Assembly (NCBI GenBank): GCA_015180985.1 | Contig: CP054185.1 | Location: 496,001 to 560,000 of the forward strand | Direction of reading: 5' to 3' | From: Flammeovirgaceae bacterium | GTDB lineage: Bacteria > Bacteroidota > Bacteroidia > Cytophagales > Cyclobacteriaceae | DNA: 64,000 bases | Shown: positions 1 through 64,000 of the stretch, piece by piece | Layout: each line of letters opens with the position of its first letter | Position numbering within the stretch: the first letter of the stretch is position 1 | Program-made: the position numbers and the translations under genes | Notes under the pieces: generated by a model | Databases searched by the model: none | Seen by the model: only the letters and a program-made list of their open reading frames with translations | What the model was told of the DNA's origin: nothing

Positions 1-82
1 ACAACCACACGGCTACCAGTTCCAGTACAAGAAAAGTAAAGAAGGCGCGGTATTGATAGATGAATAAAAATATCCGCTCCAT
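1..82 (-). CDS. mreC: MreC, rod-shape protein, N-terminal fragment (cut by window edge)
   Basis: Reading the minus strand from the ATG at 82-80 gives 27 codons starting MERIFLFIYQYRAFF and running into a hydrophobic segment (FLVLELVAVWL). This is the short basic/aromatic leader plus membrane anchor seen at the start of Bacteroidota MreC. It begins 4 bases after the mreB stop, in the standard mreB-mreC order. MreC is a periplasmic scaffold linking MreB to the cell-wall elongation machinery. Only the anchor is visible, so the call rests on context plus the hydrophobic start. Confidence 0.75.
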   Translation of the reverse strand, partial: MERIFLFIYQYRAFFTFLVLELVAVWL

Positions 83-86
83 GGAA

Positions 87-1112
87 TCACGTCATGAGCA
101 CCGAACGATAGTGATGCAGATTTTTTAACGCAGCACCGGTGCCGCGAACAACGGCACGAAGCGGGTCATCAGCCACATGAATGGGTAGCTTGGTTTTCAG
201 TGCCAGGCGTTTGTCCAGGCCGCGAAGCAAAGCACCGCCACCGGTTAAATAAATTCCCCGTTCGTAAATATCGGCCGATAATTCAGGGGGCGATGTTTCC
301 AGGGCTTTTAATACCGCCTCTTCAAGTTTTGAAACAGACTTATCGAGTGCAAAGGCCACTTCGGAATACGATATGCGGATGGTTTTTGGTATGCCGGTCA
401 TCAAGTCGCGGCCGCGGATTTCGTAATCATCGGGCCCATCATCCAACTCAGTTAACGCAGAGCCCACTTCAATCTTGACTTTCTCGGCCGACCGTTCGCC
501 AATCAGCAGGTTGTGCTGCCTGCGCATGTAATCCAGGATGTCGCGGTTAAACGTATCACCGGCAACACGGATGGACTGGTCGGACACAATACCCGACAGG
601 GCGATAACGGCTACTTCGGTGGTTCCTCCGCCAATATCCACAATCATATTGCCAACAGGCTGCTCAATATCAATGCCGATACCGATAGCCGCTGCAATGG
701 GTTCGTGTATCATATACACTTCTTTTGCACCGGCATGTTCGGCACTGTCGCGCACGGCCCGTTTCTCCACTTCGGTAATACCCGATGGAATACAGATGAC
801 CATACGGTACGATGGCGGAAAGAACCTGCGGCCGGTATCAATCATTTTAATGAGGCCGCGAATCATCATTTCGGCTGCCTGAAAGTCGGCAATTACGCCT
901 TCTTTAAGCGGGCGGATGGTTTTAATATGCTCGTGGGTCTTTTCGTGCATTTGCATGGCCTCGCGCCCAATGGCCAACACCTTGTTGTGTTGTTTGTCAA
1001 TAGCAATAATGGAGGGCTCATCCACCACTATTTTGTCTTTATATATAATAAGGGTGTTGGCCGTGCCCAGGTCTATAGCCACATCGGAAGTGAAGAAATC
1101 GAAAAGCGCCAT
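87..1112 (-). CDS. mreB: MreB, actin-like rod-shape determining protein
   Basis: The 341-residue product is a full-length MreB, the bacterial actin that forms membrane-bound filaments and directs lateral wall synthesis. The actin-fold nucleotide motifs are present: DLGTANTLI near residue 15 (phosphate 1), DIGGGTTEVAV near 160 (phosphate 2) and LTGGGALLRGLDKRL near 290 (adenosine motif). The N-terminal MALFDFF is a plausible amphipathic membrane-binding segment. It lies 95 bases downstream of purH and 4 bases upstream of mreC on the same strand, so a purH-mreB-mreC transcript is likely. Confidence 0.97.
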   Translation of the reverse strand: MALFDFFTSDVAIDLGTANTLIIYKDKIVVDEPSIIAIDKQHNKVLAIGREAMQMHEKTHEHIKTIRPLKEGVIADFQAAEMMIRGLIKMIDTGRRFFPPSYRMVICIPSGITEVEKRAVRDSAEHAGAKEVYMIHEPIAAAIGIGIDIEQPVGNMIVDIGGGTTEVAVIALSGIVSDQSIRVAGDTFNRDILDYMRRQHNLLIGERSAEKVKIEVGSALTELDDGPDDYEIRGRDLMTGIPKTIRISYSEVAFALDKSVSKLEEAVLKALETSPPELSADIYERGIYLTGGGALLRGLDKRLALKTKLPIHVADDPLRAVVRGTGAALKNLHHYRSVLMT

Positions 1113-1207
1113 CAGGTAATCTTAATAAATGAACTTTATTTCGGGCTGAATTTACCAAAATATTGTGTTGAACCTCTTTACCCGTAATATTTTGGATGTT
1201 TTTACCT

Positions 1208-2731
1208 TCAATGCTTAAAGTGCCGGGTGCCGGTAAACACCATGGCCATGTGGTGCGCATCGCAGTAATCAATCGAGTCCTGGTCGCGCACCGAGCCACC
1301 CGGTTGAATAACGGCCGTGATACCGGCCAGGTGTGCCAGTTCAACACAATCAGCAAACGGAAAGAATGCATCGGATGCCATCACCGCACCGTTCAAATCA
1401 AACCCAAACGATCGGGCCTTTTCAATGGCCTGCTTCAGTGCATCTACGCGCGAGGTTTGCCCGACTCCGCTGGCCAGCAACTGGCCATCAACTGCCAGCA
1501 CAATGGTGTTTGATTTGGTGTGCTTGGCAATTTTTGCTGCAAAAAGCAGGGCATTGGTTTCCTGCCCGGTGGGCGCGCGTTTTGTTACAGCTATGAGGTC
1601 GGCAACGGTGTCAGTTTTCGAATCCACGTCCTGCTCAATAACTCCATTGAGCAAACTTTTGAATTGTTTGGTTTCGTTCAGTAGTTTTTTCTGCACCAAT
1701 ATCATCCGGTTCTTTTTGCTTTTAAGCAACTCAAGCGCTGCAGCATCATAGCCGGGCGCTATAAGGATTTCGAAAAAGAGTTTATTGATTTCCTCAGCTG
1801 CTTCTTTATCCACCGGCCGGTTGGTTGCCAGCACACCTCCGAAGGCCGAAGTGGTATCGGCCTGGTAGGCCTTCAGGTACGCTTCTTTAACAGTTCTGGC
1901 GGTGGCCACTCCGCAGGCATTGGTATGTTTTATGATTACAAAGGCTGGTCCATTGTTAAATTCCTGAACGAGGTTCAGCGCAGCATCTGCATCAACCAGG
2001 TTGTTATAGGATAATTCCTTGCCGTGAAGTTGTTCGATAAGTTCTTCAAGGCGGCCATAAAAACGGCCCTGTTGGTGCGGGTTTTCTCCGTAGCGCAGCA
2101 CCCGGCCGGTGCGGATGCTTTTCTTGAATGAAGGTATTTGCTGCTCTGAATTAAACCACGAGAAGATGGCCGCATCGTAATGCGAAGTAACATCAAAGGC
2201 TAAAGCTGCAAAATGCTTACGGTCGTTCAGCTCGGATGTACAATTCTTATCACGAAGCAGGCGTGCCAATTCACCATACTGCTCGCGCGAAGCAACGATA
2301 AGTACATCGTTGAAATTCTTTGCGGCACCGCGGATAAGGGAAATGCCACCGATGTCAATTTTCTCGATGATTTCATCTTTGCGGCCGCCTGCAGCAACGG
2401 TTTCTTCAAACGGATAGAGATCAACAATAACCAAATCAATCGGCTTGATGCCAAATTCAGCTGCCTGCTTTACATCTTCCGTCTGTTCGCGCCTGTACAG
2501 AATGCCGCCAAATACAGCGGGGTGCAGGGTTTTAACGCGCCCACCGAATACTGAAGGATAACCGGTTAGCGTTTCGACCGGTGTTACCGGATAGCCCAGT
2601 TTTTCAATTAATTGCTGTGTACCCCCTGTTGATACCAGCTCAACGCCCGCTTTACCGAGCAACTGAATAATCGACTCAAGGTTATCTTTATGGTAAACAG
2701 AAATAAGGGCACGGGTAATTTTTCGCTGCAT
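1208..2731 (-). CDS. purH: PurH, bifunctional AICAR transformylase / IMP cyclohydrolase
   Basis: The 507-residue product catalyses the last two steps of de novo IMP synthesis: formylation of AICAR using 10-formyl-THF, then ring closure. The N-terminal MGS-like cyclohydrolase domain starts RALISVYHKDNLESI and contains STGGT and TGYPSVFGGRVKTLHP. The C-terminal transformylase domain carries KHTNACGVA near residue 265 and ends GTRHFKH. The length is normal for the family. It is the first gene of the minus-strand purH-mreB-mreC group, with a TAnnTTTG box 20 bases upstream of its start. Confidence 0.97.
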   Translation of the reverse strand: MQRKITRALISVYHKDNLESIIQLLGKAGVELVSTGGTQQLIEKLGYPVTPVETLTGYPSVFGGRVKTLHPAVFGGILYRREQTEDVKQAAEFGIKPIDLVIVDLYPFEETVAAGGRKDEIIEKIDIGGISLIRGAAKNFNDVLIVASREQYGELARLLRDKNCTSELNDRKHFAALAFDVTSHYDAAIFSWFNSEQQIPSFKKSIRTGRVLRYGENPHQQGRFYGRLEELIEQLHGKELSYNNLVDADAALNLVQEFNNGPAFVIIKHTNACGVATARTVKEAYLKAYQADTTSAFGGVLATNRPVDKEAAEEINKLFFEILIAPGYDAAALELLKSKKNRMILVQKKLLNETKQFKSLLNGVIEQDVDSKTDTVADLIAVTKRAPTGQETNALLFAAKIAKHTKSNTIVLAVDGQLLASGVGQTSRVDALKQAIEKARSFGFDLNGAVMASDAFFPFADCVELAHLAGITAVIQPGGSVRDQDSIDYCDAHHMAMVFTGTRHFKH

Positions 2732-2750
2732 GGTTCAGGTAATGAAGGCG

Positions 2751-2758
2751 CAAAGGTA
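2751..2758 (-). promoter_or_regulatory. Bacteroidota -7 box upstream of purH
   Basis: On the minus strand this reads TACCTTTG, a perfect TAnnTTTG -7 element. The purH ATG is 20 bases downstream. No clear TTTG -33 element was identified. Confidence 0.55.
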
Positions 2759-2784
2759 GGGGAACAGCCTGAACTGAAAAAAAA

Positions 2785-3663
2785 CTACCTGCGGTTAGCC
2801 AGGTAAACGCCACCAATAATTGCAGCCATGCCAATAAAGTGCCCCGCATAAAGCCGTTCGCCATCCAGCACACCCCACATTACAGCCACAATGGGCATTA
2901 CATAGGTTACCGAACTGGCAAACAACGGGGTGCTTATTTTTACCAGGCGGTTAAACAGAAACGTAGCAGTGGCCGTACTCATAATACCCAGCAATACCGT
3001 ATAGCCAAACGCTGCCCAGGCACCCGGATGCTGAACAAACTTTTCGGTAAAACTGGTGAAACCAAAAAGGTAAATGAGTGCTAAAGGACCCAGCAGCAAC
3101 AAGGCCACGCTGGTGATAGTCATCGGGCTCAGATCGGCTATTTTGAACTTGATGAAATTCAGGTTCGATCCGTAGAGAATGCAGGAGAAAACAATCAGCA
3201 AAGCATACAGATTTATCCCTTCTACTTTTCCGCCCACGCGCGCGAGCATCAGCATAAACGTACCGCCAAAACCTAGTATAATACCGAAAACGGCAACGGG
3301 CCTGAACCGCTGCTGAAAAAGCATCGCCCCGATAATCATCGTAAAGATGGGCGTAAGGGTATTGAGTATGCCGGCAACGGAGCTATCCAGGCGGGTTTGG
3401 GCAACGGCAAACAGAAAGGCCGGGATGAAAATGCCCATCATCCCCGAGAGCAGCAGTTTTCCAAAATGCTTAATCCGTAAATTTTTAAGCCGGTAAAGCG
3501 CTGCCGGCAATAAAAACAAGGCCGCAGCCGAAACCCGGATGGCTCCTACCTCATCCGGTTTAAAAACCTTTAAGCCCTGTTTGATTAGAATGAATGAGGT
3601 ACCCCAGATGAGCGAAAGCACAATCAGCAAAACAATGGCTTTACTCCTTGCGCTGTCGCTCAT
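2785..3663 (-). CDS. EamA/DMT-superfamily transporter
   Basis: The 292-residue hydrophobic protein has about ten predicted membrane segments in two EamA repeats. The first repeat starts VLLIVLSLIWGTSFILIKQGL and the second near GINLYALLIVFSCILYGSN. The internal duplication, the length and the RRAxxL-type short tail (YLANRR) fit drug/metabolite exporters of the inner membrane. The substrate cannot be read from the sequence. Its ATG overlaps the end of dusB by 4 bases (3660-3663), so the two are translationally coupled. Confidence 0.88.
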   Translation of the reverse strand: MSDSARSKAIVLLIVLSLIWGTSFILIKQGLKVFKPDEVGAIRVSAAALFLLPAALYRLKNLRIKHFGKLLLSGMMGIFIPAFLFAVAQTRLDSSVAGILNTLTPIFTMIIGAMLFQQRFRPVAVFGIILGFGGTFMLMLARVGGKVEGINLYALLIVFSCILYGSNLNFIKFKIADLSPMTITSVALLLLGPLALIYLFGFTSFTEKFVQHPGAWAAFGYTVLLGIMSTATATFLFNRLVKISTPLFASSVTYVMPIVAVMWGVLDGERLYAGHFIGMAAIIGGVYLANRR

Positions 3664-4661
3664 GCTACAGGGTTAAACTCATTTGCAGCAAACACCTCTA
3701 CGATTTCATCTAAAATAGAAAACAACTCTTCCACAGAAACCGCATTTACCAACCGTGTTCGATACAGTTTAAATTCGGGGATGCCTTTAAAATAGTTGGT
3801 GTAATGCCTGCGCATTTCAAACACACCGGTTCGCTGGCCCTTCCATCGAATTGAAAATTCAAGATGGCTGCGCACCACAGAAACCCGCTCGGCAACATCG
3901 GGCGAAGGAAGTACCTCGCCATGTGCCAGGTAATGCTTAATTTCATTAAAAATCCAGGGATAGCCGATGGCCGCCCGCCCAATCATCAGGCCATCCACGC
4001 CATACCGGTTTTTGTATTCCAGTGCTTTTTGTGGCGAATCAATATCACCATTGCCGAAGATGGGGATGGTTAGCCGCGGATTCTCTTTCAGTTTTCCAAT
4101 CAATGTCCAGTCGGCCTGGCCTTTGTACATCTGCACACGCGTGCGGCCGTGCACGGTTAACGCCTGCACGCCTACATCCTGCAATCGTTCGGCTACTTCC
4201 AGAATATTTTTTGTGTTGTCGTCCCAGCCCAGGCGTGTTTTTACCGTAACCGGCAGGTGGGTGGCTTTTACCACCGCCTCCGTCATGCGCACCATTTTGG
4301 GTACATCCTGAAGCAACGCGGCTCCTGCACCGCGGCAGGCTACGTTTTTTACAGGACAGCCGTAGTTTATATCGATCAAATCGGGATTAGCAGTTGTGGC
4401 AATTTCAGCAGATTGCACCATGTGTTCGATGTTACTGCCAAACAACTGTATGCCGATGAGCCGCTCGTACTCGAACACATCCAGTTTTTGTTTGCTTTTG
4501 GCGGCATCGCGGATGAGACCCTCGGACGAAATGAACTCGGTATACATCAGGTCGGCCCCGTTGGCCTTGCACACGGCACGAAAGGGCGGATCGCTCACAT
4601 CTTCCATCGGGGCAAGCAACAACGGAAATTCACCGGCTTCAATTGAACCAATGTGCACCAT
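3660..4661 (-). CDS. dusB: tRNA-dihydrouridine synthase (DusB family)
   Basis: The 333-residue FMN-dependent enzyme reduces uridine to dihydrouridine in the D-loop of tRNA. The start reads LLLAPMEDVSDPPFRAVCK, the usual Dus N-terminus. DINYGCPVKNVACRGAGAALL contains the catalytic cysteine (in NYGCPVK, near residue 100). VKTRLGWDD, VHGRTR, IPIFGNGDI and GLMIGRAAIGYPWIF are the FMN phosphate-binding and barrel motifs. The family is clear; the DusB subfamily is inferred from overall pattern. The following EamA gene overlaps its stop by 4 bases. Confidence 0.93.
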   Translation of the reverse strand: MVHIGSIEAGEFPLLLAPMEDVSDPPFRAVCKANGADLMYTEFISSEGLIRDAAKSKQKLDVFEYERLIGIQLFGSNIEHMVQSAEIATTANPDLIDINYGCPVKNVACRGAGAALLQDVPKMVRMTEAVVKATHLPVTVKTRLGWDDNTKNILEVAERLQDVGVQALTVHGRTRVQMYKGQADWTLIGKLKENPRLTIPIFGNGDIDSPQKALEYKNRYGVDGLMIGRAAIGYPWIFNEIKHYLAHGEVLPSPDVAERVSVVRSHLEFSIRWKGQRTGVFEMRRHYTNYFKGIPEFKLYRTRLVNAVSVEELFSILDEIVEVFAANEFNPVA

Positions 4662-4681
4662 TTAACAGGTAATCAAAACCA

Positions 4682-4689
4682 CAAAGGTA
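4682..4689 (-). promoter_or_regulatory. -7 box upstream of dusB
   Basis: The minus strand reads TACCTTTG, matching TAnnTTTG, 21 bases before the dusB ATG in the divergent gap between dusB and the CPBP protease gene. The -33 element is not obvious. Confidence 0.5.
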
Positions 4690-4734
4690 AGGGATATTAG
4701 CACGATTTGCAGATTTTGCATTAGCATTGCAGGC

Positions 4735-5667
4735 ATGAACACCAACCCGATTTCAGACCGCCACCCGGCAGCGTCCTTAATTTATATACTTTTCGTTGTG
4801 GCTATCGGCTTCCTTATTATTGGTCCATCATTGGGGTTACTTCTTGCGTCACCGTTTTATGATGGCGATTTGTTCAGCGAGTTCACCGGCATTTTATATA
4901 ATCAATCAAATCCACAACTCTTTACCGCCCTGATGATTGTTCAGGGAACGGCCGGAATCATCGGATTGATTGTGTTGCCGCTGTTGTACCTGAACGCTAT
5001 TGAACACAAATCTATTCGTGTGTTGTTCCGGAAAGAGGCGAACCTGCCGATGATAATAATTATGCTGACGGCCATCGGCACCTGCTTTACCATTGCCATC
5101 TCACCGGTTATTGAATGGAATATGAACCTGGATTTTCCGGATTTCCTCAGCGGATTTGAACGGTGGGCAAAGCAGAAGGAAAATGAATTGATGGAAGTAA
5201 CACGCTTTCTGACTACCTTCTCATCTCCCACCGACTTCCTTATCGGGTTGTTTGTTGTGGCCGTCATACCGGGTATCGGAGAAGAACTTGTTTTTCGGGG
5301 CTTTGTTCAAAACGAACTGCACCGCGGCACCAACAGTATTCACGTTGCCATTTGGGTTTCGGCTTTTTTGTTCAGCGCCATGCACATGCAGTTCTTCGGT
5401 TTTATGCCCCGCATGCTGCTGGGCGCCTTGTTCGGTTACCTGTATTATTGGTCGGGCAACCTGCTTATACCCATGCTGGCCCACTTTTTTCATAACGGAT
5501 TGACGTTGGCGCTCCTATATACTTACCAACGGGGTATAACAACGTTGGACCCGGAGAGCAACGAAGCAGCCCCACTGCCCCTGGTACTGGGTTGTGTAGC
5601 GGCAGTTGTTGGACTTTTGTATTATTTCAGAAAACTTTACCAGGTAAATAACCATCCGCCAAGTTGA
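4735..5667 (+). CDS. CPBP family intramembrane metalloprotease
   Basis: The 310-residue protein has about eight membrane segments and the ABI/CPBP (Rce1-like) active-site motifs. These are EELVFRGF at 183-190 (EExxxR), H217 in FSAMHMQFFGF, and HFFHNG at 250-255. Members are membrane-embedded glutamate-type proteases; the substrate here is unknown. The last bases of the gene overlap the TTG start of cdsA, so the two are likely co-translated. The association with a phospholipid gene does not identify its target. Confidence 0.92.
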   Translation: MNTNPISDRHPAASLIYILFVVAIGFLIIGPSLGLLLASPFYDGDLFSEFTGILYNQSNPQLFTALMIVQGTAGIIGLIVLPLLYLNAIEHKSIRVLFRKEANLPMIIIMLTAIGTCFTIAISPVIEWNMNLDFPDFLSGFERWAKQKENELMEVTRFLTTFSSPTDFLIGLFVVAVIPGIGEELVFRGFVQNELHRGTNSIHVAIWVSAFLFSAMHMQFFGFMPRMLLGALFGYLYYWSGNLLIPMLAHFFHNGLTLALLYTYQRGITTLDPESNEAAPLPLVLGCVAAVVGLLYYFRKLYQVNNHPPS

Positions 5668-6494
5668 TACAGGCCCTATCCCGATACACCAACCTTACCC
5701 AACGGCTGATTACCGGCCTGGCCGGTGCAGCGGTTATCATTACCTGCACTGTTTTAGGTGAGTGGACTTACTTTGCGGTGTTTACCATCATCTGTTTTTT
5801 TTCACTGCTTGAGTTTTACAAGCTGGCCGGGCTTGACGGCATGATTCCCCAAAAATCAATCGGCATCATCAGCGGCATGTCGGTTTTTGTTCTATCATTT
5901 CTTATTGAACAGCATACGCTGAGCTACCGGTATTACTACCTGCTGTTTCCGTTTATTTCAATAACCTATCTGATTAAACTGTATAAGAAATCGGAAAAAA
6001 AACCATTCACCAACATCGCCTTTACTTTTCTGGGTATTTTTTACGTGGCCGTACCGATTGCTTTGCTGAATCATGCCGTATTTGAAGCCGGGTATTACAA
6101 CTACGAAATCATATTGGGTTCGTTGCTGATATTGTGGGCCAGCGACTCAGGAGCATATTTTGCCGGAACCAGGTTTGGAAAACACAAACTATTTGAGCGC
6201 ATCTCGCCAAAAAAATCGTGGGAAGGTTTCTGGGGCGGGGCCTTGCTGGCAGCGGTAATGACTTTTGTGCTGAGTTTATACTTTACGTCACTGACTATTG
6301 TTGACTGGCTCGTAATAGGCCTGATCATCATTATTGGCGGCACGTTTGGCGACCTGGTGGAGTCGTTGTTGAAACGGAGCATCGAAATAAAAGATTCCGG
6401 TACCAGCCTGCCCGGGCATGGCGGCTTTTTAGACCGGTTTGACGGCCTGCTCATTTCAGCACCTTTTATTGCCGCTTACCTGGAGGTTTTCTGA
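5664..6494 (+). CDS. cdsA: CdsA, phosphatidate cytidylyltransferase
   Basis: The 276-residue inner-membrane enzyme makes CDP-diacylglycerol from phosphatidic acid and CTP, the branch point of phospholipid synthesis. It has about eight membrane segments and a complete C-terminal signature: SLLKRSIEIKDSGTSLPGHG followed by GFLDRFDGLL. The start is taken as TTG at 5664, overlapping the CPBP stop (TTGA). No ATG lies closer to the conserved NLTQRLITG segment. It belongs with the nearby psd and desaturase genes in membrane lipid synthesis. Confidence 0.95.
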   Translation: MIQALSRYTNLTQRLITGLAGAAVIITCTVLGEWTYFAVFTIICFFSLLEFYKLAGLDGMIPQKSIGIISGMSVFVLSFLIEQHTLSYRYYYLLFPFISITYLIKLYKKSEKKPFTNIAFTFLGIFYVAVPIALLNHAVFEAGYYNYEIILGSLLILWASDSGAYFAGTRFGKHKLFERISPKKSWEGFWGGALLAAVMTFVLSLYFTSLTIVDWLVIGLIIIIGGTFGDLVESLLKRSIEIKDSGTSLPGHGGFLDRFDGLLISAPFIAAYLEVF

Positions 6495-6530
6495 CCTGGT
6501 GTATCGCAAACCGGTCGAACGGAAATTGCT

Positions 6531-6538
6531 TATCTTTG
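6531..6538 (+). promoter_or_regulatory. -7 box upstream of glutamate dehydrogenase
   Basis: TATCTTTG matches TAnnTTTG and lies 61 bases before the ATG of the dehydrogenase, in the 105-base gap after cdsA. It would give a leader of about 55 bases. The upstream -33 element is weak. Confidence 0.55.
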
Positions 6539-6599
6539 CCCGCCAATTCTGTGATTAACCCACAGAATTTCATTTGCTGCATCAAAATTTAACATCCTT

Positions 6600-7874
6600 A
6601 TGGCATACGTTGAACCGGCTCCTTTAACCAACAAGGAGAATCCGTTTGAGGCGATGATGTCGAGATTCCATGTAGCCTCGCAAAAACTGGGACTCGAAGA
6701 AGAAGTTTACAATGTACTCAAATCACCCACCAAACAGGTAATTGTTTCACTGCCCATTACCATGGATGATGGCAGCATCCGGGTGTTTGAAGGATACCGC
6801 GTTGTTCACTCCAACATTTTAGGTCCTTCAAAAGGAGGAATCCGCTACGATCCGCATGTAAACCTGGATGAAGTAAAAGCCTTAGCCGCCTGGATGACCT
6901 GGAAATGTGCCGTGGTGGATATCCCCTATGGCGGAGCCAAAGGCGGCATTACCTGCAACCCGCGCGAAATGTCGGCCGGTGAAATTGAACGCCTTACCCG
7001 CGCGTACACCAGCGCGATGATCGATATCTTCGGCCCTGACCGCGACATCCCAGCACCTGACATGGGTACAGGCCCGCGCGAAATGGCCTGGCTGATGGAC
7101 GAATATTCAAAAACGCAGGGCATGACTGTAAACGCAGTAGTTACCGGAAAGCCAATTGTACTGGGCGGTTCGCTTGGCCGCACCGAGGCTACCGGCCGCG
7201 GAGTGATGGTAAGCACACTTGCCGCCATGGAAAAAATGAAGATCAATCCGTACAAAGCCACCTGTGCCGTGCAGGGCTTTGGCAATGTAGGCTCATGGGC
7301 CGCCCGGCTGCTGGCCGAACGGGGCCTGATTGTGCAGGCCATCAGCGATGTGTCGGCAGCGTACTATAATGAAAAAGGCATTGATGTTGAGGCTGCCGTA
7401 AAACACAGCCAGGCCAATAAAGGATCATTAACCGGATTTACCGGTGGTGAAAAGATAAACCGCGATGACATTCTTACCCTGCCGGTGGATGTGCTGGTGC
7501 CGGCCGCTACCGAAGACGTGATTACCGCAACAAACGCTCCACACATTAAAGCCAAACTGATTGTAGAAGGAGCCAACGGCCCGACCTCTTCTAAAGCCGA
7601 CAGCATTATTCATGAAAAAGGTATTGCCGTAGTGCCGGATATCCTGGCCAATGCCGGTGGTGTTACCGTATCGTATTTTGAGTGGGTACAAAACCGACTG
7701 GGCTATAAATGGGAGGCCGAACGCGTGAACCGCAGAAGCGACCGCATTATGAAAGATGCCTTTCAGAATGTTTACAAAACCGCTATGGAATATAAGGTGT
7801 CGATGCGCATTGCAGCCTACATGGTGGCCATTGATAAGGTAGCCAAAACCTATAAGTACCGGGGTGGATTCTAA
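6600..7874 (+). CDS. gdhA: Glu/Leu/Phe/Val dehydrogenase family (glutamate dehydrogenase)
   Basis: The 424-residue protein interconverts glutamate and 2-oxoglutarate plus ammonia with NAD(P). The substrate-binding half has KGGIRYDPHV, TWKCAVVDIPYGGAKGGI (catalytic lysine in GGAKGG) and PDMGTGPREMAWLMDEYS. The Rossmann half has VQGFGNVGSWAARLLAERG. The C-terminus has PDILANAGGVTVSYFEWVQN, typical of the hexameric GluDH of about 420 residues. Leucine or phenylalanine dehydrogenases are shorter. Only 9 bases separate it from psd. Confidence 0.93.
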   Translation: MAYVEPAPLTNKENPFEAMMSRFHVASQKLGLEEEVYNVLKSPTKQVIVSLPITMDDGSIRVFEGYRVVHSNILGPSKGGIRYDPHVNLDEVKALAAWMTWKCAVVDIPYGGAKGGITCNPREMSAGEIERLTRAYTSAMIDIFGPDRDIPAPDMGTGPREMAWLMDEYSKTQGMTVNAVVTGKPIVLGGSLGRTEATGRGVMVSTLAAMEKMKINPYKATCAVQGFGNVGSWAARLLAERGLIVQAISDVSAAYYNEKGIDVEAAVKHSQANKGSLTGFTGGEKINRDDILTLPVDVLVPAATEDVITATNAPHIKAKLIVEGANGPTSSKADSIIHEKGIAVVPDILANAGGVTVSYFEWVQNRLGYKWEAERVNRRSDRIMKDAFQNVYKTAMEYKVSMRIAAYMVAIDKVAKTYKYRGGF

Positions 7875-7883
7875 ATCAATACA

Positions 7884-8540
7884 ATGACCATTCACAAAGA
7901 AGGAAGGACGATTCTTTTTGTAGTGCTGGTTGCACTGGTAGGTATTATCTGGGCATTCGATTATTTTTTCCCGGACCAGCAGGTACTTCGAAACATAGTT
8001 ATTGGTGTGAGTTTGATTTTTTACCTGCTCATTCTGCAGTTCTTCCGTCATCCGTCAATCGCCATCGAAAAAAATCCGCAGCACATTCTGGCTCCGGCCG
8101 ATGGCAAAGTGGTGGTTATTGAAGAGGCCGATGAACCCGAATACCTGAAGCAAAGGTGCAAACAGGTTTCGATTTTTATGTCGCCCGTCAACGTGCATGT
8201 TAACCGCATGCCGGCAGGCGGAACGATATCCTACTACCGCTACCATGCCGGCAAATACCTGGTGGCCTGGCATCCTAAGTCGAGTACGGAGAATGAACGC
8301 ACCACAGTGGTAGTAAAAACCGATAACGGAACCGAGATACTCTTTCGTCAGATTGCCGGTGCGCTGGCCCGCAGAATTAAATGCTATGTTAATGAAGGGC
8401 AGAAACTGGAGCAAGGCCAGGAGTTTGGCTTCATTAAATTCGGTTCACGTGTGGATATTTTTCTTCCGACCCACGCTGAGGTTTGCGTTAACGTTGGCCA
8501 GAAGACCACCGGTGGCAGAACCATCATCGCCCGAATCTGA
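7884..8540 (+). CDS. psd: Phosphatidylserine decarboxylase family protein
   Basis: The 218-residue precursor belongs to the short PSD class. These enzymes decarboxylate phosphatidylserine to phosphatidylethanolamine and cleave themselves to form a pyruvoyl cofactor. Two N-terminal membrane segments (TILFVVLVALVGIIW and VIGVSLIFYLLILQFF) precede ILAPADGKVVVIEE and IFMSPVNVHVNRMP. The self-cleavage site is the Gly-Ser pair in IKFGSRVDIFLP, at about residues 187-188. It follows the glutamate dehydrogenase gene by 9 bases and may share its transcript. Confidence 0.93.
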   Translation: MTIHKEGRTILFVVLVALVGIIWAFDYFFPDQQVLRNIVIGVSLIFYLLILQFFRHPSIAIEKNPQHILAPADGKVVVIEEADEPEYLKQRCKQVSIFMSPVNVHVNRMPAGGTISYYRYHAGKYLVAWHPKSSTENERTTVVVKTDNGTEILFRQIAGALARRIKCYVNEGQKLEQGQEFGFIKFGSRVDIFLPTHAEVCVNVGQKTTGGRTIIARI

Positions 8541-8621
8541 CCATTTTAACCAACGAACCCGCGTTAGGAGCCTTTTCTAAAATAAAAGGGCTTAATCTCC
8601 TTATTAGTGCGATCGTCTGCG

Positions 8622-8629
8622 TACATTTG
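8622..8629 (+). promoter_or_regulatory. -7 box upstream of the fatty acid desaturase
   Basis: TACATTTG matches TAnnTTTG, 70 bases before the desaturase ATG. A TTA-containing stretch 18 bases upstream (TTATTAG at 8601-8607) could serve as a weak -33 element. Just before it, 8568-8595 can form an imperfect hairpin (AGCCTTTT pairing with AAAAGGGCT) without a clear T-run. Confidence 0.5.
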
Positions 8630-8699
8630 AAAGATAGCCTTATTGTGAGTTTTGACAAACTTCGCTCTCAGGCTTTGTTAACCCTAAATTCAAAAACCT

Positions 8700-9815
8700 A
8701 TGAGCCGCGCGGCCAATCTGAAATTTCCACATACCAAACAGGATTTTTTCGTTTCATTAAATCAACGGGTAAATCAGTATTTCAAAAGCCACAACATCAG
8801 CCGGAATGCCAATACAGAAATGGTTGTGAAAACCATTTTTATGTTTATGCTGTACTTCATCCCATACGGCATCATCCTCAGCGGAGCCATCACCAATGTT
8901 TGGATTTTGCTTGCTCTTTGCCTGGTAATGGGCATGGGCCTGGCCGGCATCGGCCTGTCGGTTATGCACGATGCCAACCACGGGGCCTACTCAAAAAAAG
9001 CCTGGGTTAATAACCTGATCGGGTATTCATTAAATATCATTGGCGGCCACGCATTCAACTGGAAGATCCAACACAACGTATTGCATCATACTTACACCAA
9101 TGTGCACGATGCCGATGAAGACATCAGTCCGCGGGGCGTAATGCGCATGGCTCCGGAGTCACCCTGGAAACCCGCGCATCGCTTTCAGCATATTTACGCA
9201 TGGTTTCTGTATTGCCTGCTTACCCTGGTGTGGGTTTTCGTAAAAGATTTTGCCCGGCTGGTAAAATACCAGCGTGAGGGATTGGTAAAAAAGCAACACG
9301 CTTCCATAACCCGCGAGTGGATAATAATGGTGACCACAAAAGTGTTGTACCTCGGCTACATTGTAGTTTTACCGGCCATTCTATTGCCGCTGGCCTGGTG
9401 GCAGGTGCTCATCGGATTTGTAGCAATGCATGCCGTGTCGGGATTTATTTTGTCGGTTATTTTTCAGCCTGCCCACGTGGTTGACGGCACCGAATACCCC
9501 GAGCCCGACCACCAGGGTGTGCTTGAAAATACCTGGGCTGTTCATCAATTAAGAACTACCACCAATTTTGCCAACAGGAACAAAATTTTATCGTGGTACG
9601 TGGGCGGGCTGAATTTTCAGATTGAGCACCACCTGTTTCCTAACGTGTGTCATGTACACTACCGTAAGTTAGCGCCCATTGTAGAACAAACGGCCCGTGA
9701 GTTCAATCTTCCTTACAAAACCATTCCTACATTCATGGGTGCCATGGCCGGGCACGCGCGCCTGCTGAAGAAACTGGGGCAACAGCCAGCCATGATGATT
9801 GCCGGCAAGGATTAA
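8700..9815 (+). CDS. Membrane fatty acid desaturase
   Basis: The 371-residue di-iron membrane enzyme inserts a double bond into an acyl chain. All three histidine boxes are present: HDANHG at 90-95, HNVLHH at 125-130, and QIEHHLF near residue 312. The Gln/Glu-x-x-His-His third box is typical of front-end-like (delta-5/delta-6 type) desaturases, but no cytochrome b5 domain is fused. Four to five membrane segments surround the boxes. Regiospecificity cannot be read. The gene end overlaps the convergent yihY stop by 4 bases. Confidence 0.92.
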   Translation: MSRAANLKFPHTKQDFFVSLNQRVNQYFKSHNISRNANTEMVVKTIFMFMLYFIPYGIILSGAITNVWILLALCLVMGMGLAGIGLSVMHDANHGAYSKKAWVNNLIGYSLNIIGGHAFNWKIQHNVLHHTYTNVHDADEDISPRGVMRMAPESPWKPAHRFQHIYAWFLYCLLTLVWVFVKDFARLVKYQREGLVKKQHASITREWIIMVTTKVLYLGYIVVLPAILLPLAWWQVLIGFVAMHAVSGFILSVIFQPAHVVDGTEYPEPDHQGVLENTWAVHQLRTTTNFANRNKILSWYVGGLNFQIEHHLFPNVCHVHYRKLAPIVEQTAREFNLPYKTIPTFMGAMAGHARLLKKLGQQPAMMIAGKD

Positions 9816-10789
9816 TTGTTTTTTTTAAACCTGCGCCCGTGCCAGAGGGCCTGCATACGGGCGGCATCATGAATGCTGGCGTTTAATTCGTACCCTACCA
9901 GCAATACAATGGTAATGAGTTGTATCCAAATCATCAGCGCGATGAGTACCCCGATTGAACCATATACTTTGTTGTACGTTCCGAAGTGGGTAATATAATA
10001 AGAGAACCCGTACGAGATAAGCAGAATAAACAGTGTTGCCAGAAACGAACCAATTGAAAAAAACCGCCAGTTGTAGTGAATGGCCGGCCCAAAGTAATAA
10101 ATGGTGGATACGGCCAGAAAGAATACGATGAAGATGACCATGAACCGCAACGCAAACAGCAGGTACACATTTACATTACTCATCCATACAAATTCGCCCA
10201 GGTTGCTTTGCACGTAATTAAGCACCAGTTGCCCGACAACCAGCAGGATGATCGCGAGGAACAATACAAAAGCCAGGTTAACGGTTAGGCCCGTGGCGAT
10301 AAGCCGCATTTTAATGGCTCCCCGCCTGTCGTCTGTTTTGTAGCACGCATTAAAGGCACCCATCAGCGCCATCATGCCGTTAGTAGCCAGGTAAAGCGAG
10401 AACAAGAACCCGAATGTTAACAGGCCACCACGCTGGTTACTCACAATATCCAGCACCGTTGAGGAAATCACATCGTACATACTGGCCGGCAGCATCTGCT
10501 CCAGAAACTGCATAATGCTTTGCGTGTTTACTTCGGGTACTACCGTTGTAACGTATGGGATAAGAGTAAACAGAAAAATAACGGCCGGGAAAATAGCCAG
10601 AATAAAATTGAACGCCACCCCATTGGCACGCCCCACTATCTCATCCTGCATCAGGTTGCGCGTAAACAACTTAATGATTTTATACAGCGATACATTATCC
10701 CATCGCTTAAACCGGATTTTGCGCATCCAGTTAACAAGCACTTGTGCGGGCGTCCACTTAAACAGGTATCGTCTGTATTTATACTTCAT
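9812..10789 (-). CDS. YihY/BrkB-family inner-membrane protein
   Basis: The 325-residue protein has six predicted membrane segments and family motifs such as ANGVAFNFILAIFPAVIFLF, then the YFGPAIHYNWRFFSIGSFLA region and YGSIGVLIALMIWIQLITI. The family was once labelled ribonuclease BN in error. Its function is unclear. The gene is last in a minus-strand operon: its ATG shares one base with the stop of the thioesterase gene (TGATG), indicating translational coupling. Confidence 0.92.
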   Translation of the reverse strand: MKYKYRRYLFKWTPAQVLVNWMRKIRFKRWDNVSLYKIIKLFTRNLMQDEIVGRANGVAFNFILAIFPAVIFLFTLIPYVTTVVPEVNTQSIMQFLEQMLPASMYDVISSTVLDIVSNQRGGLLTFGFLFSLYLATNGMMALMGAFNACYKTDDRRGAIKMRLIATGLTVNLAFVLFLAIILLVVGQLVLNYVQSNLGEFVWMSNVNVYLLFALRFMVIFIVFFLAVSTIYYFGPAIHYNWRFFSIGSFLATLFILLISYGFSYYITHFGTYNKVYGSIGVLIALMIWIQLITIVLLVGYELNASIHDAARMQALWHGRRFKKNN

Positions 10790-11193
10790 CAGAAAAACGG
10801 ATCAAGCACATCCATCATAGGTTTTGGCGGACGCACCGGCCGACTGGTTTTCTGATCAAGAAACGCCAGCACCGTTTCGCCCTGGTTTATCAGCTTACCC
10901 TGTTCGTTAAATATTTCATATTCAAATTTCATACGTACTGTCGGCTTCTCGCGGATGGTCGTTACTATCCGTAGCAACTCATCATATTTACCGGGCGCCA
11001 GAAAACGCGTGTGGTTTTCCAGTACCGGCATAATGATGCCCATCGCTTCAATTTCGCGGTACGTGAGGCCAAGCTTCCGCAACGCCTCTACACGTGCCAC
11101 TTCATAATACATCGCGTAATACCCATAGTAAACGTACCCCATCTGGTCCGTTTCTCCATAGCGTACACGTACTGTGGTTTCCGATTGATACAT
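10789..11193 (-). CDS. Acyl-CoA thioesterase, hotdog fold (YbgC/FadM family)
   Basis: The 134-residue hotdog-fold protein hydrolyses acyl-CoA thioesters. The N-terminal RVRYGETDQMGYVYYGYYA carries the conserved Asp (D of ETDQMG) and the tyrosine-rich segment of 4-hydroxybenzoyl-CoA-type thioesterases. The substrate chain length is unknown. It is flanked by one-base stop/start overlaps on both sides (TAATG from mltG, TGATG into yihY), so the three genes form a tight operon. Confidence 0.9.
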   Translation of the reverse strand: MYQSETTVRVRYGETDQMGYVYYGYYAMYYEVARVEALRKLGLTYREIEAMGIIMPVLENHTRFLAPGKYDELLRIVTTIREKPTVRMKFEYEIFNEQGKLINQGETVLAFLDQKTSRPVRPPKPMMDVLDPFF

Positions 11194-12242
11194 TACTTTT
11201 TTAATTGAGCCCGGGCCTTTCGCTGCTCGCGCGAAAGCGCCTGCTGATACCGCTGGGCGTTGCGGTTATGTTCTGTAAGATTGGAAGTAAAATGATGATA
11301 GCCCGAAAAATCTTCTCGGGCACACATATATAAATAGTTACTGGGCTTGTAGTTAAGCACCGCATCGATAGATGAAATCTCTGGCATGTTAATAGGCCCC
11401 GGAGGGAGTCCACGATATTTGTAAGTATTGTATGGAGAGTCGACTTCTTTATGTTCATTCAATACCCGCTTCAGCGTAAAATCACCAACAGCAAATACCA
11501 GGGTGGGGTCAGCCTGCAAGGGGATTCCCTTCTTTAGCCGGTTGAGGTACAGGCCGGCAATTACAGGGGCCTCATCGCGCTTAACAGTCTCAGCCTGTAC
11601 GATGGAAGCCAGTATGGAAACCTGAATAGGCGATAACCCGATGGCTTCCGCTTTTGCTCTCCGCTCTTCCGTCCAGAATATTTCATATTCTTCATGCATC
11701 CGCTCAATCAATTGCGTTGGTGTTACGTTGTAATACACTTCGTACGTGTTGGGGATGAACATGGCAAGGATATTATCCTTTGTAAATCCATACGGATTGC
11801 TCATGGCAAACCGAATCAGTTCGGCTTCAAATTCTTCCGGTCGTATGCCGATGGTGCGTGTGATTTTCTGGGCCAGGTCGGGCAGTAACCGTACGTTGTT
11901 AAAGGTTATGGTTACCGGTTCCTGTTTACCCAGCCGCAGAAACCGGATGGTCTCCAGGTTGTTCATGTTGCTGTGCAACACATAACGCCCGGGTTTTACC
12001 TTGCGGTCATACTCCATGATGCGGGCCAGAAAACTAAACGACATTAAATCCTGCACGTAGCCGCCATCGTGCAGCAACTTTTGAACCGTCTCAAAGGTGG
12101 CATCATTGGGTATAATCAGCAGTTGACTTTCTTTCCCAACCAGGATGTTCGGAGTATAGCAAATCTGGTAAACGTAAAATGTAAACGTAATCAGCAGAAC
12201 CGACAACACCAGGAATACAAACAGTTTACGGGCGCCTTTCAT
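11193..12242 (-). CDS. mltG: MltG, endolytic transglycosylase
   Basis: The 349-residue single-pass membrane protein cleaves nascent glycan strands and terminates peptidoglycan polymerisation. An N-terminal anchor (LFVLSVLLITFTFYVYQI-like) precedes a LysM-like region with LLIIPNDATFETVQKLL. The YceG domain has FIPNTYEVYYNVTP, SIVQAETVKRDEAPVIA (catalytic Glu in QAET) and LQADPTLVFA, and ends with YKYRGLPPGPI and SNYLYM. Length and motif order are normal. It leads the operon with the thioesterase and yihY genes. Confidence 0.95.
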   Translation of the reverse strand: MKGARKLFVFLVLSVLLITFTFYVYQICYTPNILVGKESQLLIIPNDATFETVQKLLHDGGYVQDLMSFSFLARIMEYDRKVKPGRYVLHSNMNNLETIRFLRLGKQEPVTITFNNVRLLPDLAQKITRTIGIRPEEFEAELIRFAMSNPYGFTKDNILAMFIPNTYEVYYNVTPTQLIERMHEEYEIFWTEERRAKAEAIGLSPIQVSILASIVQAETVKRDEAPVIAGLYLNRLKKGIPLQADPTLVFAVGDFTLKRVLNEHKEVDSPYNTYKYRGLPPGPINMPEISSIDAVLNYKPSNYLYMCAREDFSGYHHFTSNLTEHNRNAQRYQQALSREQRKARAQLKK

Positions 12243-12258
12243 AACAATATGTGAACAT

Positions 12259-12266
12259 CAAAAATA
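12259..12266 (-). promoter_or_regulatory. -7 box upstream of mltG
   Basis: The minus strand reads TATTTTTG, matching TAnnTTTG, 17 bases before the mltG ATG. It is in the divergent gap to yciO. The T-rich stretch next to it makes the exact register uncertain. Confidence 0.45.
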
Positions 12267-12319
12267 CAAAAATCGCTACACGTGGTGGTGTACGCAGCTA
12301 AGCTGTGTATATTAACGCC

Positions 12320-12943
12320 ATGCCTGCCGAACTTTTAAAAATCCATCCGCTTAATCCGGAAGGAAGAAAAATAAACCGGGTAACTGACGTACTCCGCAGC
12401 GGGGGTATCGTTGTTTATCCGACTGATACGGTTTACGGCATCGGGTGCGATTTGAAAAACCGCAGGGCGGTTGAACGGTTGTGCCGGATACTGGACATCA
12501 GGCCCCAGAAACTTAACCTGTCATTCATCTGCCGGGATTTGAGTGAGGTATCCGCATACGTAAAGCGCATTGATACACCCGTGTTTAAAATACTCAAGAA
12601 ATCGCTTCCCGGACCCTACACCTTTATTTTTGAATCGAGTACCAGTGTACCGAAAATTCTCGATGTCAATAAAAAAACTGTAGGCATACGCATCCCTGAT
12701 CATGCCATTCCTTTTGCTATCGTTACTGAACTTGGTAACCCGTTGATTACCGCCTCGATTAAAGATGATGACCACATTAAAGAATACACAACCGATCCGG
12801 AAGAAATTTTTGAAGAGGTTAAAAAAGTGGTCGACCTGGTAATTGATGGCGGGGCGGGCGGCAATATACCATCAACCGTTATCGACTGCACCGGTAACGA
12901 GCCCCGGCTGATTCGCCAGGGCCTTGGCGAAAATCCATTGTGA
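12320..12943 (+). CDS. YciO-type L-threonylcarbamoyladenylate synthase family protein
   Basis: The 207-residue protein has the Sua5/YrdC/YciO fold, which binds ATP and makes or handles threonylcarbamoyl-AMP for t6A in tRNA. Motifs are [42 protein letters not shown] and [10 protein letters not shown]. These follow E. coli YciO more closely than YrdC, and YciO activity in t6A synthesis is less certain. The ATG at 12320 was chosen over an in-frame GTG at 12305 because the protein then starts [13 protein letters not shown], as the family does. Confidence 0.9.
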
Positions 12944-12955
12944 AAGCCAAATGCC

Positions 12956-13588
12956 ATGCCTGCCAAGCGTTGCCTCATTGAACTTCACTACCTGCCCTCC
13001 CTGGCGTGGTTTGCAGCCGTTTCCGGGTATGATGAAGTTATCATTGAGAAACATGAACATTATGTAAAACAAACATACCGCAACCGGTGCTACATTCGTG
13101 GTGCAAACCGTGTTGAAAAACTGATTATCCCGCTTACCTCAAAAAGTAATCACACACGGATTGCCGATTTGCGCATTGATTACTCCCAAAAGTGGTTGAA
13201 CAACCATTGGCGTTCCATTGAATCGGCTTATCGGAACGCACCTTATTTTGATCATTATGCCGATGATTTGTCTCATGCCCTCTTTAGCGGGACGTCATTT
13301 CTTTATGAATTGAATAACCGACTGCTCGAAGTATGTCTGAAGTTGCTTAACCTGAAAGTAACACTAAAGGAAAGTTCGCAATACGAAAAAACAGTTCAGC
13401 CCGGTACGCATGATTTACGCAACCAGATAAGCCCCAAACATTCCGGCCTTGAAAAGTTTATCAAACCGGTTGCCTACACCCAGGTGTTTGGTAATACCTT
13501 CATGCCTAACCTGAGCATTATCGACCTGCTTTTCTGTACCGGGCCGGAATCCCTCGCCTACATTAAAACCGCCCGCATCAGCGAATGA
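12956..13588 (+). CDS. WbqC-like family protein
   Basis: The 210-residue protein matches the WbqC-like family in its N-terminal ELHYLPSLAWFAAV, YVKQTYRNRCYI, KLIIPL and DYSQKWLNNHWRSIESAYRNAPYF segments, and in TYMPNLSIIDLLF-type text near the end (here TFMPNLSIIDLLF). Some members are encoded in polysaccharide or lipid-modification loci; the biochemical role is not established. No signal peptide or membrane segment is seen. It starts 12 bases after yciO and is probably co-transcribed. Confidence 0.88.
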   Translation: MPAKRCLIELHYLPSLAWFAAVSGYDEVIIEKHEHYVKQTYRNRCYIRGANRVEKLIIPLTSKSNHTRIADLRIDYSQKWLNNHWRSIESAYRNAPYFDHYADDLSHALFSGTSFLYELNNRLLEVCLKLLNLKVTLKESSQYEKTVQPGTHDLRNQISPKHSGLEKFIKPVAYTQVFGNTFMPNLSIIDLLFCTGPESLAYIKTARISE

Positions 13589-13723
13589 ACAAAACGGCAG
13601 TCAATTACGTTTTCACCTTCATAAAACCTGTTTTCTTTTTCTAAACCGGGCACCTGGAAAACCCCCTGAAAAAATCCGGTCGAAAAAGTTTACATTTACA
13701 GTAATTTCATTCACGTTTACAGT

Positions 13724-16255
13724 ATGGAGGCAAAATTTTCGAACCGCGTTAAAGAAGTAATAAGCCTTAGCCGTGAAGAAGCACTTCGCCTGGGGCATGA
13801 TTATATAGGCACCGAACATTTGTTACTGGGGCTGATTCGCGAAGGGGAGGGTGTGGCCGTAGGAGTACTTAAAAAACTGGGCGTGCCACTTAGTGACTTG
13901 CGCAGCGAAATCGAACGGGTATCGAAAGGCACCGCCACCCACGAAGTAAAAAACCTGGCCAACATACCGCTAACCAAGGCCTCTGAAAAAGTTTTAAAGA
14001 TTACTTACCTCGAAGCCAAGATATTCAAAGCCCAGCTTATCGGAACAGAACATTTGCTGCTCTCCATTCTGCGCGATGCCGACAACCTGGCCACACAAAT
14101 CCTGAAAAAATTTGATGTGAATTATGAAACTGTAAAAGAAATGCTTGAATACCAGCACGAAGGTCCGCAGGCCGCATCGGATACAGACGATCCGGATGAA
14201 GATTCATCAAGAATCTTCGGTGGTGGTGCCGGTTCGCAAGGCAAGGAAAAGAAAGGAACTGAAAAATCGCGCACCCCGGTACTCGATAATTTTGGCCGCG
14301 ACTTAACACGACTGGCTGAAGACGGCAAACTTGATCCGATTGTCGGCCGCGAAAAAGAGATTGAGCGTGTGGCCCAGATTCTGAGCCGCAGAAAGAAAAA
14401 CAACCCGATATTGATTGGCGAGCCGGGCGTTGGTAAAACCGCCATTGCCGAAGGCTTAGCCCTGCGCATTGTACAGAAAAAAGTTTCGCGTGTACTGTTT
14501 GGTAAGCGCGTTGTTACGCTCGACCTTGCTTCGCTGGTGGCCGGCACCAAGTACCGCGGCCAGTTTGAAGAACGGATGAAGGCTGTGATGAATGAACTGG
14601 AGAAATCACCGGATGTTATTTTGTTTATCGATGAACTGCATACCATCGTTGGTGCAGGCGGTGCCTCCGGCTCGCTCGATGCCTCCAACATGTTTAAGCC
14701 TGCTCTTGCCCGTGGCGAGATTCAGTGCATAGGCGCCACAACGCTTGACGAATACCGCCAGTACATTGAGAAAGACGGTGCGCTGGCGCGCAGGTTCCAG
14801 ATGGTAATGGTCGATTCAACCACACCGGAAGAAACGCTGCAGATTCTGGAGAACATCAAAGACAAGTACGAAGATCACCACCACGTTACTTACACCAAAG
14901 AGGCCATTGAAGCTTGCGTAAAACTTTCCGACCGGTATATCAGCGATCGCTTCCTGCCCGATAAAGCCATTGATGTAATGGATGAGGCCGGTGCGCGTGT
15001 GCACATCAACAACATTCACGTACCGGAAGAAATCGTAAAGCTGGAAGAAGCGATTGAAGATGTGAAGAAAGAAAAGAACCGCGTGGTAAAAAGCCAGAAG
15101 TACGAAGAAGCCGCCCAACTGCGCGATAAAGAAAAGAAACTGCTCGAGCAACTGGAGATAGCCAAAGCCCGCTGGGAAGAAAAAACCCGGACTGAAAAAT
15201 ATACGGTTAACGAAGACAATGTGGCCGATGTGATCGCCATGATGACGGGTATCCCTACCAACCGCATTGCCCAGAAAGAAAGCAATAAACTGCTGGGCAT
15301 GGCCGAAGAACTGAGCGGCAAAGTTATCGGGCAGGAAGAAGCCATAAAAAAATTAACCAAGGCCATTCAGCGTACCCGGGTTGGTTTAAAAGACCCGCGC
15401 AAACCGATCGGCTCCTTCATATTCCTTGGTCCTACGGGCGTAGGTAAAACCGAACTGGCCAAAGTGCTGGCCACTTACCTGTTCGACAAAGAAGATGCGC
15501 TCATCCGCATTGACATGAGCGAGTATATGGAAAAGTTTTCCGTATCGCGCCTGGTGGGCGCGCCTCCGGGCTATGTAGGGTACGAAGAAGGCGGCCAGCT
15601 TACCGAAAAGGTAAGACGCAAACCGTATTCAGTGGTATTGCTTGACGAGATTGAAAAAGCACACCCCGATGTATTCAACATTCTGCTGCAGGTACTGGAT
15701 GACGGTATTCTTACCGATGGCCTGGGCAGGCGGGTGGACTTCCGCAACACCATCATCATCATGACGTCCAACATTGGCGTGCGCGACCTGAAAGATTTCG
15801 GAACGGGCATCGGTTTTGCGCCTTCGTCCAAGCGCGAGAATGAAGAAGAACTGATGAAGTCAACCATTCAGAATGCCTTGAAGCGGGCGTTCAGCCCCGA
15901 GTTTTTGAACCGCCTGGATGATGTAATCGTGTTCAATTCGCTGCAGCGCGAGCACATACACAAAATCATTGAGATTACGCTTAAGAAAGTATTCGACCGG
16001 ATTAACACGCTGGGTTACACCGTTGAATTAACCGATAAGGCTAAAGATTTTCTTTCGGAGAAAGGCTACGACCAGCAGTTTGGCGCCCGCCCGCTGAACC
16101 GCGCCATTACCAAATACCTGGAAGATCCGGTGGCCGAAGAAATCCTGAAAGGCGAAATTGAAGAAGGCGGCACCATTGTGGCCGACCATGACGGCAAAGC
16201 GGATTCGCTTACGCTGAAGGTAAAAAAGCCCAAGGCGGCCTCGAAGAAAGAGTAA
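13724..16255 (+). CDS. clpC: ClpC-type AAA+ unfoldase, ATPase subunit of Clp protease
   Basis: The 843-residue hexameric unfoldase feeds substrates to ClpP. Two N-terminal Clp repeats (residues 1-145, each with a GTEHLLLG/S motif) precede AAA module 1 with [16 protein letters not shown] and the sensor region. The UVR-containing middle domain ([15 protein letters not shown]) follows, which marks ClpC rather than ClpA or ClpB. AAA module 2 has [15 protein letters not shown], and the C-terminal D2 domain ends with a lysine-rich tail. It has its own spacer upstream and a strong terminator downstream. Confidence 0.96.
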
Positions 16256-16281
16256 CACACAACGTGTTTACAGGAAAGAAG

Positions 16282-16302
16282 GCGGGGCAACCCGCTTTTT
16301 TT
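16282..16302 (+). terminator. Rho-independent terminator after clpC
   Basis: GCGGG and CCCGC (16282-16286, 16291-16295) form a hairpin around a GCAA tetraloop, followed directly by a run of seven T. It lies 27 bases after the clpC stop and marks the end of the core-genome block before the AT-rich island. Confidence 0.85.
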
Positions 16303-16346
16303 GTGGAGGTTTGAAATATGTAAATAATTGCAATGAATATATTAGG

Positions 16347-16358
16347 GTGTTATAGCTC
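16347..16358 (+). repeat. Left boundary of cassette 1 (core-site box, inverted copy at 17483-17494)
   Basis: GTGTTATAGCTC here is the exact reverse complement of GAGCTATAACAC at 17483-17494, 1.1 kb away. The GTT at 16349 would be the recombination point. No left palindrome arm precedes it, only the clpC terminator and about 45 bases of AT-rich spacer, so this end looks like an insertion into a non-attC site. Confidence 0.65.
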
Positions 16359-16389
16359 ATTTTAAGACGACAACCAACGACAAGACAAA

Positions 16390-17472
16390 ATGCCATTAAG
16401 AGCATACATAGACAATGAAGAAATCATTTCCATTGACCAAGACGAAAAACAATGGGACGATTTAAAAAAGCGACTCAAATCAAAAGAGTGCGTTTTGACA
16501 TTGCCGTGTTGTAAAGAAGAAGGCTTTTTAAGAACAAGTAGTAAAGGTCTTAGACATTTTGTTCACGCAAAATCGGATAACACTTGTGATTGGAAACCAG
16601 AATCACCAGAACATTTAAGAGCAAAAATTGAAATAATTGAAGCTTGCAAAGAAAATGGGTGGAAAGCTATACCTGAATTTTCAGAGACTAATTGGCGTGC
16701 GGACGTTTTAGCAATCCAAAATGAAAAACGAATTGCATTTGAAGTTCAATGGAGCAGACAGACTTTTGAAGACACAAAGTTTCGCCAAGACAGATATAAA
16801 GAATCTAATGTTCGTGGTTGTTGGTTTTTCCGAACTGCACCAAAAGAATTAAGAGAATATGATGAACACCTAAAAGCCGACAAAGAAATTCCAGCATTCA
16901 AAATTTTCAAAGACGAGAACTCAAATATTATTGCTCAACTCAAACAGACACAACTTCCATTAAGGACTTTGGTAGACAGTTTATTAAAAAGAAGACTAAA
17001 ATTTTGTGAACATATTAGACTGAAACCAAAACAGGAAGTAACAATCGTTTTCTTTGAGACAAGTTGTTGGAAGTGCCATAAACCTCAACACCTTTGGACA
17101 GTTGAACAGAATCTTGTTACGGTTTGCAATCAAGACTTTTACTTAATGGGTTCAATGTGGGACAATGACGATATTGACAAAAGTCCAAAAATATACGAAG
17201 CTGTAAAACAGTTTTTGCAGACAGAAACAGGAAAGAACTTAAAAATCGGGCAACTAAAAAAACGATATAGCAAAACAGTTCACGACAGCTATTTATCACA
17301 CGGCTGCTTTTACTGTGACTCAATTTTTGGAGATTGGTTCTTAAACACAGAAAAAATGAACGGACAGAACAACCCAAACTCTTTAAGACATAAAGTAGAA
17401 ATTGAATTTGGAACAACAAAAGAAGAAGGACAACACTGGTGCTATTCAGACATTGGACAATTTTGCGAATGA
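16390..17472 (+). CDS. CoiA-like predicted nuclease with zinc-binding cysteine pairs (cassette 1)
   Basis: The 360-residue protein resembles the competence CoiA-like nuclease family. RHFVHAK at 55-61 and ESPEHLRAK at 71-79 precede NWRADVLA (D105) and IAFEVQWSRQT (E118, Q120). Together these form a plausible PD-(D/E)xK core of the E-x-Q type. Cysteine pairs at 40-41, in CWKC (about 230) and in CFYC (about 310) suggest zinc-ribbon segments. There is no signal peptide. It is much richer in A than its neighbours and sits between cassette-end sequences, so it is probably acquired. Roles in DNA uptake or defence are both possible. Confidence 0.7.
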   Translation: MPLRAYIDNEEIISIDQDEKQWDDLKKRLKSKECVLTLPCCKEEGFLRTSSKGLRHFVHAKSDNTCDWKPESPEHLRAKIEIIEACKENGWKAIPEFSETNWRADVLAIQNEKRIAFEVQWSRQTFEDTKFRQDRYKESNVRGCWFFRTAPKELREYDEHLKADKEIPAFKIFKDENSNIIAQLKQTQLPLRTLVDSLLKRRLKFCEHIRLKPKQEVTIVFFETSCWKCHKPQHLWTVEQNLVTVCNQDFYLMGSMWDNDDIDKSPKIYEAVKQFLQTETGKNLKIGQLKKRYSKTVHDSYLSHGCFYCDSIFGDWFLNTEKMNGQNNPNSLRHKVEIEFGTTKEEGQHWCYSDIGQFCE

Positions 17473-17482
17473 GAAGAAAAAC

Positions 17483-17617
17483 GAGCTATAACACGGGTTT
17501 TGCGTCAGGCGGGGTGACGTGCAAACTTGTAGCTTTGTGCTTCTATTCAAGTCCAGTGCAGGTTGACAGTTTTGTGCTCCGAAACCCGCCCGAACGCAAA
17601 GCCCGAAAACGTTACCT
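17483..17617 (+). repeat. attC-like imperfect palindrome closing cassette 1
   Basis: GAGCTATAAC (17483-17492) opens the site. GGGTTTTGCG (17495-17504) pairs with CGCAAAGCCC (17595-17604) with one G-T wobble. GGCGGG (17508-17513) pairs with CCCGCC (17585-17590). A loop of about 70 bases separates the arms. The right end ACGTTACC begins cassette 2 at G17611. The size (about 135 bases), paired arms with unpaired bases, and TAAC/GTTA ends are those of a long attC site. Confidence 0.65.
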
Positions 17618-17646
17618 GCAGGCATAAAAACACTACTTGCCTTAAA

Positions 17647-19002
17647 ATGCAACAAATGATAACAAAACCCCTCATTAAATTTAATCTCATAATCTTAACG
17701 GGGCTATTAGTATCATCGAATTTAGCAGCACAAATTACCTGGGCAAAACATCCGACCCCTGTAGTAAGCCGAAGTGCAGTTTTCCCCGATTGGAAGGCTT
17801 TGGCAGCAGGCGATGCTTGTGTGATTAAGGATAACGATACCCTGAAAATGTGGTACGCTGGTGTGGGATGGCAAACAGCTAGCGACCCGTGTCCAAGAGT
17901 AAGAATTGGTTATGCATGGTCGTTGAATGGAATTATTTGGAATGAATATCCCGGAAATCCCATTCTAAATGTCAGTTCTGATACTTCAAAATTTGACTCT
18001 GATGGTGTAGAAACACCCACAGTTATCAAGGATTTATCGGCTCCTGCAAATCAGCGATATAAACTCTGGTATGCTGGTAGAAAAGCCAAATGCATCCCCG
18101 TTAACGACCATAAATTCGGTTATGCCTACTCTCCCGATGGAATTAATTGGACAAAATATTCAGGCAACCCTGTTCTTGTGCCGGGCAACAATTCGAGTTG
18201 GTTTAACACCTTTATTTCCAGCCCCAGTGTAGTGTTAGATGGAGGGATTTACAAAATGTGGTTCACTGCACCAGACCTTGTCTTCAATAGTCAGCCAACG
18301 GATGGGAAAAGCAACATTGGCTACGCAACATCTACTGATGGGATAAATTGGACGGTTCACCCTGCGGCTGTATTAATTGCAGGAGAGCAGATGAATTGGG
18401 ATTCTGCCAGCATTGCAGAACCTTGTGTTGAAAAAATAGGGAACACATTTCATGTGTTTTATTCCGCATTAGATCAGTGGACAATAGAGAATTTTCAGGT
18501 AGGGTACGCAACATCTTCAGACGGAATTAATTGGTTGAAATCGACACAAAATCCAATTCTGCAAATTGGAACTGCAGATCAATGGGACAGATACTGGGCT
18601 TCACATCCTGCAACTATTTATGATGGAATAACTAATAAATTCAGGATGTGGTACACCGGGAGAGACACAGCAACAATAACAAGCCTTTCTGGATACTATT
18701 GGGATATTGGTTACGCAGAAAGTATGCTTATAACGGCAATTACTGAAAACAATGAAACTGAAAACCTATTGGCTATTTATCCTAACCCAGCCCGGAATTA
18801 TTTGACATTGAGATTATCTGCTTTTAGCAAAAATGCCGAAATAAAAATATACAATAGTTTCGGGCAACTTGAAAACATTATTTCAAATATAAATGGTGAA
18901 ATCGTTGAGATAAATACAGAAAAATTGCAGAATGGTGTATATTTTCTTGCAATAAATGATGGAGAAAAACTCTTAAATAAGAAGTTTATCATCAATAAAT
19001 GA
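17647..19002 (+). CDS. Secreted five-bladed beta-propeller protein (glycosidase-like) with T9SS sorting domain (cassette 2)
   Basis: The 451-residue product starts with a signal peptide (hydrophobic FNLIILTGLLV, cleavage after SNLAAQ). The body contains repeated blades of the form IGYAxSxDGINW (near 100, 165, 235 and 300) with MWYAG/MWFTA/MWYTG strands, like the GH32/GH43/GH130 five-blade propellers. The tail, about 75 residues from LLAIYPNPARNYLTLRL to NKKFIINK, is a type A T9SS sorting signal. The ATG at 17647 is used because an in-frame TTG at 17563 lies inside the palindrome and precedes the signal peptide. No catalytic residues are assigned. Confidence 0.75.
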   Translation: MQQMITKPLIKFNLIILTGLLVSSNLAAQITWAKHPTPVVSRSAVFPDWKALAAGDACVIKDNDTLKMWYAGVGWQTASDPCPRVRIGYAWSLNGIIWNEYPGNPILNVSSDTSKFDSDGVETPTVIKDLSAPANQRYKLWYAGRKAKCIPVNDHKFGYAYSPDGINWTKYSGNPVLVPGNNSSWFNTFISSPSVVLDGGIYKMWFTAPDLVFNSQPTDGKSNIGYATSTDGINWTVHPAAVLIAGEQMNWDSASIAEPCVEKIGNTFHVFYSALDQWTIENFQVGYATSSDGINWLKSTQNPILQIGTADQWDRYWASHPATIYDGITNKFRMWYTGRDTATITSLSGYYWDIGYAESMLITAITENNETENLLAIYPNPARNYLTLRLSAFSKNAEIKIYNSFGQLENIISNINGEIVEINTEKLQNGVYFLAINDGEKLLNKKFIINK

Positions 19003-19015
19003 TATCAGAAAAACG

Positions 19016-19160
19016 CCAGCAGGTAACAGCCGTTTGCCGCAATGGGGCTGACGTGGTTAAATCAAATGCAGTGCATCTATCAATCCCGCATATGCGGGAT
19101 GCTTGGTTGAGGCCGCAGGTGCGGGACTCCGAGAATCGCCAACTGCGGCAACCAGACAGG
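19016..19160 (+). repeat. attC-like palindrome closing cassette 2 (degenerate right arm)
   Basis: CCAGCAGGTAAC (19016-19027) matches the reverse complement of the cassette 2 start (17611-17622) at 11 of 12 positions. The left arm GTTTGCCGCAATGG (19032-19045) pairs partly with CAACTGCGGCAAC (19140-19152). The GTTA expected at the right end is missing. The loop contains an extra palindrome at 19083-19100, so this copy appears decayed or disrupted. Confidence 0.5.
19083..19100. repeat. Perfect 18-bp palindrome inside the third site
   Basis: ATCCCGCATATGCGGGAT is a perfect palindrome. The neighbouring GGCCGCAGGTGCGGGACT (19111-19128) can pair with half of it, giving alternative hairpins. It has no T-run, so it is unlikely to be a terminator. 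Confidence 0.6.
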
Positions 19161-19192
19161 AGGCACACCCGATTGACGAGAAGCACGAACTG

Positions 19193-19285
19193 CTAACAGC
19201 GGTTTGGCGTAATGGCGGGTGACGTTCTTTGTAGAACCATTTATGTTCATAATCCGTCACTACGTAAAGCACCAAAACGTTACGC
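19193..19285 (+). repeat. attC-like palindrome at the right end of the array
   Basis: The left arm runs from CTAACAGCGGTTTGGCG through AATGGCGGGTGACG (19193-19224). The right arm is CCGTCACTACGTAAAGCACC followed by AAAACGTTACGCC (19254-19285). GCGTAATGGCGG pairs with CCGTCACTACGT with two mismatches/wobbles. The site abuts the stop codon of the next core gene at 19288. The 285-base gap 19003-19287 holds only these two sites and no supported gene. Confidence 0.6.
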
Positions 19286-19287
19286 CC

Positions 19288-21369
19288 TTAATACCCCCCA
19301 AAATATTTTCTTAAAAACCACTCCGTGCCTACCAGCAGCACCAGCAGCATGAAAATCACAGGCATGTTAATGATCGGCCGGTAGCGCTCGTTACTGCGCA
19401 GGATGCCCCGCGCTTCAAGGGCGGTCAGTTCGTTTTGTAACTCATCAAACCGGTTTACCGGGTAAAACCGGCCGCCAGTATTGGCTGCAAGTTTCCGCAG
19501 CAAATCAAAATCGGCCGTCAGGTTAAGCAACTCAAGTTGCTGGGCCGTTACAAGAAACTGCCCGCGTACTTCATTGCGTGCACCATTCACTACGGTGGCA
19601 GCTTTGTACCGGTACACACCCTCCTTCAATCCGCTCAGTGAATACCGTGTGTTTCCGGGGCTCGTAATGTAACTGTATTGAGCGCGTTTTCCCTGTTCAT
19701 CGGTTATCTCCAGGTCAATGGTATTGCCGTAAACAGGTTCAAAAATATCGTTAAACAACTGGCTCTCGAACACCACCGCTTCCGTCTCTGAAAATTGCTG
19801 CTTCACCGGAAAACACCGGAATTTGCGATTGTCATCGGCCGTAGAAAGAAACTGAATAAGCTTGCCGAAAAACTCATCGAACACAGCCGTGTTTTCGGTT
19901 TTTGAATATTCATGCAGGCGCCAGCGCCACAACCCTTCACCGAGCATCATACCGGTTTTTCGGGTTTCGGAATTTTCAACCACCAGCAGCGGCTTATCGG
20001 TAACCAGGCTGCCCACCTTTTGCATGAGCAGGGGCATAGCCTGAGCCACCGGTTGAATCTTTCCAAAGTGCACACTCACCGGTGGAAACGCATTGAACGT
20101 TGAGCCCGCCTCGGCCGAAAGAGCAAACAGTGAAAAATTCGGGTTGATAACCGGTGTTACTTCATCAAATTGACGGGGTGGTTGTTCAAATCTTAACGGC
20201 AGGTTGTACTGGCCAAGCTGGTTCCAGTCGGTTTGGCTGCCCAGTATTAATAATACCGGTGTACGTCCCGTCATCGCCCACTGAAATAGTTCGCGGTGGC
20301 GGCCCCGCACATCGGGCACCTGATGGAAAATAATAAGGTCAACAGCATCTGGTTGCAGCAACGCAGGTTCGGCTTCGCTCACGGGCGGTATGTGCAGAAC
20401 AAGTTCATAATTGGCATTCTTTTCAATAACCGACCGCAACGCTTTCACATCAGGATGGGGCGCCCCGCCCACCAGCAGTATTTTTTTCTTTCCTTTTATT
20501 ACTTCGATAAACACCGTAGCCTGGTTGTTTTTGAGGTTGCTTTCTCCGGGTTTTCGTTCCACCACCACATCCCAGCGCTGAAGGCCCTCTTCCGCAGCCA
20601 CCGGTTTGAATTCCACCGGAATAAATCCGTCATTCATAACAGTTTTGCTTTGTCGTTCAATAACCGAGCCTTTGTGTACAAGCGAAACAACAACCTGCTC
20701 CTGGCGAAAGCCGGTAGCCGAAATTTCTGCACGCAGCAGAAACTGGTTTCCCTGGTAAGCAATTTTGTTATACAACACATCTTTTACAGCCAGGTCGGCC
20801 CGTTGTAACGTATCACCAAGCCCAACGGTGTACACCGGAAAGTTGTAATCGCCATAGAGCGGAGAAAGCCCGGTATTGTAAATGCCATCTGAAATCAGCA
20901 CCACGCCTTCAATCCTCCGGCCTTCAAAACGGTTACCAACTTTACGCAAAGCTTCATGGATGTTGGTGCTTGGCGAGGTGTACTTTTCACCGGCAAAATC
21001 ATTGCCCTGTAAATCGAATTTAACGGGTTCAAAATCGCGCTTGCTTAACCCATCCATTAACCCGGAAGTTTTGACAGCGAGCGCTTTTAATGAAACTGAG
21101 TCAATTACTTCGGCAACCGACAAGGAGTTGTCGCGCAGAATAACAACTACCGGTTTCTCCATTGTAGTTTCAATCTGTTTAACAATAGGGCTCAGCAACA
21201 GGAAAAAAAGAAATACGGAAAGCAATGCCCGCAGGGCGAACAGCATGCGGTTTAACGTATTGCTCCACGGATGTTTAACCCGGTAATACATGAGGGCGGC
21301 ATACGCAAGCCCGCCCGCCAGGCACAGCAGGATAAAACCAAAAGAGGCATCGAGCAGAATTTGCTTCAT
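19288..21369 (-). CDS. Membrane-anchored VWA-domain protein, Bacteroidota type
   Basis: The 693-residue protein has two N-terminal membrane segments (FGFILLCLAGGLAYAALMYY and LRALLSVFLFFLLLSPIV). A VWA-like domain has VVILRDNSLSV near 75 (a degenerate DxSxS metal site, DNSLS) and GVVLISDGIYNTGLSP near 155. Long periplasmic Ig-like regions follow, and then a C-terminal membrane segment (MPVIFMLLVLLVGTEWFL). It resembles the uncharacterised membrane VWA proteins common in this phylum. Function is unknown. It follows rarA by 30 bases; its stop is next to the cassette-array end. Confidence 0.8.
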   Translation of the reverse strand: MKQILLDASFGFILLCLAGGLAYAALMYYRVKHPWSNTLNRMLFALRALLSVFLFFLLLSPIVKQIETTMEKPVVVILRDNSLSVAEVIDSVSLKALAVKTSGLMDGLSKRDFEPVKFDLQGNDFAGEKYTSPSTNIHEALRKVGNRFEGRRIEGVVLISDGIYNTGLSPLYGDYNFPVYTVGLGDTLQRADLAVKDVLYNKIAYQGNQFLLRAEISATGFRQEQVVVSLVHKGSVIERQSKTVMNDGFIPVEFKPVAAEEGLQRWDVVVERKPGESNLKNNQATVFIEVIKGKKKILLVGGAPHPDVKALRSVIEKNANYELVLHIPPVSEAEPALLQPDAVDLIIFHQVPDVRGRHRELFQWAMTGRTPVLLILGSQTDWNQLGQYNLPLRFEQPPRQFDEVTPVINPNFSLFALSAEAGSTFNAFPPVSVHFGKIQPVAQAMPLLMQKVGSLVTDKPLLVVENSETRKTGMMLGEGLWRWRLHEYSKTENTAVFDEFFGKLIQFLSTADDNRKFRCFPVKQQFSETEAVVFESQLFNDIFEPVYGNTIDLEITDEQGKRAQYSYITSPGNTRYSLSGLKEGVYRYKAATVVNGARNEVRGQFLVTAQQLELLNLTADFDLLRKLAANTGGRFYPVNRFDELQNELTALEARGILRSNERYRPIINMPVIFMLLVLLVGTEWFLRKYFGGY

Positions 21370-21399
21370 GACGGCCGTTAAGATAACAAATGCGGGCCC

Positions 21400-22671
21400 T
21401 TAGTAACCATATTTTTCTTTCCACAGGCTGCGAAGGTACTTTCTTAACTCTTCTTCGCGCGGATTGTTGCCCGGTTCATAAAGTTTTGTCCCGCTCACCT
21501 GCTCCGGCAGAAATTCCATGTCGGCAAAATTTCCCTCAAATTGGTGCGCGTATTTGTAGCCCTTACCATAACCCAGTTCTTTCATCAGGTTGGTAGGCGT
21601 ATTGCGAATGGATAACGGCACGGGCAAATCACCGGTTTCATTTACTACACGAATGGCTTCCTCAATCGCCACATAACTTGCATTGCTTTTGGGCGAACAG
21701 GCCAGGTAAACCGCGCATTGTGCCAGGATAATCCGCGCTTCCGGGTAACCAATCACATCTACCGCCTGAAAGGTACTGGTGGCCAGTACCAGCGCATTGG
21801 GGTTGGCGTTGCCAATGTCTTCCGAGGCGAGGATAACCATCCTGCGGGCGATGAATTTTACGTCCTCTCCGCCTTCCACCATGCGGGCCAGGTAATAGAG
21901 GGCAGCGTTCGGATCGCTGCCGCGGATGGATTTGATGAATGCGGAGATGATATCATAGTGCTGTTCACCGCTTTTATCATAAACAGCAATTTTTTTCTGG
22001 GCCACCTGTGTGGCCAATTCATCGGTAATAATAACCGGGTTAGCCGGAACGGAATCCACAATCAGCTCAAGCAGGTTAAGTACCTTTCGTGCATCACCAC
22101 CCGATAACCGAAACAATGCGGCATGTTCTTCCAGGTTTATTGTTCGCTTTTTCAGTTCTTCGTCTTTGCTCATTGCCTGGTTAATCAATAACAGGAGATC
22201 ATCCGCAGAAAGCGGGTTGAGCGTGTACACCTGGCAGCGTGAAAGCAAGGCGGAGTTTACTTCAAACGATGGGTTTTCGGTTGTTGCTCCTATCAGTATA
22301 ACAATTCCTTTTTCAACAGCACCCAGCAGCGCATCCTGCTGTGATTTATTAAAGCGATGAATTTCATCAATAAACAGAATGGATTTGCCCGACTGCCGCG
22401 CACGATCAATCACCTCGCGGATGTCTTTAACGCCCGAACTGATGGCGCTAAGCGTGTAAAAAGGTCTTTTCACTTCATGGGCAATGATGTTGGCCAGGGT
22501 TGTTTTACCCGTACCGGGAGGACCCCACAAAATCATGGAAGGTATATTGCCCGACTGAATGGCCTTGCGGATAATTCCGTTTGAACCGGTTAGATGTAAC
22601 TGCCCCACCAGGTCCTCCAGTTTTGAAGGACGCATGCGTTCGGCCAGCGGGTGTTTTGCCTGGAAGAGCAT
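21400..22671 (-). CDS. rarA: RarA/MgsA, replication-associated recombination ATPase
   Basis: The 423-residue AAA+ clamp-loader-like protein acts at stalled replication forks. It has HPLAERMRPSKLEDLVGQ at the start, Walker A GPPGTGKTTLANIIA near 55 and Walker B LFIDEIHRFNKSQQDALLG near 105. IVLIGATTENPSFEVNSALLSR is the arginine-finger region, and the MgsA C-terminal tetramerisation domain (HYDIISAFIKSIRGSDPNAALYYLARM) completes it. Length is typical. The VWA gene follows on the same strand. Confidence 0.96.
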   Translation of the reverse strand: MLFQAKHPLAERMRPSKLEDLVGQLHLTGSNGIIRKAIQSGNIPSMILWGPPGTGKTTLANIIAHEVKRPFYTLSAISSGVKDIREVIDRARQSGKSILFIDEIHRFNKSQQDALLGAVEKGIVILIGATTENPSFEVNSALLSRCQVYTLNPLSADDLLLLINQAMSKDEELKKRTINLEEHAALFRLSGGDARKVLNLLELIVDSVPANPVIITDELATQVAQKKIAVYDKSGEQHYDIISAFIKSIRGSDPNAALYYLARMVEGGEDVKFIARRMVILASEDIGNANPNALVLATSTFQAVDVIGYPEARIILAQCAVYLACSPKSNASYVAIEEAIRVVNETGDLPVPLSIRNTPTNLMKELGYGKGYKYAHQFEGNFADMEFLPEQVSGTKLYEPGNNPREEELRKYLRSLWKEKYGY

Positions 22672-22793
22672 CAGAGTACCGGTGATTATCGTGACTTCAA
22701 CTACAAATGCAAAATCGAATTTTGAAAATTACGAAATCGAACCCGTGTTTGGTTGGTGGAAGAAGCTTATTTGGTTTTTAAGGCTTAGCGTTC

Positions 22794-22801
22794 TACTTTT
22801 G
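22794..22801 (+). promoter_or_regulatory. Promoter of the initiator tRNA gene
   Basis: TACTTTTG matches TAnnTTTG and ends 10 bases before the tRNA 5' end. TTTG at 22770-22773 is a candidate -33 element with about 20 bases between. The spacing fits a short tRNA precursor. Confidence 0.65.
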
Positions 22802-22811
22802 TGCACCAAAT

Positions 22812-22884
<73 letters not shown>

Positions 22885-22893
22885 CTAAATAAG

Positions 22894-22918
22894 GCGACCT
22901 CGAAAGGGTCGCTTTTAT
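22894..22918 (+). terminator. Terminator after tRNA-fMet
   Basis: GCGACC (22894-22899) and GGTCGC (22907-22912) form a hairpin followed by TTTTATTATTTTT. It lies just after the tRNA and before era. Confidence 0.75.
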
Positions 22919-22953
22919 TATTTTTCAATCATTAGGAATTCGAATTCCAAGTA

Positions 22954-23844
22954 ATGCCATCTAAACCATTCAAATCAGGCTTCGTCAGTATCGTTGGGAA
23001 ACCCAACGTGGGGAAATCCACCCTGATGAACCGGTTAGTAGGCGAACAACTTTCCATTGCCACGCCCAAAGCACAAACCACCCGCCACCGGATTATGGGT
23101 ATTCTGAATGGGGAAAATTATCAGGTTGTTTATTCGGATACCCCCGGCATCCTGGAGCCCAAATACGCCCTGCATGAGGCAATGATGAACTATGTAAAAG
23201 TCTCGCTGGAAGATGCCGACCTGATTTTGCTGGTGGTAGAACTAGGCGAAAAATACGACCCGGTAACGTTTGACCGGTTCAAAAAAATTAAAACACCCAT
23301 TGTACTGGTAATCAACAAAATAGATCAGGCAGCGGGCTCGCAGGCAGAGGATAAAGTAAAGCATTGGCAAGAAAACCTGCCTGTGGTAAACACGATTATG
23401 CCTGTTTCGGCAACAACCGGCCAGAACATAGCCCGGCTTTTCGAAACCATTATTGAATTGATGCCCGAACATCCTGCTTATTTTCCGCAGGACGAGCTTT
23501 CTGATAAATCCGAGCGGTTCTTTGCCGGTGAAATTATCCGCGAGAAAATATTCATGAACTTTGACCAGGAGATTCCTTACAGTACGGAAGCAGTGATTAC
23601 CGAATTCAAAGAAGAAGAAACAATAATCCGGATGCGAGCCGAGATTTATGTGGAACGTGATTCACAAAAGGGCATTATCATTGGCAAAGGCGGCAGTATG
23701 CTCAAGAAATTAGGTACAGAAGCAAGGGAAGAACTGGAGCGGTTCTTTGCCAAAAAAGTTTTTCTGGAAACCCATGTTAAGGTGGCTGATAACTGGCGGA
23801 AACAAAAAGACAAACTAAGGAGGTTTGGATACTTAGATAATTAG
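22954..23844 (+). CDS. era: Era, ribosome-assembly GTPase
   Basis: The 296-residue GTPase binds the 3' end of 16S rRNA during 30S maturation. The GTPase domain has G1 GKPNVGKSTLMNRLVG, the G2 region QTTRHR, G3 DTPGI and G4 NKID. A C-terminal KH domain has GIIIGKGGSMLKKLG near 230. Length and motif order are normal. The next gene, der, is another ribosome-assembly GTPase, a common pairing in this phylum. Confidence 0.97.
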   Translation: MPSKPFKSGFVSIVGKPNVGKSTLMNRLVGEQLSIATPKAQTTRHRIMGILNGENYQVVYSDTPGILEPKYALHEAMMNYVKVSLEDADLILLVVELGEKYDPVTFDRFKKIKTPIVLVINKIDQAAGSQAEDKVKHWQENLPVVNTIMPVSATTGQNIARLFETIIELMPEHPAYFPQDELSDKSERFFAGEIIREKIFMNFDQEIPYSTEAVITEFKEEETIIRMRAEIYVERDSQKGIIIGKGGSMLKKLGTEAREELERFFAKKVFLETHVKVADNWRKQKDKLRRFGYLDN

Positions 23845-23862
23845 TCAATTAGCCGATGGTTT

Positions 23863-23922
23863 AATGTGCCAATGTTCTTATTTGAATCATTGGCCCATTG
23901 AATCATTGACCATTGGCACATT
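23863..23922. repeat. 12-bp inverted repeat between era and der
   Basis: AATGTGCCAATG (23863-23874) is the exact reverse complement of CATTGGCACATT (23911-23922), with a 36-base loop that holds further ATTG/CATTG repeats. The right arm ends 6 bases before the der ATG. It may form an RNA hairpin over the der initiation region, or may be a generic intergenic repeat. Confidence 0.7.
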
Positions 23923-23928
23923 AGCAAT

Positions 23929-25236
23929 ATGGCAAACATTGTAGCGATAGTAGGCAGACCCAACGTGGGCAAATCAACCTTGTTCAACCGGCTGATTGAA
24001 AAGCGGCAGGCGATCATGGACGACATTGCCGGGGTTACGCGCGACCGCCACTATGGGTATGCCGAATGGACCGGAAAGTTTTTTACAGTAATTGACACCG
24101 GAGGGTACGTAACCGGCTCGGAAGATAAATTCGAAACAGAGATACGCAAGCAGGTAGCCATGGCTCTTGACGAAGCCACCGCAGTAATTTTTGTCGTTGA
24201 TTGTAAGGATGGATTAACCGGGTATGATAAGGATTTTGCCAACATCATCCGCAAATCAAAAAAGCCCGTTTTTGTTGCCGCCAACAAAGCCGATACCCCT
24301 GAGAAGTCGGCCTATGCGGCCGAGTTTTACGAGTTAGGGTTGGGCGAAGTGTACCCTATATCGGCCGAGAACGGTGGCGGAACCGGTGAACTGCTGGATG
24401 ACCTGGTGAAGATTTTCCCCTCAGAAGGTGTGGAGGATCCGAATGCCGGCATCCCGAAAATTTCCATCCTGGGCAGGCCCAACGTAGGCAAATCCTCGCT
24501 GCTGAATGCCCTGCTGGGTACTGAGCGGAGCATCGTAACTGATGAGGCCGGCACTACCCGCGATGCCATCCACTCGCACTACAAGCTGTATGGCAAAAAC
24601 TTCATCCTGATTGATACGGCCGGCATTCGTAAAAAATCAAAGGTAAAAGATGACATTGAGTTTTACTCGGTGCTGCGTTCGCTAAGGGCGCTGGAAGAAA
24701 GCGATGTGTGCATTGTGGTACTCGATGCTGAACGTAAAATGGAGTCGCAGGATGTGAACATCATCAGCCTGGCCCACCGGCAGGGCAAGGGCATCGTTAT
24801 CATGGTAAACAAATGGGATTTGATTGAAAAAGACTCAAAAACAGCCGATACCTATAAAAAGGACATACTGGAAAAACTGGCCCCCATCGACTACATACCC
24901 ATTATTTTCGCTTCAGCCCTTAATAAGCAGCGCATTTTTCAGGTTATCGAAAAGGCCGTGAAGGTGTATGAGAACAAAACCATCAAAATCCCTACATCGC
25001 GCCTGAATGAGGCTTTGTTGCCGGAAATTGAGCGCTACCCCCCTCCGGCCATCAAGGGCAAGTTTATTCAGATTAAATACATCACCCAGGTTAATGCGCG
25101 GTTTCCATCGTTTGCGTTGTTTTGCAACCTGCCCCAGTATATCCAGCCGGCTTACGAACGTTATCTGGAAAATAAGTTACGGGAGCATTTCGACTTTGAA
25201 GGGGTACCCGTCCGGCTGATTTTCAAGAAAAAATAA
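23929..25236 (+). CDS. der: Der (EngA), double-domain ribosome-assembly GTPase
   Basis: The 435-residue protein has two tandem GTPase domains. The first has GRPNVGKSTLFNRLIEK at the N-terminus and DTGGY. The second has GRPNVGKSSLLNALLG near 183, DTAGI and NKWD. A C-terminal KH-like domain contains PPAIKGKFIQIKYITQV. It is needed for 50S subunit maturation. It follows era after an 84-base gap that carries a 12-bp inverted repeat. Confidence 0.97.
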   Translation: MANIVAIVGRPNVGKSTLFNRLIEKRQAIMDDIAGVTRDRHYGYAEWTGKFFTVIDTGGYVTGSEDKFETEIRKQVAMALDEATAVIFVVDCKDGLTGYDKDFANIIRKSKKPVFVAANKADTPEKSAYAAEFYELGLGEVYPISAENGGGTGELLDDLVKIFPSEGVEDPNAGIPKISILGRPNVGKSSLLNALLGTERSIVTDEAGTTRDAIHSHYKLYGKNFILIDTAGIRKKSKVKDDIEFYSVLRSLRALEESDVCIVVLDAERKMESQDVNIISLAHRQGKGIVIMVNKWDLIEKDSKTADTYKKDILEKLAPIDYIPIIFASALNKQRIFQVIEKAVKVYENKTIKIPTSRLNEALLPEIERYPPPAIKGKFIQIKYITQVNARFPSFALFCNLPQYIQPAYERYLENKLREHFDFEGVPVRLIFKKK

Positions 25237-25275
25237 AAATTCTTACCCCTCCCCCTTGACATGCGCAATTCATAG

Positions 25276-25283
25276 TATATTTG
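25276..25283 (+). promoter_or_regulatory. Promoter of the small lipoprotein gene
   Basis: TATATTTG matches TAnnTTTG. TTGAC at 25256-25260, with TTG 17 bases upstream of the -7 box, is a good -33 element. The ATG is 27 bases downstream. This is one of the best promoter matches in the window. Confidence 0.75.
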
Positions 25284-25309
25284 CGCCATATTTTAAACAC
25301 CTGTAAACT

Positions 25310-25483
25310 ATGAAAAAGTTATTTGCCCTGTTGATGGTTTGTGGCTTTGCTTTTGCATTTGCAGCTTGTGGCGGAAAGAAGGCTGAAGAAGCTACTACTG
25401 AACCCGCTACGGAAGAGACTGCACCTGCTCAGGAAGCAGCACCTGCTGACTCAACCGCTGCAGACAGCACTGCCGCACAGTAA
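25310..25483 (+). CDS. Small Ala/Thr/Glu-rich lipoprotein (57 aa)
   Basis: The 57-residue product has a lipoprotein signal peptide (MKKLFALLMVCGFAFAFAAC) with the lipobox cysteine at 20. A short GGKK follows, then a low-complexity acidic tail made of A, E, T, P and D. It has no recognisable domain. The gene is supported by its own strong promoter, an intact lipobox and a perfect terminator 29 bases after the stop. It is probably an abundant surface or periplasmic lipoprotein; its function is unknown. Confidence 0.85.
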   Translation: MKKLFALLMVCGFAFAFAACGGKKAEEATTEPATEETAPAQEAAPADSTAADSTAAQ

Positions 25484-25511
25484 TCAATCCGAAGACGATT
25501 GTTTCCGGAGA

Positions 25512-25539
25512 GGCTTTAGAAAAACTAAAGCCTTTTTTG
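25512..25539 (+). terminator. Terminator after the small lipoprotein gene
   Basis: GGCTTTAG (25512-25519) and CTAAAGCC (25525-25532) form a perfect 8-bp stem around AAAAA, followed by TTTTTTG. It separates the lipoprotein gene from the SprT-like gene. Confidence 0.9.
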
Positions 25540-25553
25540 TTTCTAAAGGGGGT

Positions 25554-26168
25554 ATGCCCGAGTTCAGCCTAGAAAAAATCCTGGTTGCCAACCTGCCCGA
25601 AAAGGCCGTAGCGTATTGCTTTGAACTCTGGAGAAAAAAGCCATTCCGTTTTATACTCAGCAAATCGCGGCACTCCAAAGCAGGCGATTTCTCAGCCCGG
25701 CACGCTGGTTATACTATTACCATTAACCGTGATCTGAACCGGTACCAGTTTCTTATCACCTACATTCACGAAGTCGCCCACCTTCTGACTCACAAAAAAT
25801 TCGGGCGAAGCGTTACCCCTCATGGCCAGGAGTGGAAAAAAGAATTTAAACAACTCATGCAGCCGCTATTAACCACCGAAGTTTTTCCACCTTCTATACT
25901 GAACCCCCTGATCACCCACCTGGAAAATCCAAAGGCTTCTACCTTTTCCGATCCGGCATTAACAAAGGAACTCCGGCTGTACGATTCAACACCCTCAGCG
26001 GTTGTTGTGTTAGACCATCTTGCTGCGGGGAGCCTGTTTAAACTTCGGGGCCAGTTATTTAAAAAAGGAGAATTACGCAGAACACGGTTCTATTGTCATG
26101 AAATAAAGACCAATCGCAAGTACCTGATACCCCGATTAGCTTTGGTTGAACAGGTTCAACCGGTATGA
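25554..26168 (+). CDS. SprT-like zinc metalloprotease-fold protein
   Basis: The 204-residue protein has the SprT-like zincin core: ITYIHEVAHLLTHKKFG gives HEVAH at 72-76, and SVTPHGQEWKKEFK supplies a third histidine at 90. A C-terminal region with CHEIKTNRKYLIP could be a reduced zinc ribbon; only one cysteine is evident. The family is related to the Spartan DNA-protein-crosslink proteases, but bacterial SprT proteins have no proven substrate. The ATG at 25554 has AAAGGGGGT just upstream. An in-frame upstream extension would run through the terminator and lipoprotein gene and is not believable. Confidence 0.88.
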   Translation: MPEFSLEKILVANLPEKAVAYCFELWRKKPFRFILSKSRHSKAGDFSARHAGYTITINRDLNRYQFLITYIHEVAHLLTHKKFGRSVTPHGQEWKKEFKQLMQPLLTTEVFPPSILNPLITHLENPKASTFSDPALTKELRLYDSTPSAVVVLDHLAAGSLFKLRGQLFKKGELRRTRFYCHEIKTNRKYLIPRLALVEQVQPV

Positions 26169-26169
26169 T

Positions 26170-28071
26170 TTAAAACTTATAACGGACGAACGCCTCCATT
26201 GCTTCGTAGTCGGCAAGGCCAAGTTTGTTGTAGGCGGCAGCCGTGGCATGATTCCGGTCTTCAGCACGCACCCAAAACTCGCGCTGGTCCGTACCCGGAA
26301 ACAAGGCGCTGTCTTTTTGCGATTGATGTTTGAAAATGGCTTTGCGTTTGCGCAACAATTCATCGGGGCTCAGCGGTACGGCCATTTCAATCTGGTCAAT
26401 ATCCCACTCCTGCCAGGCGCCCCGGTACAGCCACACATAGCACTGCTTCATCCAGGTTTTTTTCTTTAATCGTTCAATGGCTCTATAAATAGCCGCTAAG
26501 CAAACGCGGTGGGTGCCGTGCGGATCGGAGAGATCGCCTGCCGCATAAATCTGGTGTGGTTTTATTTTTTCCAGTAAGTCCACAATAATGCTGATGTCTT
26601 CTTCGCCCAGTGGCTTCTTCTTTACCTTACCGGTTTCATAAAACGGCATGTCCAGAAAGTGGATGTTGCTTTCAGGAATGCCCACATATCGACATGCGGC
26701 TTTGGCTTCACCCCTGCGGATGAGTCCTTTGATTTGCATTACTTCCGGGCTGTCAACCTGTGCGGGTTTCTTTTTCTTTAAGGTTGCGGTTATCTGTTTC
26801 AGCAGTTTTTCGCTGGCCGATTTGTTCAGTTTAAATGATTCACTGAAATCGTTTACAAAATCTGCAAAGCGGATCACATCATCATCGAACACGGCAATAT
26901 TGCCCGATGTCTGGTAAGCTACGTGCACCTCATGCCCCTGATCAACCAGCCGGATAAACGTACCGCCCATCGAAATCACATCGTCATCAGGATGGGGCGA
27001 GAAAATAACCACACGCTTGGGGAAGGGTTTGGCCCGTTCAGGACGGTGCGTGTCATCGGCATTGGGCTTGCCACCCGGCCAGCCCGTGATGGTGTGCTGC
27101 AGTTCGTTGAATATTTTAATGTTTACCTGGTAGGCCGAGCCGTACTCTGTTATGATGTCGCCCATGCCGTGCTCGGTGTAATCGTTGTTGGTAAGTTTGA
27201 GCACCGGCTTATTTACTTTTTGACTAAGCCACACCACAGCTTTGCGAACAAGTTTATCATTCCACTTCTCCACCTCATCCAGCAGCCAGGGTGTTTTGAT
27301 TTTGGTGAGTTCGGAGGACGAGGCCTCATCCAGCACCACCAGTGCATTCGGGTGGTATTGCAAAAACGATGAAGGGTTTTGATCGGTAACCGGCCCTTCT
27401 ACGGCTTTCTGGATAATGGACGCTTTGCCTTCGCCCCAGGCCATCAGAATAATGCGTTTGGCTTTCAGGATGGTACCCACGCCCATGGTAATGGCTTTGC
27501 GAGGAACATTTTCTTCGCCAAAGAAATCGCTGGCCGCATCCATGCGAGTAACATGGTCGAGGGTAATGAGGCGGGTAAACGATTTTTCGGTAGAGCCGGG
27601 CTCGTTAAAACCAATGTGGCCGGTGCGGCCAATGCCGAGGATCTGAACATCAATGCCGCCCAAATCCTGGATTTTCTTTTCATAGCTCCTGCAAAATGCG
27701 GCCACCTTTTCTTTTGGCACAGTGCCATCCGGAATGTGAATATTCTTTGCCGGTATGTCGATGTGATCGAACAGGTACTCGCGCATAAACCGTACATAGC
27801 TTTGCAGCGAATCCGGGTGCATGGGGTAGTACTCATCCAGGTTAAAGGTGTACACGTTTTTAAAACTGAGGCCCTTCTTTTTGTGAAGCATCACCAACTC
27901 ATCGTACACGCGTGTTGGTGTTGAGCCGGTGGCCAGGCCAAGTACGCACGGCTTCTTTTCGCGCTGGCGCGATTTGATTAGCGCAGCAATTTCACCGGCC
28001 ACGAATACGGAGGCTTCTTCGGAAGATGAAAAAATTTTTACAGGAATCTTTTCAGGGTTATATGAAATCAT
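26170..28071 (-). CDS. nagB: NagB-like glucosamine-6-phosphate deaminase fused to a PIG-L/LmbE deacetylase domain
   Basis: The 633-residue two-domain protein begins with a NagB domain of about 270 residues: LGLATGSTPTRVYDELV, FNLDEYYPM and GIGRTGHIGFNEPGS. A linker leads to a PIG-L/LmbE deacetylase domain with FSPHPDDDVISMGGTF near 385 (PHPDD zinc motif) and DPHGTHRVC. NagB converts GlcN-6-P to Fru-6-P. The second domain could remove an N-acetyl group first, so one chain might do both steps; this is inference. It lies 3 bases after murQ in an amino-sugar recycling operon. Confidence 0.92.
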   Translation of the reverse strand: MISYNPEKIPVKIFSSSEEASVFVAGEIAALIKSRQREKKPCVLGLATGSTPTRVYDELVMLHKKKGLSFKNVYTFNLDEYYPMHPDSLQSYVRFMREYLFDHIDIPAKNIHIPDGTVPKEKVAAFCRSYEKKIQDLGGIDVQILGIGRTGHIGFNEPGSTEKSFTRLITLDHVTRMDAASDFFGEENVPRKAITMGVGTILKAKRIILMAWGEGKASIIQKAVEGPVTDQNPSSFLQYHPNALVVLDEASSSELTKIKTPWLLDEVEKWNDKLVRKAVVWLSQKVNKPVLKLTNNDYTEHGMGDIITEYGSAYQVNIKIFNELQHTITGWPGGKPNADDTHRPERAKPFPKRVVIFSPHPDDDVISMGGTFIRLVDQGHEVHVAYQTSGNIAVFDDDVIRFADFVNDFSESFKLNKSASEKLLKQITATLKKKKPAQVDSPEVMQIKGLIRRGEAKAACRYVGIPESNIHFLDMPFYETGKVKKKPLGEEDISIIVDLLEKIKPHQIYAAGDLSDPHGTHRVCLAAIYRAIERLKKKTWMKQCYVWLYRGAWQEWDIDQIEMAVPLSPDELLRKRKAIFKHQSQKDSALFPGTDQREFWVRAEDRNHATAAAYNKLGLADYEAMEAFVRYKF

Positions 28072-28074
28072 AAA

Positions 28075-28893
28075 CTAGCGCGTTGCAGCCTGAATGGCTT
28101 TTCGAACGGAACCAAATTTATTTAATAATACTGAAGCTTTAGTCTCATCAATCCCCAACTCTTCCATAATCATCTTTATACCGCGGCCAATCAGCTTGTT
28201 GTTGGTGAGTTGCATGTCAACCATTTTGTTGCCTTTTACCCGGCCCAGTTTGACCATTGCGGTTGTGCTGATCATATTGAGCACCAGCTTTTGTGCGGTG
28301 CCGGCCTTCATGCGGGTACTGCCCGTAACAAACTCAGGCCCAACGATCACCTCAATCGGGTAATCGGCAAAGCGGGCCACCTCGCTTTTCGGGTTGCAGG
28401 TAATACAGGCAGTTGTGATTTTGTTTTTTTTTGCATCGCGTAGCCCGCCCACCACATAAGGCGTGCGGCCCGAAGCGGCAATGCCGATAAGCACATCTTT
28501 TTTATTGATGCTGTACTTCTTCAAATCCTTCCAGGCTTGCCTCGGATCATCTTCGGCATGTTCTACGGCTTTGCGGATGGCTTTATCGCCACCGGCAATC
28601 AACCCGATTACACGGCCGTGCGGCATGCCGTAGGTGGGCGGTATCTCACTCGCATCCACAATACCCAGCCGGCCGCTCGTGCCCGCACCGATATAAAACA
28701 ACCGCCCGCCTGCTTTCATCTTCCGTACAATAACGACAACCAGTTTTTCAATTTTCGGAATGACCCTTTCAATGGCCAGCGGAACAGTTTTATCTTCTTT
28801 ATTTATATTTTTCAGTAATTCCCGGATGCTCATCCGCTCGAGCCGGTCGTAGTAGGAAGACGATTCCGTAATACTCGTATTCTTGCGGGGCAT
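28075..28893 (-). CDS. murQ: MurQ, N-acetylmuramic acid 6-phosphate etherase
   Basis: The 272-residue SIS-fold enzyme cleaves the lactyl ether of MurNAc-6-P to give GlcNAc-6-P in peptidoglycan recycling. Motifs are GGRLFYIGAGTSGRLGIVDASE near 62, GLIAGGDKAIRKAVEHAEDD near 97, IGIAASGRTPYVVGGL near 135 and GSTRMKAGTAQKLVLNM near 190. It is a little short of the usual 300 residues, trimmed at the C-terminus. It shares one base with the preceding kinase gene and is 3 bases from nagB. Confidence 0.95.
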   Translation of the reverse strand: MPRKNTSITESSSYYDRLERMSIRELLKNINKEDKTVPLAIERVIPKIEKLVVVIVRKMKAGGRLFYIGAGTSGRLGIVDASEIPPTYGMPHGRVIGLIAGGDKAIRKAVEHAEDDPRQAWKDLKKYSINKKDVLIGIAASGRTPYVVGGLRDAKKNKITTACITCNPKSEVARFADYPIEVIVGPEFVTGSTRMKAGTAQKLVLNMISTTAMVKLGRVKGNKMVDMQLTNNKLIGRGIKMIMEELGIDETKASVLLNKFGSVRKAIQAATR

Positions 28894-29741
28894 CAGCTGG
28901 TAACTTTGGTTTGATGGTACAACGTTAACCCGGCAATCGGACTTTCCAGAATATTTTTTACGGTAATTCCTTTATCGGTTGCTGCCTGGCGCAGCACATC
29001 GCTGAAGTAAAAAGCCACCGAGCCCACAAAATGAACTTTTAATTCCGGGGCACGATCATATTTCAGTACGTTTTTATCAAAGAATTCGCTGAAACCATCA
29101 TACACCAGTTTGTAGCAATAGGGCTCTTTAATATGTTGAAAGATAAAGTGGGAAAAACTACCCAGAAACCGGCTGGGCATATCCTGGCTGTACACCCGGT
29201 TGAGAATCTCATCGCGGTCCATCGGAAAGCGTTTTTTGAACTGGTCCCAGAGTTTAGCGGGCAAATCTTTTCGCAGGTAATCGCCCAGAATGCGTTTCCC
29301 CATCCAGGCGCCCGAACCCTCATCGCCCAGCACATACCCAAGCGAGGTTACGTTCTCTACAATTTTTTTTCCATCGTAGTAGCACGAGTTGGCACCCGTA
29401 CCAAGAATGCAGGCTATGCCTTCTTCGCGTCCGCACAGGGCGCGGGCAGCCGCTTCCAGGTCGTGCCAGATTTCGATGTACGCATTGGCAAAATACCGTT
29501 GCAGCACGTTGCGGATCAGTTGCCGGTTCCGGTCAGACGAGCACCCTGTGCCATAATAATAGATCTCGTTAATGGTGTGTTTAATCTGCGGCAGCACTAC
29601 CTCGCGTATTTCGGTTTCAAACTGGTCGATGGGCTGGTAATACGGGTTATACCCGATGGACTGCGCCTGTTCAATGGTACCGTTGGTGCCGATGATGCGC
29701 CAATCGGTTTTTGAGGCTCCGCTGTCAGCTATCAGAATCAT
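28893..29741 (-). CDS. N-acetylglucosamine kinase-like protein (BadF/BadG ATPase family)
   Basis: The 282-residue ASKHA-fold protein starts MILIADSGASKTDWRIIG (phosphate 1) and has ACILGTGANSCYYDGK (phosphate 2), LGDEGSGAWMGKR and HFVGSVAFYF (adenosine site). Its neighbours murQ and nagB suggest phosphorylation of GlcNAc or a related amino sugar from the wall. The ATG at 29741 is used because an in-frame start at 29789 would read through the REP palindrome and add residues that do not belong to the fold. It is first in the operon. Confidence 0.87.
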   Translation of the reverse strand: MILIADSGASKTDWRIIGTNGTIEQAQSIGYNPYYQPIDQFETEIREVVLPQIKHTINEIYYYGTGCSSDRNRQLIRNVLQRYFANAYIEIWHDLEAAARALCGREEGIACILGTGANSCYYDGKKIVENVTSLGYVLGDEGSGAWMGKRILGDYLRKDLPAKLWDQFKKRFPMDRDEILNRVYSQDMPSRFLGSFSHFIFQHIKEPYCYKLVYDGFSEFFDKNVLKYDRAPELKVHFVGSVAFYFSDVLRQAATDKGITVKNILESPIAGLTLYHQTKVTS

Positions 29742-29750
29742 GCTTTTATC

Positions 29751-29783
29751 AGTCGTCCTACGACTTGAAGTCGTAGGACGACT
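29751..29783. repeat. REP palindrome at the 3' side of the transposase gene
   Basis: AGTCGTCCTACGACTT (29751-29766) and AAGTCGTAGGACGACT (29768-29783) are perfect 16-bp inverted arms around a single G. The last eight codons and the stop of the transposase gene lie inside it. A relative occurs at 30342-30374 on the other side of that gene. Confidence 0.92.
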
Positions 29784-30315
29784 CATCAAAAATTTTAACT
29801 GTATAACTCAATGAATAAAATTGCTCAGGATTATCCGGAATATCAAGTAACTGATATGCGAGACTGGAGTTCACCAACCCGTTACGCTTGAAGTAATAGT
29901 CGTTAAATGAAGAATAATCCCATTTCTCCATTTTATCGACCAACCCTGCTCTAATCGGATTCTGGTGTATGTAATGAAAGCAAGCTGTACCATAGGCAGG
30001 TTCATCCACCAACTTAAATTTACTGTGTTGTTGAAACAAACTGCCCACCCGGCCCTCCTGTATGTTTATAGCGCGAGTATATGAACTCAGCATAACTCTA
30101 AAATCATTCGTAAAATAATCGGGTCTAAAATTCTCACTTGTATAGAAAAGGAAATGAAAATGATCTGGCATCAGGCAATAGGCCACAAAATCACCATGTT
30201 TCAAAAAACAGGATTTTGCTTTAGCGAGGAAGAAGAAATAGTTCTTCTCTTTAAAGAAAATCGGCTGCCTGTTATTGCCCCTGTTAAAGATATGATATAA
30301 CTGCAACGGAATCAT
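29758..30315 (-). CDS. REP-associated tyrosine transposase (RAYT, Y1/IS200-like)
   Basis: The 185-residue HUH single-strand nuclease has LYHIFNRGNNRQPIFF at the start and YCLMPDHFHFL, with the His-x-His pair at 52 and 54. YIHQNPIRAGLV carries the candidate catalytic tyrosine at 116. These fit the TnpA_REP/RAYT family, which acts on REP hairpins rather than moving its own IS ends. REP palindromes of the same family flank it at 29751-29783 and 30342-30374. It splits the recycling operon from the cytochrome b5-like gene. Confidence 0.92.
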   Translation of the reverse strand: MIPLQLYHIFNRGNNRQPIFFKEKNYFFFLAKAKSCFLKHGDFVAYCLMPDHFHFLFYTSENFRPDYFTNDFRVMLSSYTRAINIQEGRVGSLFQQHSKFKLVDEPAYGTACFHYIHQNPIRAGLVDKMEKWDYSSFNDYYFKRNGLVNSSLAYQLLDIPDNPEQFYSLSYTVKIFDESSYDFKS

Positions 30316-30341
30316 CTACCTGTTAATCTTTCTGTGTTTTC

Positions 30342-30374
30342 AGTCGTCTTACGAGTTATAGTCGCAGGACGACT
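30342..30374. repeat. REP palindrome (imperfect) at the 5' side of the transposase gene
   Basis: The 33-base element begins AGTCGTCTTACGA and ends TCGCAGGACGACT. It has the same outer AGTCGTC/GACGACT ends and length as the perfect REP at 29751-29783, with mismatches in the stem. It also covers the 3' end of the cytochrome b5-like gene. Confidence 0.88.
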
Positions 30375-30612
30375 CTAATCTTCCAATAACCCTAAACTTA
30401 TCAAACACTTTCTCCGTATGCGGTGCATCTTTCAGCTCGTCCGTCAGGTCCTGCCCCGCCCAATGTTCGTAGTGCTTACCCGTTTTCCAGAGGCGTGAGT
30501 GAGTAACCTCATAGATCAATCCCTTGTAGGCAACCCACACTTCGGGTTTATCCTGGCCGTTGCGGAGCGCGAGTTGCGCCCTGGTGTACGCTGGATAGGA
30601 GTGCTCCATCAC
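30349..30612 (-). CDS. Small cytochrome b5-like heme/steroid-binding domain protein
   Basis: The 87-residue protein has YTRAQLALRNGQDKPEVWVA, then YKGLIYEVTHSRLWKTG and HYEHWAGQDLTDEL, the pattern of short soluble cytochrome b5-like heme-binding proteins. Conserved histidines lie in THSRLW and KHYEHWAG. The partner is unknown. The last residues (SSCDYNS) and the stop are encoded by a REP palindrome, so the original C-terminus may have been altered. Its start overlaps the RDD gene end by 4 bases. Confidence 0.8.
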   Translation of the reverse strand: MMEHSYPAYTRAQLALRNGQDKPEVWVAYKGLIYEVTHSRLWKTGKHYEHWAGQDLTDELKDAPHTEKVFDKFRVIGRLESSCDYNS

Positions 30613-31319
30613 CGCGAAGTAATATGGCCGTAGTCTTTCACAATGGTGTACAGAAATTTCACGGGCGGCATATCGGTTTGAATACCGAGCAGCGATTTTA
30701 TTTTTTCGGTTACCGCCAACACCGGGCGATCATTGCCCGTGGTACGGTTTAATTCCAGCGCCTGTTGGATAAGTTCGATATCCTGATCCTTCAACTGTGT
30801 TACCTGGTGAAAAACAGGCACATAGGTTTCTTCGGCCAGGGTAAACACGTCACGGGCTGTTACTTCGCGTTGCTTTACCAGTTTAACTACGGCTGTGCCT
30901 GCGGCTATATCACCCAACCGCTGACCTTTACCGTTGATGGCAATGGTGAGCATGGCTATGGCCCCCGACATAAAGTCAACTTCAACAATGCGGATCAGCC
31001 ACCGGATGATGTAGTTGCCGATGGTGGGCGGTGTGCCGTCCAGCCGCACCACTTTAATGCCCATTTGTTTTTTACCCGGACTCTGACCGTCCATAAAAAT
31101 TTCGAACAACACATGATAGAGAAAAACAGGGATTGCAAACAGCGCAATAATTAAGATGCCTGATACATTACCTGCCGAACTTAAAATAAATGCAAGCAAT
31201 ATGAAGTAGGCAATAATAATAGCCAAGTCAATCAAGTACGCAAAAATGCGGTCGCCCAGGCTGGCAGCCGGGTATTGGATAATTACATTCTGGGTTGTTC
31301 GTACAGAAACGGTTTGCAT
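30609..31319 (-). CDS. RDD family membrane protein
   Basis: The 236-residue protein has an RDD domain: PAASLGDRIFAYLIDLAIII near 18, FEIFMDGQSPGKKQMGIKVV near 82 and GQRLGDIAAGTAVV near 130. Three to four membrane segments are followed by a cytoplasmic tail of about 90 residues with no known domain. RDD proteins are often next to SpoIIM/MoxR/DUF58 clusters, and such a cluster lies on the opposite strand here, starting at 32.7 kb. Function is unknown. Confidence 0.88.
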   Translation of the reverse strand: MQTVSVRTTQNVIIQYPAASLGDRIFAYLIDLAIIIAYFILLAFILSSAGNVSGILIIALFAIPVFLYHVLFEIFMDGQSPGKKQMGIKVVRLDGTPPTIGNYIIRWLIRIVEVDFMSGAIAMLTIAINGKGQRLGDIAAGTAVVKLVKQREVTARDVFTLAEETYVPVFHQVTQLKDQDIELIQQALELNRTTGNDRPVLAVTEKIKSLLGIQTDMPPVKFLYTIVKDYGHITSR

Positions 31320-31365
31320 CCCTTCAAAAAATCAGTAATCTTTCAAAATCAAAAATCAAAACGCC

Positions 31366-32616
31366 ATGCAAATTACAAAACAAATCGCGGTGGGCCTGCT
31401 GCTGGTACTGGCCGCCTGCGGTACCCGCGAAAAAGTTGACTACACCAGGCTATCGGATGAACAACTGGCAAAAGTTGCCGACTCGCTGGCTCATGCATTT
31501 ATCATTACCGATGGGCATGTTGACCTGCCCTATCGGTTAAAAGTTTCCAAGTTCAGGCTGGAGCGCGAATATCTGGGCATTCCCATCAGCACCACCGAAG
31601 GCGATTTTGATTACGAGCGCGCCAAAAAAGGCGGGCTCGATGCGCCCTTTATGTCAATTTATATACCGTCAAGCTACCAACTTCAGCCCGATATGGGCAA
31701 AGCGCTGGCCGATTCGCTGATTGACATGGTGCGGGGCATTGCCGTAGCGCACCCCGATAAATTTGGTCTGGCCAATACACCCGCTGAGGCCGATGCCAAT
31801 TTTAAAGCAGGTAAGATTTCACTGCCAATGGGCATGGAAAATGGCGCACCCATCGGTAACGACATTGCCAACGTAAAATATTTCTTCGACCGGGGCATTC
31901 GTTACATCACCCTCACGCATGGTAAAGACAACCAGATTTGCGACTCCTCTTACGACACGCTAAATACCTGGAGAGGCCTCAGCCCGTTTGGCGAACAGGT
32001 AGTGAAAGAAATGAACCGGGTAGGCATTATGGTGGATATCTCTCATGTATCCGACAGCACCTTTTACGATGTACTGAAAATTACCAAGGCACCGGTAATC
32101 GCCTCACACTCATCGTTGCGCTACTTTACACCCGGCTGGCAGCGCAACATGGCCGATGACATGATAAAGGAACTGAAACAAAATGGCGGGGTTATCCAGA
32201 TAAATTTCGGCTCAACCTTTCTGGATTCGGCCGTGGCCAAACAAAACGATGAAAACCGAAAAAAGTTAATGGCGTTACTAAAGGAAAAAAACTTATCATG
32301 GCGTGACACCGCAGCCAAACCGGTGATCGAAGAATTCCGCAAGAAAAACCCTTCGCTCTATGCCGATGTAAAAACGGTGGCCAATCATATTGATCGCGTG
32401 GTTCAGCTGGCCGGCATTGACCACGTGGGCCTTGGCTCGGATTACGATGGCGTGGGCGACAGCCTGCCTACCGGGTTGAAAGATGTATCGCAATACCCCA
32501 ACCTGATTGCTGAATTATTGCGCAGAGGTTACTCGCCCGATGACATTGCAAAAATCTGCTACCAAAATGTGTGGCGGGTGTGGAATAAGGTGATTGAAGT
32601 TTCCGGTCAGAAATAG
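31366..32616 (+). CDS. Membrane dipeptidase (peptidase M19), lipoprotein
   Basis: The 416-residue renal-dipeptidase-like enzyme has a lipoprotein signal peptide (AVGLLLVLAAC, Cys at about 18). The binuclear zinc site is visible: DGHVDLPYRL (His-x-Asp near 48), SHVSD and APVIASHSSLR with metal-binding histidines, and DHVGLGSDYDGVG near 350. A bridging glutamate is expected in the barrel but not assigned here. It hydrolyses dipeptides, including those with D-residues, and probably acts in the periplasm on wall or dietary peptides. Confidence 0.93.
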   Translation: MQITKQIAVGLLLVLAACGTREKVDYTRLSDEQLAKVADSLAHAFIITDGHVDLPYRLKVSKFRLEREYLGIPISTTEGDFDYERAKKGGLDAPFMSIYIPSSYQLQPDMGKALADSLIDMVRGIAVAHPDKFGLANTPAEADANFKAGKISLPMGMENGAPIGNDIANVKYFFDRGIRYITLTHGKDNQICDSSYDTLNTWRGLSPFGEQVVKEMNRVGIMVDISHVSDSTFYDVLKITKAPVIASHSSLRYFTPGWQRNMADDMIKELKQNGGVIQINFGSTFLDSAVAKQNDENRKKLMALLKEKNLSWRDTAAKPVIEEFRKKNPSLYADVKTVANHIDRVVQLAGIDHVGLGSDYDGVGDSLPTGLKDVSQYPNLIAELLRRGYSPDDIAKICYQNVWRVWNKVIEVSGQK

Positions 32617-32692
32617 GTTCGAAGTTAAAGGTTCTAAGTTCTGGGTTTAGTTGTATCTAAACTTTGAATTTCAAACCTTGAACCTTGAATTT
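32615..32692. repeat. Degenerate inverted repeat of GGTTC/AAGTT-type units
   Basis: AGGTTCGAAGTTAAAGGTTCTAAGTT is followed by AACTTTGAATTTCAAACC and TTGAACCTTGAATTTC, which is its imperfect reverse complement. The whole gap between the dipeptidase and SpoIIM genes consists of this repeat. It looks like the low-complexity intergenic repeats common in Bacteroidota. Confidence 0.6.
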
Positions 32693-32697
32693 CATGT

Positions 32698-33663
32698 ATG
32701 CGCGAAGCTGCCTTTGTAAAACGGAACCAGGAACGCTGGCAGGTAATTGAGCAAACCCTGCAGGCCCAGCGGCCTCACCCCGACCGGCTGGCTGAGGTTT
32801 TTATTCAGCTTACCGATGACCTTTCGTTTGCGCGTACGCAGTACCCCAACAGCCGGGTAACGCAATACCTCAATTCGCTGGCTTCCAAAATCCATCTGGA
32901 GATTTATAAAAACAAAAAAGAAGACCGCAGCCGGTTCATCACCTTTTGGAAGTACGAAGTGCCCCTGCTGCTCTACCAGTCGCGCAGGCACATGCTCTAT
33001 GCGTTCATCATCTTCATGCTGGCCATACTTATCGGGGCGGTTTCGGCCATCTATGACGAAACATTTGTACGGCTTATTCTTGGCGATGCCTACGTAAACA
33101 TGACTATCGAAAACATAAAAAACGGCAACCCGATGGCCGTGTACGGCAGCATGGAACAAGCAGACATGTTTTTTGCCATCACCTACAACAACATCCGGGT
33201 TTCGATGGTAGCGTTCGTGGCAGGCTTGTTTTTTTCCATCGGCACGGGATTTATTCTGTTTCAGAACGGCATCATGGTGGGCGCATTCCTCTCCTTCTTT
33301 TACAAAGAAGGGTTGCTGGCCCATTCCCTTTCGGTAATCATGCTGCACGGCACCATCGAATTATCGTCAATTGTAATTGCCGGTGCCGCTGGTTTTGTTA
33401 TGGGCAACAGTTTTCTGTTTCCCGGAACCTATCCGCGCCTGTATTCCTTTAAAGAGGGTGTTAAACGCGGGGTAAAAATTGTTATGGGGCTTATCCCCTT
33501 GTTTATCCTGGCCGGGTTTATTGAGTCGTATATCACACGTTACACGTTTATGCCGGTTTCGTTAAAGACTCTAATTATCGGGTTGTCGGCTTGGCTGATT
33601 CTGTATTACTTTGTTGTTTATCCAAGCAACCTGGCCCGCCATGCAAACCTTCGTACCGATTGA
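32698..33663 (+). CDS. SpoIIM-family (DUF95) membrane protein
   Basis: The 321-residue protein has a soluble N-terminal region of about 95 residues (REAAFVKRNQERWQVIEQTL), then five or six membrane segments. The family motifs GNPMAVYGSM, FITYNNIRVSMVAFVAGLF-type text (here AITYNNIRVSM) and HGTIELSSIVIAGAAGF are present. SpoIIM relatives outside spore-formers have no defined role. It leads a six-gene plus-strand cluster that contains DUF4129, DUF4350, MoxR and DUF58 genes. Confidence 0.88.
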   Translation: MREAAFVKRNQERWQVIEQTLQAQRPHPDRLAEVFIQLTDDLSFARTQYPNSRVTQYLNSLASKIHLEIYKNKKEDRSRFITFWKYEVPLLLYQSRRHMLYAFIIFMLAILIGAVSAIYDETFVRLILGDAYVNMTIENIKNGNPMAVYGSMEQADMFFAITYNNIRVSMVAFVAGLFFSIGTGFILFQNGIMVGAFLSFFYKEGLLAHSLSVIMLHGTIELSSIVIAGAAGFVMGNSFLFPGTYPRLYSFKEGVKRGVKIVMGLIPLFILAGFIESYITRYTFMPVSLKTLIIGLSAWLILYYFVVYPSNLARHANLRTD

Positions 33664-34630
33664 GTTCCAGCAAGCACGCGACTTCAGCAAAAAACTCAAC
33701 GCCACATTTGAATTCATCAAACAAAATATTAAGCCGCTAACCAGATGCCTGCTGTACATAGCCGGCCCACCCATGCTCATCGGCAGTATTCTGGCCGGTA
33801 AGCTGTACACCGGGTATTTCGATTTTGTTATGGGCTTCAGCCGCAACCAGGGCAACCCGGAGATGATGGTTGATTACCTCACATCGCCCATCCTGTGGAT
33901 ACAAATAGCAGGCGCCATTCTGCTGATGCTCGCCAGTTTTGTGGTGATCGTATCGGTGGTGAACAATTACATGCTGGAGTATGAGGCCACAAAAAGCAAC
34001 AATATCACGGTAGAAGCAATCTGGGAGCGTGTGCGCAATACCTTGCCCATGTATTTTGGCACCACCCTGCTGTACTGGCTGCTGTTGATGGCCGGCTATA
34101 TACTGATTGTGCTGATCATTGCCGGGGCCGGTTTCCTTTCTGTATTTCTCGGTGTGATTGTGGGTATCGTTACGGTGCTTGCCTTTATTTACATGCTGGT
34201 TGCCCTCTCCCTGATTTTCGTTGTACGAACCTGGGAAAAAACAAGTTTTTTCGAAGCTGTTTCAAGGTGCTTTACACTTGTTAAGGACAAGTGGTGGAGC
34301 ACCTTCGGGTTGCTGCTTGTTGCCTCCATCATTCAAAGCACCATTGCCTCGGCTTTTTTAATTCCCTGGTACATAAACTTTTTTATCAGCATGATGCACA
34401 GCCTGGAAGGAGGACCCGTGGCCGAGCCGTCATTCATCAGCGAACTGATTAACAATGTTTTTATGACGTTGTATTTTATTGTCAGTTTTTTACTGTACGC
34501 CATACCGCTGCTTGCATTGGCGTTCCAGTACTTTAATTTGGTAGAACTCAAGGAAGCCAAAGGGCTGCTCACAAAAATTGAAACGATTGGTCAAACGCCA
34601 GCATCACAACCGAAGGATGAACAGTATTAG
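33641..34630 (+). CDS. Hypothetical polytopic membrane protein of the SpoIIM-MoxR cluster
   Basis: The 329-residue protein has six predicted membrane segments and no domain I can name with confidence. A short soluble start (MQTFVPIEFQQARDF) leads to a first membrane segment at about 45. The ATG at 33641 overlaps the end of the SpoIIM gene by 23 bases, and the gene end overlaps the next start by 14, so it is translationally coupled on both sides. Position and topology suggest it works with its neighbours at the inner membrane. Confidence 0.75.
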   Translation: MQTFVPIEFQQARDFSKKLNATFEFIKQNIKPLTRCLLYIAGPPMLIGSILAGKLYTGYFDFVMGFSRNQGNPEMMVDYLTSPILWIQIAGAILLMLASFVVIVSVVNNYMLEYEATKSNNITVEAIWERVRNTLPMYFGTTLLYWLLLMAGYILIVLIIAGAGFLSVFLGVIVGIVTVLAFIYMLVALSLIFVVRTWEKTSFFEAVSRCFTLVKDKWWSTFGLLLVASIIQSTIASAFLIPWYINFFISMMHSLEGGPVAEPSFISELINNVFMTLYFIVSFLLYAIPLLALAFQYFNLVELKEAKGLLTKIETIGQTPASQPKDEQY

Positions 34631-35312
34631 CATTTTTATTTTACTGTTTTGTATTTCGTTTGTAACACTTGCAGCGGAAGGAACCACGTTGCCGCTAACC
34701 GATAGCAGCGCCATTGAGCTGCGCAGTTTTGACCAGTCAACACTTGAGAAACTAAAGAGTAATCCGGAGCTAAGCTACACCCAGGCCCCGGCCGTGATGA
34801 GCCTGTGGGAACGGTTCAAAATCTGGCTGAACCGCCTCATCGAGTCGCTGCTTCAGGCAGCAGCCTCTGCCGACTGGGTTTCCGTGCTCATTGTCGCACT
34901 GGCACTTATCGCAATCATTTATGTGGCCATGCGGCTGATGAAGGTTGATCCATTTACACTATTTTACAAAACACAAACACCCCTAAAAGCCGGAGTAATT
35001 GAGGAAGATATTCACAGCCTGGATTTCGAAAAACTCATCCGCGAAGCGCTGCAACAGGAGCAGTACAGGCAAGCCATCCGGCTGGTGTTTCTGCAAGCCT
35101 TAAAACTGCTTGCCGATCACCACCGCATCCACTGGCAACCCGGCAAAACCAACCACGATTACCTTGACGAACTAACCGATGCCCGGTTGCGCACCGGCTT
35201 CAACGAACTGAACTTTTACTTTGAGTACGCCTGGTACGGCAATTTTGCGATTAATTCGCACCTGTTTGACCGGGTAAAAACTATTTACGAAAACTGGAAA
35301 ACCACCGTGTAG
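34617..35312 (+). CDS. DUF4129 domain-containing membrane protein
   Basis: The 231-residue protein has an N-terminal signal or anchor (ISIFILLFCISFVTLA), a second membrane segment near 100 (VSVLIVALALIAIIYVAM) and a C-terminal DUF4129 domain of about 100 residues. The latter includes EQYRQAIRLVFLQALKLL, NHDYLDEL and FNELNFYFEYAWYG. The ATG at 34617 was preferred to an upstream in-frame start because it places the signal peptide at the N-terminus and overlaps the previous gene by the usual short span. Confidence 0.82.
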   Translation: MNSISIFILLFCISFVTLAAEGTTLPLTDSSAIELRSFDQSTLEKLKSNPELSYTQAPAVMSLWERFKIWLNRLIESLLQAAASADWVSVLIVALALIAIIYVAMRLMKVDPFTLFYKTQTPLKAGVIEEDIHSLDFEKLIREALQQEQYRQAIRLVFLQALKLLADHHRIHWQPGKTNHDYLDELTDARLRTGFNELNFYFEYAWYGNFAINSHLFDRVKTIYENWKTTV

Positions 35313-36499
35313 TGCGTAAAGACTGGAAATATATCGCTTACCTGCTGGCCGCAGTGGCTGTTTACCTGATCGTAAAAATGGTTTCTCCGCGCGAGATTGA
35401 CTGGACCATCACGTTCTACCATAAAGACAAGAATCCGCACGGCACCTACGCATTGAACGAACTCATGCCTAACCTGTTTCAGGGGAAGAAAATTTATTTG
35501 AGTAACCTTACAGTTTACGAGTGGTACGATTCCGTAAACACACCGGTTAATTTTATCAGTTTCTCAACAACTTTTAAGCCGGGTAAAGAAGATGTGGAGT
35601 CCCTGCTGAGGAATATCCACGAAGGCGGCACCGCATTTATTGCCGCTCAATATTTTGACGGCACCTTTGCCGATACGCTGAACCTGGGCACATCCGATTA
35701 TTTTTTCGATTCATCCTTTTCAGACATGTTCAACCGGAACGACTCCTCTTACCTGGAATTTACCAATCCGGATTTACCTGCATTGGAAAAAAATGTCTTT
35801 CCGCGAAAGAACATTCATAATTATTTCTCTTCGTTCGATTCAACCCGAACACAAGTGATTGCCGTAAATGATCTTGACCTGCCGGTAACGCTTAAAATAA
35901 CGTGGGGCAAGGGCAGCCTGTATGTTAATTCCACCCCGCTGGTATTCACAAATGTGTACCTGCTGCAAGGAAGCAATTATCAGTTTATTGAACGAAGCCT
36001 TTCGCATTTACCGGTAGCCGATACCTATTGGACGGAGTTCTATCACCTGGGCCGGATGGAAGCTGCTACCCCGCTGCGCTTTATCCTTAGCAATGAACCG
36101 CTGGCATGGGCATACTATGTTTCCATAGCTGCCCTGCTGTTGTTTATCCTGTTTGAAATAAAGCGAACGCAGCGTGTTATACCCGTAATTAAACCGCTGG
36201 GTAACTCAACCCTCGAATTTGTGCGCACCATCGGCAACCTGTATTACCAATCGGCCGACCATAAAAACATAGCTGAAAAAAGGATTGCCTTTTTTATTGA
36301 TCAACTGCGCAATAAACATAACATTAAAATGCATCACCTGTCAGATGACCTGGTTCATACTATTTCAAGCAAGACCGGTAACAGCCTGGAAGAAGTGAAT
36401 ATTCTAGCAAAGCAAATTCAAATCATTCAAAACAAACCGGCCATCACAGCCGATGAATTAACAGCTTTAAGCAAAAAATTAGATAGTTTTAACCTGTAG
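35312..36499 (+). CDS. DUF4350 domain-containing membrane protein
   Basis: The 395-residue protein has an N-terminal anchor (YIAYLLAAVAVYLIV), a periplasmic DUF4350 region with HKDKNPHGTYALNEL near 38 and GTAFIAAQYF near 105, and a second membrane segment near 270 (YYVSIAALLLFILFEI). A cytoplasmic tail of about 110 residues follows. The start is GTG at 35312, sharing one base with the DUF4129 stop. Function is unknown; it belongs with the SpoIIM-MoxR-DUF58 cluster. Confidence 0.82.
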   Translation: MRKDWKYIAYLLAAVAVYLIVKMVSPREIDWTITFYHKDKNPHGTYALNELMPNLFQGKKIYLSNLTVYEWYDSVNTPVNFISFSTTFKPGKEDVESLLRNIHEGGTAFIAAQYFDGTFADTLNLGTSDYFFDSSFSDMFNRNDSSYLEFTNPDLPALEKNVFPRKNIHNYFSSFDSTRTQVIAVNDLDLPVTLKITWGKGSLYVNSTPLVFTNVYLLQGSNYQFIERSLSHLPVADTYWTEFYHLGRMEAATPLRFILSNEPLAWAYYVSIAALLLFILFEIKRTQRVIPVIKPLGNSTLEFVRTIGNLYYQSADHKNIAEKRIAFFIDQLRNKHNIKMHHLSDDLVHTISSKTGNSLEEVNILAKQIQIIQNKPAITADELTALSKKLDSFNL

Positions 36500-36538
36500 G
36501 ATTTCACGTAAAGAACTCAAAGCTTATTGTAAAGAATC

Positions 36539-37516
36539 ATGGAAGAAAAACTTTTTGAAAACCGGGTCGACCTCAGCGCACTGAATGCCAGCGTACAACA
36601 AATCCGCAATGAAATCGGCAAAATCATTGTCGGGCAGCAACACCTGGTTGATCTGCTGATTACAGCTGTACTGGCCGATGGCCACGTACTGATTGAAGGC
36701 GTACCCGGTGTAGCCAAAACCCTTACGGCCAAATTGCTGGCGCGGGTTATTGATGTAAAGTTTACCCGTATTCAGTTTACTCCCGATCTGATGCCTTCCG
36801 ATGTGCTGGGCACTTCGGTATTTAACGTAAAGAAATCGGAGTTTGAATTTAAAGCCGGGCCAATCTTTGCTAACATTGTGCTGATTGATGAAATCAACCG
36901 GGCCCCGGCAAAAACGCAGGCTGCACTGTTTGAGGTAATGGAAGAGCGGCAGGTAACTGTGGACGGAACTACCTACACCCTGGAGCATCCTTACCTGGTG
37001 GTGGCCACGCAAAATCCAATCGAGCACGAAGGAACGTATCGCCTGCCCGAAGCGCAGTTAGATCGTTTTCTCTTTAAGGTTGTTGTTGCCTATCCCAATC
37101 TTGAGCAGGAAGTGGCCATCATCAGCGGCCACCACCACCGCCAGGGCCACGCACCGGTAGATGAAGTAAAACAGGTGCTTAGCGCAGAGCAAATCAAAGC
37201 CTACCGGCAGGTTGTTCAGCAGGTACATGTGGAAGATAACCTGGTGAGGTACATGGCACAGATTGTTCATGAAACCCGCAACCATCCTTCGCTGTTTCTG
37301 GGTGGCTCACCCCGTGCATCAGTGGCTTTGCTCAATTGTTCAAAGGCATTTGCCGCCCTTAACGGCCGCGATTTTGTAACCCCTGAGGATGTAAAGTTTG
37401 TTGCCGCTCCGGTACTGCGTCATCGCATTATGCTTAACCCCGATAAGGAAATGGAAGGAGTAACTTCCGATGATGTGGTTAAACAAATCGTGGATAAAAT
37501 AGAAGTGCCCCGCTAA
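36539..37516 (+). CDS. MoxR-family AAA+ ATPase
   Basis: The 325-residue AAA+ chaperone-like ATPase has IIVGQQHLVDLLITAVLADG, Walker A EGVPGVAKTLTAKLLAR near 52, Walker B LIDEINRAPAKTQAALFEVM near 115 and VVATQNPIEHEGTYRLPEAQ, the MoxR signature. The C-terminal lid has SPRASVALL. MoxR proteins are often paired with DUF58 and VWA proteins and are thought to help assemble or activate them. The DUF58 gene follows after 8 bases. Confidence 0.93.
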   Translation: MEEKLFENRVDLSALNASVQQIRNEIGKIIVGQQHLVDLLITAVLADGHVLIEGVPGVAKTLTAKLLARVIDVKFTRIQFTPDLMPSDVLGTSVFNVKKSEFEFKAGPIFANIVLIDEINRAPAKTQAALFEVMEERQVTVDGTTYTLEHPYLVVATQNPIEHEGTYRLPEAQLDRFLFKVVVAYPNLEQEVAIISGHHHRQGHAPVDEVKQVLSAEQIKAYRQVVQQVHVEDNLVRYMAQIVHETRNHPSLFLGGSPRASVALLNCSKAFAALNGRDFVTPEDVKFVAAPVLRHRIMLNPDKEMEGVTSDDVVKQIVDKIEVPR

Positions 37517-37524
37517 CCAGTTCG

Positions 37525-38856
37525 ATGAAGTTCCTGAACGCTCTATACCTCAACAACCGGTTATTTGTGTTTACCGGCATGGTAGTACTGGCTTTTATTG
37601 TGAGCTTTATTGTTTCGTCACTGGTCATCATCCCAAAAATTTTACTGCTGGTATTTACAGCTTTAATCCTCACCGATGTTTTACTGCTCTTCAGTCCAAA
37701 ACGAGGGTTACACGGTTACCGCTTTACCCCCGACCGGCTATCCAATGGCGATGAAAATGAAATCAGAATATATCTGGAAAATTTTTATCCCTTTACCGCT
37801 TCGCTCGAGGTAATTGATGAAATCCCGCACCAGTTTCAGAAACGCGATGTTTCCTTCCAATTGGCTCTGGCATCGCGTTCAAACAAAACCATAACCTATT
37901 TGCTGCGGCCTGTAAAACGGGGCGAGTATTCGTTTGGAGCCGTAAACGGCTTTGTCAGTTCACCGCTGAAACTGGTTAAACGCAGATTCCGCTTTTCGGC
38001 CGATGCGCTGGTACCGGTGTATCCGTCATACATCCAGATGCGCAAATACGAACTGATGGCCATTTCAAACCGGCTTACCGAAGTGGGGGTTAAAAAAATC
38101 AGGCGCATCGGCCACAACATGGAGTTTGAACTGATAAAAGAATATGTGGCTGGCGATGATGTGCGCACCCTAAACTGGAAAGCCACCGCACGAAGAACAC
38201 ACCTGATGGTGAATCATTATCAGGATGAGCGGTCGCAACAGGTGTATTCGCTGATTGATAAAGGCCGTGTAATGCAAATGCCGTTTAACGGGATGAGTTT
38301 GCTCGACTACGCCATCAATGCCTGCCTGGTCATTTCCAACATCGCCATCCGTAAATCCGACAAGGCCGGGTTGATTACTTTTCAAAACGACATAAACACC
38401 ACATTGCCGGCAAGCCGCAGCAACCGGCAGATGGCGCAGATACAGGAAGTACTCTATAACCAGAAAACCGGCTACCGCGAGTCCGACTTTTCGGTGGTGT
38501 ACAGTCACATCCGCAGAAAAATAACCCAGCGCAGTTTACTGCTGTTGTTTACCAATTTTGAATCGCTGTACGGCATGCAACGGCAGTTGCCGTTTTTAAA
38601 AAGCCTGAACAGACAGCATGTGCTGGTGGTAATATTTTTTGAGAATACCGAACTAATCGCCCTTACCACAACACCTGCCCATGCCTTACAGGAAATTTAT
38701 TATAAGGCCGTTGCCGAAAAATTTGCTTACGATAAAAAACTAATTGTAAAAGAACTTCAACAGGCCGGCATTCAAACCATTTTAACGCCTCCAGAAAAAC
38801 TTACCGTTAACACCATTAACAAATACCTTGAATTAAAGGCCCGGGGAATGATTTAG
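37525..38856 (+). CDS. DUF58 domain-containing protein
   Basis: The 443-residue protein has two N-terminal membrane segments (FVFTGMVVLAFIVSFIVSSL and ILLLVFTALILTDVLLLF). An Ig-like periplasmic region follows. The DUF58 core has DDVRTLNWKATARRTHLMVN near 213, then a VWA-like tail (SLIDKGRVMQMPF, LITFQNDI). It is the standard partner of MoxR. The role is not defined; envelope stress or assembly functions have been proposed for related clusters. Confidence 0.9.
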   Translation: MKFLNALYLNNRLFVFTGMVVLAFIVSFIVSSLVIIPKILLLVFTALILTDVLLLFSPKRGLHGYRFTPDRLSNGDENEIRIYLENFYPFTASLEVIDEIPHQFQKRDVSFQLALASRSNKTITYLLRPVKRGEYSFGAVNGFVSSPLKLVKRRFRFSADALVPVYPSYIQMRKYELMAISNRLTEVGVKKIRRIGHNMEFELIKEYVAGDDVRTLNWKATARRTHLMVNHYQDERSQQVYSLIDKGRVMQMPFNGMSLLDYAINACLVISNIAIRKSDKAGLITFQNDINTTLPASRSNRQMAQIQEVLYNQKTGYRESDFSVVYSHIRRKITQRSLLLLFTNFESLYGMQRQLPFLKSLNRQHVLVVIFFENTELIALTTTPAHALQEIYYKAVAEKFAYDKKLIVKELQQAGIQTILTPPEKLTVNTINKYLELKARGMI

Positions 38857-38961
38857 TCGACCTATTTTCCGAAACGTTATACTTTTTATATTTTCGTTAT
38901 TCCCGGCTTTCTGCAATGCAGGAATTTCGGCCGGTAACAAGCTTTATCAGAACCCGAGGTT

Positions 38962-41900
38962 ATGAAGAACGTTTACAGTTGGATTTTTATTGGTGGCTCT
39001 CTTTTACTAACCAACACCCGGTTACAGGCCCAGCAGTTTATGGGCATAAAAATAAAAGATCACACCGTTTGCTACGGGCACACCACCAACCATGATTTTT
39101 ATGTTCCCCCACCGGAAGAATATGTTCAATGGAAAACCGGTGCACGCACGAAAACAGCCAATATCCAGGTAAACTATAACGGATTTACGGCACAGGCACA
39201 AGCAGCTTTTCAATTTGCCGTGGATATCTGGGCCTCCCTCATTACCTCATCACAAACCATTACCATTGATGCGTACTGGCAGCCTCTGGGAGCTGGTATC
39301 CTGGGCGGTGCTATTTACACTTCGGCCTTCGCCAATTTTGATGGCGCCCAGAAACTGAATGTTTTTTACCCGGTTGCTTTGGCTGAAAAAATGGCCGGCA
39401 AAAACCTGAACGGCACAAACTCCGAAATCTTTACCCAATTCAGCAGCAGTGCAAACTGGCACCTCGATCCCGGTTCGCCACCCCCGGCCGGAACATTCGA
39501 TTTGGTTACAGTGGTTCTCCATGAAATCGGTCATGGACTGGGTTTTTCCGGATCATTCAAAATTTTAAGTTCCAACGGGCAGGGTGAAGTGGGCGTACAA
39601 TCAACCGGAGTTCCTATTATTTATGATGTACCCATTAAAAACGGATCGAACATCAACCTCATAGAAGGATTTGCCTCCCCCTCCAGCCAGCTGGCCGGCC
39701 AACTTACAAGCTCCAGTTTATTTTTCGATACACCCAACTCAACCAATTCGAGGTTATTTGCACCAAGTACGTTTAGCAGCGGCTCCAGCATCAGCCATTT
39801 GGATGAAGCCACTTTTAACGGAACAGGCGATGCCCTGATGACTCCGCAAATCGCACCACAGGAAAGAATACTTGCACCAGGTGTTGCCCTGAACATGCTT
39901 AATGACATGGGGTGGCAACAGGTGTTTATCAATCACCAGGCGCTACCTAACACCGAAAATGTTACAGGACCCTACACGGTTACGGCCTTGGTAACCAGCG
40001 ACAATGGTTTTAATGCGGGCACCCTGCGATTGAATTACACCACAGATGGCAATACCTTTACACAGGTAACCATGGCTCCCACCGGTTTACCGAATGAATA
40101 CTCCGCTGTCATTCCTTCAACCGGCACGCCTACTACGTATGGCTACTTTATTTCTGTAAACGATAACAACAACAGGCAGTTTGTAAAGCCCGGTAAGTTT
40201 GTACGCAAACAAAACACGCAGCTACAGGCGCTGTTTGTCTTTGAGGCCGGACCGGATACCAAAGCGCCCATCATCTCGCACAGCCAAAAGCCTTTTTTAC
40301 TTGATACCGATACTCACCTGGATATCGAGGCCCGCGTAACCGACAACATTGGTGTTGCTTCTGTAGTACTTGAGTATCTGATTAATGACGTTCCGCAAAC
40401 CGGGCAATCGTTTACGCTGCAAAACCCCGGAGAGGACTCCATTTACCGCACCACGGTTAATCTCGGCACCGGCCTGGCCAATGGCGATGTACTCAAATAC
40501 CGCATCATCGCTACCGATAATTCATCGAACAGCAACCAACGCACTTCCCCCGCCACAGGGCATTATGTTTTAAATGTTGTGGGTTTGGCGCCTACACAAA
40601 ATTCGTATGCTAACGATTTTAATACACCCAGTGACGACTTCTTTGGCGTAGGCTTCAGTATTACTACCCCTTCAGGCTTTAATAATCCGGCCATTCATAC
40701 CACACATCCGTATCCTGAAGGTCAGGGATTTCCGGGAGGCGAATACAATTACCTCTATCAACTTAAAGTTCCCATCCGGATAAAAGCACAGGAGGCCACA
40801 CTTAAATTTGATGAAATTGTTTTGGTAGAACCCGGAGAACCCGGTACGGTGTTTGGCGATCCTCAGTTTTGGGATTACGTAGTGGTTGAAGGCAGTAAAG
40901 ACGGTGGCTTTACCTGGGTGCCGGTTGCCAACGGCTATGATTCGCGCGACTTTAGCCCGTGGTTAACCCGGTACAACAGCGCCATTTCAGGCAATAATTC
41001 TACCGCTGTTGGTGATCCCACATTGTTCAGAACGCGCACCCTGGACCTACAGAACCAATTTGATACTGGTGATGAAGTTGTTATTCGCTTTCGGCTATAC
41101 AGCGACCAACTGGCTGCAGGCTGGGGATGGTGCATTGATAACCTGAAAATTCAGATTGACGAAACTCCTCCCAAAATACTCCACAATCACACCGACTATT
41201 TGAAGGATGAAGACGATGTGTTAGTTATAACCACCGCGGCTACTGATGCAAGCGGAGTTGAAAGCCTGAAGGTTGAGTACAACATTAATGGTGGTGCGGC
41301 TACCGAAATTGAATTTGATGTTGACCCCCCGGCTGCTACCTATACATTTTCATTAGCCGGCCTGAGTACTCTTCCGGCTGGCAATTTTGTGGAGTACCGC
41401 CTGGCAGCTGTAGATAGTGCCGGCAATACCACAACGCTGCCTTCCAGCGGGTTTTTTAAAGTACCCATTATAAACTTTAGCACACCCATTGCCACCTATG
41501 CCAATAATTTTAACAGTGCAACCACTGATTTTGTAGGTAATTTCTTCTCAGTAGCCCAGCCAACCGGTTTTTCAAACAGCGCCCTTCATAGTGAACATCC
41601 TTATTCCAATGGCTTCGGTCTGGACCAAACAACCAACTATACCATTACCCTGTTAAAGCCAATCACCATAGCCTCCTCAAACAGCCTGATGCGCTTTGAT
41701 GAGATTGCGATTATTGAACCGACCAACCTGGGTATTCCGTTTGGCAGTCCGAACTTTAAGGATTATGTAATTATTGAAGGCTCGAAAGATGGCGGACAAA
41801 CCTGGCTGCATTTTCTGGACGGGTATAATGCACGCGAAAATTCGGCCTGGCTTGGTGCGTACAATACAGGTTCAACGCCAACGCCTGCATTATTCAGAAC

Positions 41901-42312
41901 CCGCCTGCTCGATTTGAAAGCCAGTGGTAATTTTAACACGGGCGATAATGTTATTATCCGGTTCCGCTTGTTTGCTACCTCTTCGGTTAATGCGTGGGGC
42001 TGGGCTATTGATAATCTGTACATTCAGGACGCCACCACCGGCCTTGAAAACGAACTGGCTTCAGCCATACAGGTGTTTCCCAATCCGGTGGTTGATTGGA
42101 TCACCATTGAAGCCTCAGGGCTTGACGGAAATGTTTCCGTTTCGATGGTTAATCTGCAGGGACAAAGTCTTCATTACGCAGAGATTCAACCGGAACAAGG
42201 TGCCGTTAAACATTCCATTAACACATCGGCTTTGCCTTCAGGCCTCTACCTCCTGAAACTGAAAACCGCCAAAGGAACGGTGATTAAAAAAGTAGCCAAA
42301 GTAAACCGATAG
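38962..42312 (+). CDS. Secreted T9SS-sorted zinc metalloprotease-like protein with repeated C-terminal modules
   Basis: The 1116-residue protein has a signal peptide (cleavage near LQAQQ) and a zincin domain with LHEIGHGLGFSGS (H187, E188, H191). The third metzincin ligand expected near 197 is not a histidine or aspartate in this spacing. Ig-like regions follow, then two homologous modules of about 200 residues (near 540-735 and 840-1040) that share VVVEGSKDGG/VIIEGSKDGG, VVIRFRL and GWGWCIDNL/AWGWAIDNL. A type A T9SS sorting domain (VFPNPVVDWITIEA to KKVAKV) ends it. It is probably an extracellular peptidase; the substrate is unknown. Confidence 0.85.
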   Translation: MKNVYSWIFIGGSLLLTNTRLQAQQFMGIKIKDHTVCYGHTTNHDFYVPPPEEYVQWKTGARTKTANIQVNYNGFTAQAQAAFQFAVDIWASLITSSQTITIDAYWQPLGAGILGGAIYTSAFANFDGAQKLNVFYPVALAEKMAGKNLNGTNSEIFTQFSSSANWHLDPGSPPPAGTFDLVTVVLHEIGHGLGFSGSFKILSSNGQGEVGVQSTGVPIIYDVPIKNGSNINLIEGFASPSSQLAGQLTSSSLFFDTPNSTNSRLFAPSTFSSGSSISHLDEATFNGTGDALMTPQIAPQERILAPGVALNMLNDMGWQQVFINHQALPNTENVTGPYTVTALVTSDNGFNAGTLRLNYTTDGNTFTQVTMAPTGLPNEYSAVIPSTGTPTTYGYFISVNDNNNRQFVKPGKFVRKQNTQLQALFVFEAGPDTKAPIISHSQKPFLLDTDTHLDIEARVTDNIGVASVVLEYLINDVPQTGQSFTLQNPGEDSIYRTTVNLGTGLANGDVLKYRIIATDNSSNSNQRTSPATGHYVLNVVGLAPTQNSYANDFNTPSDDFFGVGFSITTPSGFNNPAIHTTHPYPEGQGFPGGEYNYLYQLKVPIRIKAQEATLKFDEIVLVEPGEPGTVFGDPQFWDYVVVEGSKDGGFTWVPVANGYDSRDFSPWLTRYNSAISGNNSTAVGDPTLFRTRTLDLQNQFDTGDEVVIRFRLYSDQLAAGWGWCIDNLKIQIDETPPKILHNHTDYLKDEDDVLVITTAATDASGVESLKVEYNINGGAATEIEFDVDPPAATYTFSLAGLSTLPAGNFVEYRLAAVDSAGNTTTLPSSGFFKVPIINFSTPIATYANNFNSATTDFVGNFFSVAQPTGFSNSALHSEHPYSNGFGLDQTTNYTITLLKPITIASSNSLMRFDEIAIIEPTNLGIPFGSPNFKDYVIIEGSKDGGQTWLHFLDGYNARENSAWLGAYNTGSTPTPALFRTRLLDLKASGNFNTGDNVIIRFRLFATSSVNAWGWAIDNLYIQDATTGLENELASAIQVFPNPVVDWITIEASGLDGNVSVSMVNLQGQSLHYAEIQPEQGAVKHSINTSALPSGLYLLKLKTAKGTVIKKVAKVNR

Positions 42313-42340
42313 TTCGTTCAGGGCAGGCTTAAAATCTGAA

Positions 42341-42367
42341 TAGCCCGTTAGGCTGACGGGCTATTTT
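42341..42367 (+). terminator. Terminator after the T9SS metalloprotease gene
   Basis: TAGCCCGT (42341-42348) and ACGGGCTA (42355-42362) form an 8-bp stem with loop TAGGCTG, followed by TTTTTATT. Confidence 0.88.
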
Positions 42368-42400
42368 TATTCACATGCTTTCAATCCCGTCTTTCCTGAT

Positions 42401-42408
42401 TATTTTTG
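42401..42408 (+). promoter_or_regulatory. Promoter of carB
   Basis: TATTTTTG matches TAnnTTTG. TTTC at 42379-42382 is a candidate -33 element. Transcription would start near 42414, which rules out the in-frame TTG at 42406 and supports the ATG at 42436. Confidence 0.6.
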
Positions 42409-42435
42409 CCCAATTTATCCAACCACTACCGTACA

Positions 42436-45249
42436 ATGCCCAGAGACAGAAGCATCCGTTCCATCCTGATTATCGGCAGCGGGCCCATTATTATCGGCCA
42501 GGCATGCGAATTTGACTATGCCGGCTCGCAGGCAGCCCGTTCGCTGCGCGAAGAAGGAATTGAAGTTGTCCTTATCAACTCCAATCCGGCCACCATTATG
42601 ACCGACAAGGTCACAGCCGACCACGTGTACCTGAAGCCGCTGACCAAAAAATCCATCAAAGAAATTCTTGAAAAACACCATATCGATGCCGTATTGCCCA
42701 CCATGGGAGGCCAAACCGCCCTTAACCTGTGCATTGAATGCGATAAAGCCGGCCTGTGGCAACATTACGGAGTACGCATCATTGGAGTAGACATCAAAGC
42801 CATTGAAACTACCGAAGACCGAGAAAAATTCAGGCTCAAAATGCTCGAACTGGGCGTTGGCGTTTGCAAAGGCTCAACAGCCACCTCGTTTTTACAGGGA
42901 AAAGAAATCGCACAGGAAATCGGCTTCCCGCTGGTTATTCGTCCATCCTTTACACTGGGTGGTACCGGTGGCGGATTTGTAAACAACCCGGAAGATTTTG
43001 ATGAAGCGCTGAACCGCGGCCTGCATGCTTCGCCTATACACGAAGTGCTGGTGGAGCAAAGCATCGTGGGCTGGAAAGAGTACGAACTGGAACTGCTGCG
43101 CGATGGTGCGGGCAACGTCATCATCATCTGTTCGATTGAAAACTTTGACCCGATGGGCATCCACACAGGCGATTCGATAACTGTAGCCCCCGCCATGACG
43201 TTGCCCGATACCGTTTACCAGCACATGCGCGACCTGGCCATCCGGATGATCAACGGTATCGGCAAATTTGCCGGAGGGTGTAACGTGCAGTTTGCCGTTA
43301 ACCCGGAAACCGATGAAATCGTTGGCGTTGAAATCAACCCGCGCGTGTCACGATCCTCTGCACTGGCCTCAAAAGCCACGGGCTATCCGATTGCCAAAGT
43401 GGCCGCCAAACTGGCCATTGGGTATAACCTGGATGAAATACGCAATGCCATAACCAAAACCACAACGGCTTACTTCGAACCTGCACTGGACTATGTGATT
43501 GTAAAAATTCCGCGTTGGAATTTTGATAAGTTTCACGGGGCCAACCGTACACTCGGCCTGCAGATGAAGTCGGTTGGCGAAGCCATGGGCATCGGGCGCA
43601 ATTTTCAGGAAGCTTTGCAAAAAGCCGCCCAGTCGCTCGAAATCAGGCGCAACGGCCTGGGCGCTGACGGCAAGGAACTCCGCAACCAGGATGAACTGCT
43701 GCACAGCCTGGCTAATGCCTCCTGGAACCGGATATTCCATTTACATGATGCCATTAAAATCGGCATTCCGCTTAAAACCATTTTTAACATTACCAAAATT
43801 GATAAATGGTTCTTAAAACAAGTGGAGGAACTGGTAATGATCGAAAATGAAATCGAGCAATACGATTTGAATTCCATACCCGTTGACTTGCTCCGCAAAG
43901 CAAAAGAAAAAGGATTTGCCGACCGGCAAATTGCACACCTGCTGCACTGCCTGGAAAGCGAAGTGTACAAAAAACGAAACGACCTGGGTATTAAACGCGT
44001 GTACAAACTGGTGGATACCTGTGCGGCCGAGTTTGAGGCAAAAACACCGTACTATTATTCAACATTCGATACGGAAAACGAATCTGTTTCATCGAATCGT
44101 AAAAAAATTATTGTACTCGGTTCCGGCCCCAACCGTATCGGCCAGGGTATCGAGTTCGACTACTCGTGTGTACACGGTGTATTGGCTGCGCGCGAGTGTG
44201 GGTTTGAGACCATCATGGTAAACTGCAATCCCGAAACAGTTTCTACCGACTTTGATATTTCCGATAAACTGTATTTCGAACCGGTGTTCTGGGAACACCT
44301 GTACGACATCATCCAACACGAAAAACCCGAAGGTGTAATCGTACAACTGGGCGGGCAAACCGCACTGAAAATTGCCGAGAAACTGAACAAATACGACATC
44401 AAAATCATCGGCACTTCGTTCGACTCGCTCGACCTGGCCGAAGACCGCGGACGCTTCTCTACCTTGCTCAAAGATTTAGGGATCCCCTACCCGGAATTCG
44501 GAGTTGCCAAAGATCCCGACCAGGCCCTTGAAGTTTCCAAGCAAATCGGTTTTCCGCTGCTGGTGCGCCCCTCCTATGTGCTGGGCGGCCAAAGCATGAA
44601 GATCGTCATCAACGAAAAGGAACTGGAATCACACATTATCGACATCTGGAAACACCTGCCCGATAACAAAGTGCTGCTCGATCATTTTTTAGATGGCGCC
44701 ATTGAAGCCGAAGCCGATGCCATTTGCGATGGAAAAGACGTGTACATCATCGGCATCATGCAGCACATTGAACCGGCCGGTATTCACTCAGGCGATTCGT
44801 TTGCCGTACTGCCTCCCTACAACCTGGGCGATTTTGTGGTAAAGCAAATGGAACTCTACACCACAAAAATTGCACAGGCCCTCGAAGTAAAAGGATTGAT
44901 CAATATTCAGTTTGCCATTAAAAACGATAAGGTGTATGTAATCGAGGCAAACCCGCGGGCTTCGCGCACGGTACCCTTTATTTGCAAAGCCTACGATGAG
45001 CCCTACGTAAACTATGCTACTAAAATTATGTTGGGCGTAAATAAACTAAAAGACTTCACATTCCGTCCGGTAAAGAAAGGCTATGCCATTAAAGAGCCCG
45101 TGTTTTCATTCAACAAGTTTCCCGATGTGAACAAGGAACTGGGCCCCGAAATGAAATCCACCGGAGAATCCATTTACTTTATTGACGACCTGATGGACGA
45201 TTACTTTATGAAAGTGTACAGCGAACGAAACCTGTACTTAAGCCGTTAA
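42436..45249 (+). CDS. carB: CarB, carbamoyl-phosphate synthase large subunit (lacking the C-terminal MGS domain)
   Basis: The 937-residue protein makes carbamoyl phosphate for arginine and pyrimidine synthesis. Both ATP-grasp halves are complete. The first starts SILIIGSGPIIIGQACEFDY; the second starts IIVLGSGPNRIGQGIEFDYS near 555. Each has a LVRPSYVLGG or VIRPSFTLGG loop. It ends shortly after the second carbamoyl-phosphate domain (MKVYSERNLYLSR). The roughly 130-residue allosteric MGS domain of 1,070-residue enzymes is absent, with no sign of a frameshift. Such short forms occur in Bacteroidota. The ATG at 42436 fits the promoter and the family start. Confidence 0.95.
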   Translation: MPRDRSIRSILIIGSGPIIIGQACEFDYAGSQAARSLREEGIEVVLINSNPATIMTDKVTADHVYLKPLTKKSIKEILEKHHIDAVLPTMGGQTALNLCIECDKAGLWQHYGVRIIGVDIKAIETTEDREKFRLKMLELGVGVCKGSTATSFLQGKEIAQEIGFPLVIRPSFTLGGTGGGFVNNPEDFDEALNRGLHASPIHEVLVEQSIVGWKEYELELLRDGAGNVIIICSIENFDPMGIHTGDSITVAPAMTLPDTVYQHMRDLAIRMINGIGKFAGGCNVQFAVNPETDEIVGVEINPRVSRSSALASKATGYPIAKVAAKLAIGYNLDEIRNAITKTTTAYFEPALDYVIVKIPRWNFDKFHGANRTLGLQMKSVGEAMGIGRNFQEALQKAAQSLEIRRNGLGADGKELRNQDELLHSLANASWNRIFHLHDAIKIGIPLKTIFNITKIDKWFLKQVEELVMIENEIEQYDLNSIPVDLLRKAKEKGFADRQIAHLLHCLESEVYKKRNDLGIKRVYKLVDTCAAEFEAKTPYYYSTFDTENESVSSNRKKIIVLGSGPNRIGQGIEFDYSCVHGVLAARECGFETIMVNCNPETVSTDFDISDKLYFEPVFWEHLYDIIQHEKPEGVIVQLGGQTALKIAEKLNKYDIKIIGTSFDSLDLAEDRGRFSTLLKDLGIPYPEFGVAKDPDQALEVSKQIGFPLLVRPSYVLGGQSMKIVINEKELESHIIDIWKHLPDNKVLLDHFLDGAIEAEADAICDGKDVYIIGIMQHIEPAGIHSGDSFAVLPPYNLGDFVVKQMELYTTKIAQALEVKGLINIQFAIKNDKVYVIEANPRASRTVPFICKAYDEPYVNYATKIMLGVNKLKDFTFRPVKKGYAIKEPVFSFNKFPDVNKELGPEMKSTGESIYFIDDLMDDYFMKVYSERNLYLSR

Positions 45250-45258
45250 AGAAAAACC

Positions 45259-45468
45259 ATGTTCCGGCTGTTGCTTATCCTCATCCTGTTGTTTTACGTG
45301 CTCTACAAAATGGGCCTGTTCCGGGTATTTGTGCACCAGGTTAAAGACGGTTACCACGAAAACAGCCGCAGACCGGGCGAACTCAACATTGACCCACCTG
45401 CACCAAAACAAAAGAAAAAGCCCAACCTGAAGGGGGGTGAATACATTGATTACGAAGAAGTGAAATAA
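45259..45468 (+). CDS. Small DUF4834-like membrane protein
   Basis: The 69-residue protein has one N-terminal membrane segment (LLLILILLFYVLYKMGLFRV) and a basic, proline-rich cytoplasmic tail ending GEYIDYEEVK, the pattern of DUF4834 proteins of this phylum. It starts 9 bases after carB. Function is unknown. Confidence 0.8.
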   Translation: MFRLLLILILLFYVLYKMGLFRVFVHQVKDGYHENSRRPGELNIDPPAPKQKKKPNLKGGEYIDYEEVK

Positions 45469-45523
45469 CCTTCTATAAAATCAGCTTTCCGGTTAATTTT
45501 ACTTTCAATAATCCTTTACAATT

Positions 45524-47245
45524 ATGTACCGACTGGTCCTGGTGTGCCTGGCCCTCGTCCTTAGCCTTCCTTCCGTAAAAGGTCAAACCTACCAAAAGCG
45601 ACTCGCCCTGGTAATCGGTAATTCATCTTACCAAAATGGGGGCGCGCTTAAAAACCCTGTTAATGATGCACGTGCTATTTCCAGTGCATTACAGAACGCA
45701 GGCTTTGAAGTATTGCGTTATGAAAACCTTACTCAAAATCAGATGAAAAAGGCCATTAACGATTTTGGCCTGAAATTACGCGACTACGAAGTAGGGTTGT
45801 TTTACTATGCCGGACACGGTATCCAGCACAAAGGCATAAACTACATGATACCGGTCGAAGCCGATTTGCAGGCTGCCGAGCAAATTGAGTTTGATTGTGT
45901 GCCGGCCGATCGGATTCTGGCGTTTATGGATGCGGCCTCAACCAAAGTTAATATCCTTATTATGGATGCCTGCCGAAATAATCCGTTCGAACGAAGCTGG
46001 AACCGCAGCGTTGAAGGAAGCGGATTGGCCATGATGAACGCCCCTGCCGGCACCTTGATTGCATACGCCACTGCTCCCGGCAAAGTAGCTTCCGATGGAG
46101 AGAGCGCTAACGGACTTTACACCAGTGTACTGCTCAAATACCTCAAAGATCCCACACTTAATATCGAACAGGTATTTAAACGGGTGCGCACGGAAGTAAC
46201 CGAAAAATCGCACGGTGCCCAGGTGCCGTGGGAAACTACTTCACTCACCGGAGGTGATTTTTACTTCACCTCAAAAGCATTGCCGGCTGATAATTATAAA
46301 CCGGCTGATGCTATTAAAACCGATAATACAACACGCGAACTGGCCGGAGAAAATCCAGAGTTGGCCCTCCAATTCTATACCTCCGGTATGGAAAAATATG
46401 ATCAGCAAAACTATAAAGAAGCCATTACCGATTTTACCAAATCCATAAATAATAACCCCCGGGATTTTCAGGCCTACCTGTGGCGCGGACATTCAAAATA
46501 TAACCTGGGTTATCAAAATGGTAAGAAGGACAACAAAATACTGGAGGAGGCCATTGCCGACTATTCCATGGTCATCCAGCTTGATCCGGCTAATTCCGAT
46601 GCGTACTTCTACCGGGCAAATGCCAAAAAACTGCTGGATCGCTACACTGAGGCTATTCCGGATTTTACCATGGCCATTAAATATGATCCTAAAAAATGGG
46701 ATAACTATTACTACCGGGGCCTAACCTACTACCTGCTTAAAAAATACTGGGCCGCGATCGAAGATTTTACAAAAACGATTGAACTCAATAACACCATTCC
46801 GGAAAATTACTACTGGCGCGGGGCTAACTATTATGGGGCTCAGGAATATGAAAAATCAATTGAAGATTTTAACCAGGCTATTGCATTAAATCCGGAATAC
46901 CTGGATGCCTATTTCTTCAAGGGAGATGCCTACTATGAATTGAAGGACTATGAACATGCGCGCAAAGCGTACGAATTCTACGTTGACCGAAAACCCGAAC
47001 CCGATATAATGATGATGGTTGCCCATTGCCTCTATAATACCCGGCAGTATGATAAAGCATTGACAAAGTATAACGAGGTTTTAAAAATAAATCCTTCCTA
47101 TGCCGAAGCCTATTACTGGCGCAGTCATTTGTATTTCAATGGCTTGAGTGACAAAGCCAATGCCGTTAAAGAAATCAATAAAGCGCTGGCACTCGATCCG
47201 AACAATGCAACCTACCTCGAATTGCAAAAGGAAATAAAGCAGTAG
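45524..47245 (+). CDS. Secreted caspase-family (C14) protein with TPR repeats
   Basis: The 573-residue protein has a signal peptide (LVLVCLALVLSLPSVKGQ). A caspase-like peptidase domain occupies about 25-250: RLALVIGNSSYQN, FYYAGHGIQ (catalytic His near 107) and ILIMDACRNNPF (catalytic Cys near 149). From about 285, seven or eight TPR-like repeats follow (ALQFYTSGMEKYDQQNYKEA and similar). Both catalytic residues are intact. It probably acts in the periplasm or outside the cell; targets are unknown. It is 55 bases after the DUF4834-like gene and 14 bases before dapF. Confidence 0.9.
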   Translation: MYRLVLVCLALVLSLPSVKGQTYQKRLALVIGNSSYQNGGALKNPVNDARAISSALQNAGFEVLRYENLTQNQMKKAINDFGLKLRDYEVGLFYYAGHGIQHKGINYMIPVEADLQAAEQIEFDCVPADRILAFMDAASTKVNILIMDACRNNPFERSWNRSVEGSGLAMMNAPAGTLIAYATAPGKVASDGESANGLYTSVLLKYLKDPTLNIEQVFKRVRTEVTEKSHGAQVPWETTSLTGGDFYFTSKALPADNYKPADAIKTDNTTRELAGENPELALQFYTSGMEKYDQQNYKEAITDFTKSINNNPRDFQAYLWRGHSKYNLGYQNGKKDNKILEEAIADYSMVIQLDPANSDAYFYRANAKKLLDRYTEAIPDFTMAIKYDPKKWDNYYYRGLTYYLLKKYWAAIEDFTKTIELNNTIPENYYWRGANYYGAQEYEKSIEDFNQAIALNPEYLDAYFFKGDAYYELKDYEHARKAYEFYVDRKPEPDIMMMVAHCLYNTRQYDKALTKYNEVLKINPSYAEAYYWRSHLYFNGLSDKANAVKEINKALALDPNNATYLELQKEIKQ

Positions 47246-47259
47246 GATTTTTGGCCCTT

Positions 47260-48039
47260 ATGAAAATTAATTTCACCAAATACCAGGCCACCGGTAATGA
47301 TTTCATCCTGATTGACAACCGGTCGGGCAACTACACCCTTACAGCCGAGCAGGTCCGTCACCTGTGCGATCGCAAATTCGGCATCGGGGCCGATGGCATC
47401 ATGCTCATCGAAAACCATCCGGTACTGGACTTCAACCTTGTTTACTATAACAGCGATGGTTCGCAAAGTTTATGCGGCAACGGCTCAAGGGCCGCTGTGC
47501 ACTTTGCATCTCAACTTGGTATTGTAACCAACAAAGCCTCCTTTCACGCTTTCGATGGCGAGCACCGGGGCGAACTCCAAACACCTGACACCATCCGCAT
47601 CAAACTGAATGATGTATCAGAAATTAAAAATTACAACTCCGATATATTCATCAACACGGGCTCGCCCCACCTGGTACGCTTTGTGGAGGCCGTAGCGTCC
47701 TTTCCGGTTGTGGAGGAGGGAAGAAAAATCCGCTACAGCGAAGTCTTCGCTCCACAAGGCGGCACTAACGTAAACTTCGTTGAACAACTTGATAACAACA
47801 CCCTCTTTGTGCGCACCTATGAGCGGGGTGTTGAAAACGAAACGCTCTCGTGCGGCACCGGGGTTACGGCCGCAGCGCTGGCCGCAGCCCAAGAAGGTTA
47901 TCAATCGCCTGTAACGATCAAAACGTTGGGGGGTAATCTCCGGGTAGAATTCAGTCAACAAACCACAAAACCCTGCTTCACCGATATTTACCTCATCGGG
48001 CCTGCCAAAAAAGTATTTGCCGGAGAGGTGGAGTTGTAA
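47260..48039 (+). CDS. dapF: DapF, diaminopimelate epimerase
   Basis: The 259-residue cofactor-free epimerase converts LL- to meso-diaminopimelate for lysine and peptidoglycan. Both catalytic cysteines are present: SLCGNGSRAAV near 73 and LSCGTGVTAAA near 205. ATGNDFILIDNR opens the fold. The ATG at 47260 was chosen over an in-frame TTG at 47251 because it places MKINFTKYQATGND at the family start. It follows the caspase-TPR gene closely. Confidence 0.95.
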   Translation: MKINFTKYQATGNDFILIDNRSGNYTLTAEQVRHLCDRKFGIGADGIMLIENHPVLDFNLVYYNSDGSQSLCGNGSRAAVHFASQLGIVTNKASFHAFDGEHRGELQTPDTIRIKLNDVSEIKNYNSDIFINTGSPHLVRFVEAVASFPVVEEGRKIRYSEVFAPQGGTNVNFVEQLDNNTLFVRTYERGVENETLSCGTGVTAAALAAAQEGYQSPVTIKTLGGNLRVEFSQQTTKPCFTDIYLIGPAKKVFAGEVEL

Positions 48040-48042
48040 ACC

Positions 48043-48078
48043 CTGCCAAATAGTGGCGTCAACCTGCCAAAATGGGCA
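48043..48078. repeat. Paired TGCCA/TGGC inverted motifs upstream of secA
   Basis: CTGCCAAATAGTGGCG and CTGCCAAAATGGGCA are two adjacent imperfect palindromes of the type TGCCA-n-TGGC. They start 4 bases after the dapF stop and lie about 100 bases before the secA start. They could be a regulator operator or a weak transcript end. Confidence 0.45.
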
Positions 48079-48140
48079 AACCGGTCGTTTAACCCATTGT
48101 TTGGAGTCATTATTGCCCGCATCCATTACCAAAAACAAAT

Positions 48141-48148
48141 TAACTTTG
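48141..48148 (+). promoter_or_regulatory. -7 box upstream of secA
   Basis: TAACTTTG matches TAnnTTTG and lies 60 bases before the secA ATG. The nearest TTG (48113) is about 25 bases upstream, rather far, so the call is moderate. Confidence 0.45.
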
Positions 48149-48208
48149 ACACTCTTTTGTCCTTAACCATAACATTGGGGTGACGGAGTAACAGACTATC
48201 AACTTTTT

Positions 48209-51200
48209 ATGCTACAATTCATTGCCAGGATTTTCGGCACCAAATCAGAAAAAGACATTAAGCGCATCATGCCCCTGGTGGAGCAAACCAGGCAGGAAGA
48301 AGCCCGTTTGGCCACCCTTACCAATGATCAACTAAGAGCCAGAACAACCGAGATTCAGAATACCATAAACCAGGAACTGAAGGAAATTGACGACCAGCTT
48401 GCCGCCTTACACCAGCGCATTGCCGATAACCCCGAACTGGACATAGCCGAAAAGGAAACCATTTTTTCAGAAATCGATGCACTGGAAGAAACCCGCAACA
48501 AGGAACTGGAAAAAGTGCTGATGAAGATCTTGCCCCAGGCATTTGCGGTGGTTCGCGAAACCGCCCGCAGGTTTAAAGAAAACAGCCGCCTGGAAGTAAC
48601 TGCCACAGAACTTGATCGCGAACTGGCCGCTAAACACGCACACGTACAGATTGAAGGCGACAAGGCCATCTGGCACAACCAGTGGATGGCCGCGGGCAAC
48701 CTCATCACCTGGGATATGGTGCACTATGATGTGCAAATCATCGGAGGGATTGTGCTGCACGAAGGTAAAATTGCCGAGATGGCCACAGGCGAAGGCAAAA
48801 CCCTGGTGGCTACCTTCCCGGCTTTTCTCAATGCGCTGGCTAAACGGGGTGTGCATATTGTTACAGTTAACAACTACCTTTCTGTTCGCGACAGCGAGTG
48901 GATGGGGCCGCTCTTTCAATTCCACGGCCTGCGCGTTGACTGCATTGACAAACACGAACCCAACTCGCCCGCGAGGAGAAACGCCTATCAGGCCGATATT
49001 ACCTACGGCACCAACAACGAATTCGGCTTCGATTACCTGCGCGATAACATGGCCCGCGACCCGCAGGAACTCGTGCAACGAGGCCACCATTACGCCATGG
49101 TTGACGAAGTGGACAGTGTACTGATTGATGAAGCCCGAACACCGTTGATCATTTCAGGGCCCGTACCGCGGGGCGACCAGCACGAATTTTATGATTTAAA
49201 ACCACGCATCTTTAAACTGGTCGAGGCCCAGAAAAAAATTGTTGCCGACTACCTGGTTTCCGCAAAAAAACTGATTGCCGAGGGCAACGAAAAAGAAGGA
49301 GGCACCGCCTTGTTCCGCGCCTTCCGCGGCCTGCCCAAAAACAAACCGTTAATTAAATACCTGAGCGAAACCGGCATCAAGGCCATCTTGCAGAAAACCG
49401 AAAACTTTTACCTGCAGGACAACAAAAGAAATTTACCGGAAGCCGATAAACCGCTTTACTTCATCATTGATGAAAAAGATAACAGCGTTGAACTAACCGA
49501 AAAAGGAATTGACCTGATTACCAACGAAGGCGAAGACCCCCGCTTTTTCATTCTCCCCGAAATCGGTACGGAACTTAACAAAATCGAAAAGGATCCGGCA
49601 CTGAGCGAAGCCGAACGCTTCCAAAAGAAGGAAGAACTCATCCGCGAGTACCAGGTTAAATCGCAGCGTATTCACAGCGTTAACCAACTGCTGAAAGCCT
49701 ATACCCTGTTTGAAAAAGATACCGAGTACATTATTGTTGACGGCAAAGTAAAAATTGTTGACGAACAAACCGGCCGGGTGTTGGAAGGCCGCAGGTACTC
49801 CGATGGCCTGCACCAGGCCATCGAAGCCAAAGAAAACGTTAAGGTGGAAGACGCGACCCAAACCTACGCCACCATTACCCTGCAGAATTATTTCCGCATG
49901 TACCACAAGCTGGCCGGTATGACGGGCACTGCCGTAACCGAAGCCGGTGAGTTCTGGGACATCTACAAATTGGACGTGGTCACCATCCCCACCAACAAGC
50001 CGGTAACCCGCAAAGATTTTGACGACCTGGTTTACAAAACCATGCGCGAAAAATTTAATGCCGTAGCTGATGAAATTGTAAAACTCACCCAGCAAGGCAG
50101 GCCGGTACTGGTGGGTACCACCTCGGTGGAAATTTCTGAACTGGTAAGCCGCATGCTGCAACTGCGTAAAATCAAGCACCAGGTACTTAATGCCAAGCAG
50201 CACCAGCGCGAAGCCGAAATTGTTGCCGAAGCCGGAAAACCCGGCACTGTTACCATTGCCACCAACATGGCCGGGCGCGGTACCGACATTAAACTTACCC
50301 CCGAATCGCGGGCTGCGGGCGGATTGGCCATCATTGGTACCGAGCGCCATGAATCCAGGCGGGTTGACCGCCAGTTACGCGGACGTTCGGGCCGCCAGGG
50401 CGACCCAGGTACTTCACAGTTCTACGTGTCGCTTGAAGACAACCTGATGCGGTTGTTCATGCCCGAACGCATTGCCCGGATTATGGACAGGCTTGGACTC
50501 AAAGAGGGTGAGGTTATCCAGCATTCCATGGTAACCAGCTCCATCGAGCGTGCCCAGAAAAAAGTAGAAGAAAACAACTTCGGCATACGCAAACGCCTGC
50601 TTGAGTATGATAACGTGATGAACTCGCAGCGCGAAGTTATTTACAAGCGCAGACGCAACGCCCTGTTTGGCGAACGGCTGGAACTGGATATTCTGACCAT
50701 GCTTAACGATACCTGTGAAGACATCGTGGGCAATGCCAAAGCCGCCAACGACTACGAGAGCCTTCGGCTGAACGCCCTCAGTACGCTGGCTCTTGATTAC
50801 GAACTGAGCAAGGAAGAATTTGAAAAGCAAGGCGAAGCCAAACTGGCCAGCGACCTGTACCACAAGGCCCTGGAGCACTACCATAAAAAGAACAAAACCG
50901 TAGCTGAAAAAGCCTTGCCGGTAATTAAAGAAATATACAAAACACGGGGAGCCACCATCGAAAACATTCTCGTACCATTTACCGATGGCACCAAAAATAT
51001 CAGCATTGCAGCCAACCTGAAAAAGTGCGTAGACACCGGCAATGCCGAACTGATCAAGGCCATGGAGAAAATGGTAACCCTGGCCATTATTGACCAGCTT
51101 TGGAAAGAACACCTGCGCGACATGGACGACCTGAAGCAATCCGTACAAACGGCCGTGTACGAACAAAAAGATCCGCTCCTGATTTACAAGTTCGAAGGCT

Positions 51201-51556
51201 TTGAACTGTTTAAGCGGTTGGTGGGCAAAGTAAACGAGGATACTATTTCATTCCTGATGAAGGCCGATATTCCCGTACAGGAACCCGACCAGGTGCAGGA
51301 GGCCCGCTCTGCCCGCAGGCAGCGCTTTAGCGAGCAGAAGGAAGAATCGCGTTCGCTGCTCAGCGGTGGCGGACAGGCACAGGCACCAACAAGCCGGCCA
51401 CCACAGGAGAAAGTAATGCCGGCCAAATCGCAGAAAATTGCCAACCGCAACGACCGTGTTTCCGTGCAATACCCTGACGGCAAAATTCTGCGCGATGTGA
51501 AATATAAAAAGGTAGAAGACGATATTCTTAATAACCGTTGCATACTTATCGAATGA
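48209..51556 (+). CDS. secA: SecA, preprotein translocase ATPase
   Basis: The 1115-residue motor drives proteins through SecYEG. It has MATGEGKTLVATFPAFLNAL (Walker A), VDEVDSVLIDEARTPLIISG (DEAD-type), GTNNEFGFDYLRDNM, TNMAGRGTDIKL and GRSGRQGDPG. Compared with the 900-residue E. coli enzyme it has insertions after the DEAD region (about 330-460) typical of Bacteroidota. It lacks the C-terminal zinc motif and ends ILNNRCILIE. Its stop overlaps the next ATG (ATGA). Confidence 0.97.
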   Translation: MLQFIARIFGTKSEKDIKRIMPLVEQTRQEEARLATLTNDQLRARTTEIQNTINQELKEIDDQLAALHQRIADNPELDIAEKETIFSEIDALEETRNKELEKVLMKILPQAFAVVRETARRFKENSRLEVTATELDRELAAKHAHVQIEGDKAIWHNQWMAAGNLITWDMVHYDVQIIGGIVLHEGKIAEMATGEGKTLVATFPAFLNALAKRGVHIVTVNNYLSVRDSEWMGPLFQFHGLRVDCIDKHEPNSPARRNAYQADITYGTNNEFGFDYLRDNMARDPQELVQRGHHYAMVDEVDSVLIDEARTPLIISGPVPRGDQHEFYDLKPRIFKLVEAQKKIVADYLVSAKKLIAEGNEKEGGTALFRAFRGLPKNKPLIKYLSETGIKAILQKTENFYLQDNKRNLPEADKPLYFIIDEKDNSVELTEKGIDLITNEGEDPRFFILPEIGTELNKIEKDPALSEAERFQKKEELIREYQVKSQRIHSVNQLLKAYTLFEKDTEYIIVDGKVKIVDEQTGRVLEGRRYSDGLHQAIEAKENVKVEDATQTYATITLQNYFRMYHKLAGMTGTAVTEAGEFWDIYKLDVVTIPTNKPVTRKDFDDLVYKTMREKFNAVADEIVKLTQQGRPVLVGTTSVEISELVSRMLQLRKIKHQVLNAKQHQREAEIVAEAGKPGTVTIATNMAGRGTDIKLTPESRAAGGLAIIGTERHESRRVDRQLRGRSGRQGDPGTSQFYVSLEDNLMRLFMPERIARIMDRLGLKEGEVIQHSMVTSSIERAQKKVEENNFGIRKRLLEYDNVMNSQREVIYKRRRNALFGERLELDILTMLNDTCEDIVGNAKAANDYESLRLNALSTLALDYELSKEEFEKQGEAKLASDLYHKALEHYHKKNKTVAEKALPVIKEIYKTRGATIENILVPFTDGTKNISIAANLKKCVDTGNAELIKAMEKMVTLAIIDQLWKEHLRDMDDLKQSVQTAVYEQKDPLLIYKFEGFELFKRLVGKVNEDTISFLMKADIPVQEPDQVQEARSARRQRFSEQKEESRSLLSGGGQAQAPTSRPPQEKVMPAKSQKIANRNDRVSVQYPDGKILRDVKYKKVEDDILNNRCILIE

Positions 51557-52068
51557 GTGCACGCTTATCCTATTACCTGATAATCCTTCTGCTGGCCGCT
51601 CACGCCTGCAAGCCGCCACAGCAATCAACCGCTGCGCAGGGTGGACGGTACCATGAAGATCTCTCAGCTTACCGGCCGGTCGTACAGGAAGTACCCTCGG
51701 GAAACGGCACTACCCAACAAGAACCAGGGCGCGACCCGAAAGCTTACGTAGAAGCGCAGTATGCTGTAAACAAACAGGTTGATTTTGTGCTGGACAGTAT
51801 TGATCGCATTAACCTTACCCGCAAGTTTATTGACGGATTTACCATACAGGTACACTCCGGGCTGAAACGCGATGACGCCCTGAACGTAAAAAAAAACCTG
51901 CTTGCTTACCTGCCCCATCTTGAATCAGAAATACAATATATCCAGCCTAACTTCCGGGTAAAAACCGGAAAATACGTTACCCGCCTGGATGCCCAGAAGG
52001 ATTATATGGCCGTCAAGCGATATTTTCCCGGAGCCATTGTTGTGCCTGATAAAATACCGGCAAACTGA
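51553..52068 (+). CDS. SPOR-domain-like lipoprotein
   Basis: The 171-residue protein has a lipoprotein signal peptide (SYYLIILLLAAHAC, Cys near 18). A variable linker is followed by a C-terminal SPOR-like domain from about 95: FTIQVHSGLKRDDALNVKKN, YIQPNFRVKTGKYVTRLDA and YFPGAIVVPDKI. SPOR domains bind denuded peptidoglycan at division sites. The ATG at 51553 overlaps the secA stop, so it is co-translated with secA. Domain assignment rests on pattern only. Confidence 0.75.
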   Translation: MSARLSYYLIILLLAAHACKPPQQSTAAQGGRYHEDLSAYRPVVQEVPSGNGTTQQEPGRDPKAYVEAQYAVNKQVDFVLDSIDRINLTRKFIDGFTIQVHSGLKRDDALNVKKNLLAYLPHLESEIQYIQPNFRVKTGKYVTRLDAQKDYMAVKRYFPGAIVVPDKIPAN

Positions 52069-52118
52069 TAAAGTACCGTTTAGGGCATTCATTCCCGCAA
52101 TCATTTGTATTTTTGAGA

Positions 52119-53306
52119 ATGCCCCTGCTTGAACGGATTAAAAAACTTGCAAGTGATTTTGCCTCCGAAGTGATCGACATGCGCAGACACCTGCATGCGC
52201 ATCCCGAACTTTCTTTCCAGGAATTTGAAACGGCCGCCTTTATTACCCGCCAACTTATTGAACTCGGCTTAACCCCCCGGCCGATGGCTACCACCGGAGT
52301 TATTGCCGAGATAAAAGGGAAAAATCCGGAACGTAAAACAATGGCCCTGCGGGCTGATATCGATGCCTTGCCGATACAGGAAACAAATAACATTGCTTAC
52401 AAATCAACCAAACCGGGTATTATGCACGCCTGCGGTCATGATGTTCACACCTCATCCTTGTTAGGAACGGCCCGTATATTGAGTTTGCTCACGGATCAGT
52501 TTGAGGGTACTGTCCGGCTGATTTTTCAGCCGGGCGAAGAGAAACATCCGGGTGGAGCTTCGCTGCTCATTAAAGAGGGCGTGCTTAAAAACCCCGTACC
52601 ATCATCCATCATCGGGCAGCACGTATTTCCTCTGCTGCCGGCAGGAAAGGTGGGCTTTCGTTCCGGCAAATACATGGCCAGCTCCGATGAAATTTTTTTA
52701 AAGGTGATTGGTAAAGGCGGGCATGGGGCCACTCCCGAACTAACCATTGATCCGGTGGTCATCGCCTCGCACATTATCATTGCCCTGCAACAAATTATCA
52801 GCCGGCATACCTCCCCAAAAAATCCAAGTGTATTAACCTTCGGCCGTGTACAAGCCAATGGGGCCACCAACATCATACCCGATGAAGTTACCATAGCCGG
52901 AACGTTCCGCACGTTAAACGAAGGATGGCGCCAGGAAGGGCTGCAAAAAATTAAAACCATGGCAGCAACCCTTGCCGAAAGTATGGGCGGCCATTGCGAG
53001 GTGACTATTTCCAGCGGGTATCCCTACCTGGAAAATAATGCTGAACTGACAGAACGAATCCGCCAGGCAGCCGAAGCGTACGTTGGCAAAGAAAACACGG
53101 TTGACCTGGACATTACCATGGGTTCGGAAGATTTTGCGTATTACTCACAGGTAATTCCCGCATCATTTTACCGGCTGGGTACGCGCAACGAAGCCAGGGG
53201 TATAACCTCGTATGTGCACACCCCAACTTTTGATATTGATGAGGAGGCACTGGCCCTTGGTCCGGGGCTGATGGCCTGGATGGCCGTTAAAGAATTAGGC
53301 AGCTAA
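52119..53306 (+). CDS. M20 family amidohydrolase (N-acyl-amino-acid hydrolase type)
   Basis: The 395-residue metallo-amidohydrolase has MRRHLHAHPELSFQE near 18, MALRADIDALPIQE near 75, MHACGHDVHTSSLLGTA near 100 (zinc histidines) and FQPGEEKHPGGAS (catalytic Glu pair). GSEDFAYYSQVIPASFYRLG lies near the C-terminus. This is the amidohydrolase branch (IAA-Leu/hippurate hydrolase type). The substrate is unknown. The ATG at 52119 matches the family start. It probably acts in the cytoplasm, as no signal peptide is present. Confidence 0.93.
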   Translation: MPLLERIKKLASDFASEVIDMRRHLHAHPELSFQEFETAAFITRQLIELGLTPRPMATTGVIAEIKGKNPERKTMALRADIDALPIQETNNIAYKSTKPGIMHACGHDVHTSSLLGTARILSLLTDQFEGTVRLIFQPGEEKHPGGASLLIKEGVLKNPVPSSIIGQHVFPLLPAGKVGFRSGKYMASSDEIFLKVIGKGGHGATPELTIDPVVIASHIIIALQQIISRHTSPKNPSVLTFGRVQANGATNIIPDEVTIAGTFRTLNEGWRQEGLQKIKTMAATLAESMGGHCEVTISSGYPYLENNAELTERIRQAAEAYVGKENTVDLDITMGSEDFAYYSQVIPASFYRLGTRNEARGITSYVHTPTFDIDEEALALGPGLMAWMAVKELGS

Positions 53307-53318
53307 CTTTTATTCATT

Positions 53319-54929
53319 TTGGAAACACCCCTTCAGCAAAATGCCATACCTGCCCCGCGTCCACCGTTTCTGGGTCGCGCAATAACTACGTTGTACATTC
53401 TGGGTACGCTGGTGCTTTTTGTGTTCTCGCTTGATTTGCTCGTTTCGTCACTTCAAAACCTGGGCAAATCGGCAGCCGAAACTATCATCATGGCCACATC
53501 CAACCCGTTCACGGCCTTGTTCATCGGCTTGCTGATTACTGCTATGATACAAAGCAGTTCAACAACCACGGCATTGGTTGTTGCTTTTGTGGCCTCCGGA
53601 TCAATTACCCTGGAGAGTGCCATTCCGATAATTATGGGCGCCAACATCGGCACCACCATTACCAGCACCATTGTTTCGCTTGGGTTCATCAACAAAAAGA
53701 AGGAATTCAGGCGTGCGGTTGCGGCCGGAACTTATCATGACTTTTTCAATATTCTCACGGTATTTATACTGTTTCCGCTCGAGTATTATTTCCGTTTTCT
53801 GTCAGATACTTCGCTGTACATCACACAGCGCTTTCTCAAGATGCCCCTGATACAGGCCGAAGCCCTACCTTCGGGGTGGTCGGGCTTTACACCGGTTGTT
53901 GACTTTTTTATCCGGATAATCCCCAGTGGCTTTGTGCTGGCGGTACTGTCATTCGGTTTGTTGTTTCTCTCCATTGTCTTGTTCAGGCAACTGATTTCGC
54001 GACTACTGATGGCCAGTTCGCCCGAACGCTTCAGCCGGTTTTTCTTTAAAAATACGTGGAAGTCATTTTTCTGGGGCCTCCTTACTACGGCCGCCATCCG
54101 CTCCAGCACCATTACCACATCGGTGGTTGTGCCTATTGTGGCGCAAAAAATTATCACCCTGCGCAAAGCCGCTCCGTTTATACTGGGCGCCAACACCGGC
54201 ACCACGATAACAGCGTTTATTGCTGCAACGCTAAATGTAAATTCATCCAGCGCCATCAGTATTGCGTTGGTGCATTTTCTGATTAATCTTTTTGGAGTAC
54301 TTATATTCTATCCCATTCCATTCTTACGGCAAATTCCATTGGGCTTAGCCTACCGGCTCGGCCGCCTAACCCTGCGTTACCGCCTGGTGGGATTCGTGTA
54401 CATCCTGACGGTTTTTTTCTTTATTCCTTTCTCGCTCATTTACCTTAATAAAGATTCAGCAGAAACCATCCGGATGGGCTTTAGACTTACGAACCACATC
54501 ACAGCCGAACAAAAGACTATTGCCGTTACACTTAAGCAACCATCAGGTAATAAAAGCGGTGAGTGGCTGTTGTACCGTGAGGCCGATAACGCTTCCGAAG
54601 AAATTATTGTTGTTTACAGACGCAACAATATGTTAATGATCAACAAAGAAATGTTCCTGTTCAACAAGCCTGGGTATTGCTGGGATGGTGAAAACAAGCT
54701 TGGAAAATACAAGTGCTGTGTTGAAACCATTCTGCCTTCTTTTACATCTGCCTCCGATATAACGATCGATTCGGTTTATGTATTCAACCGCCAGTATTAC
54801 CAGGCGCCCGATTCAACTGTTCAGCGGCTGTACATAAGCCCCGATTACCCGGTTATCCTAAAATACACCAGTCACACCGGTAACCGGATTACCGAAACCG
54901 AAGAGGTCGTAGGCATTTCGAGGGAATAG
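53319..54929 (+). CDS. Na/Pi-cotransporter family protein with a C-terminal soluble extension
   Basis: The 536-residue protein has the two inverted Na/Pi-cotransporter repeats: ITAMIQSSSTTTALVVAFVA near 70 with GANIGTTITS, and AAIRSSTITTSVVVPIVA near 265 with GANTGTTITA. About nine membrane segments end near 385. The last 150 residues form an extracytoplasmic region of unknown function with no PhoU domain. The start is TTG at 53319, since no ATG lies before the first membrane segment. It follows the M20 gene by 12 bases. Confidence 0.9.
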   Translation: METPLQQNAIPAPRPPFLGRAITTLYILGTLVLFVFSLDLLVSSLQNLGKSAAETIIMATSNPFTALFIGLLITAMIQSSSTTTALVVAFVASGSITLESAIPIIMGANIGTTITSTIVSLGFINKKKEFRRAVAAGTYHDFFNILTVFILFPLEYYFRFLSDTSLYITQRFLKMPLIQAEALPSGWSGFTPVVDFFIRIIPSGFVLAVLSFGLLFLSIVLFRQLISRLLMASSPERFSRFFFKNTWKSFFWGLLTTAAIRSSTITTSVVVPIVAQKIITLRKAAPFILGANTGTTITAFIAATLNVNSSSAISIALVHFLINLFGVLIFYPIPFLRQIPLGLAYRLGRLTLRYRLVGFVYILTVFFFIPFSLIYLNKDSAETIRMGFRLTNHITAEQKTIAVTLKQPSGNKSGEWLLYREADNASEEIIVVYRRNNMLMINKEMFLFNKPGYCWDGENKLGKYKCCVETILPSFTSASDITIDSVYVFNRQYYQAPDSTVQRLYISPDYPVILKYTSHTGNRITETEEVVGISRE

Positions 54930-54979
54930 CGATTTCCGGCCGCCTCTATTTTATCTATATTGCATAGTCAAACAAGGTT

Positions 54980-55336
54980 ATGCTGAAAGATACCATTTTG
55001 AAATTTTTGAAACTGGACGGCCTGGTAAACAACCTGAACGACTACGTTGAAACACGCCTTGAGTTACTGAAGTACGAAATCAGGGAGGATGTTGCGCAGG
55101 CCCTTGCCAAAGCCTCCATCTTTCTGGTGCTGATGTTGCTTGCCGGATTGGTGGTGGTATTTCTGAGCGTGGCCGCAGCCTTACTGTTGAGTATATACGT
55201 GGGCAGTGCTGCCGGATTTGCCATTATTAGCGGAGTTTACTTGTTAGTGATTATTATTATAGTTCTGACACGCAACCGCCTAACCCATACGATTGAAGAG
55301 GACATTAAAAAACATTTAAAGAAAAAAACGTCATGA
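54980..55336 (+). CDS. Putative actinobacteriophage-holin-like (phage_holin_3_6) membrane protein
   Basis: The 118-residue protein has an N-terminal amphipathic region (VNNLNDYVETRLELLKYEIREDVAQAL) followed by two membrane segments (FLVLMLLAGLVVVFLSVAAALLL and AGFAIISGVYLLVIIIIVL) and a lysine-rich tail. This is the DUF1469/holin_3_6 pattern, which in Bacteroidota is chromosomal and not phage-linked. No phage genes are nearby. The next gene overlaps by 4 bases. Confidence 0.75.
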   Translation: MLKDTILKFLKLDGLVNNLNDYVETRLELLKYEIREDVAQALAKASIFLVLMLLAGLVVVFLSVAAALLLSIYVGSAAGFAIISGVYLLVIIIIVLTRNRLTHTIEEDIKKHLKKKTS

Positions 55337-55737
55337 ACATGCAACAAACGGACGACCCCGTAAAAAGCCAGTTGTTGCGCAAAGCATCGCAACAGCGTGA
55401 TGAACTGGAAGGCGAACTGAAAGACCTTTCTGACCGCACCGAAAAATTTTTAACCAATGCATTGATTATTGGCGGAGCATTGGCATTAACCTATGTCCTC
55501 GTCAGGCAGCTTGGCGGGAGAAAGAAAAAGAAATCAAAGACTAAGAAAGCAGTTACAAAGCCGCAAGCTGAAGTAGAGGCCGAGTCGGAAGATGACTCCC
55601 CCGTTACCCATGTAGTCTCACAAATTGGCACGGCCCTGCTTAGCCAGGCTACTGTTTTTTTGCTGAACATGGCCAAAGAAAAACTAACCGAATACCTGCA
55701 GGCTCAGGCACAAAAAAATACCCATGAACATTCTTAA
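55333..55737 (+). CDS. Hypothetical protein with a membrane segment and basic linker
   Basis: The 134-residue protein has a charged coiled N-terminus (KASQQRDELEGELKDLSDRT), one membrane segment (FLTNALIIGGALALTYVLV), a lysine-rich linker (GGRKKKKSKTKK) and an acidic stretch. A second hydrophobic or amphipathic helix near 100-118 completes it. I do not recognise a domain. It overlaps the holin-like gene by 4 bases and the GGGPS-family gene by 14, so the three are coupled; pairing with the holin-like protein is the best clue to its role. Confidence 0.7.
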   Translation: MNMQQTDDPVKSQLLRKASQQRDELEGELKDLSDRTEKFLTNALIIGGALALTYVLVRQLGGRKKKKSKTKKAVTKPQAEVEAESEDDSPVTHVVSQIGTALLSQATVFLLNMAKEKLTEYLQAQAQKNTHEHS

Positions 55738-56485
55738 CCTGCTCTACCAGAAACAAACTCAGGGTAAAAAATCCATTGCCGTACTGATTGATCCCGACAA
55801 GGTTGCCGAACGGATTCAACTGCAGCACCTGATTGACCTGGCCAGCGAAAATTGTGTAGATTTTTTTCTGGTGGGTGGCAGCCTGGTTACCACTGTCAAT
55901 AGCGCTGAAATCATTTCGCAGATTAAACAAAGTGTAAGTTTACCGGTTATCCTGTTCCCGGGTAATGCCATGCAGGTTGAGCCGACTGCCGATGGCATCT
56001 TTTTCTTATCACTTATATCCGGTCGCAATCCCGAACTGTTAATTGGTCAGCATGTGGTGGCGGCACCGGTTATCCGCAACACCCGGCTTGAGGTGCTGCC
56101 AACCGGTTATTTACTTATCAACTCCGGCCGTACGACATCCGTTGCTTACATGAGCAACACCATGCCCCTGCCCGATGACAAATATTCGCTGGCCGCGTGC
56201 ACGGCCATGGCCGGTGAAATGCTGGGACTAAAACTTATATACCTGGATGCCGGCAGCGGGGCCGAAAAAGAAATCAGTGCAAAAATGATAAGCGCAGTAA
56301 GAAAAGCCGTGACTGTTCCGCTCATTGTCGGTGGAGGAATTAACACACCTGATAAAGCACAGGCGGCCCTGCAGGCCGGAGCCGATATGATTGTTGTTGG
56401 CAATGCGCTTGAAAAGGAGCCAAACCTGCTGATTGACATTGCCAACAAAGTTTATGAATGGAATGAACGCGTTGGCGTAAAGTAA
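55724..56485 (+). CDS. Geranylgeranylglyceryl phosphate synthase family protein
   Basis: The 253-residue TIM-barrel prenyltransferase has KSIAVLIDPDKV near 16, DFFLVGGSLVTT, ILFPGNAMQVEPTADGIFFL, LIYLDAGSGAEKEI and VPLIVGGGINTPDKAQAALQ followed by GADMIVVGNALE. These are the motifs of the GGGP synthase/PcrB family. Archaea use it to make ether lipids; Bacteroidota members condense a prenyl diphosphate with glycerol-1-phosphate, with an unsettled product role. It ends a three-gene unit with the holin-like and hypothetical genes. Confidence 0.9.
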   Translation: MNILNLLYQKQTQGKKSIAVLIDPDKVAERIQLQHLIDLASENCVDFFLVGGSLVTTVNSAEIISQIKQSVSLPVILFPGNAMQVEPTADGIFFLSLISGRNPELLIGQHVVAAPVIRNTRLEVLPTGYLLINSGRTTSVAYMSNTMPLPDDKYSLAACTAMAGEMLGLKLIYLDAGSGAEKEISAKMISAVRKAVTVPLIVGGGINTPDKAQAALQAGADMIVVGNALEKEPNLLIDIANKVYEWNERVGVK

Positions 56486-56493
56486 ACTGTTCG

Positions 56494-57708
56494 CTAATGC
56501 CGCCCTTCAAATTGCTTATGCAAGGGCCCGGCTTTTTCCAGATCTTCCAGTATTTGTTTATCCAACGGGCTGTCCTTAATCAGGTTATAATTGTCCCAGA
56601 ATTCTTTGTTATAGGGCTTATCCTGGTATTGTAATCCATAATTACGCATGCGCTCGGTGGTGCGAATGCGTTCAATGGCTCCGGGCCTAATGTCATTTAT
56701 CAGCAGTTGCTGGTGCAATTCGGTTTCAAATTTCAATTCATTGGTTTGCCGGTCGTGCCAGTTTACTTTTGATACCATGCTCAGGTAGCTCAAATACATT
56801 TTGCCGTTGACCTCGCGGAAGTCGATGGTTTTGCGTAATCCGGCAAAGCGACCGATAAGATTTTTCTTTTTACCCACCGGTTCATTGGAAGAACCGGTTT
56901 CATATTCAAGGTGTACAACTGCGTACGTACGCTTATCGATAAAAATTTTAAGCATATATTGTTCGCGGTGTGCGATAACAAATATTTCATGACCATTATA
57001 ATACGAATCGGGCTCGCGGGTCATGCCGGCAAACATCTCCTCGCGGGCTTCAATTTGCCGGTAGCGGATGTTGTTGTGGAGCAACAAATCTTCCAGCAGA
57101 TTATCCTGATCAAAAAAAGTGGTAAAGCGACTTTCATAACCGATGCTTTTACGCACTTCCACCAACTTTACCCGTTCGCGTAATTTGTACTTGTTGCGCG
57201 GTTCGGCATAATCTTCGTCATAAATCTGCACAGCAGCCTCCAGCAGCGATATATACGTACCGGCTACTTTTTTTACATCGCGATAGAAACCTTCCAGTAA
57301 AAACGAAGTCATCGGATAATTCATTTCAATCCGGCTTAGTGCAATCCGTAAGATATCACCTCCTGCAAGCGAATCGCGCACCACAACTTCATTAAGCACA
57401 GTAGTGGACCGGTTAAGTTCAACAACAAGGGGCTTATCGGTAACCGACCACACCGGGGTTTCAAAATTGTAATACCCCAGCATGCTGATAACCAGTATTT
57501 CATTGCGGTACTCAACCGGAATATGGAAATCGAACTCTCCCTGCAGGTTACTGATGGTACCCACCGATTTACCCCGGATACCGATGGTAGCAAAAGGCAA
57601 CGTCTCACCGCTTTCACGGTCGCTGATTTTACCGGAAATGGTAATCTTTTGTGCAGCACCCGGCACACAAAACACCAACAATACCCCGATGATTAGCGAA
57701 ATCCTCAT
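56494..57708 (-). CDS. Secreted carboxypeptidase-like regulatory domain protein
   Basis: The 404-residue protein has a signal peptide (ISLIIGVLLVFCVPGAAQ) and a CarboxypepD_reg-like beta-sandwich at about 22-105: ITISGKISDRESGETLPFAT, SNLQGEFDFHIP and LVISMLGYYNFE. The remaining 300 residues contain GGDILRIALSRIEMNYP and FRYRQIEAREEM-like text (NIRYRQIEARE) and resemble uncharacterised outer-envelope proteins of this phylum. It has no TonB-receptor barrel. It is divergent from the sensor-kinase gene. Confidence 0.8.
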   Translation of the reverse strand: MRISLIIGVLLVFCVPGAAQKITISGKISDRESGETLPFATIGIRGKSVGTISNLQGEFDFHIPVEYRNEILVISMLGYYNFETPVWSVTDKPLVVELNRSTTVLNEVVVRDSLAGGDILRIALSRIEMNYPMTSFLLEGFYRDVKKVAGTYISLLEAAVQIYDEDYAEPRNKYKLRERVKLVEVRKSIGYESRFTTFFDQDNLLEDLLLHNNIRYRQIEAREEMFAGMTREPDSYYNGHEIFVIAHREQYMLKIFIDKRTYAVVHLEYETGSSNEPVGKKKNLIGRFAGLRKTIDFREVNGKMYLSYLSMVSKVNWHDRQTNELKFETELHQQLLINDIRPGAIERIRTTERMRNYGLQYQDKPYNKEFWDNYNLIKDSPLDKQILEDLEKAGPLHKQFEGRH

Positions 57709-57854
57709 TTGCTGAACTTTAAAATTGGGTATTCATTTCCGTGTTTCAAACAACAGGTAAGGTTATCGGTGTTTTTTGCTGTTTACCGATGAAAGGCAAA
57801 GTTTAAACGCGTTTATCTTCTTTGATGTAACTTTAACGGACAAATTATCGGCCC

Positions 57855-58973
57855 TTGATCAATTTTGACAAAATACCGCGCATCTGGAAAAAGGCTTACC
57901 TGCTGCTTTGCCTGTGGTATTTCATTAATTTCTCAGTCAGTGCCATCATCGAATACCAACTGGAAACGCCCTTCATGTATGTTTTCTGGAATACCTTGTA
58001 CCTTTTCGAAGCCCTTTGCGTGTTCATTGCCCTCATTCTGTTGTATTCGCATTTTCTTTTCCGGTACAAAATTGTAATTCAGGTTGCCGGTCATGTTGCA
58101 GGGGCGATGATTTTTTTTCTGATTATGGGGTCCTTCAGTTATTACCTGGAAGATTACATTGAAGGGTACGTGTACTTCGATAACTGGAAAGATCACATGG
58201 TGGGGCTGCTGCGCTGGGAAGGATTACATTTTCAAAATCAGTATGTAATAACCGCAGCCGTATATTACATTATCCGGTACTTTGAACGGATGCAGAAACG
58301 CGAACAGGAAAAAGGCGAGCTGGCCATTAAAAACCGCGAGATGCAATTGTCGCTGCTTAAATCGCAAATCAATCCGCATTTTTTGTTTAATACGCTTAAC
58401 TCCATTAACATGCTGGTTGGATCAAGCAAAGAACAGGCCCGCAAGGTGATTACCCAACTCTCGGATATTTTCCGCTATGCGCTGGATTCGCATGGCGACC
58501 AGTTAGTTAAACTTATCCACGAGATTGATTTCATCGACAATTACATTAAAATCCAACAGGTTCGCTTTGGCGACAGGCTTAAGTTTGTAAAGCAGGTTGA
58601 TTTTACCTGCCTCGGCATTAACGTACCCCCCATGATTTTACAGCCGCTGGTGGAAAATGCTGTGAAGTACGGAATCGCCCCGAAGGATGCCGGAGGCACC
58701 ATAACCCTAACCGTAAAACGCCTGGAACAAAGCATCTTTTTCGAGGTGAAAGATGACGGCCTGGGTTCAAATGCTAAAAAAGTAATGGACAGCACCTCCT
58801 CGGGCGTTGGAATTAAAAACACCGATAAACGCCTGCGCAATACCTATGGCGCAGGTGCCGGTTTGCGTATTCGCTCCAGTGAAACAGGGTATTCCGTTAG
58901 TTTCTTCATTCCGTTAAGCGATGAGGAACGCGACTTTGTAAGCGAAACGGAGTTAAAAAGCGAAGTTGTTTAA
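57855..58973 (+). CDS. LytS-type sensor histidine kinase
   Basis: The 372-residue kinase has four N-terminal membrane segments (residues 12-140), a coiled linker and a His_kinase domain with SQINPHFLFNTLNSI (H175). A C-terminal HATPase has LVENAVKYGI, DDGLGSN and GVGIKNTDKRL. There is no large periplasmic sensor, so it probably senses membrane or envelope state. The start is TTG at 57855, with no ATG before the first membrane segment. The LytTR regulator follows after 22 bases. Confidence 0.93.
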   Translation: MINFDKIPRIWKKAYLLLCLWYFINFSVSAIIEYQLETPFMYVFWNTLYLFEALCVFIALILLYSHFLFRYKIVIQVAGHVAGAMIFFLIMGSFSYYLEDYIEGYVYFDNWKDHMVGLLRWEGLHFQNQYVITAAVYYIIRYFERMQKREQEKGELAIKNREMQLSLLKSQINPHFLFNTLNSINMLVGSSKEQARKVITQLSDIFRYALDSHGDQLVKLIHEIDFIDNYIKIQQVRFGDRLKFVKQVDFTCLGINVPPMILQPLVENAVKYGIAPKDAGGTITLTVKRLEQSIFFEVKDDGLGSNAKKVMDSTSSGVGIKNTDKRLRNTYGAGAGLRIRSSETGYSVSFFIPLSDEERDFVSETELKSEVV

Positions 58974-58995
58974 CCGAACCAGTAATCGAAAAACT

Positions 58996-59739
58996 ATGAC
59001 CATAAATTGTTTGATTGTTGATGATGAGCAGTTGGCACGCGACCTGTTGCGCGAATACATCGGCCATGAGCCCGAACTGAAAATTACCGGTGAGGCTGCC
59101 AAAGGTAAAGAGGCGGTTGAGTTGATCGACTCCCTTAAACCGGAATTGATTTTCCTGGATGTGCAGATGCCGGGTATGAACGGCTTTGACGTGCTGGATG
59201 ACATTGCCCACGACCCGTACGTTATCTTCACCACTGCATACGACCAGTATGCCATTAAAGCATTTGAAAAAAATGCCGTTGACTATCTGCTAAAGCCCAT
59301 CGACCAGGAGCGCTTCAGATTGGCAGTAAAGCGCGCCATTGAACGGATGAAACTGGAGCAAAATAACGTGGGCGAACTGCTGCGCAGCCTGAAAACCGAA
59401 AACAAAACTTCGTACGACAGCCATATTTTTGTACAGAAGTCGGAAAAACTAATTAATCTGCCGGTAGAAGAAATCATGTTCTTGGAAGCATCGGGTGATT
59501 ACACCATATTAACTACCAAAAACGATCAGTTTGTCAGTTCGTCCGGTATCGGCAAACTGGAAGAGATTCTTAACCCCGAAACGTTCATCCGCGTGCACCG
59601 GAGCACCATCATCAACATCAACTTTCTGAAAGAAATTGAAAAACATTTTAATGGCGGCATGATGGTAAAAATGCAAACCGGAAAAAGTTTTCCGGTAAGC
59701 CGCACCTATGCCAAACTCATCAGGAGGAAAGTAGTGTAA
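58996..59739 (+). CDS. LytTR-family response regulator
   Basis: The 247-residue regulator has a receiver domain (LIVDDEQLARDLLREY; phosphoacceptor D55 in FLDVQMPG; TAYDQYA and LLKP switch region). A C-terminal LytTR DNA-binding domain has VEEIMFLEASGDYTIL, TFIRVHRSTIININFL and FPVSRTYAKLIRRKV. It is the partner of the kinase just upstream. It converges with the anti-sigma gene, with only 3 bases between stops. Confidence 0.95.
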   Translation: MTINCLIVDDEQLARDLLREYIGHEPELKITGEAAKGKEAVELIDSLKPELIFLDVQMPGMNGFDVLDDIAHDPYVIFTTAYDQYAIKAFEKNAVDYLLKPIDQERFRLAVKRAIERMKLEQNNVGELLRSLKTENKTSYDSHIFVQKSEKLINLPVEEIMFLEASGDYTILTTKNDQFVSSSGIGKLEEILNPETFIRVHRSTIININFLKEIEKHFNGGMMVKMQTGKSFPVSRTYAKLIRRKVV

Positions 59740-59742
59740 GAA

Positions 59743-61140
59743 TTATTTCTTCGGCAAATCAAACTTCAGTCTCACGCGTGCTTTATCCCGCACGGGCACG
59801 CCATCACGCCTGGTAGGTTCCCATTTCGGCCCCTCGCGCACAAGGCGGATTACTTCTTCATCGCACCCGGCACCAATACCCCGGATGACGGTAAAGCCGG
59901 ATAACGCTCCGTTGGTCTCTACAAAAAATTCTATGGTTACCCGGCCTTCTACTTTCTTATCCAGCGCCTCCCTCGGATACTGTAAATTCTTCTCCAGGTA
60001 TTGCTTAAACGCCCGGTTGCCGATACCTGGATGAGCCAGTTCAACCGTAGGTGTATAGGCTTCGCCCTGAATGCCATAGCCGGTAACCACTACTTCGCTA
60101 AGCTGTGTTACATCCAGGGCCATCTGCACATCAACCTGATTGCGGTCAGCAACTGCTACCTCCTGGGTTTGCAAACCGATAAAGGAGAAAACCAAAGAAG
60201 GATTAGGCTGAGCCGATTCGATTTGAAAATTTCCGGTAGCGTCTGTTACTGTTCCTATGCTCGTACCTTTTATCACAACGTTTATGCCCGGCAACGGACT
60301 GCCATCCTCTTTCGAAGTTACCTTACCCTGCATAATGTACCGCTCCGGGAGCACGCTTGAGCGCGTCACTCCGGAAACTTTTTTACGTTCATCGGCTGGC
60401 AAATCAGGCTTTTGTAACTGTTCCTCTTGTTTATCCGCAACAGCAAGTTCAGCCACTTTTTCAGTAGCTGGCACCTGCTCGGTTTGTTCTTTTGCCTTTT
60501 CAGTCTCAGCTAAAGCGGGTACGCCATGAATTTCAGTTGCAGGTTTTTCATCCGTTTTTGCAGTAAAAGTCTTGTCTTCAGTTGACCGTGCCGATGGTTT
60601 TGCCTTGACTTCGGCCGGATAGTTCGCACCCGTGCCGGGTTCATCGCGTTTTACCGGGCCAGCCTGCTCAGATGGTGTAGCCGATTCAGCGATTGCAGCC
60701 GAATGAGTGTCCTTATCGCCAGCAACAACTGATGACGATTCCGTCTCTGCCTTGTTCAATGCCAGAGTAACTTCGTCATCTTGTTTGGCAAAATACCAAA
60801 TGGTAAATGTGGCCACCGCCAGCAACAGCAGCGCTGCTGCAATACGAAATACCCAAGGTAATGAGGTTGTCTTTTGTGCGGGAAGTTCTTCAGCCGGGAC
60901 CGGCTGTGCTGCAACTTTTGACGCGGCCGTTGCTTTTCTGTTAAAATCGCTTTGCTTATCAATTGCACTGTTCAATTCAGCCACATCGTTGCTGAAATCG
61001 GTAACCGATACATGCAAGGCGCCTTCAAGGGCCTCGGCAAGAAACGGATCGGAAAGCGCCTTCTTCTCCAGGGCCTGCATTTCGGCCGGAGTCATCTCAC
61101 CGTTCAGGTAGCGTTTAATATCATTGGTATAGTCAGTCAT
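59743..61140 (-). CDS. Anti-sigma-like membrane protein with SusC-like CarboxypepD module and TonB C-terminal domain
   Basis: The 465-residue protein has a short helical N-terminus (DYTNDIKRYLNGEMTPAEMQ) that could bind the sigma factor, and one membrane segment at 96-117. A periplasmic low-complexity stretch rich in A, E, K, T and P runs to about 260. A CarboxypepD_reg-like module follows (GKVTSKEDGSPLPGINVVIK, TVTDATGNFQ, ending SEVVVTGYGIQ), then a TonB_C domain (GRVTIEFFVETNGALSGF). It overlaps the upstream ECF sigma gene by 8 bases. The anti-sigma role is inferred from topology and position. Confidence 0.82.
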   Translation of the reverse strand: MTDYTNDIKRYLNGEMTPAEMQALEKKALSDPFLAEALEGALHVSVTDFSNDVAELNSAIDKQSDFNRKATAASKVAAQPVPAEELPAQKTTSLPWVFRIAAALLLLAVATFTIWYFAKQDDEVTLALNKAETESSSVVAGDKDTHSAAIAESATPSEQAGPVKRDEPGTGANYPAEVKAKPSARSTEDKTFTAKTDEKPATEIHGVPALAETEKAKEQTEQVPATEKVAELAVADKQEEQLQKPDLPADERKKVSGVTRSSVLPERYIMQGKVTSKEDGSPLPGINVVIKGTSIGTVTDATGNFQIESAQPNPSLVFSFIGLQTQEVAVADRNQVDVQMALDVTQLSEVVVTGYGIQGEAYTPTVELAHPGIGNRAFKQYLEKNLQYPREALDKKVEGRVTIEFFVETNGALSGFTVIRGIGAGCDEEVIRLVREGPKWEPTRRDGVPVRDKARVRLKFDLPKK

Positions 61141-61696
61141 TTCTCTCCATGCAAATCTTCAGGTTGCGCTTGCCGTTCTGGATGTAGCTTTTTACCTGGT
61201 TCAGGGCGTAGCCCGTGGCCACGCTTATTTCAGCATAGCATTTTTCTTCCAAAAAGAACATACGAACACATTGTTTCTGTTCATTACCCAGTTTTTCAAT
61301 GCATTTTTCCAATTTAACAAGATTTCCCTCCAGATTGTCACCGGTATCCTGATGCTCCAACTCACTGGTTTCCATAATAAAAGGCGATAATTCTTCATGG
61401 TATTTGCCCTTTTGCGATCGCAATTGCATCAGGCAGTGGTTACGCGAGGTGGCGTACAACCAGCTTTTAAAATAGTTTACTTCATGACTGAGCAGGCTTA
61501 CGGCCAGCTTCTCATAGATCTGCATCACAGCATCGCGGGCATCTTCCCTGCTTTTAAGGTACTTCAGGCAAACACCGTACACAAGCCCGGAATAACGTTT
61601 AAACAAAACGCCCAGTACATTCATGTCACCCTCCAGCTTGTACCTCTTTACAAGGTCCAGGTCGGTTAATTCAGGCAGCGGGCGGTTAAAAAGCAT
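61133..61696 (-). CDS. ECF RNA polymerase sigma factor
   Basis: The 187-residue sigma-70-family factor has region 2 (LGVLFKRYSGLVYGVCLKYL, DARDAVMQIYEKL, FKSWLYATSRNHCLMQLR) and region 4 (LGNEQKQCVRMFFLEEKCYA, EISVATGYALNQVKSYIQNG). It is similar to the ECF factors that pair with membrane anti-sigma factors in Bacteroidota. The overlap of 8 bases with the next gene supports that pairing. Target promoters are unknown. Confidence 0.93.
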   Translation of the reverse strand: MLFNRPLPELTDLDLVKRYKLEGDMNVLGVLFKRYSGLVYGVCLKYLKSREDARDAVMQIYEKLAVSLLSHEVNYFKSWLYATSRNHCLMQLRSQKGKYHEELSPFIMETSELEHQDTGDNLEGNLVKLEKCIEKLGNEQKQCVRMFFLEEKCYAEISVATGYALNQVKSYIQNGKRNLKICMERND

Positions 61697-61781
61697 TTTT
61701 TAAGATAAGAATTTTTTTACGGCCCCGTATGGAATCAGTAGGCTTATGGCATCTCAGCCGAGTAACCAAAAACAATACTGT

Positions 61782-63626
61782 ATGAAAACCAAACTGATTA
61801 TTCTGGCAACCCTGGTGTTTACCGCACTTGGTTTCCAGGTTCGCGAAAACCGTACCATTACCGGAACTGTCAGCTCGGCTGAAGACGGCAGTGCTTTACC
61901 CGGAGTGAATGTTACCCTGAAAGGTACAAAAACCGCTACCGTAACCGATGCCACCGGCCGGTATTCTATTTCGGTTCCGTCAACCGGGGGCACACTTGTT
62001 TTTTCATTCATCGGATTAGTGACCCGTGAAATAAAAATCAGTACAACCAACGTGATTGATGTGGCAATGTCGTTAGACGTGACCCAACTCAGCGAAGTGG
62101 TAGTAACCGGATATGGAATCAAAAGCCGGCTCAAAAAAGATAAAGCTATGGGTGCACCGGCCGAATATGAGCCCATGTATTTCGACAATCCGAAACCCCA
62201 GTGGAACACGGAAGAGTATGATGCCATTCATGAAAATATCTTTCATGATGCGCTGCGCAACCCGCTCTCTACTTTTTCTATTGATGTGGATGCTGCTTCG
62301 TATGCCAACATCCGCAGGTTTATAAACAACGGCCAGCGCCCGCCCAAGGATGCCGTGCGCATTGAAGAGCTGGTTAATTATTTCGATTATGATTACGAAC
62401 AACCTAAAAATGAACACCCCTTCAATATTATCACCGAAATATCAGATGCCCCCTGGAACCGCAAGCATAAACTGGTGCACATTGGGTTGCAGGGTAAACG
62501 CATCCCCACCGAAAACCTGCCCCCGTCAAACCTGGTGTTTCTGATTGATGTTTCCGGCTCAATGGACGAACCGAACAAACTTCCGCTGCTAAAGTCATCG
62601 TTTAAGATGCTTGTTAACGAACTGCGCGAGCAGGATCACGTGGCCATTGTGGTGTATGCCGGTGCGGCCGGACTGGTACTGGAGCCAACAAGCGGTGCTG
62701 ATAAGAAAAAAATTATCGATGCGCTCGACAGGCTTGAGGCGGGCGGATCTACCGCAGGTGGTGCCGGGTTACGGTTGGCGTATGCCACCGCACGCGAGTA
62801 CTTTAAAAAAGGCGGCAACAACCGGGTTATATTGGCCACCGATGGCGACTTTAACGTAGGTGAGTCGAGCAATGCCGCGATGGAACGGTTAATTGAAGAG
62901 GAAAAGAAAAGTGGGGTTTACCTTACCGTGCTGGGTTTTGGCATGGGCAACTATAAAGATTCGAAAATGGAAACGCTCTCCAACAAAGGCAATGGTAATT
63001 ACGCGTACATTGACACCATTACCGAGGCGAAAAAAGTATTGGTGAATGAATTTGGCGGTACGCTGTTTACCATTGCCAAAGATGTGAAACTGCAGATTGA
63101 GTTCAACCCGGCAAAAGTGCAGGCCTACCGGCTGATTGGTTACGAAAACCGTATGCTGAAAAATGAAGACTTCAACAACGATAAAAAAGATGCAGGCGAT
63201 TTGGGTTCAGGCCATACAGTAACCGCGCTTTATGAGATTATACCTACCGGAGTGGAGAGTGAGTTTTTCAAAATTGATGAACTTAAGTATCAAACCATCA
63301 AAACAGATCCTTCAGCTCAGAAGTCCAGGGAACTGATGACGGTGAAATTCCGCTACAAAAATCCGGATGAAGATGTAAGCAAGCTCATTGTGCATCCGCT
63401 GGTTGACTCTTCGGTAGCTCTTGAAAAAACAACCGACAATTTCAGATGGTCGGCTGCGGTAGCAGGCTTTGGTATGCTGCTGCGCGATTCGGAATACATC
63501 AAAAATTTCAGTTATGAAGATGTGATTCAACTGGCACAAAATGCCCGGGGTATTGATAAAGAAGGGTATCGGATAGAATTCATCCGCATGGTGAAATCGT
63601 TAAATGGTGTAGTTGCAAAACGGTAA
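61782..63626 (+). CDS. Secreted VWA-domain protein (YfbK-like) with SusC-like N-terminal module
   Basis: The 614-residue protein has a signal peptide (LIILATLVFTALGFQ) and an N-terminal CarboxypepD_reg-like module (GTVSSAEDGSALPGVNVTLK, TVTDATGRYS, ending SEVVVTGYGIK). A von Willebrand region follows: PLSTFSIDVDAASYANIRRF, LVFLIDVSGSMDEPNKLPLL near 250 (intact DxSxS) and VILATDGDFNVG, then a C-terminal DUF3520-like part. The ATG at 61782 was chosen over one at 61746 because it puts the signal peptide first. It is divergent from the sigma/anti-sigma pair. Confidence 0.85.
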   Translation: MKTKLIILATLVFTALGFQVRENRTITGTVSSAEDGSALPGVNVTLKGTKTATVTDATGRYSISVPSTGGTLVFSFIGLVTREIKISTTNVIDVAMSLDVTQLSEVVVTGYGIKSRLKKDKAMGAPAEYEPMYFDNPKPQWNTEEYDAIHENIFHDALRNPLSTFSIDVDAASYANIRRFINNGQRPPKDAVRIEELVNYFDYDYEQPKNEHPFNIITEISDAPWNRKHKLVHIGLQGKRIPTENLPPSNLVFLIDVSGSMDEPNKLPLLKSSFKMLVNELREQDHVAIVVYAGAAGLVLEPTSGADKKKIIDALDRLEAGGSTAGGAGLRLAYATAREYFKKGGNNRVILATDGDFNVGESSNAAMERLIEEEKKSGVYLTVLGFGMGNYKDSKMETLSNKGNGNYAYIDTITEAKKVLVNEFGGTLFTIAKDVKLQIEFNPAKVQAYRLIGYENRMLKNEDFNNDKKDAGDLGSGHTVTALYEIIPTGVESEFFKIDELKYQTIKTDPSAQKSRELMTVKFRYKNPDEDVSKLIVHPLVDSSVALEKTTDNFRWSAAVAGFGMLLRDSEYIKNFSYEDVIQLAQNARGIDKEGYRIEFIRMVKSLNGVVAKR

Positions 63627-63645
63627 GCCTGCTGCCCCTTACTTA

Positions 63646-63675
63646 AAGTCGTTGCCCGCGGGCAGCGACTTTTTT
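63646..63675 (+). terminator. Terminator after the VWA gene
   Basis: AAGTCGTTGCCCG (63646-63658) and CGGGCAGCGACTT (63659-63671) form a 13-bp stem with one wobble pair and almost no loop beyond the central bases. It is followed by TTTTT. Confidence 0.88.
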
Positions 63676-63701
63676 ATTTATAATTTATCTAAAGAAGTTG
63701 C

Positions 63702-63709
63702 TACTTTTG
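63702..63709 (+). promoter_or_regulatory. -7 box directly upstream of the second sigma-factor gene
   Basis: TACTTTTG matches TAnnTTTG and ends 6 bases before the ATG at 63716. Transcription would therefore begin at or next to the start codon, giving a leaderless or near-leaderless message. Confidence 0.6.
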
Positions 63710-63715
63710 AAGCCC

Positions 63716-64000
63716 ATGGAAGAACCCATCAGCCAGCACTACAGTGAAACGGAGAAGCACCGCATCTTCCATTCTGAGTTTATGCCTCATATAAACTCCA
63801 TGCACAATTTTGCTTACCGGCTTACGCTGGATGCCGATGATGCAAGCGATTTGGTTCAGGACACCTATTTAAAGGCCTACCGCTTCATTGATTCCTTCCA
63901 GCAAGGAACTAATGCCAAAGCCTGGCTGTTTCGGATTTTAAAAAACAGCTTCATTAACGACTACCGCAAGAAGAGCAAGGAGCCTTCGAAGGTAGATTAC
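63716..64000 (+). CDS. RNA polymerase sigma-70 family (ECF) factor, N-terminal part (cut by window edge)
   Basis: Ninety-five codons are visible from the ATG at 63716. Region 2 is clear: [36 protein letters not shown] and [20 protein letters not shown]. It differs from the ECF gene at 61133-61696 and is closer to the RpoE-like ECF factors widespread in Bacteroidota. The C-terminal region 4 is beyond the window. A strong hairpin terminator separates it from the VWA gene, and a -7 box lies just before the ATG. Confidence 0.9.

Follow-up and report, generated by a model that had tools for sequence, protein, structure and literature searches.

A single-copy RAYT gene and its small set of 33-nucleotide palindromes in a Bacteroidota genome

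The locus

The stretch of DNA analyzed here (the window) is 64,000 nucleotides long and corresponds to bases 496001-560000 of the 3.38-Mb single-contig genome of a Flammeovirgaceae bacterium, referred to below as G000. It contains, on the minus strand, a gene for a RAYT (TnpA_REP-like) HUH-Y1 protein of 185 amino acids (29758-30315), in which H52, H54 and Y115 are present, the last within a YIHQNP motif. At the 3' end of this gene lies a perfect 33-nt palindrome, P (29751-29783), made up of two 16-nt arms and one central nucleotide. Upstream of the gene is an imperfect relative that is 85% identical to P (30342-30374). The description of a HUH-type RAYT gene between related palindromes, made in an earlier sequence-only reading of this DNA, therefore holds.

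Both palindromes overlap coding sequence. The RAYT stop codon falls inside P, so that the last seven residues of the protein (SSYDFKS) are encoded by the palindrome. The imperfect palindrome sits at the 3' end of a cytochrome b5-like gene of 87 amino acids (30349-30612, minus strand) and contains its last codons and stop (ESSCDYNS, then stop); the alignment with the homologue in G011, a relative treated below, covers residues 1-79 only. An RDD-family membrane protein gene (30609-31319, minus strand) is next in the row. Beyond the opposite end of the RAYT gene comes a BadF/NagK-like kinase gene (28893-29741, minus strand), the family matches of which are weak and below cut-offs, adjoined by the N-acetylmuramic acid 6-phosphate etherase (MurQ) gene (28075-28893, minus strand). 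The row at 26170-29741, encoding a PRK02122-type glucosamine-6-phosphate deaminase-like protein with a PIG-L domain, MurQ and the NagK-like kinase, is by the names of its members one of amino-sugar recycling genes.

Folded as single-stranded DNA, P reaches -16.8 kcal/mol (z -8.5) and its imperfect relative -7.5 kcal/mol (z -3.5), and none of 200 shuffles was as good in either case; with 10-nt flanks included, three of 200 shuffles equaled the imperfect palindrome. Matches to the P half-site with up to three mismatches number four in the window against 0.17 expected, a count that none of 100 shuffles reached.

The RAYT protein

In profile searches, the protein matches Pfam Y1_Tnp at 27.0 bits (cut-off 23). 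Its match to the NCBIfam model REP_Tyr_transpos, at 54.7 bits, is under the model cut-off of 80, as are those of all seven relatives scored. Histidine pairs of HUH enzymes hold a metal, and on an alignment of 76 relatives the pair is conserved here (H52 in 76/76, H54 in 75/76) together with the catalytic tyrosine, Y115, in 76/76; all three are also invariant in a 44-sequence alignment. The catalytic site is thus intact. The two histidines had been named correctly from the letters alone, and the tyrosine, given as Y116, was off by one. The HUH motif reads DHFH in G000 and most commonly NHFH in the relatives (69/76), residue 51 being Asp in G000 versus Asn in 73 of the 76. YIHQNP is found in 73/76, and F94 is kept in the same number.

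An AlphaFold2 model built from 44 sequences has a mean pLDDT of 93.4, with values below 50 for residues 177-185, nearly all of which are palindrome-encoded. Among PDB structures the model is closest to 4ER8, in which the E. coli RAYT is bound to a REP hairpin (E 1e-7, query-normalized TM 0.62), ahead of the IS608 and ISDra2 transposases; among the matches listed, IS200-type transposases have TM values of 0.37-0.45. By sequence, 4ER8 is again the first match (E 0.011). The assignment of the gene as a RAYT is borne out by this nearest solved fold.

Comparison with the orthologue in the related genome G010 gives dN 0.15 and dS 1.43 (saturated), hence a dN/dS of about 0.11, and the neighboring kinase gene gives dN 0.03 and dS 0.93. 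The RAYT gene is therefore evolving faster than its neighbor, yet under purifying selection. G000 has only one other Y1 transposase match, at 2892558-2892902 (L019, 89.6 bits); by eye, it adjoins a putative type I restriction-modification M gene.

Copies of P in the genome

Further copies of the palindrome had been anticipated and do exist: P with up to three mismatches occurs at 11 places in the 3.38 Mb of G000, the flanking two included, against none for a reversed-pattern control. Two are at the RAYT gene, one is by nuoH/nuoI, two surround an Mrr gene, one is at infB, one together with a half copy (at 1053404) surrounds a small membrane protein gene, two surround an OmpA-domain gene, and one is at queA. 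Gene names at the P sites of the genomes compared (rocD, queA, infB, LemA, nuoH/nuoI, hslV, ribonucleotide reductase, S9 peptidase, amine oxidase, zinc protease, Calx and the small membrane protein) were assigned by eye from translations. Because the repeat set is this small, each copy can be traced by orthology.

All 11 places adjoin or overlap the 3' end of a gene. Across G000 and G010, an ORF stop lies within 10 bp of 16 of the 18 copies tested, compared with 30% of random intergenic 33-mers; only ORFs of at least 90 codons were counted, and both misses sit at the 87-codon cytochrome b5 gene. A wider count, covering 61 palindromes from 12 genomes, gave 32. One reading frame of P yields SSYDFKS followed by a stop, and several genes end in this way: the RAYT gene in G000, and the cytochrome b5, methyltransferase and small membrane protein genes in G010 (the last with SSYDFES). 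By eye, the flanks of the G000 copies share no common motif. Matches of P to known RNA families were two, far below gathering scores (E about 4), and a scan for intrinsic terminators listed three, none of them at P.

The stem of P is kept through compensatory changes across five genomes. Among 23 palindromes (17 distinct) from G000, G010, G002, G005 and G001, a set that omits half copies, the G010 nuoH/nuoI copy and all G011 remnants, 97.3% of cells are paired, and 6 of the 15 stem pairs have changed on both sides; none of 500 shuffles was as high, and slid controls gave 0-1 pairs. Three truncated copies (L017:2405-2437, L119:2414-2434 and L148:3158-3190) retain approximately the same half, of 21-23 nt, and are broken near the middle of P. 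This shared break could be a processing point, with the L148 copy perhaps just degenerate.

With up to two mismatches, P is present in 5 of the 17 genomes of the genus, and the RAYT locus is found in G010, G001 and G002 as well, so the suggestion of a REP family specific to G000 has to be abandoned. The designation of the palindromes as REPs stands in part. They flank the RAYT gene and recur in the genome, but the letters GTAG, which do occur inside P of G000, do not form a foot; lacking the GT[AG]G foot, these are atypical REPs.

History of the locus in the genus

The kinase gene, present in 16 of the 17 genus genomes, served as the anchor for finding empty sites. Between it and the cytochrome b5 gene, an intact RAYT gene is found in G000 and G010, with one match per genome, at the same locus; the G010 gene, too, has palindromes of one family at its flanks. 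In G001 and G002 the gap holds a truncated or gutted RAYT gene and one P; the open remnant in G001 retains the HUH and Tyr motifs and, to judge from these, may still be alive. The gap measures 40-80 bp and is without P in G003, G005, G009, G011, G012 and G014, and it is occupied by an unrelated ORF of 275-281 codons in G006, G007, G008, G015 and G016 (L065, L067, L070, L072 and L074), which by eye encodes a membrane prenyltransferase. For G013, no b5 gene was found on the stretch examined beside the kinase gene. Since relatives have an empty site with neither RAYT gene nor palindrome, the RAYT gene did enter the gene row, as the sequence-only reading had supposed.

A FastTree phylogeny based on three genes, with 10 of the 17 genomes included, gives ((G000,G011),G010) with local support of 1.0. 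It follows that G011, the sister of G000, has most simply lost its RAYT gene, and sequence comparison indicates that the gene is inherited vertically within this sub-clade.

Integrity of P with and without RAYT

These three species amount to a natural experiment: G000 and G010 have an intact RAYT gene and mostly tidy copies of P, and G011 has no RAYT gene and worn copies. Twelve site rows were computed. At seven sites P is retained in G000 as well as in G010, and its edit distances from the consensus there are 2, 0, 4, 0, 0, 2 and 0 in G000, 6, 3, 0, 3, 3, 2 and 0 in G010, and 11, 14, 14, 5, 6, 17 and 7 in G011, which is worst at 7/7. Two of the seven are at the RAYT locus, where a single G011 stretch serves for both, leaving five that are independent of that deletion. 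Five rows were left out: Mrr/amine oxidase and small gene/protease, where G010 lacks P; infB, for which there is no stretch from G010; S9, where G010 has half a P; and the methyltransferase site, which is degraded in G000. Loss of RAYT in G011 coincides with degradation of the shared palindromes.

The correspondence has its exceptions. At the methyltransferase site, P is perfect in G010 (edit distance 0), at distance 11 in G000 despite the intact RAYT gene, and at 14 in G011; at the infB site of G011 the hairpin is still mostly paired. G001 and G002, in which the RAYT gene is truncated or gutted, retain an intact P at the kinase site. Two further P sites, by eye at the ribonucleotide reductase and hslV genes, are intact in both G002 and G005, one of them with a compensatory change, at a DNA divergence of about 15-17%. 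G005 has no RAYT gene at the kinase locus and its other RAYT-like genes carry different palindromes; G002 has a second RAYT, also with other palindromes. Intact copies beside a broken or absent RAYT gene, together with the degraded site in G000, mean that host selection may hold some P sites or that the loss of RAYT there may be recent.

Hairpins at related RAYT loci

Related loci were taken from named, mostly Bacteroidota records, the best 80 of 148 being analyzed, and all counts in this paragraph refer to those 80. Hairpins are 40 times denser near RAYT genes than further away, with 75 in the 39.5 kb within 250 bp of the gene and 13 in the 275.6 kb beyond 1 kb. At least one lies within 250 bp in 44 loci and both sides have one in 19, of which 16 have hairpins at least 70% alike; at the threshold used, no hairpin was found within 250 bp in the other 36. 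The commonest length near the gene is 33 nt (26/75). A GT[AG]G motif within 6 nt of the foot was found for 1 of the 75, where chance would give about 4.6% each. Palindrome sequences vary between RAYT relatives, as they should if a palindrome changes in step with its RAYT.

In G048, G075, G081, G102 and Echinicola shivajiensis (L191), the RAYT gene itself contains a palindrome, which is in frame and immediately precedes the Y motif. The in-frame 33-nt palindromes of L182, L183, L184, L185 and L191 encode a linker of 11-13 residues ahead of the catalytic-Tyr motif. In-gene palindrome inserts are known for TnpA_REP subclass 2.4 and some of 2.8, according to the available text of the source (PMC6006769).

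Proposed mechanism and alternatives

We give a probability of roughly three in four to the view that this is a REPtron in which a single-copy, vertically inherited RAYT gene is accompanied by cognate 33-nt palindromes that it copies or restores. The RAYT protein would bind the single-stranded hairpin of P and nick the DNA at or beside it via Y115, forming a 5'-phosphotyrosine, with the metal held by H52 and H54, and would rejoin the strands. Over evolutionary time this would place or restore copies of P at a small number of sites right at stop codons, and the RAYT gene itself would no longer jump. The observations on G011 suggest that it is RAYT activity that maintains P.

A different account would make P a host-selected 3' hairpin, protecting mRNA ends or terminating transcription, with RAYT a bystander that uses the same sequence. 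Speaking for it are the position of 16 of the 18 G000 and G010 copies at ORF stops, against 30% of random intergenic sequences, the compensatory changes in the stem and the conservation of P, at about 15-17% DNA divergence, between G002 and G005, neither of which has an intact cognate RAYT gene. The terminator scan, however, does not list P, and in G002 and G005 a hairpin with a T-run already precedes P at the ribonucleotide reductase gene. Also against it, P lies further from the consensus in G011 at all seven shared sites, and at the best 80 of 148 loci the density of palindromes near RAYT genes is 40 times that found more than 1 kb away. We regard this account as unlikely, while giving it some weight.

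The arrangement of the copies raises another alternative, in which pairs of P are the ends of gene cassettes and the one gene enclosed is inserted or removed by RAYT or by recombination between the two palindromes. Four pairs in G000, one including the half copy, each enclose a single gene, and none of 200,000 random placements yielded four pairs within 1.5 kb; removal of the RAYT pair and the half copy, however, leaves only two pairs, which 50 of 200,000 placements match. One of the genes, encoding an Mrr-type (type IV) restriction endonuclease (L015:2297-3214, or G000 690796-691713, minus strand), lies between two perfect copies of P and is accessory, being found in 20 of 245 family genomes (E ≤ 1e-20, G000 included). 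In keeping with cassettes, G011 is missing both this gene and the small membrane protein gene and has one degraded P between the same neighbors; in G015, too, the corresponding junction lacks Mrr, and in G005 and G007 the junction of the small gene lacks that gene. Set against this, G010 has both genes with P on one side only. Among the five closest Mrr homologues elsewhere, a similar palindrome lies within 250 bp of just one (L302), on which ground Mrr was rejected as a regular companion of P; another (L305) has an unlike, A+T-rich hairpin within that distance. No cassette was seen at two places.

Outside G000, a P site in G010 (L119:1050-4114, on contig C169) holds a gene for a DUF4143 ATPase and an AbiEi/AbiEii pair, each flanked by direct repeats, 105 and 83 bp long, of the neighboring peptidase gene's 3' end; the 105-bp repeat starts inside P. 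A search by eye within 3 kb of other RAYT genes, at the best 80 of 148 loci, gave one clear bracketed case, an M20 peptidase-like gene (L193, the same locus as L148 of G033). In G081, of another genus, palindromes of P form lie around a DUF2807 gene (L156:1475-2585) and around a two-gene stretch with an amidohydrolase (L149:1620-5348). These examples, too, could be read as cassettes. The simplest history for Mrr and the small gene, however, is that P and gene were ancestral, that a second P arose in the ancestor of G000 and G011, and that the sequence between the copies was then lost in G011. Recombination between two 33-bp repeats suffices for such a deletion, and RAYT action is unneeded. We consider the cassette alternative improbable, and we are equally doubtful of a joint reading in which low-copy P sites would be excisable cassette borders, with RAYT acting in trans and one P left behind, and the protein would belong to an unprinted Bacteroidota RAYT subclass, characterized by NHFH, no W before Q96, YIHQNP and footless 33-nt palindromes that are sometimes in frame before the catalytic Tyr.

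Least probable of all is an ordinary IS200-like insertion sequence moving as a P-transposase-P unit, which would account for palindromes placed at both ends like element ends, for the empty sites without P in relatives and for the fold family common to IS608 and ISDra2, but not for a gene that occurs once in each of G000 and G010, at a shared locus and with a dN/dS of about 0.11, a protein closer to 4ER8 than to IS transposases, and the fact that the only other Y1 match in G000 (at 2892558) is a more ordinary Y1_Tnp, at 89.6 bits, lying elsewhere.

A REPtron this small offers a way into the host role of RAYT proteins. With about ten sites, a knockout or in vitro test would be far easier to read than with hundreds. 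Should the bracketing of accessory genes prove causal, RAYT-palindrome systems would have a part in the precise acquisition and loss of genes.

Comparison with known systems

The locus is a REPtron of the Bacteroidota kind, that is, a RAYT (TnpA_REP) gene with palindromes of about 33 nt that lack the GTAG foot, and it comes from a bacterial group that has been little studied. In the portions of the open-licence literature available, we found no report of a site-by-site comparison of palindromes with a RAYT-less sister, and none of single genes between such palindrome pairs. The broad features of RAYT/TnpA_REP systems are present: the catalytic residues, flanking palindromes of one family with further extragenic copies, and a single gene, vertically inherited and not self-mobile (from G000, G010 and the tree). 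Canonical REPs carry GT[AG]G at the hairpin's 5' foot, a motif that hairpins near these RAYT genes show no more often than chance. Nor are there the several near-identical copies of an IS200/IS605 element that moves as a unit, there being one copy in G000.

The E. coli TnpA_REP (4ER8) shares with the G000 protein the HUH-Y1 fold, the H-x-H pair and single Tyr, and a gene flanked by palindromes; its catalytic Tyr is likewise Y115 (PMC8266576). It differs in strictly needing GTAG, according to the available text of the same paper, and E. coli has 69-235 REPINs per genome (PMC8049555), whereas the G000 palindromes are 33 nt long, near-perfect and footless, and occupy 11 places. REPs tagged with CGTC (PMC3733652) were considered because these letters occur in P and were rejected, since the stem and tail, as far as that source describes them, do not fit.

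Closer at hand is TnpA_REP subclass 2.6 (Bertels group 5), described by Quentin et al. (2018) in the text available (PMC6006769) as mostly from Bacteroidetes, with atypical secondary structures and copies elsewhere in the genome. Like the G000 protein, its members have about 180 amino acids, YIH[QN]NP and no GT[AG]G. Their NH[LIV]H and WQ motifs, however, are replaced by NHFH in the G000 family (DHFH in G000 itself) and by strings without W, QQ in G000 and W-less in all eight commonest strings of the 76 relatives. Subclass 2.4 (group 4) allows F in the HUH motif, and the in-gene palindromes are a likeness seen in relatives of the G000 protein, but the same text prints YIxNNP and GT[AG]G feet for it, where G000 has YIHQNP and no foot. 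Judged by printed motifs rather than by subclass profile HMMs, the G000 RAYT appears to fit no printed subclass fully.

The gammaproteobacterial RAYT-REP units of Nunvar et al. (2010) differ in their abundant GT(A/G)G REPs, and homologues meeting those authors' criteria were, in the text available, from gammaproteobacteria only (PMC2817692). The likenesses are nonetheless considerable. Inverted REPs lie on both sides of the gene and orthologous position is kept; the palindromes change yet stay palindromic, and the RAYT gene evolves faster than its neighbors (PMC2817692). In gammaproteobacteria the presence of RAYT also tracks the number of REPs (PMC2817692). The kind of REPtron described here is already published, and the RAYT gene of G000 and its copies of P are a further case, one that comes with natural controls.
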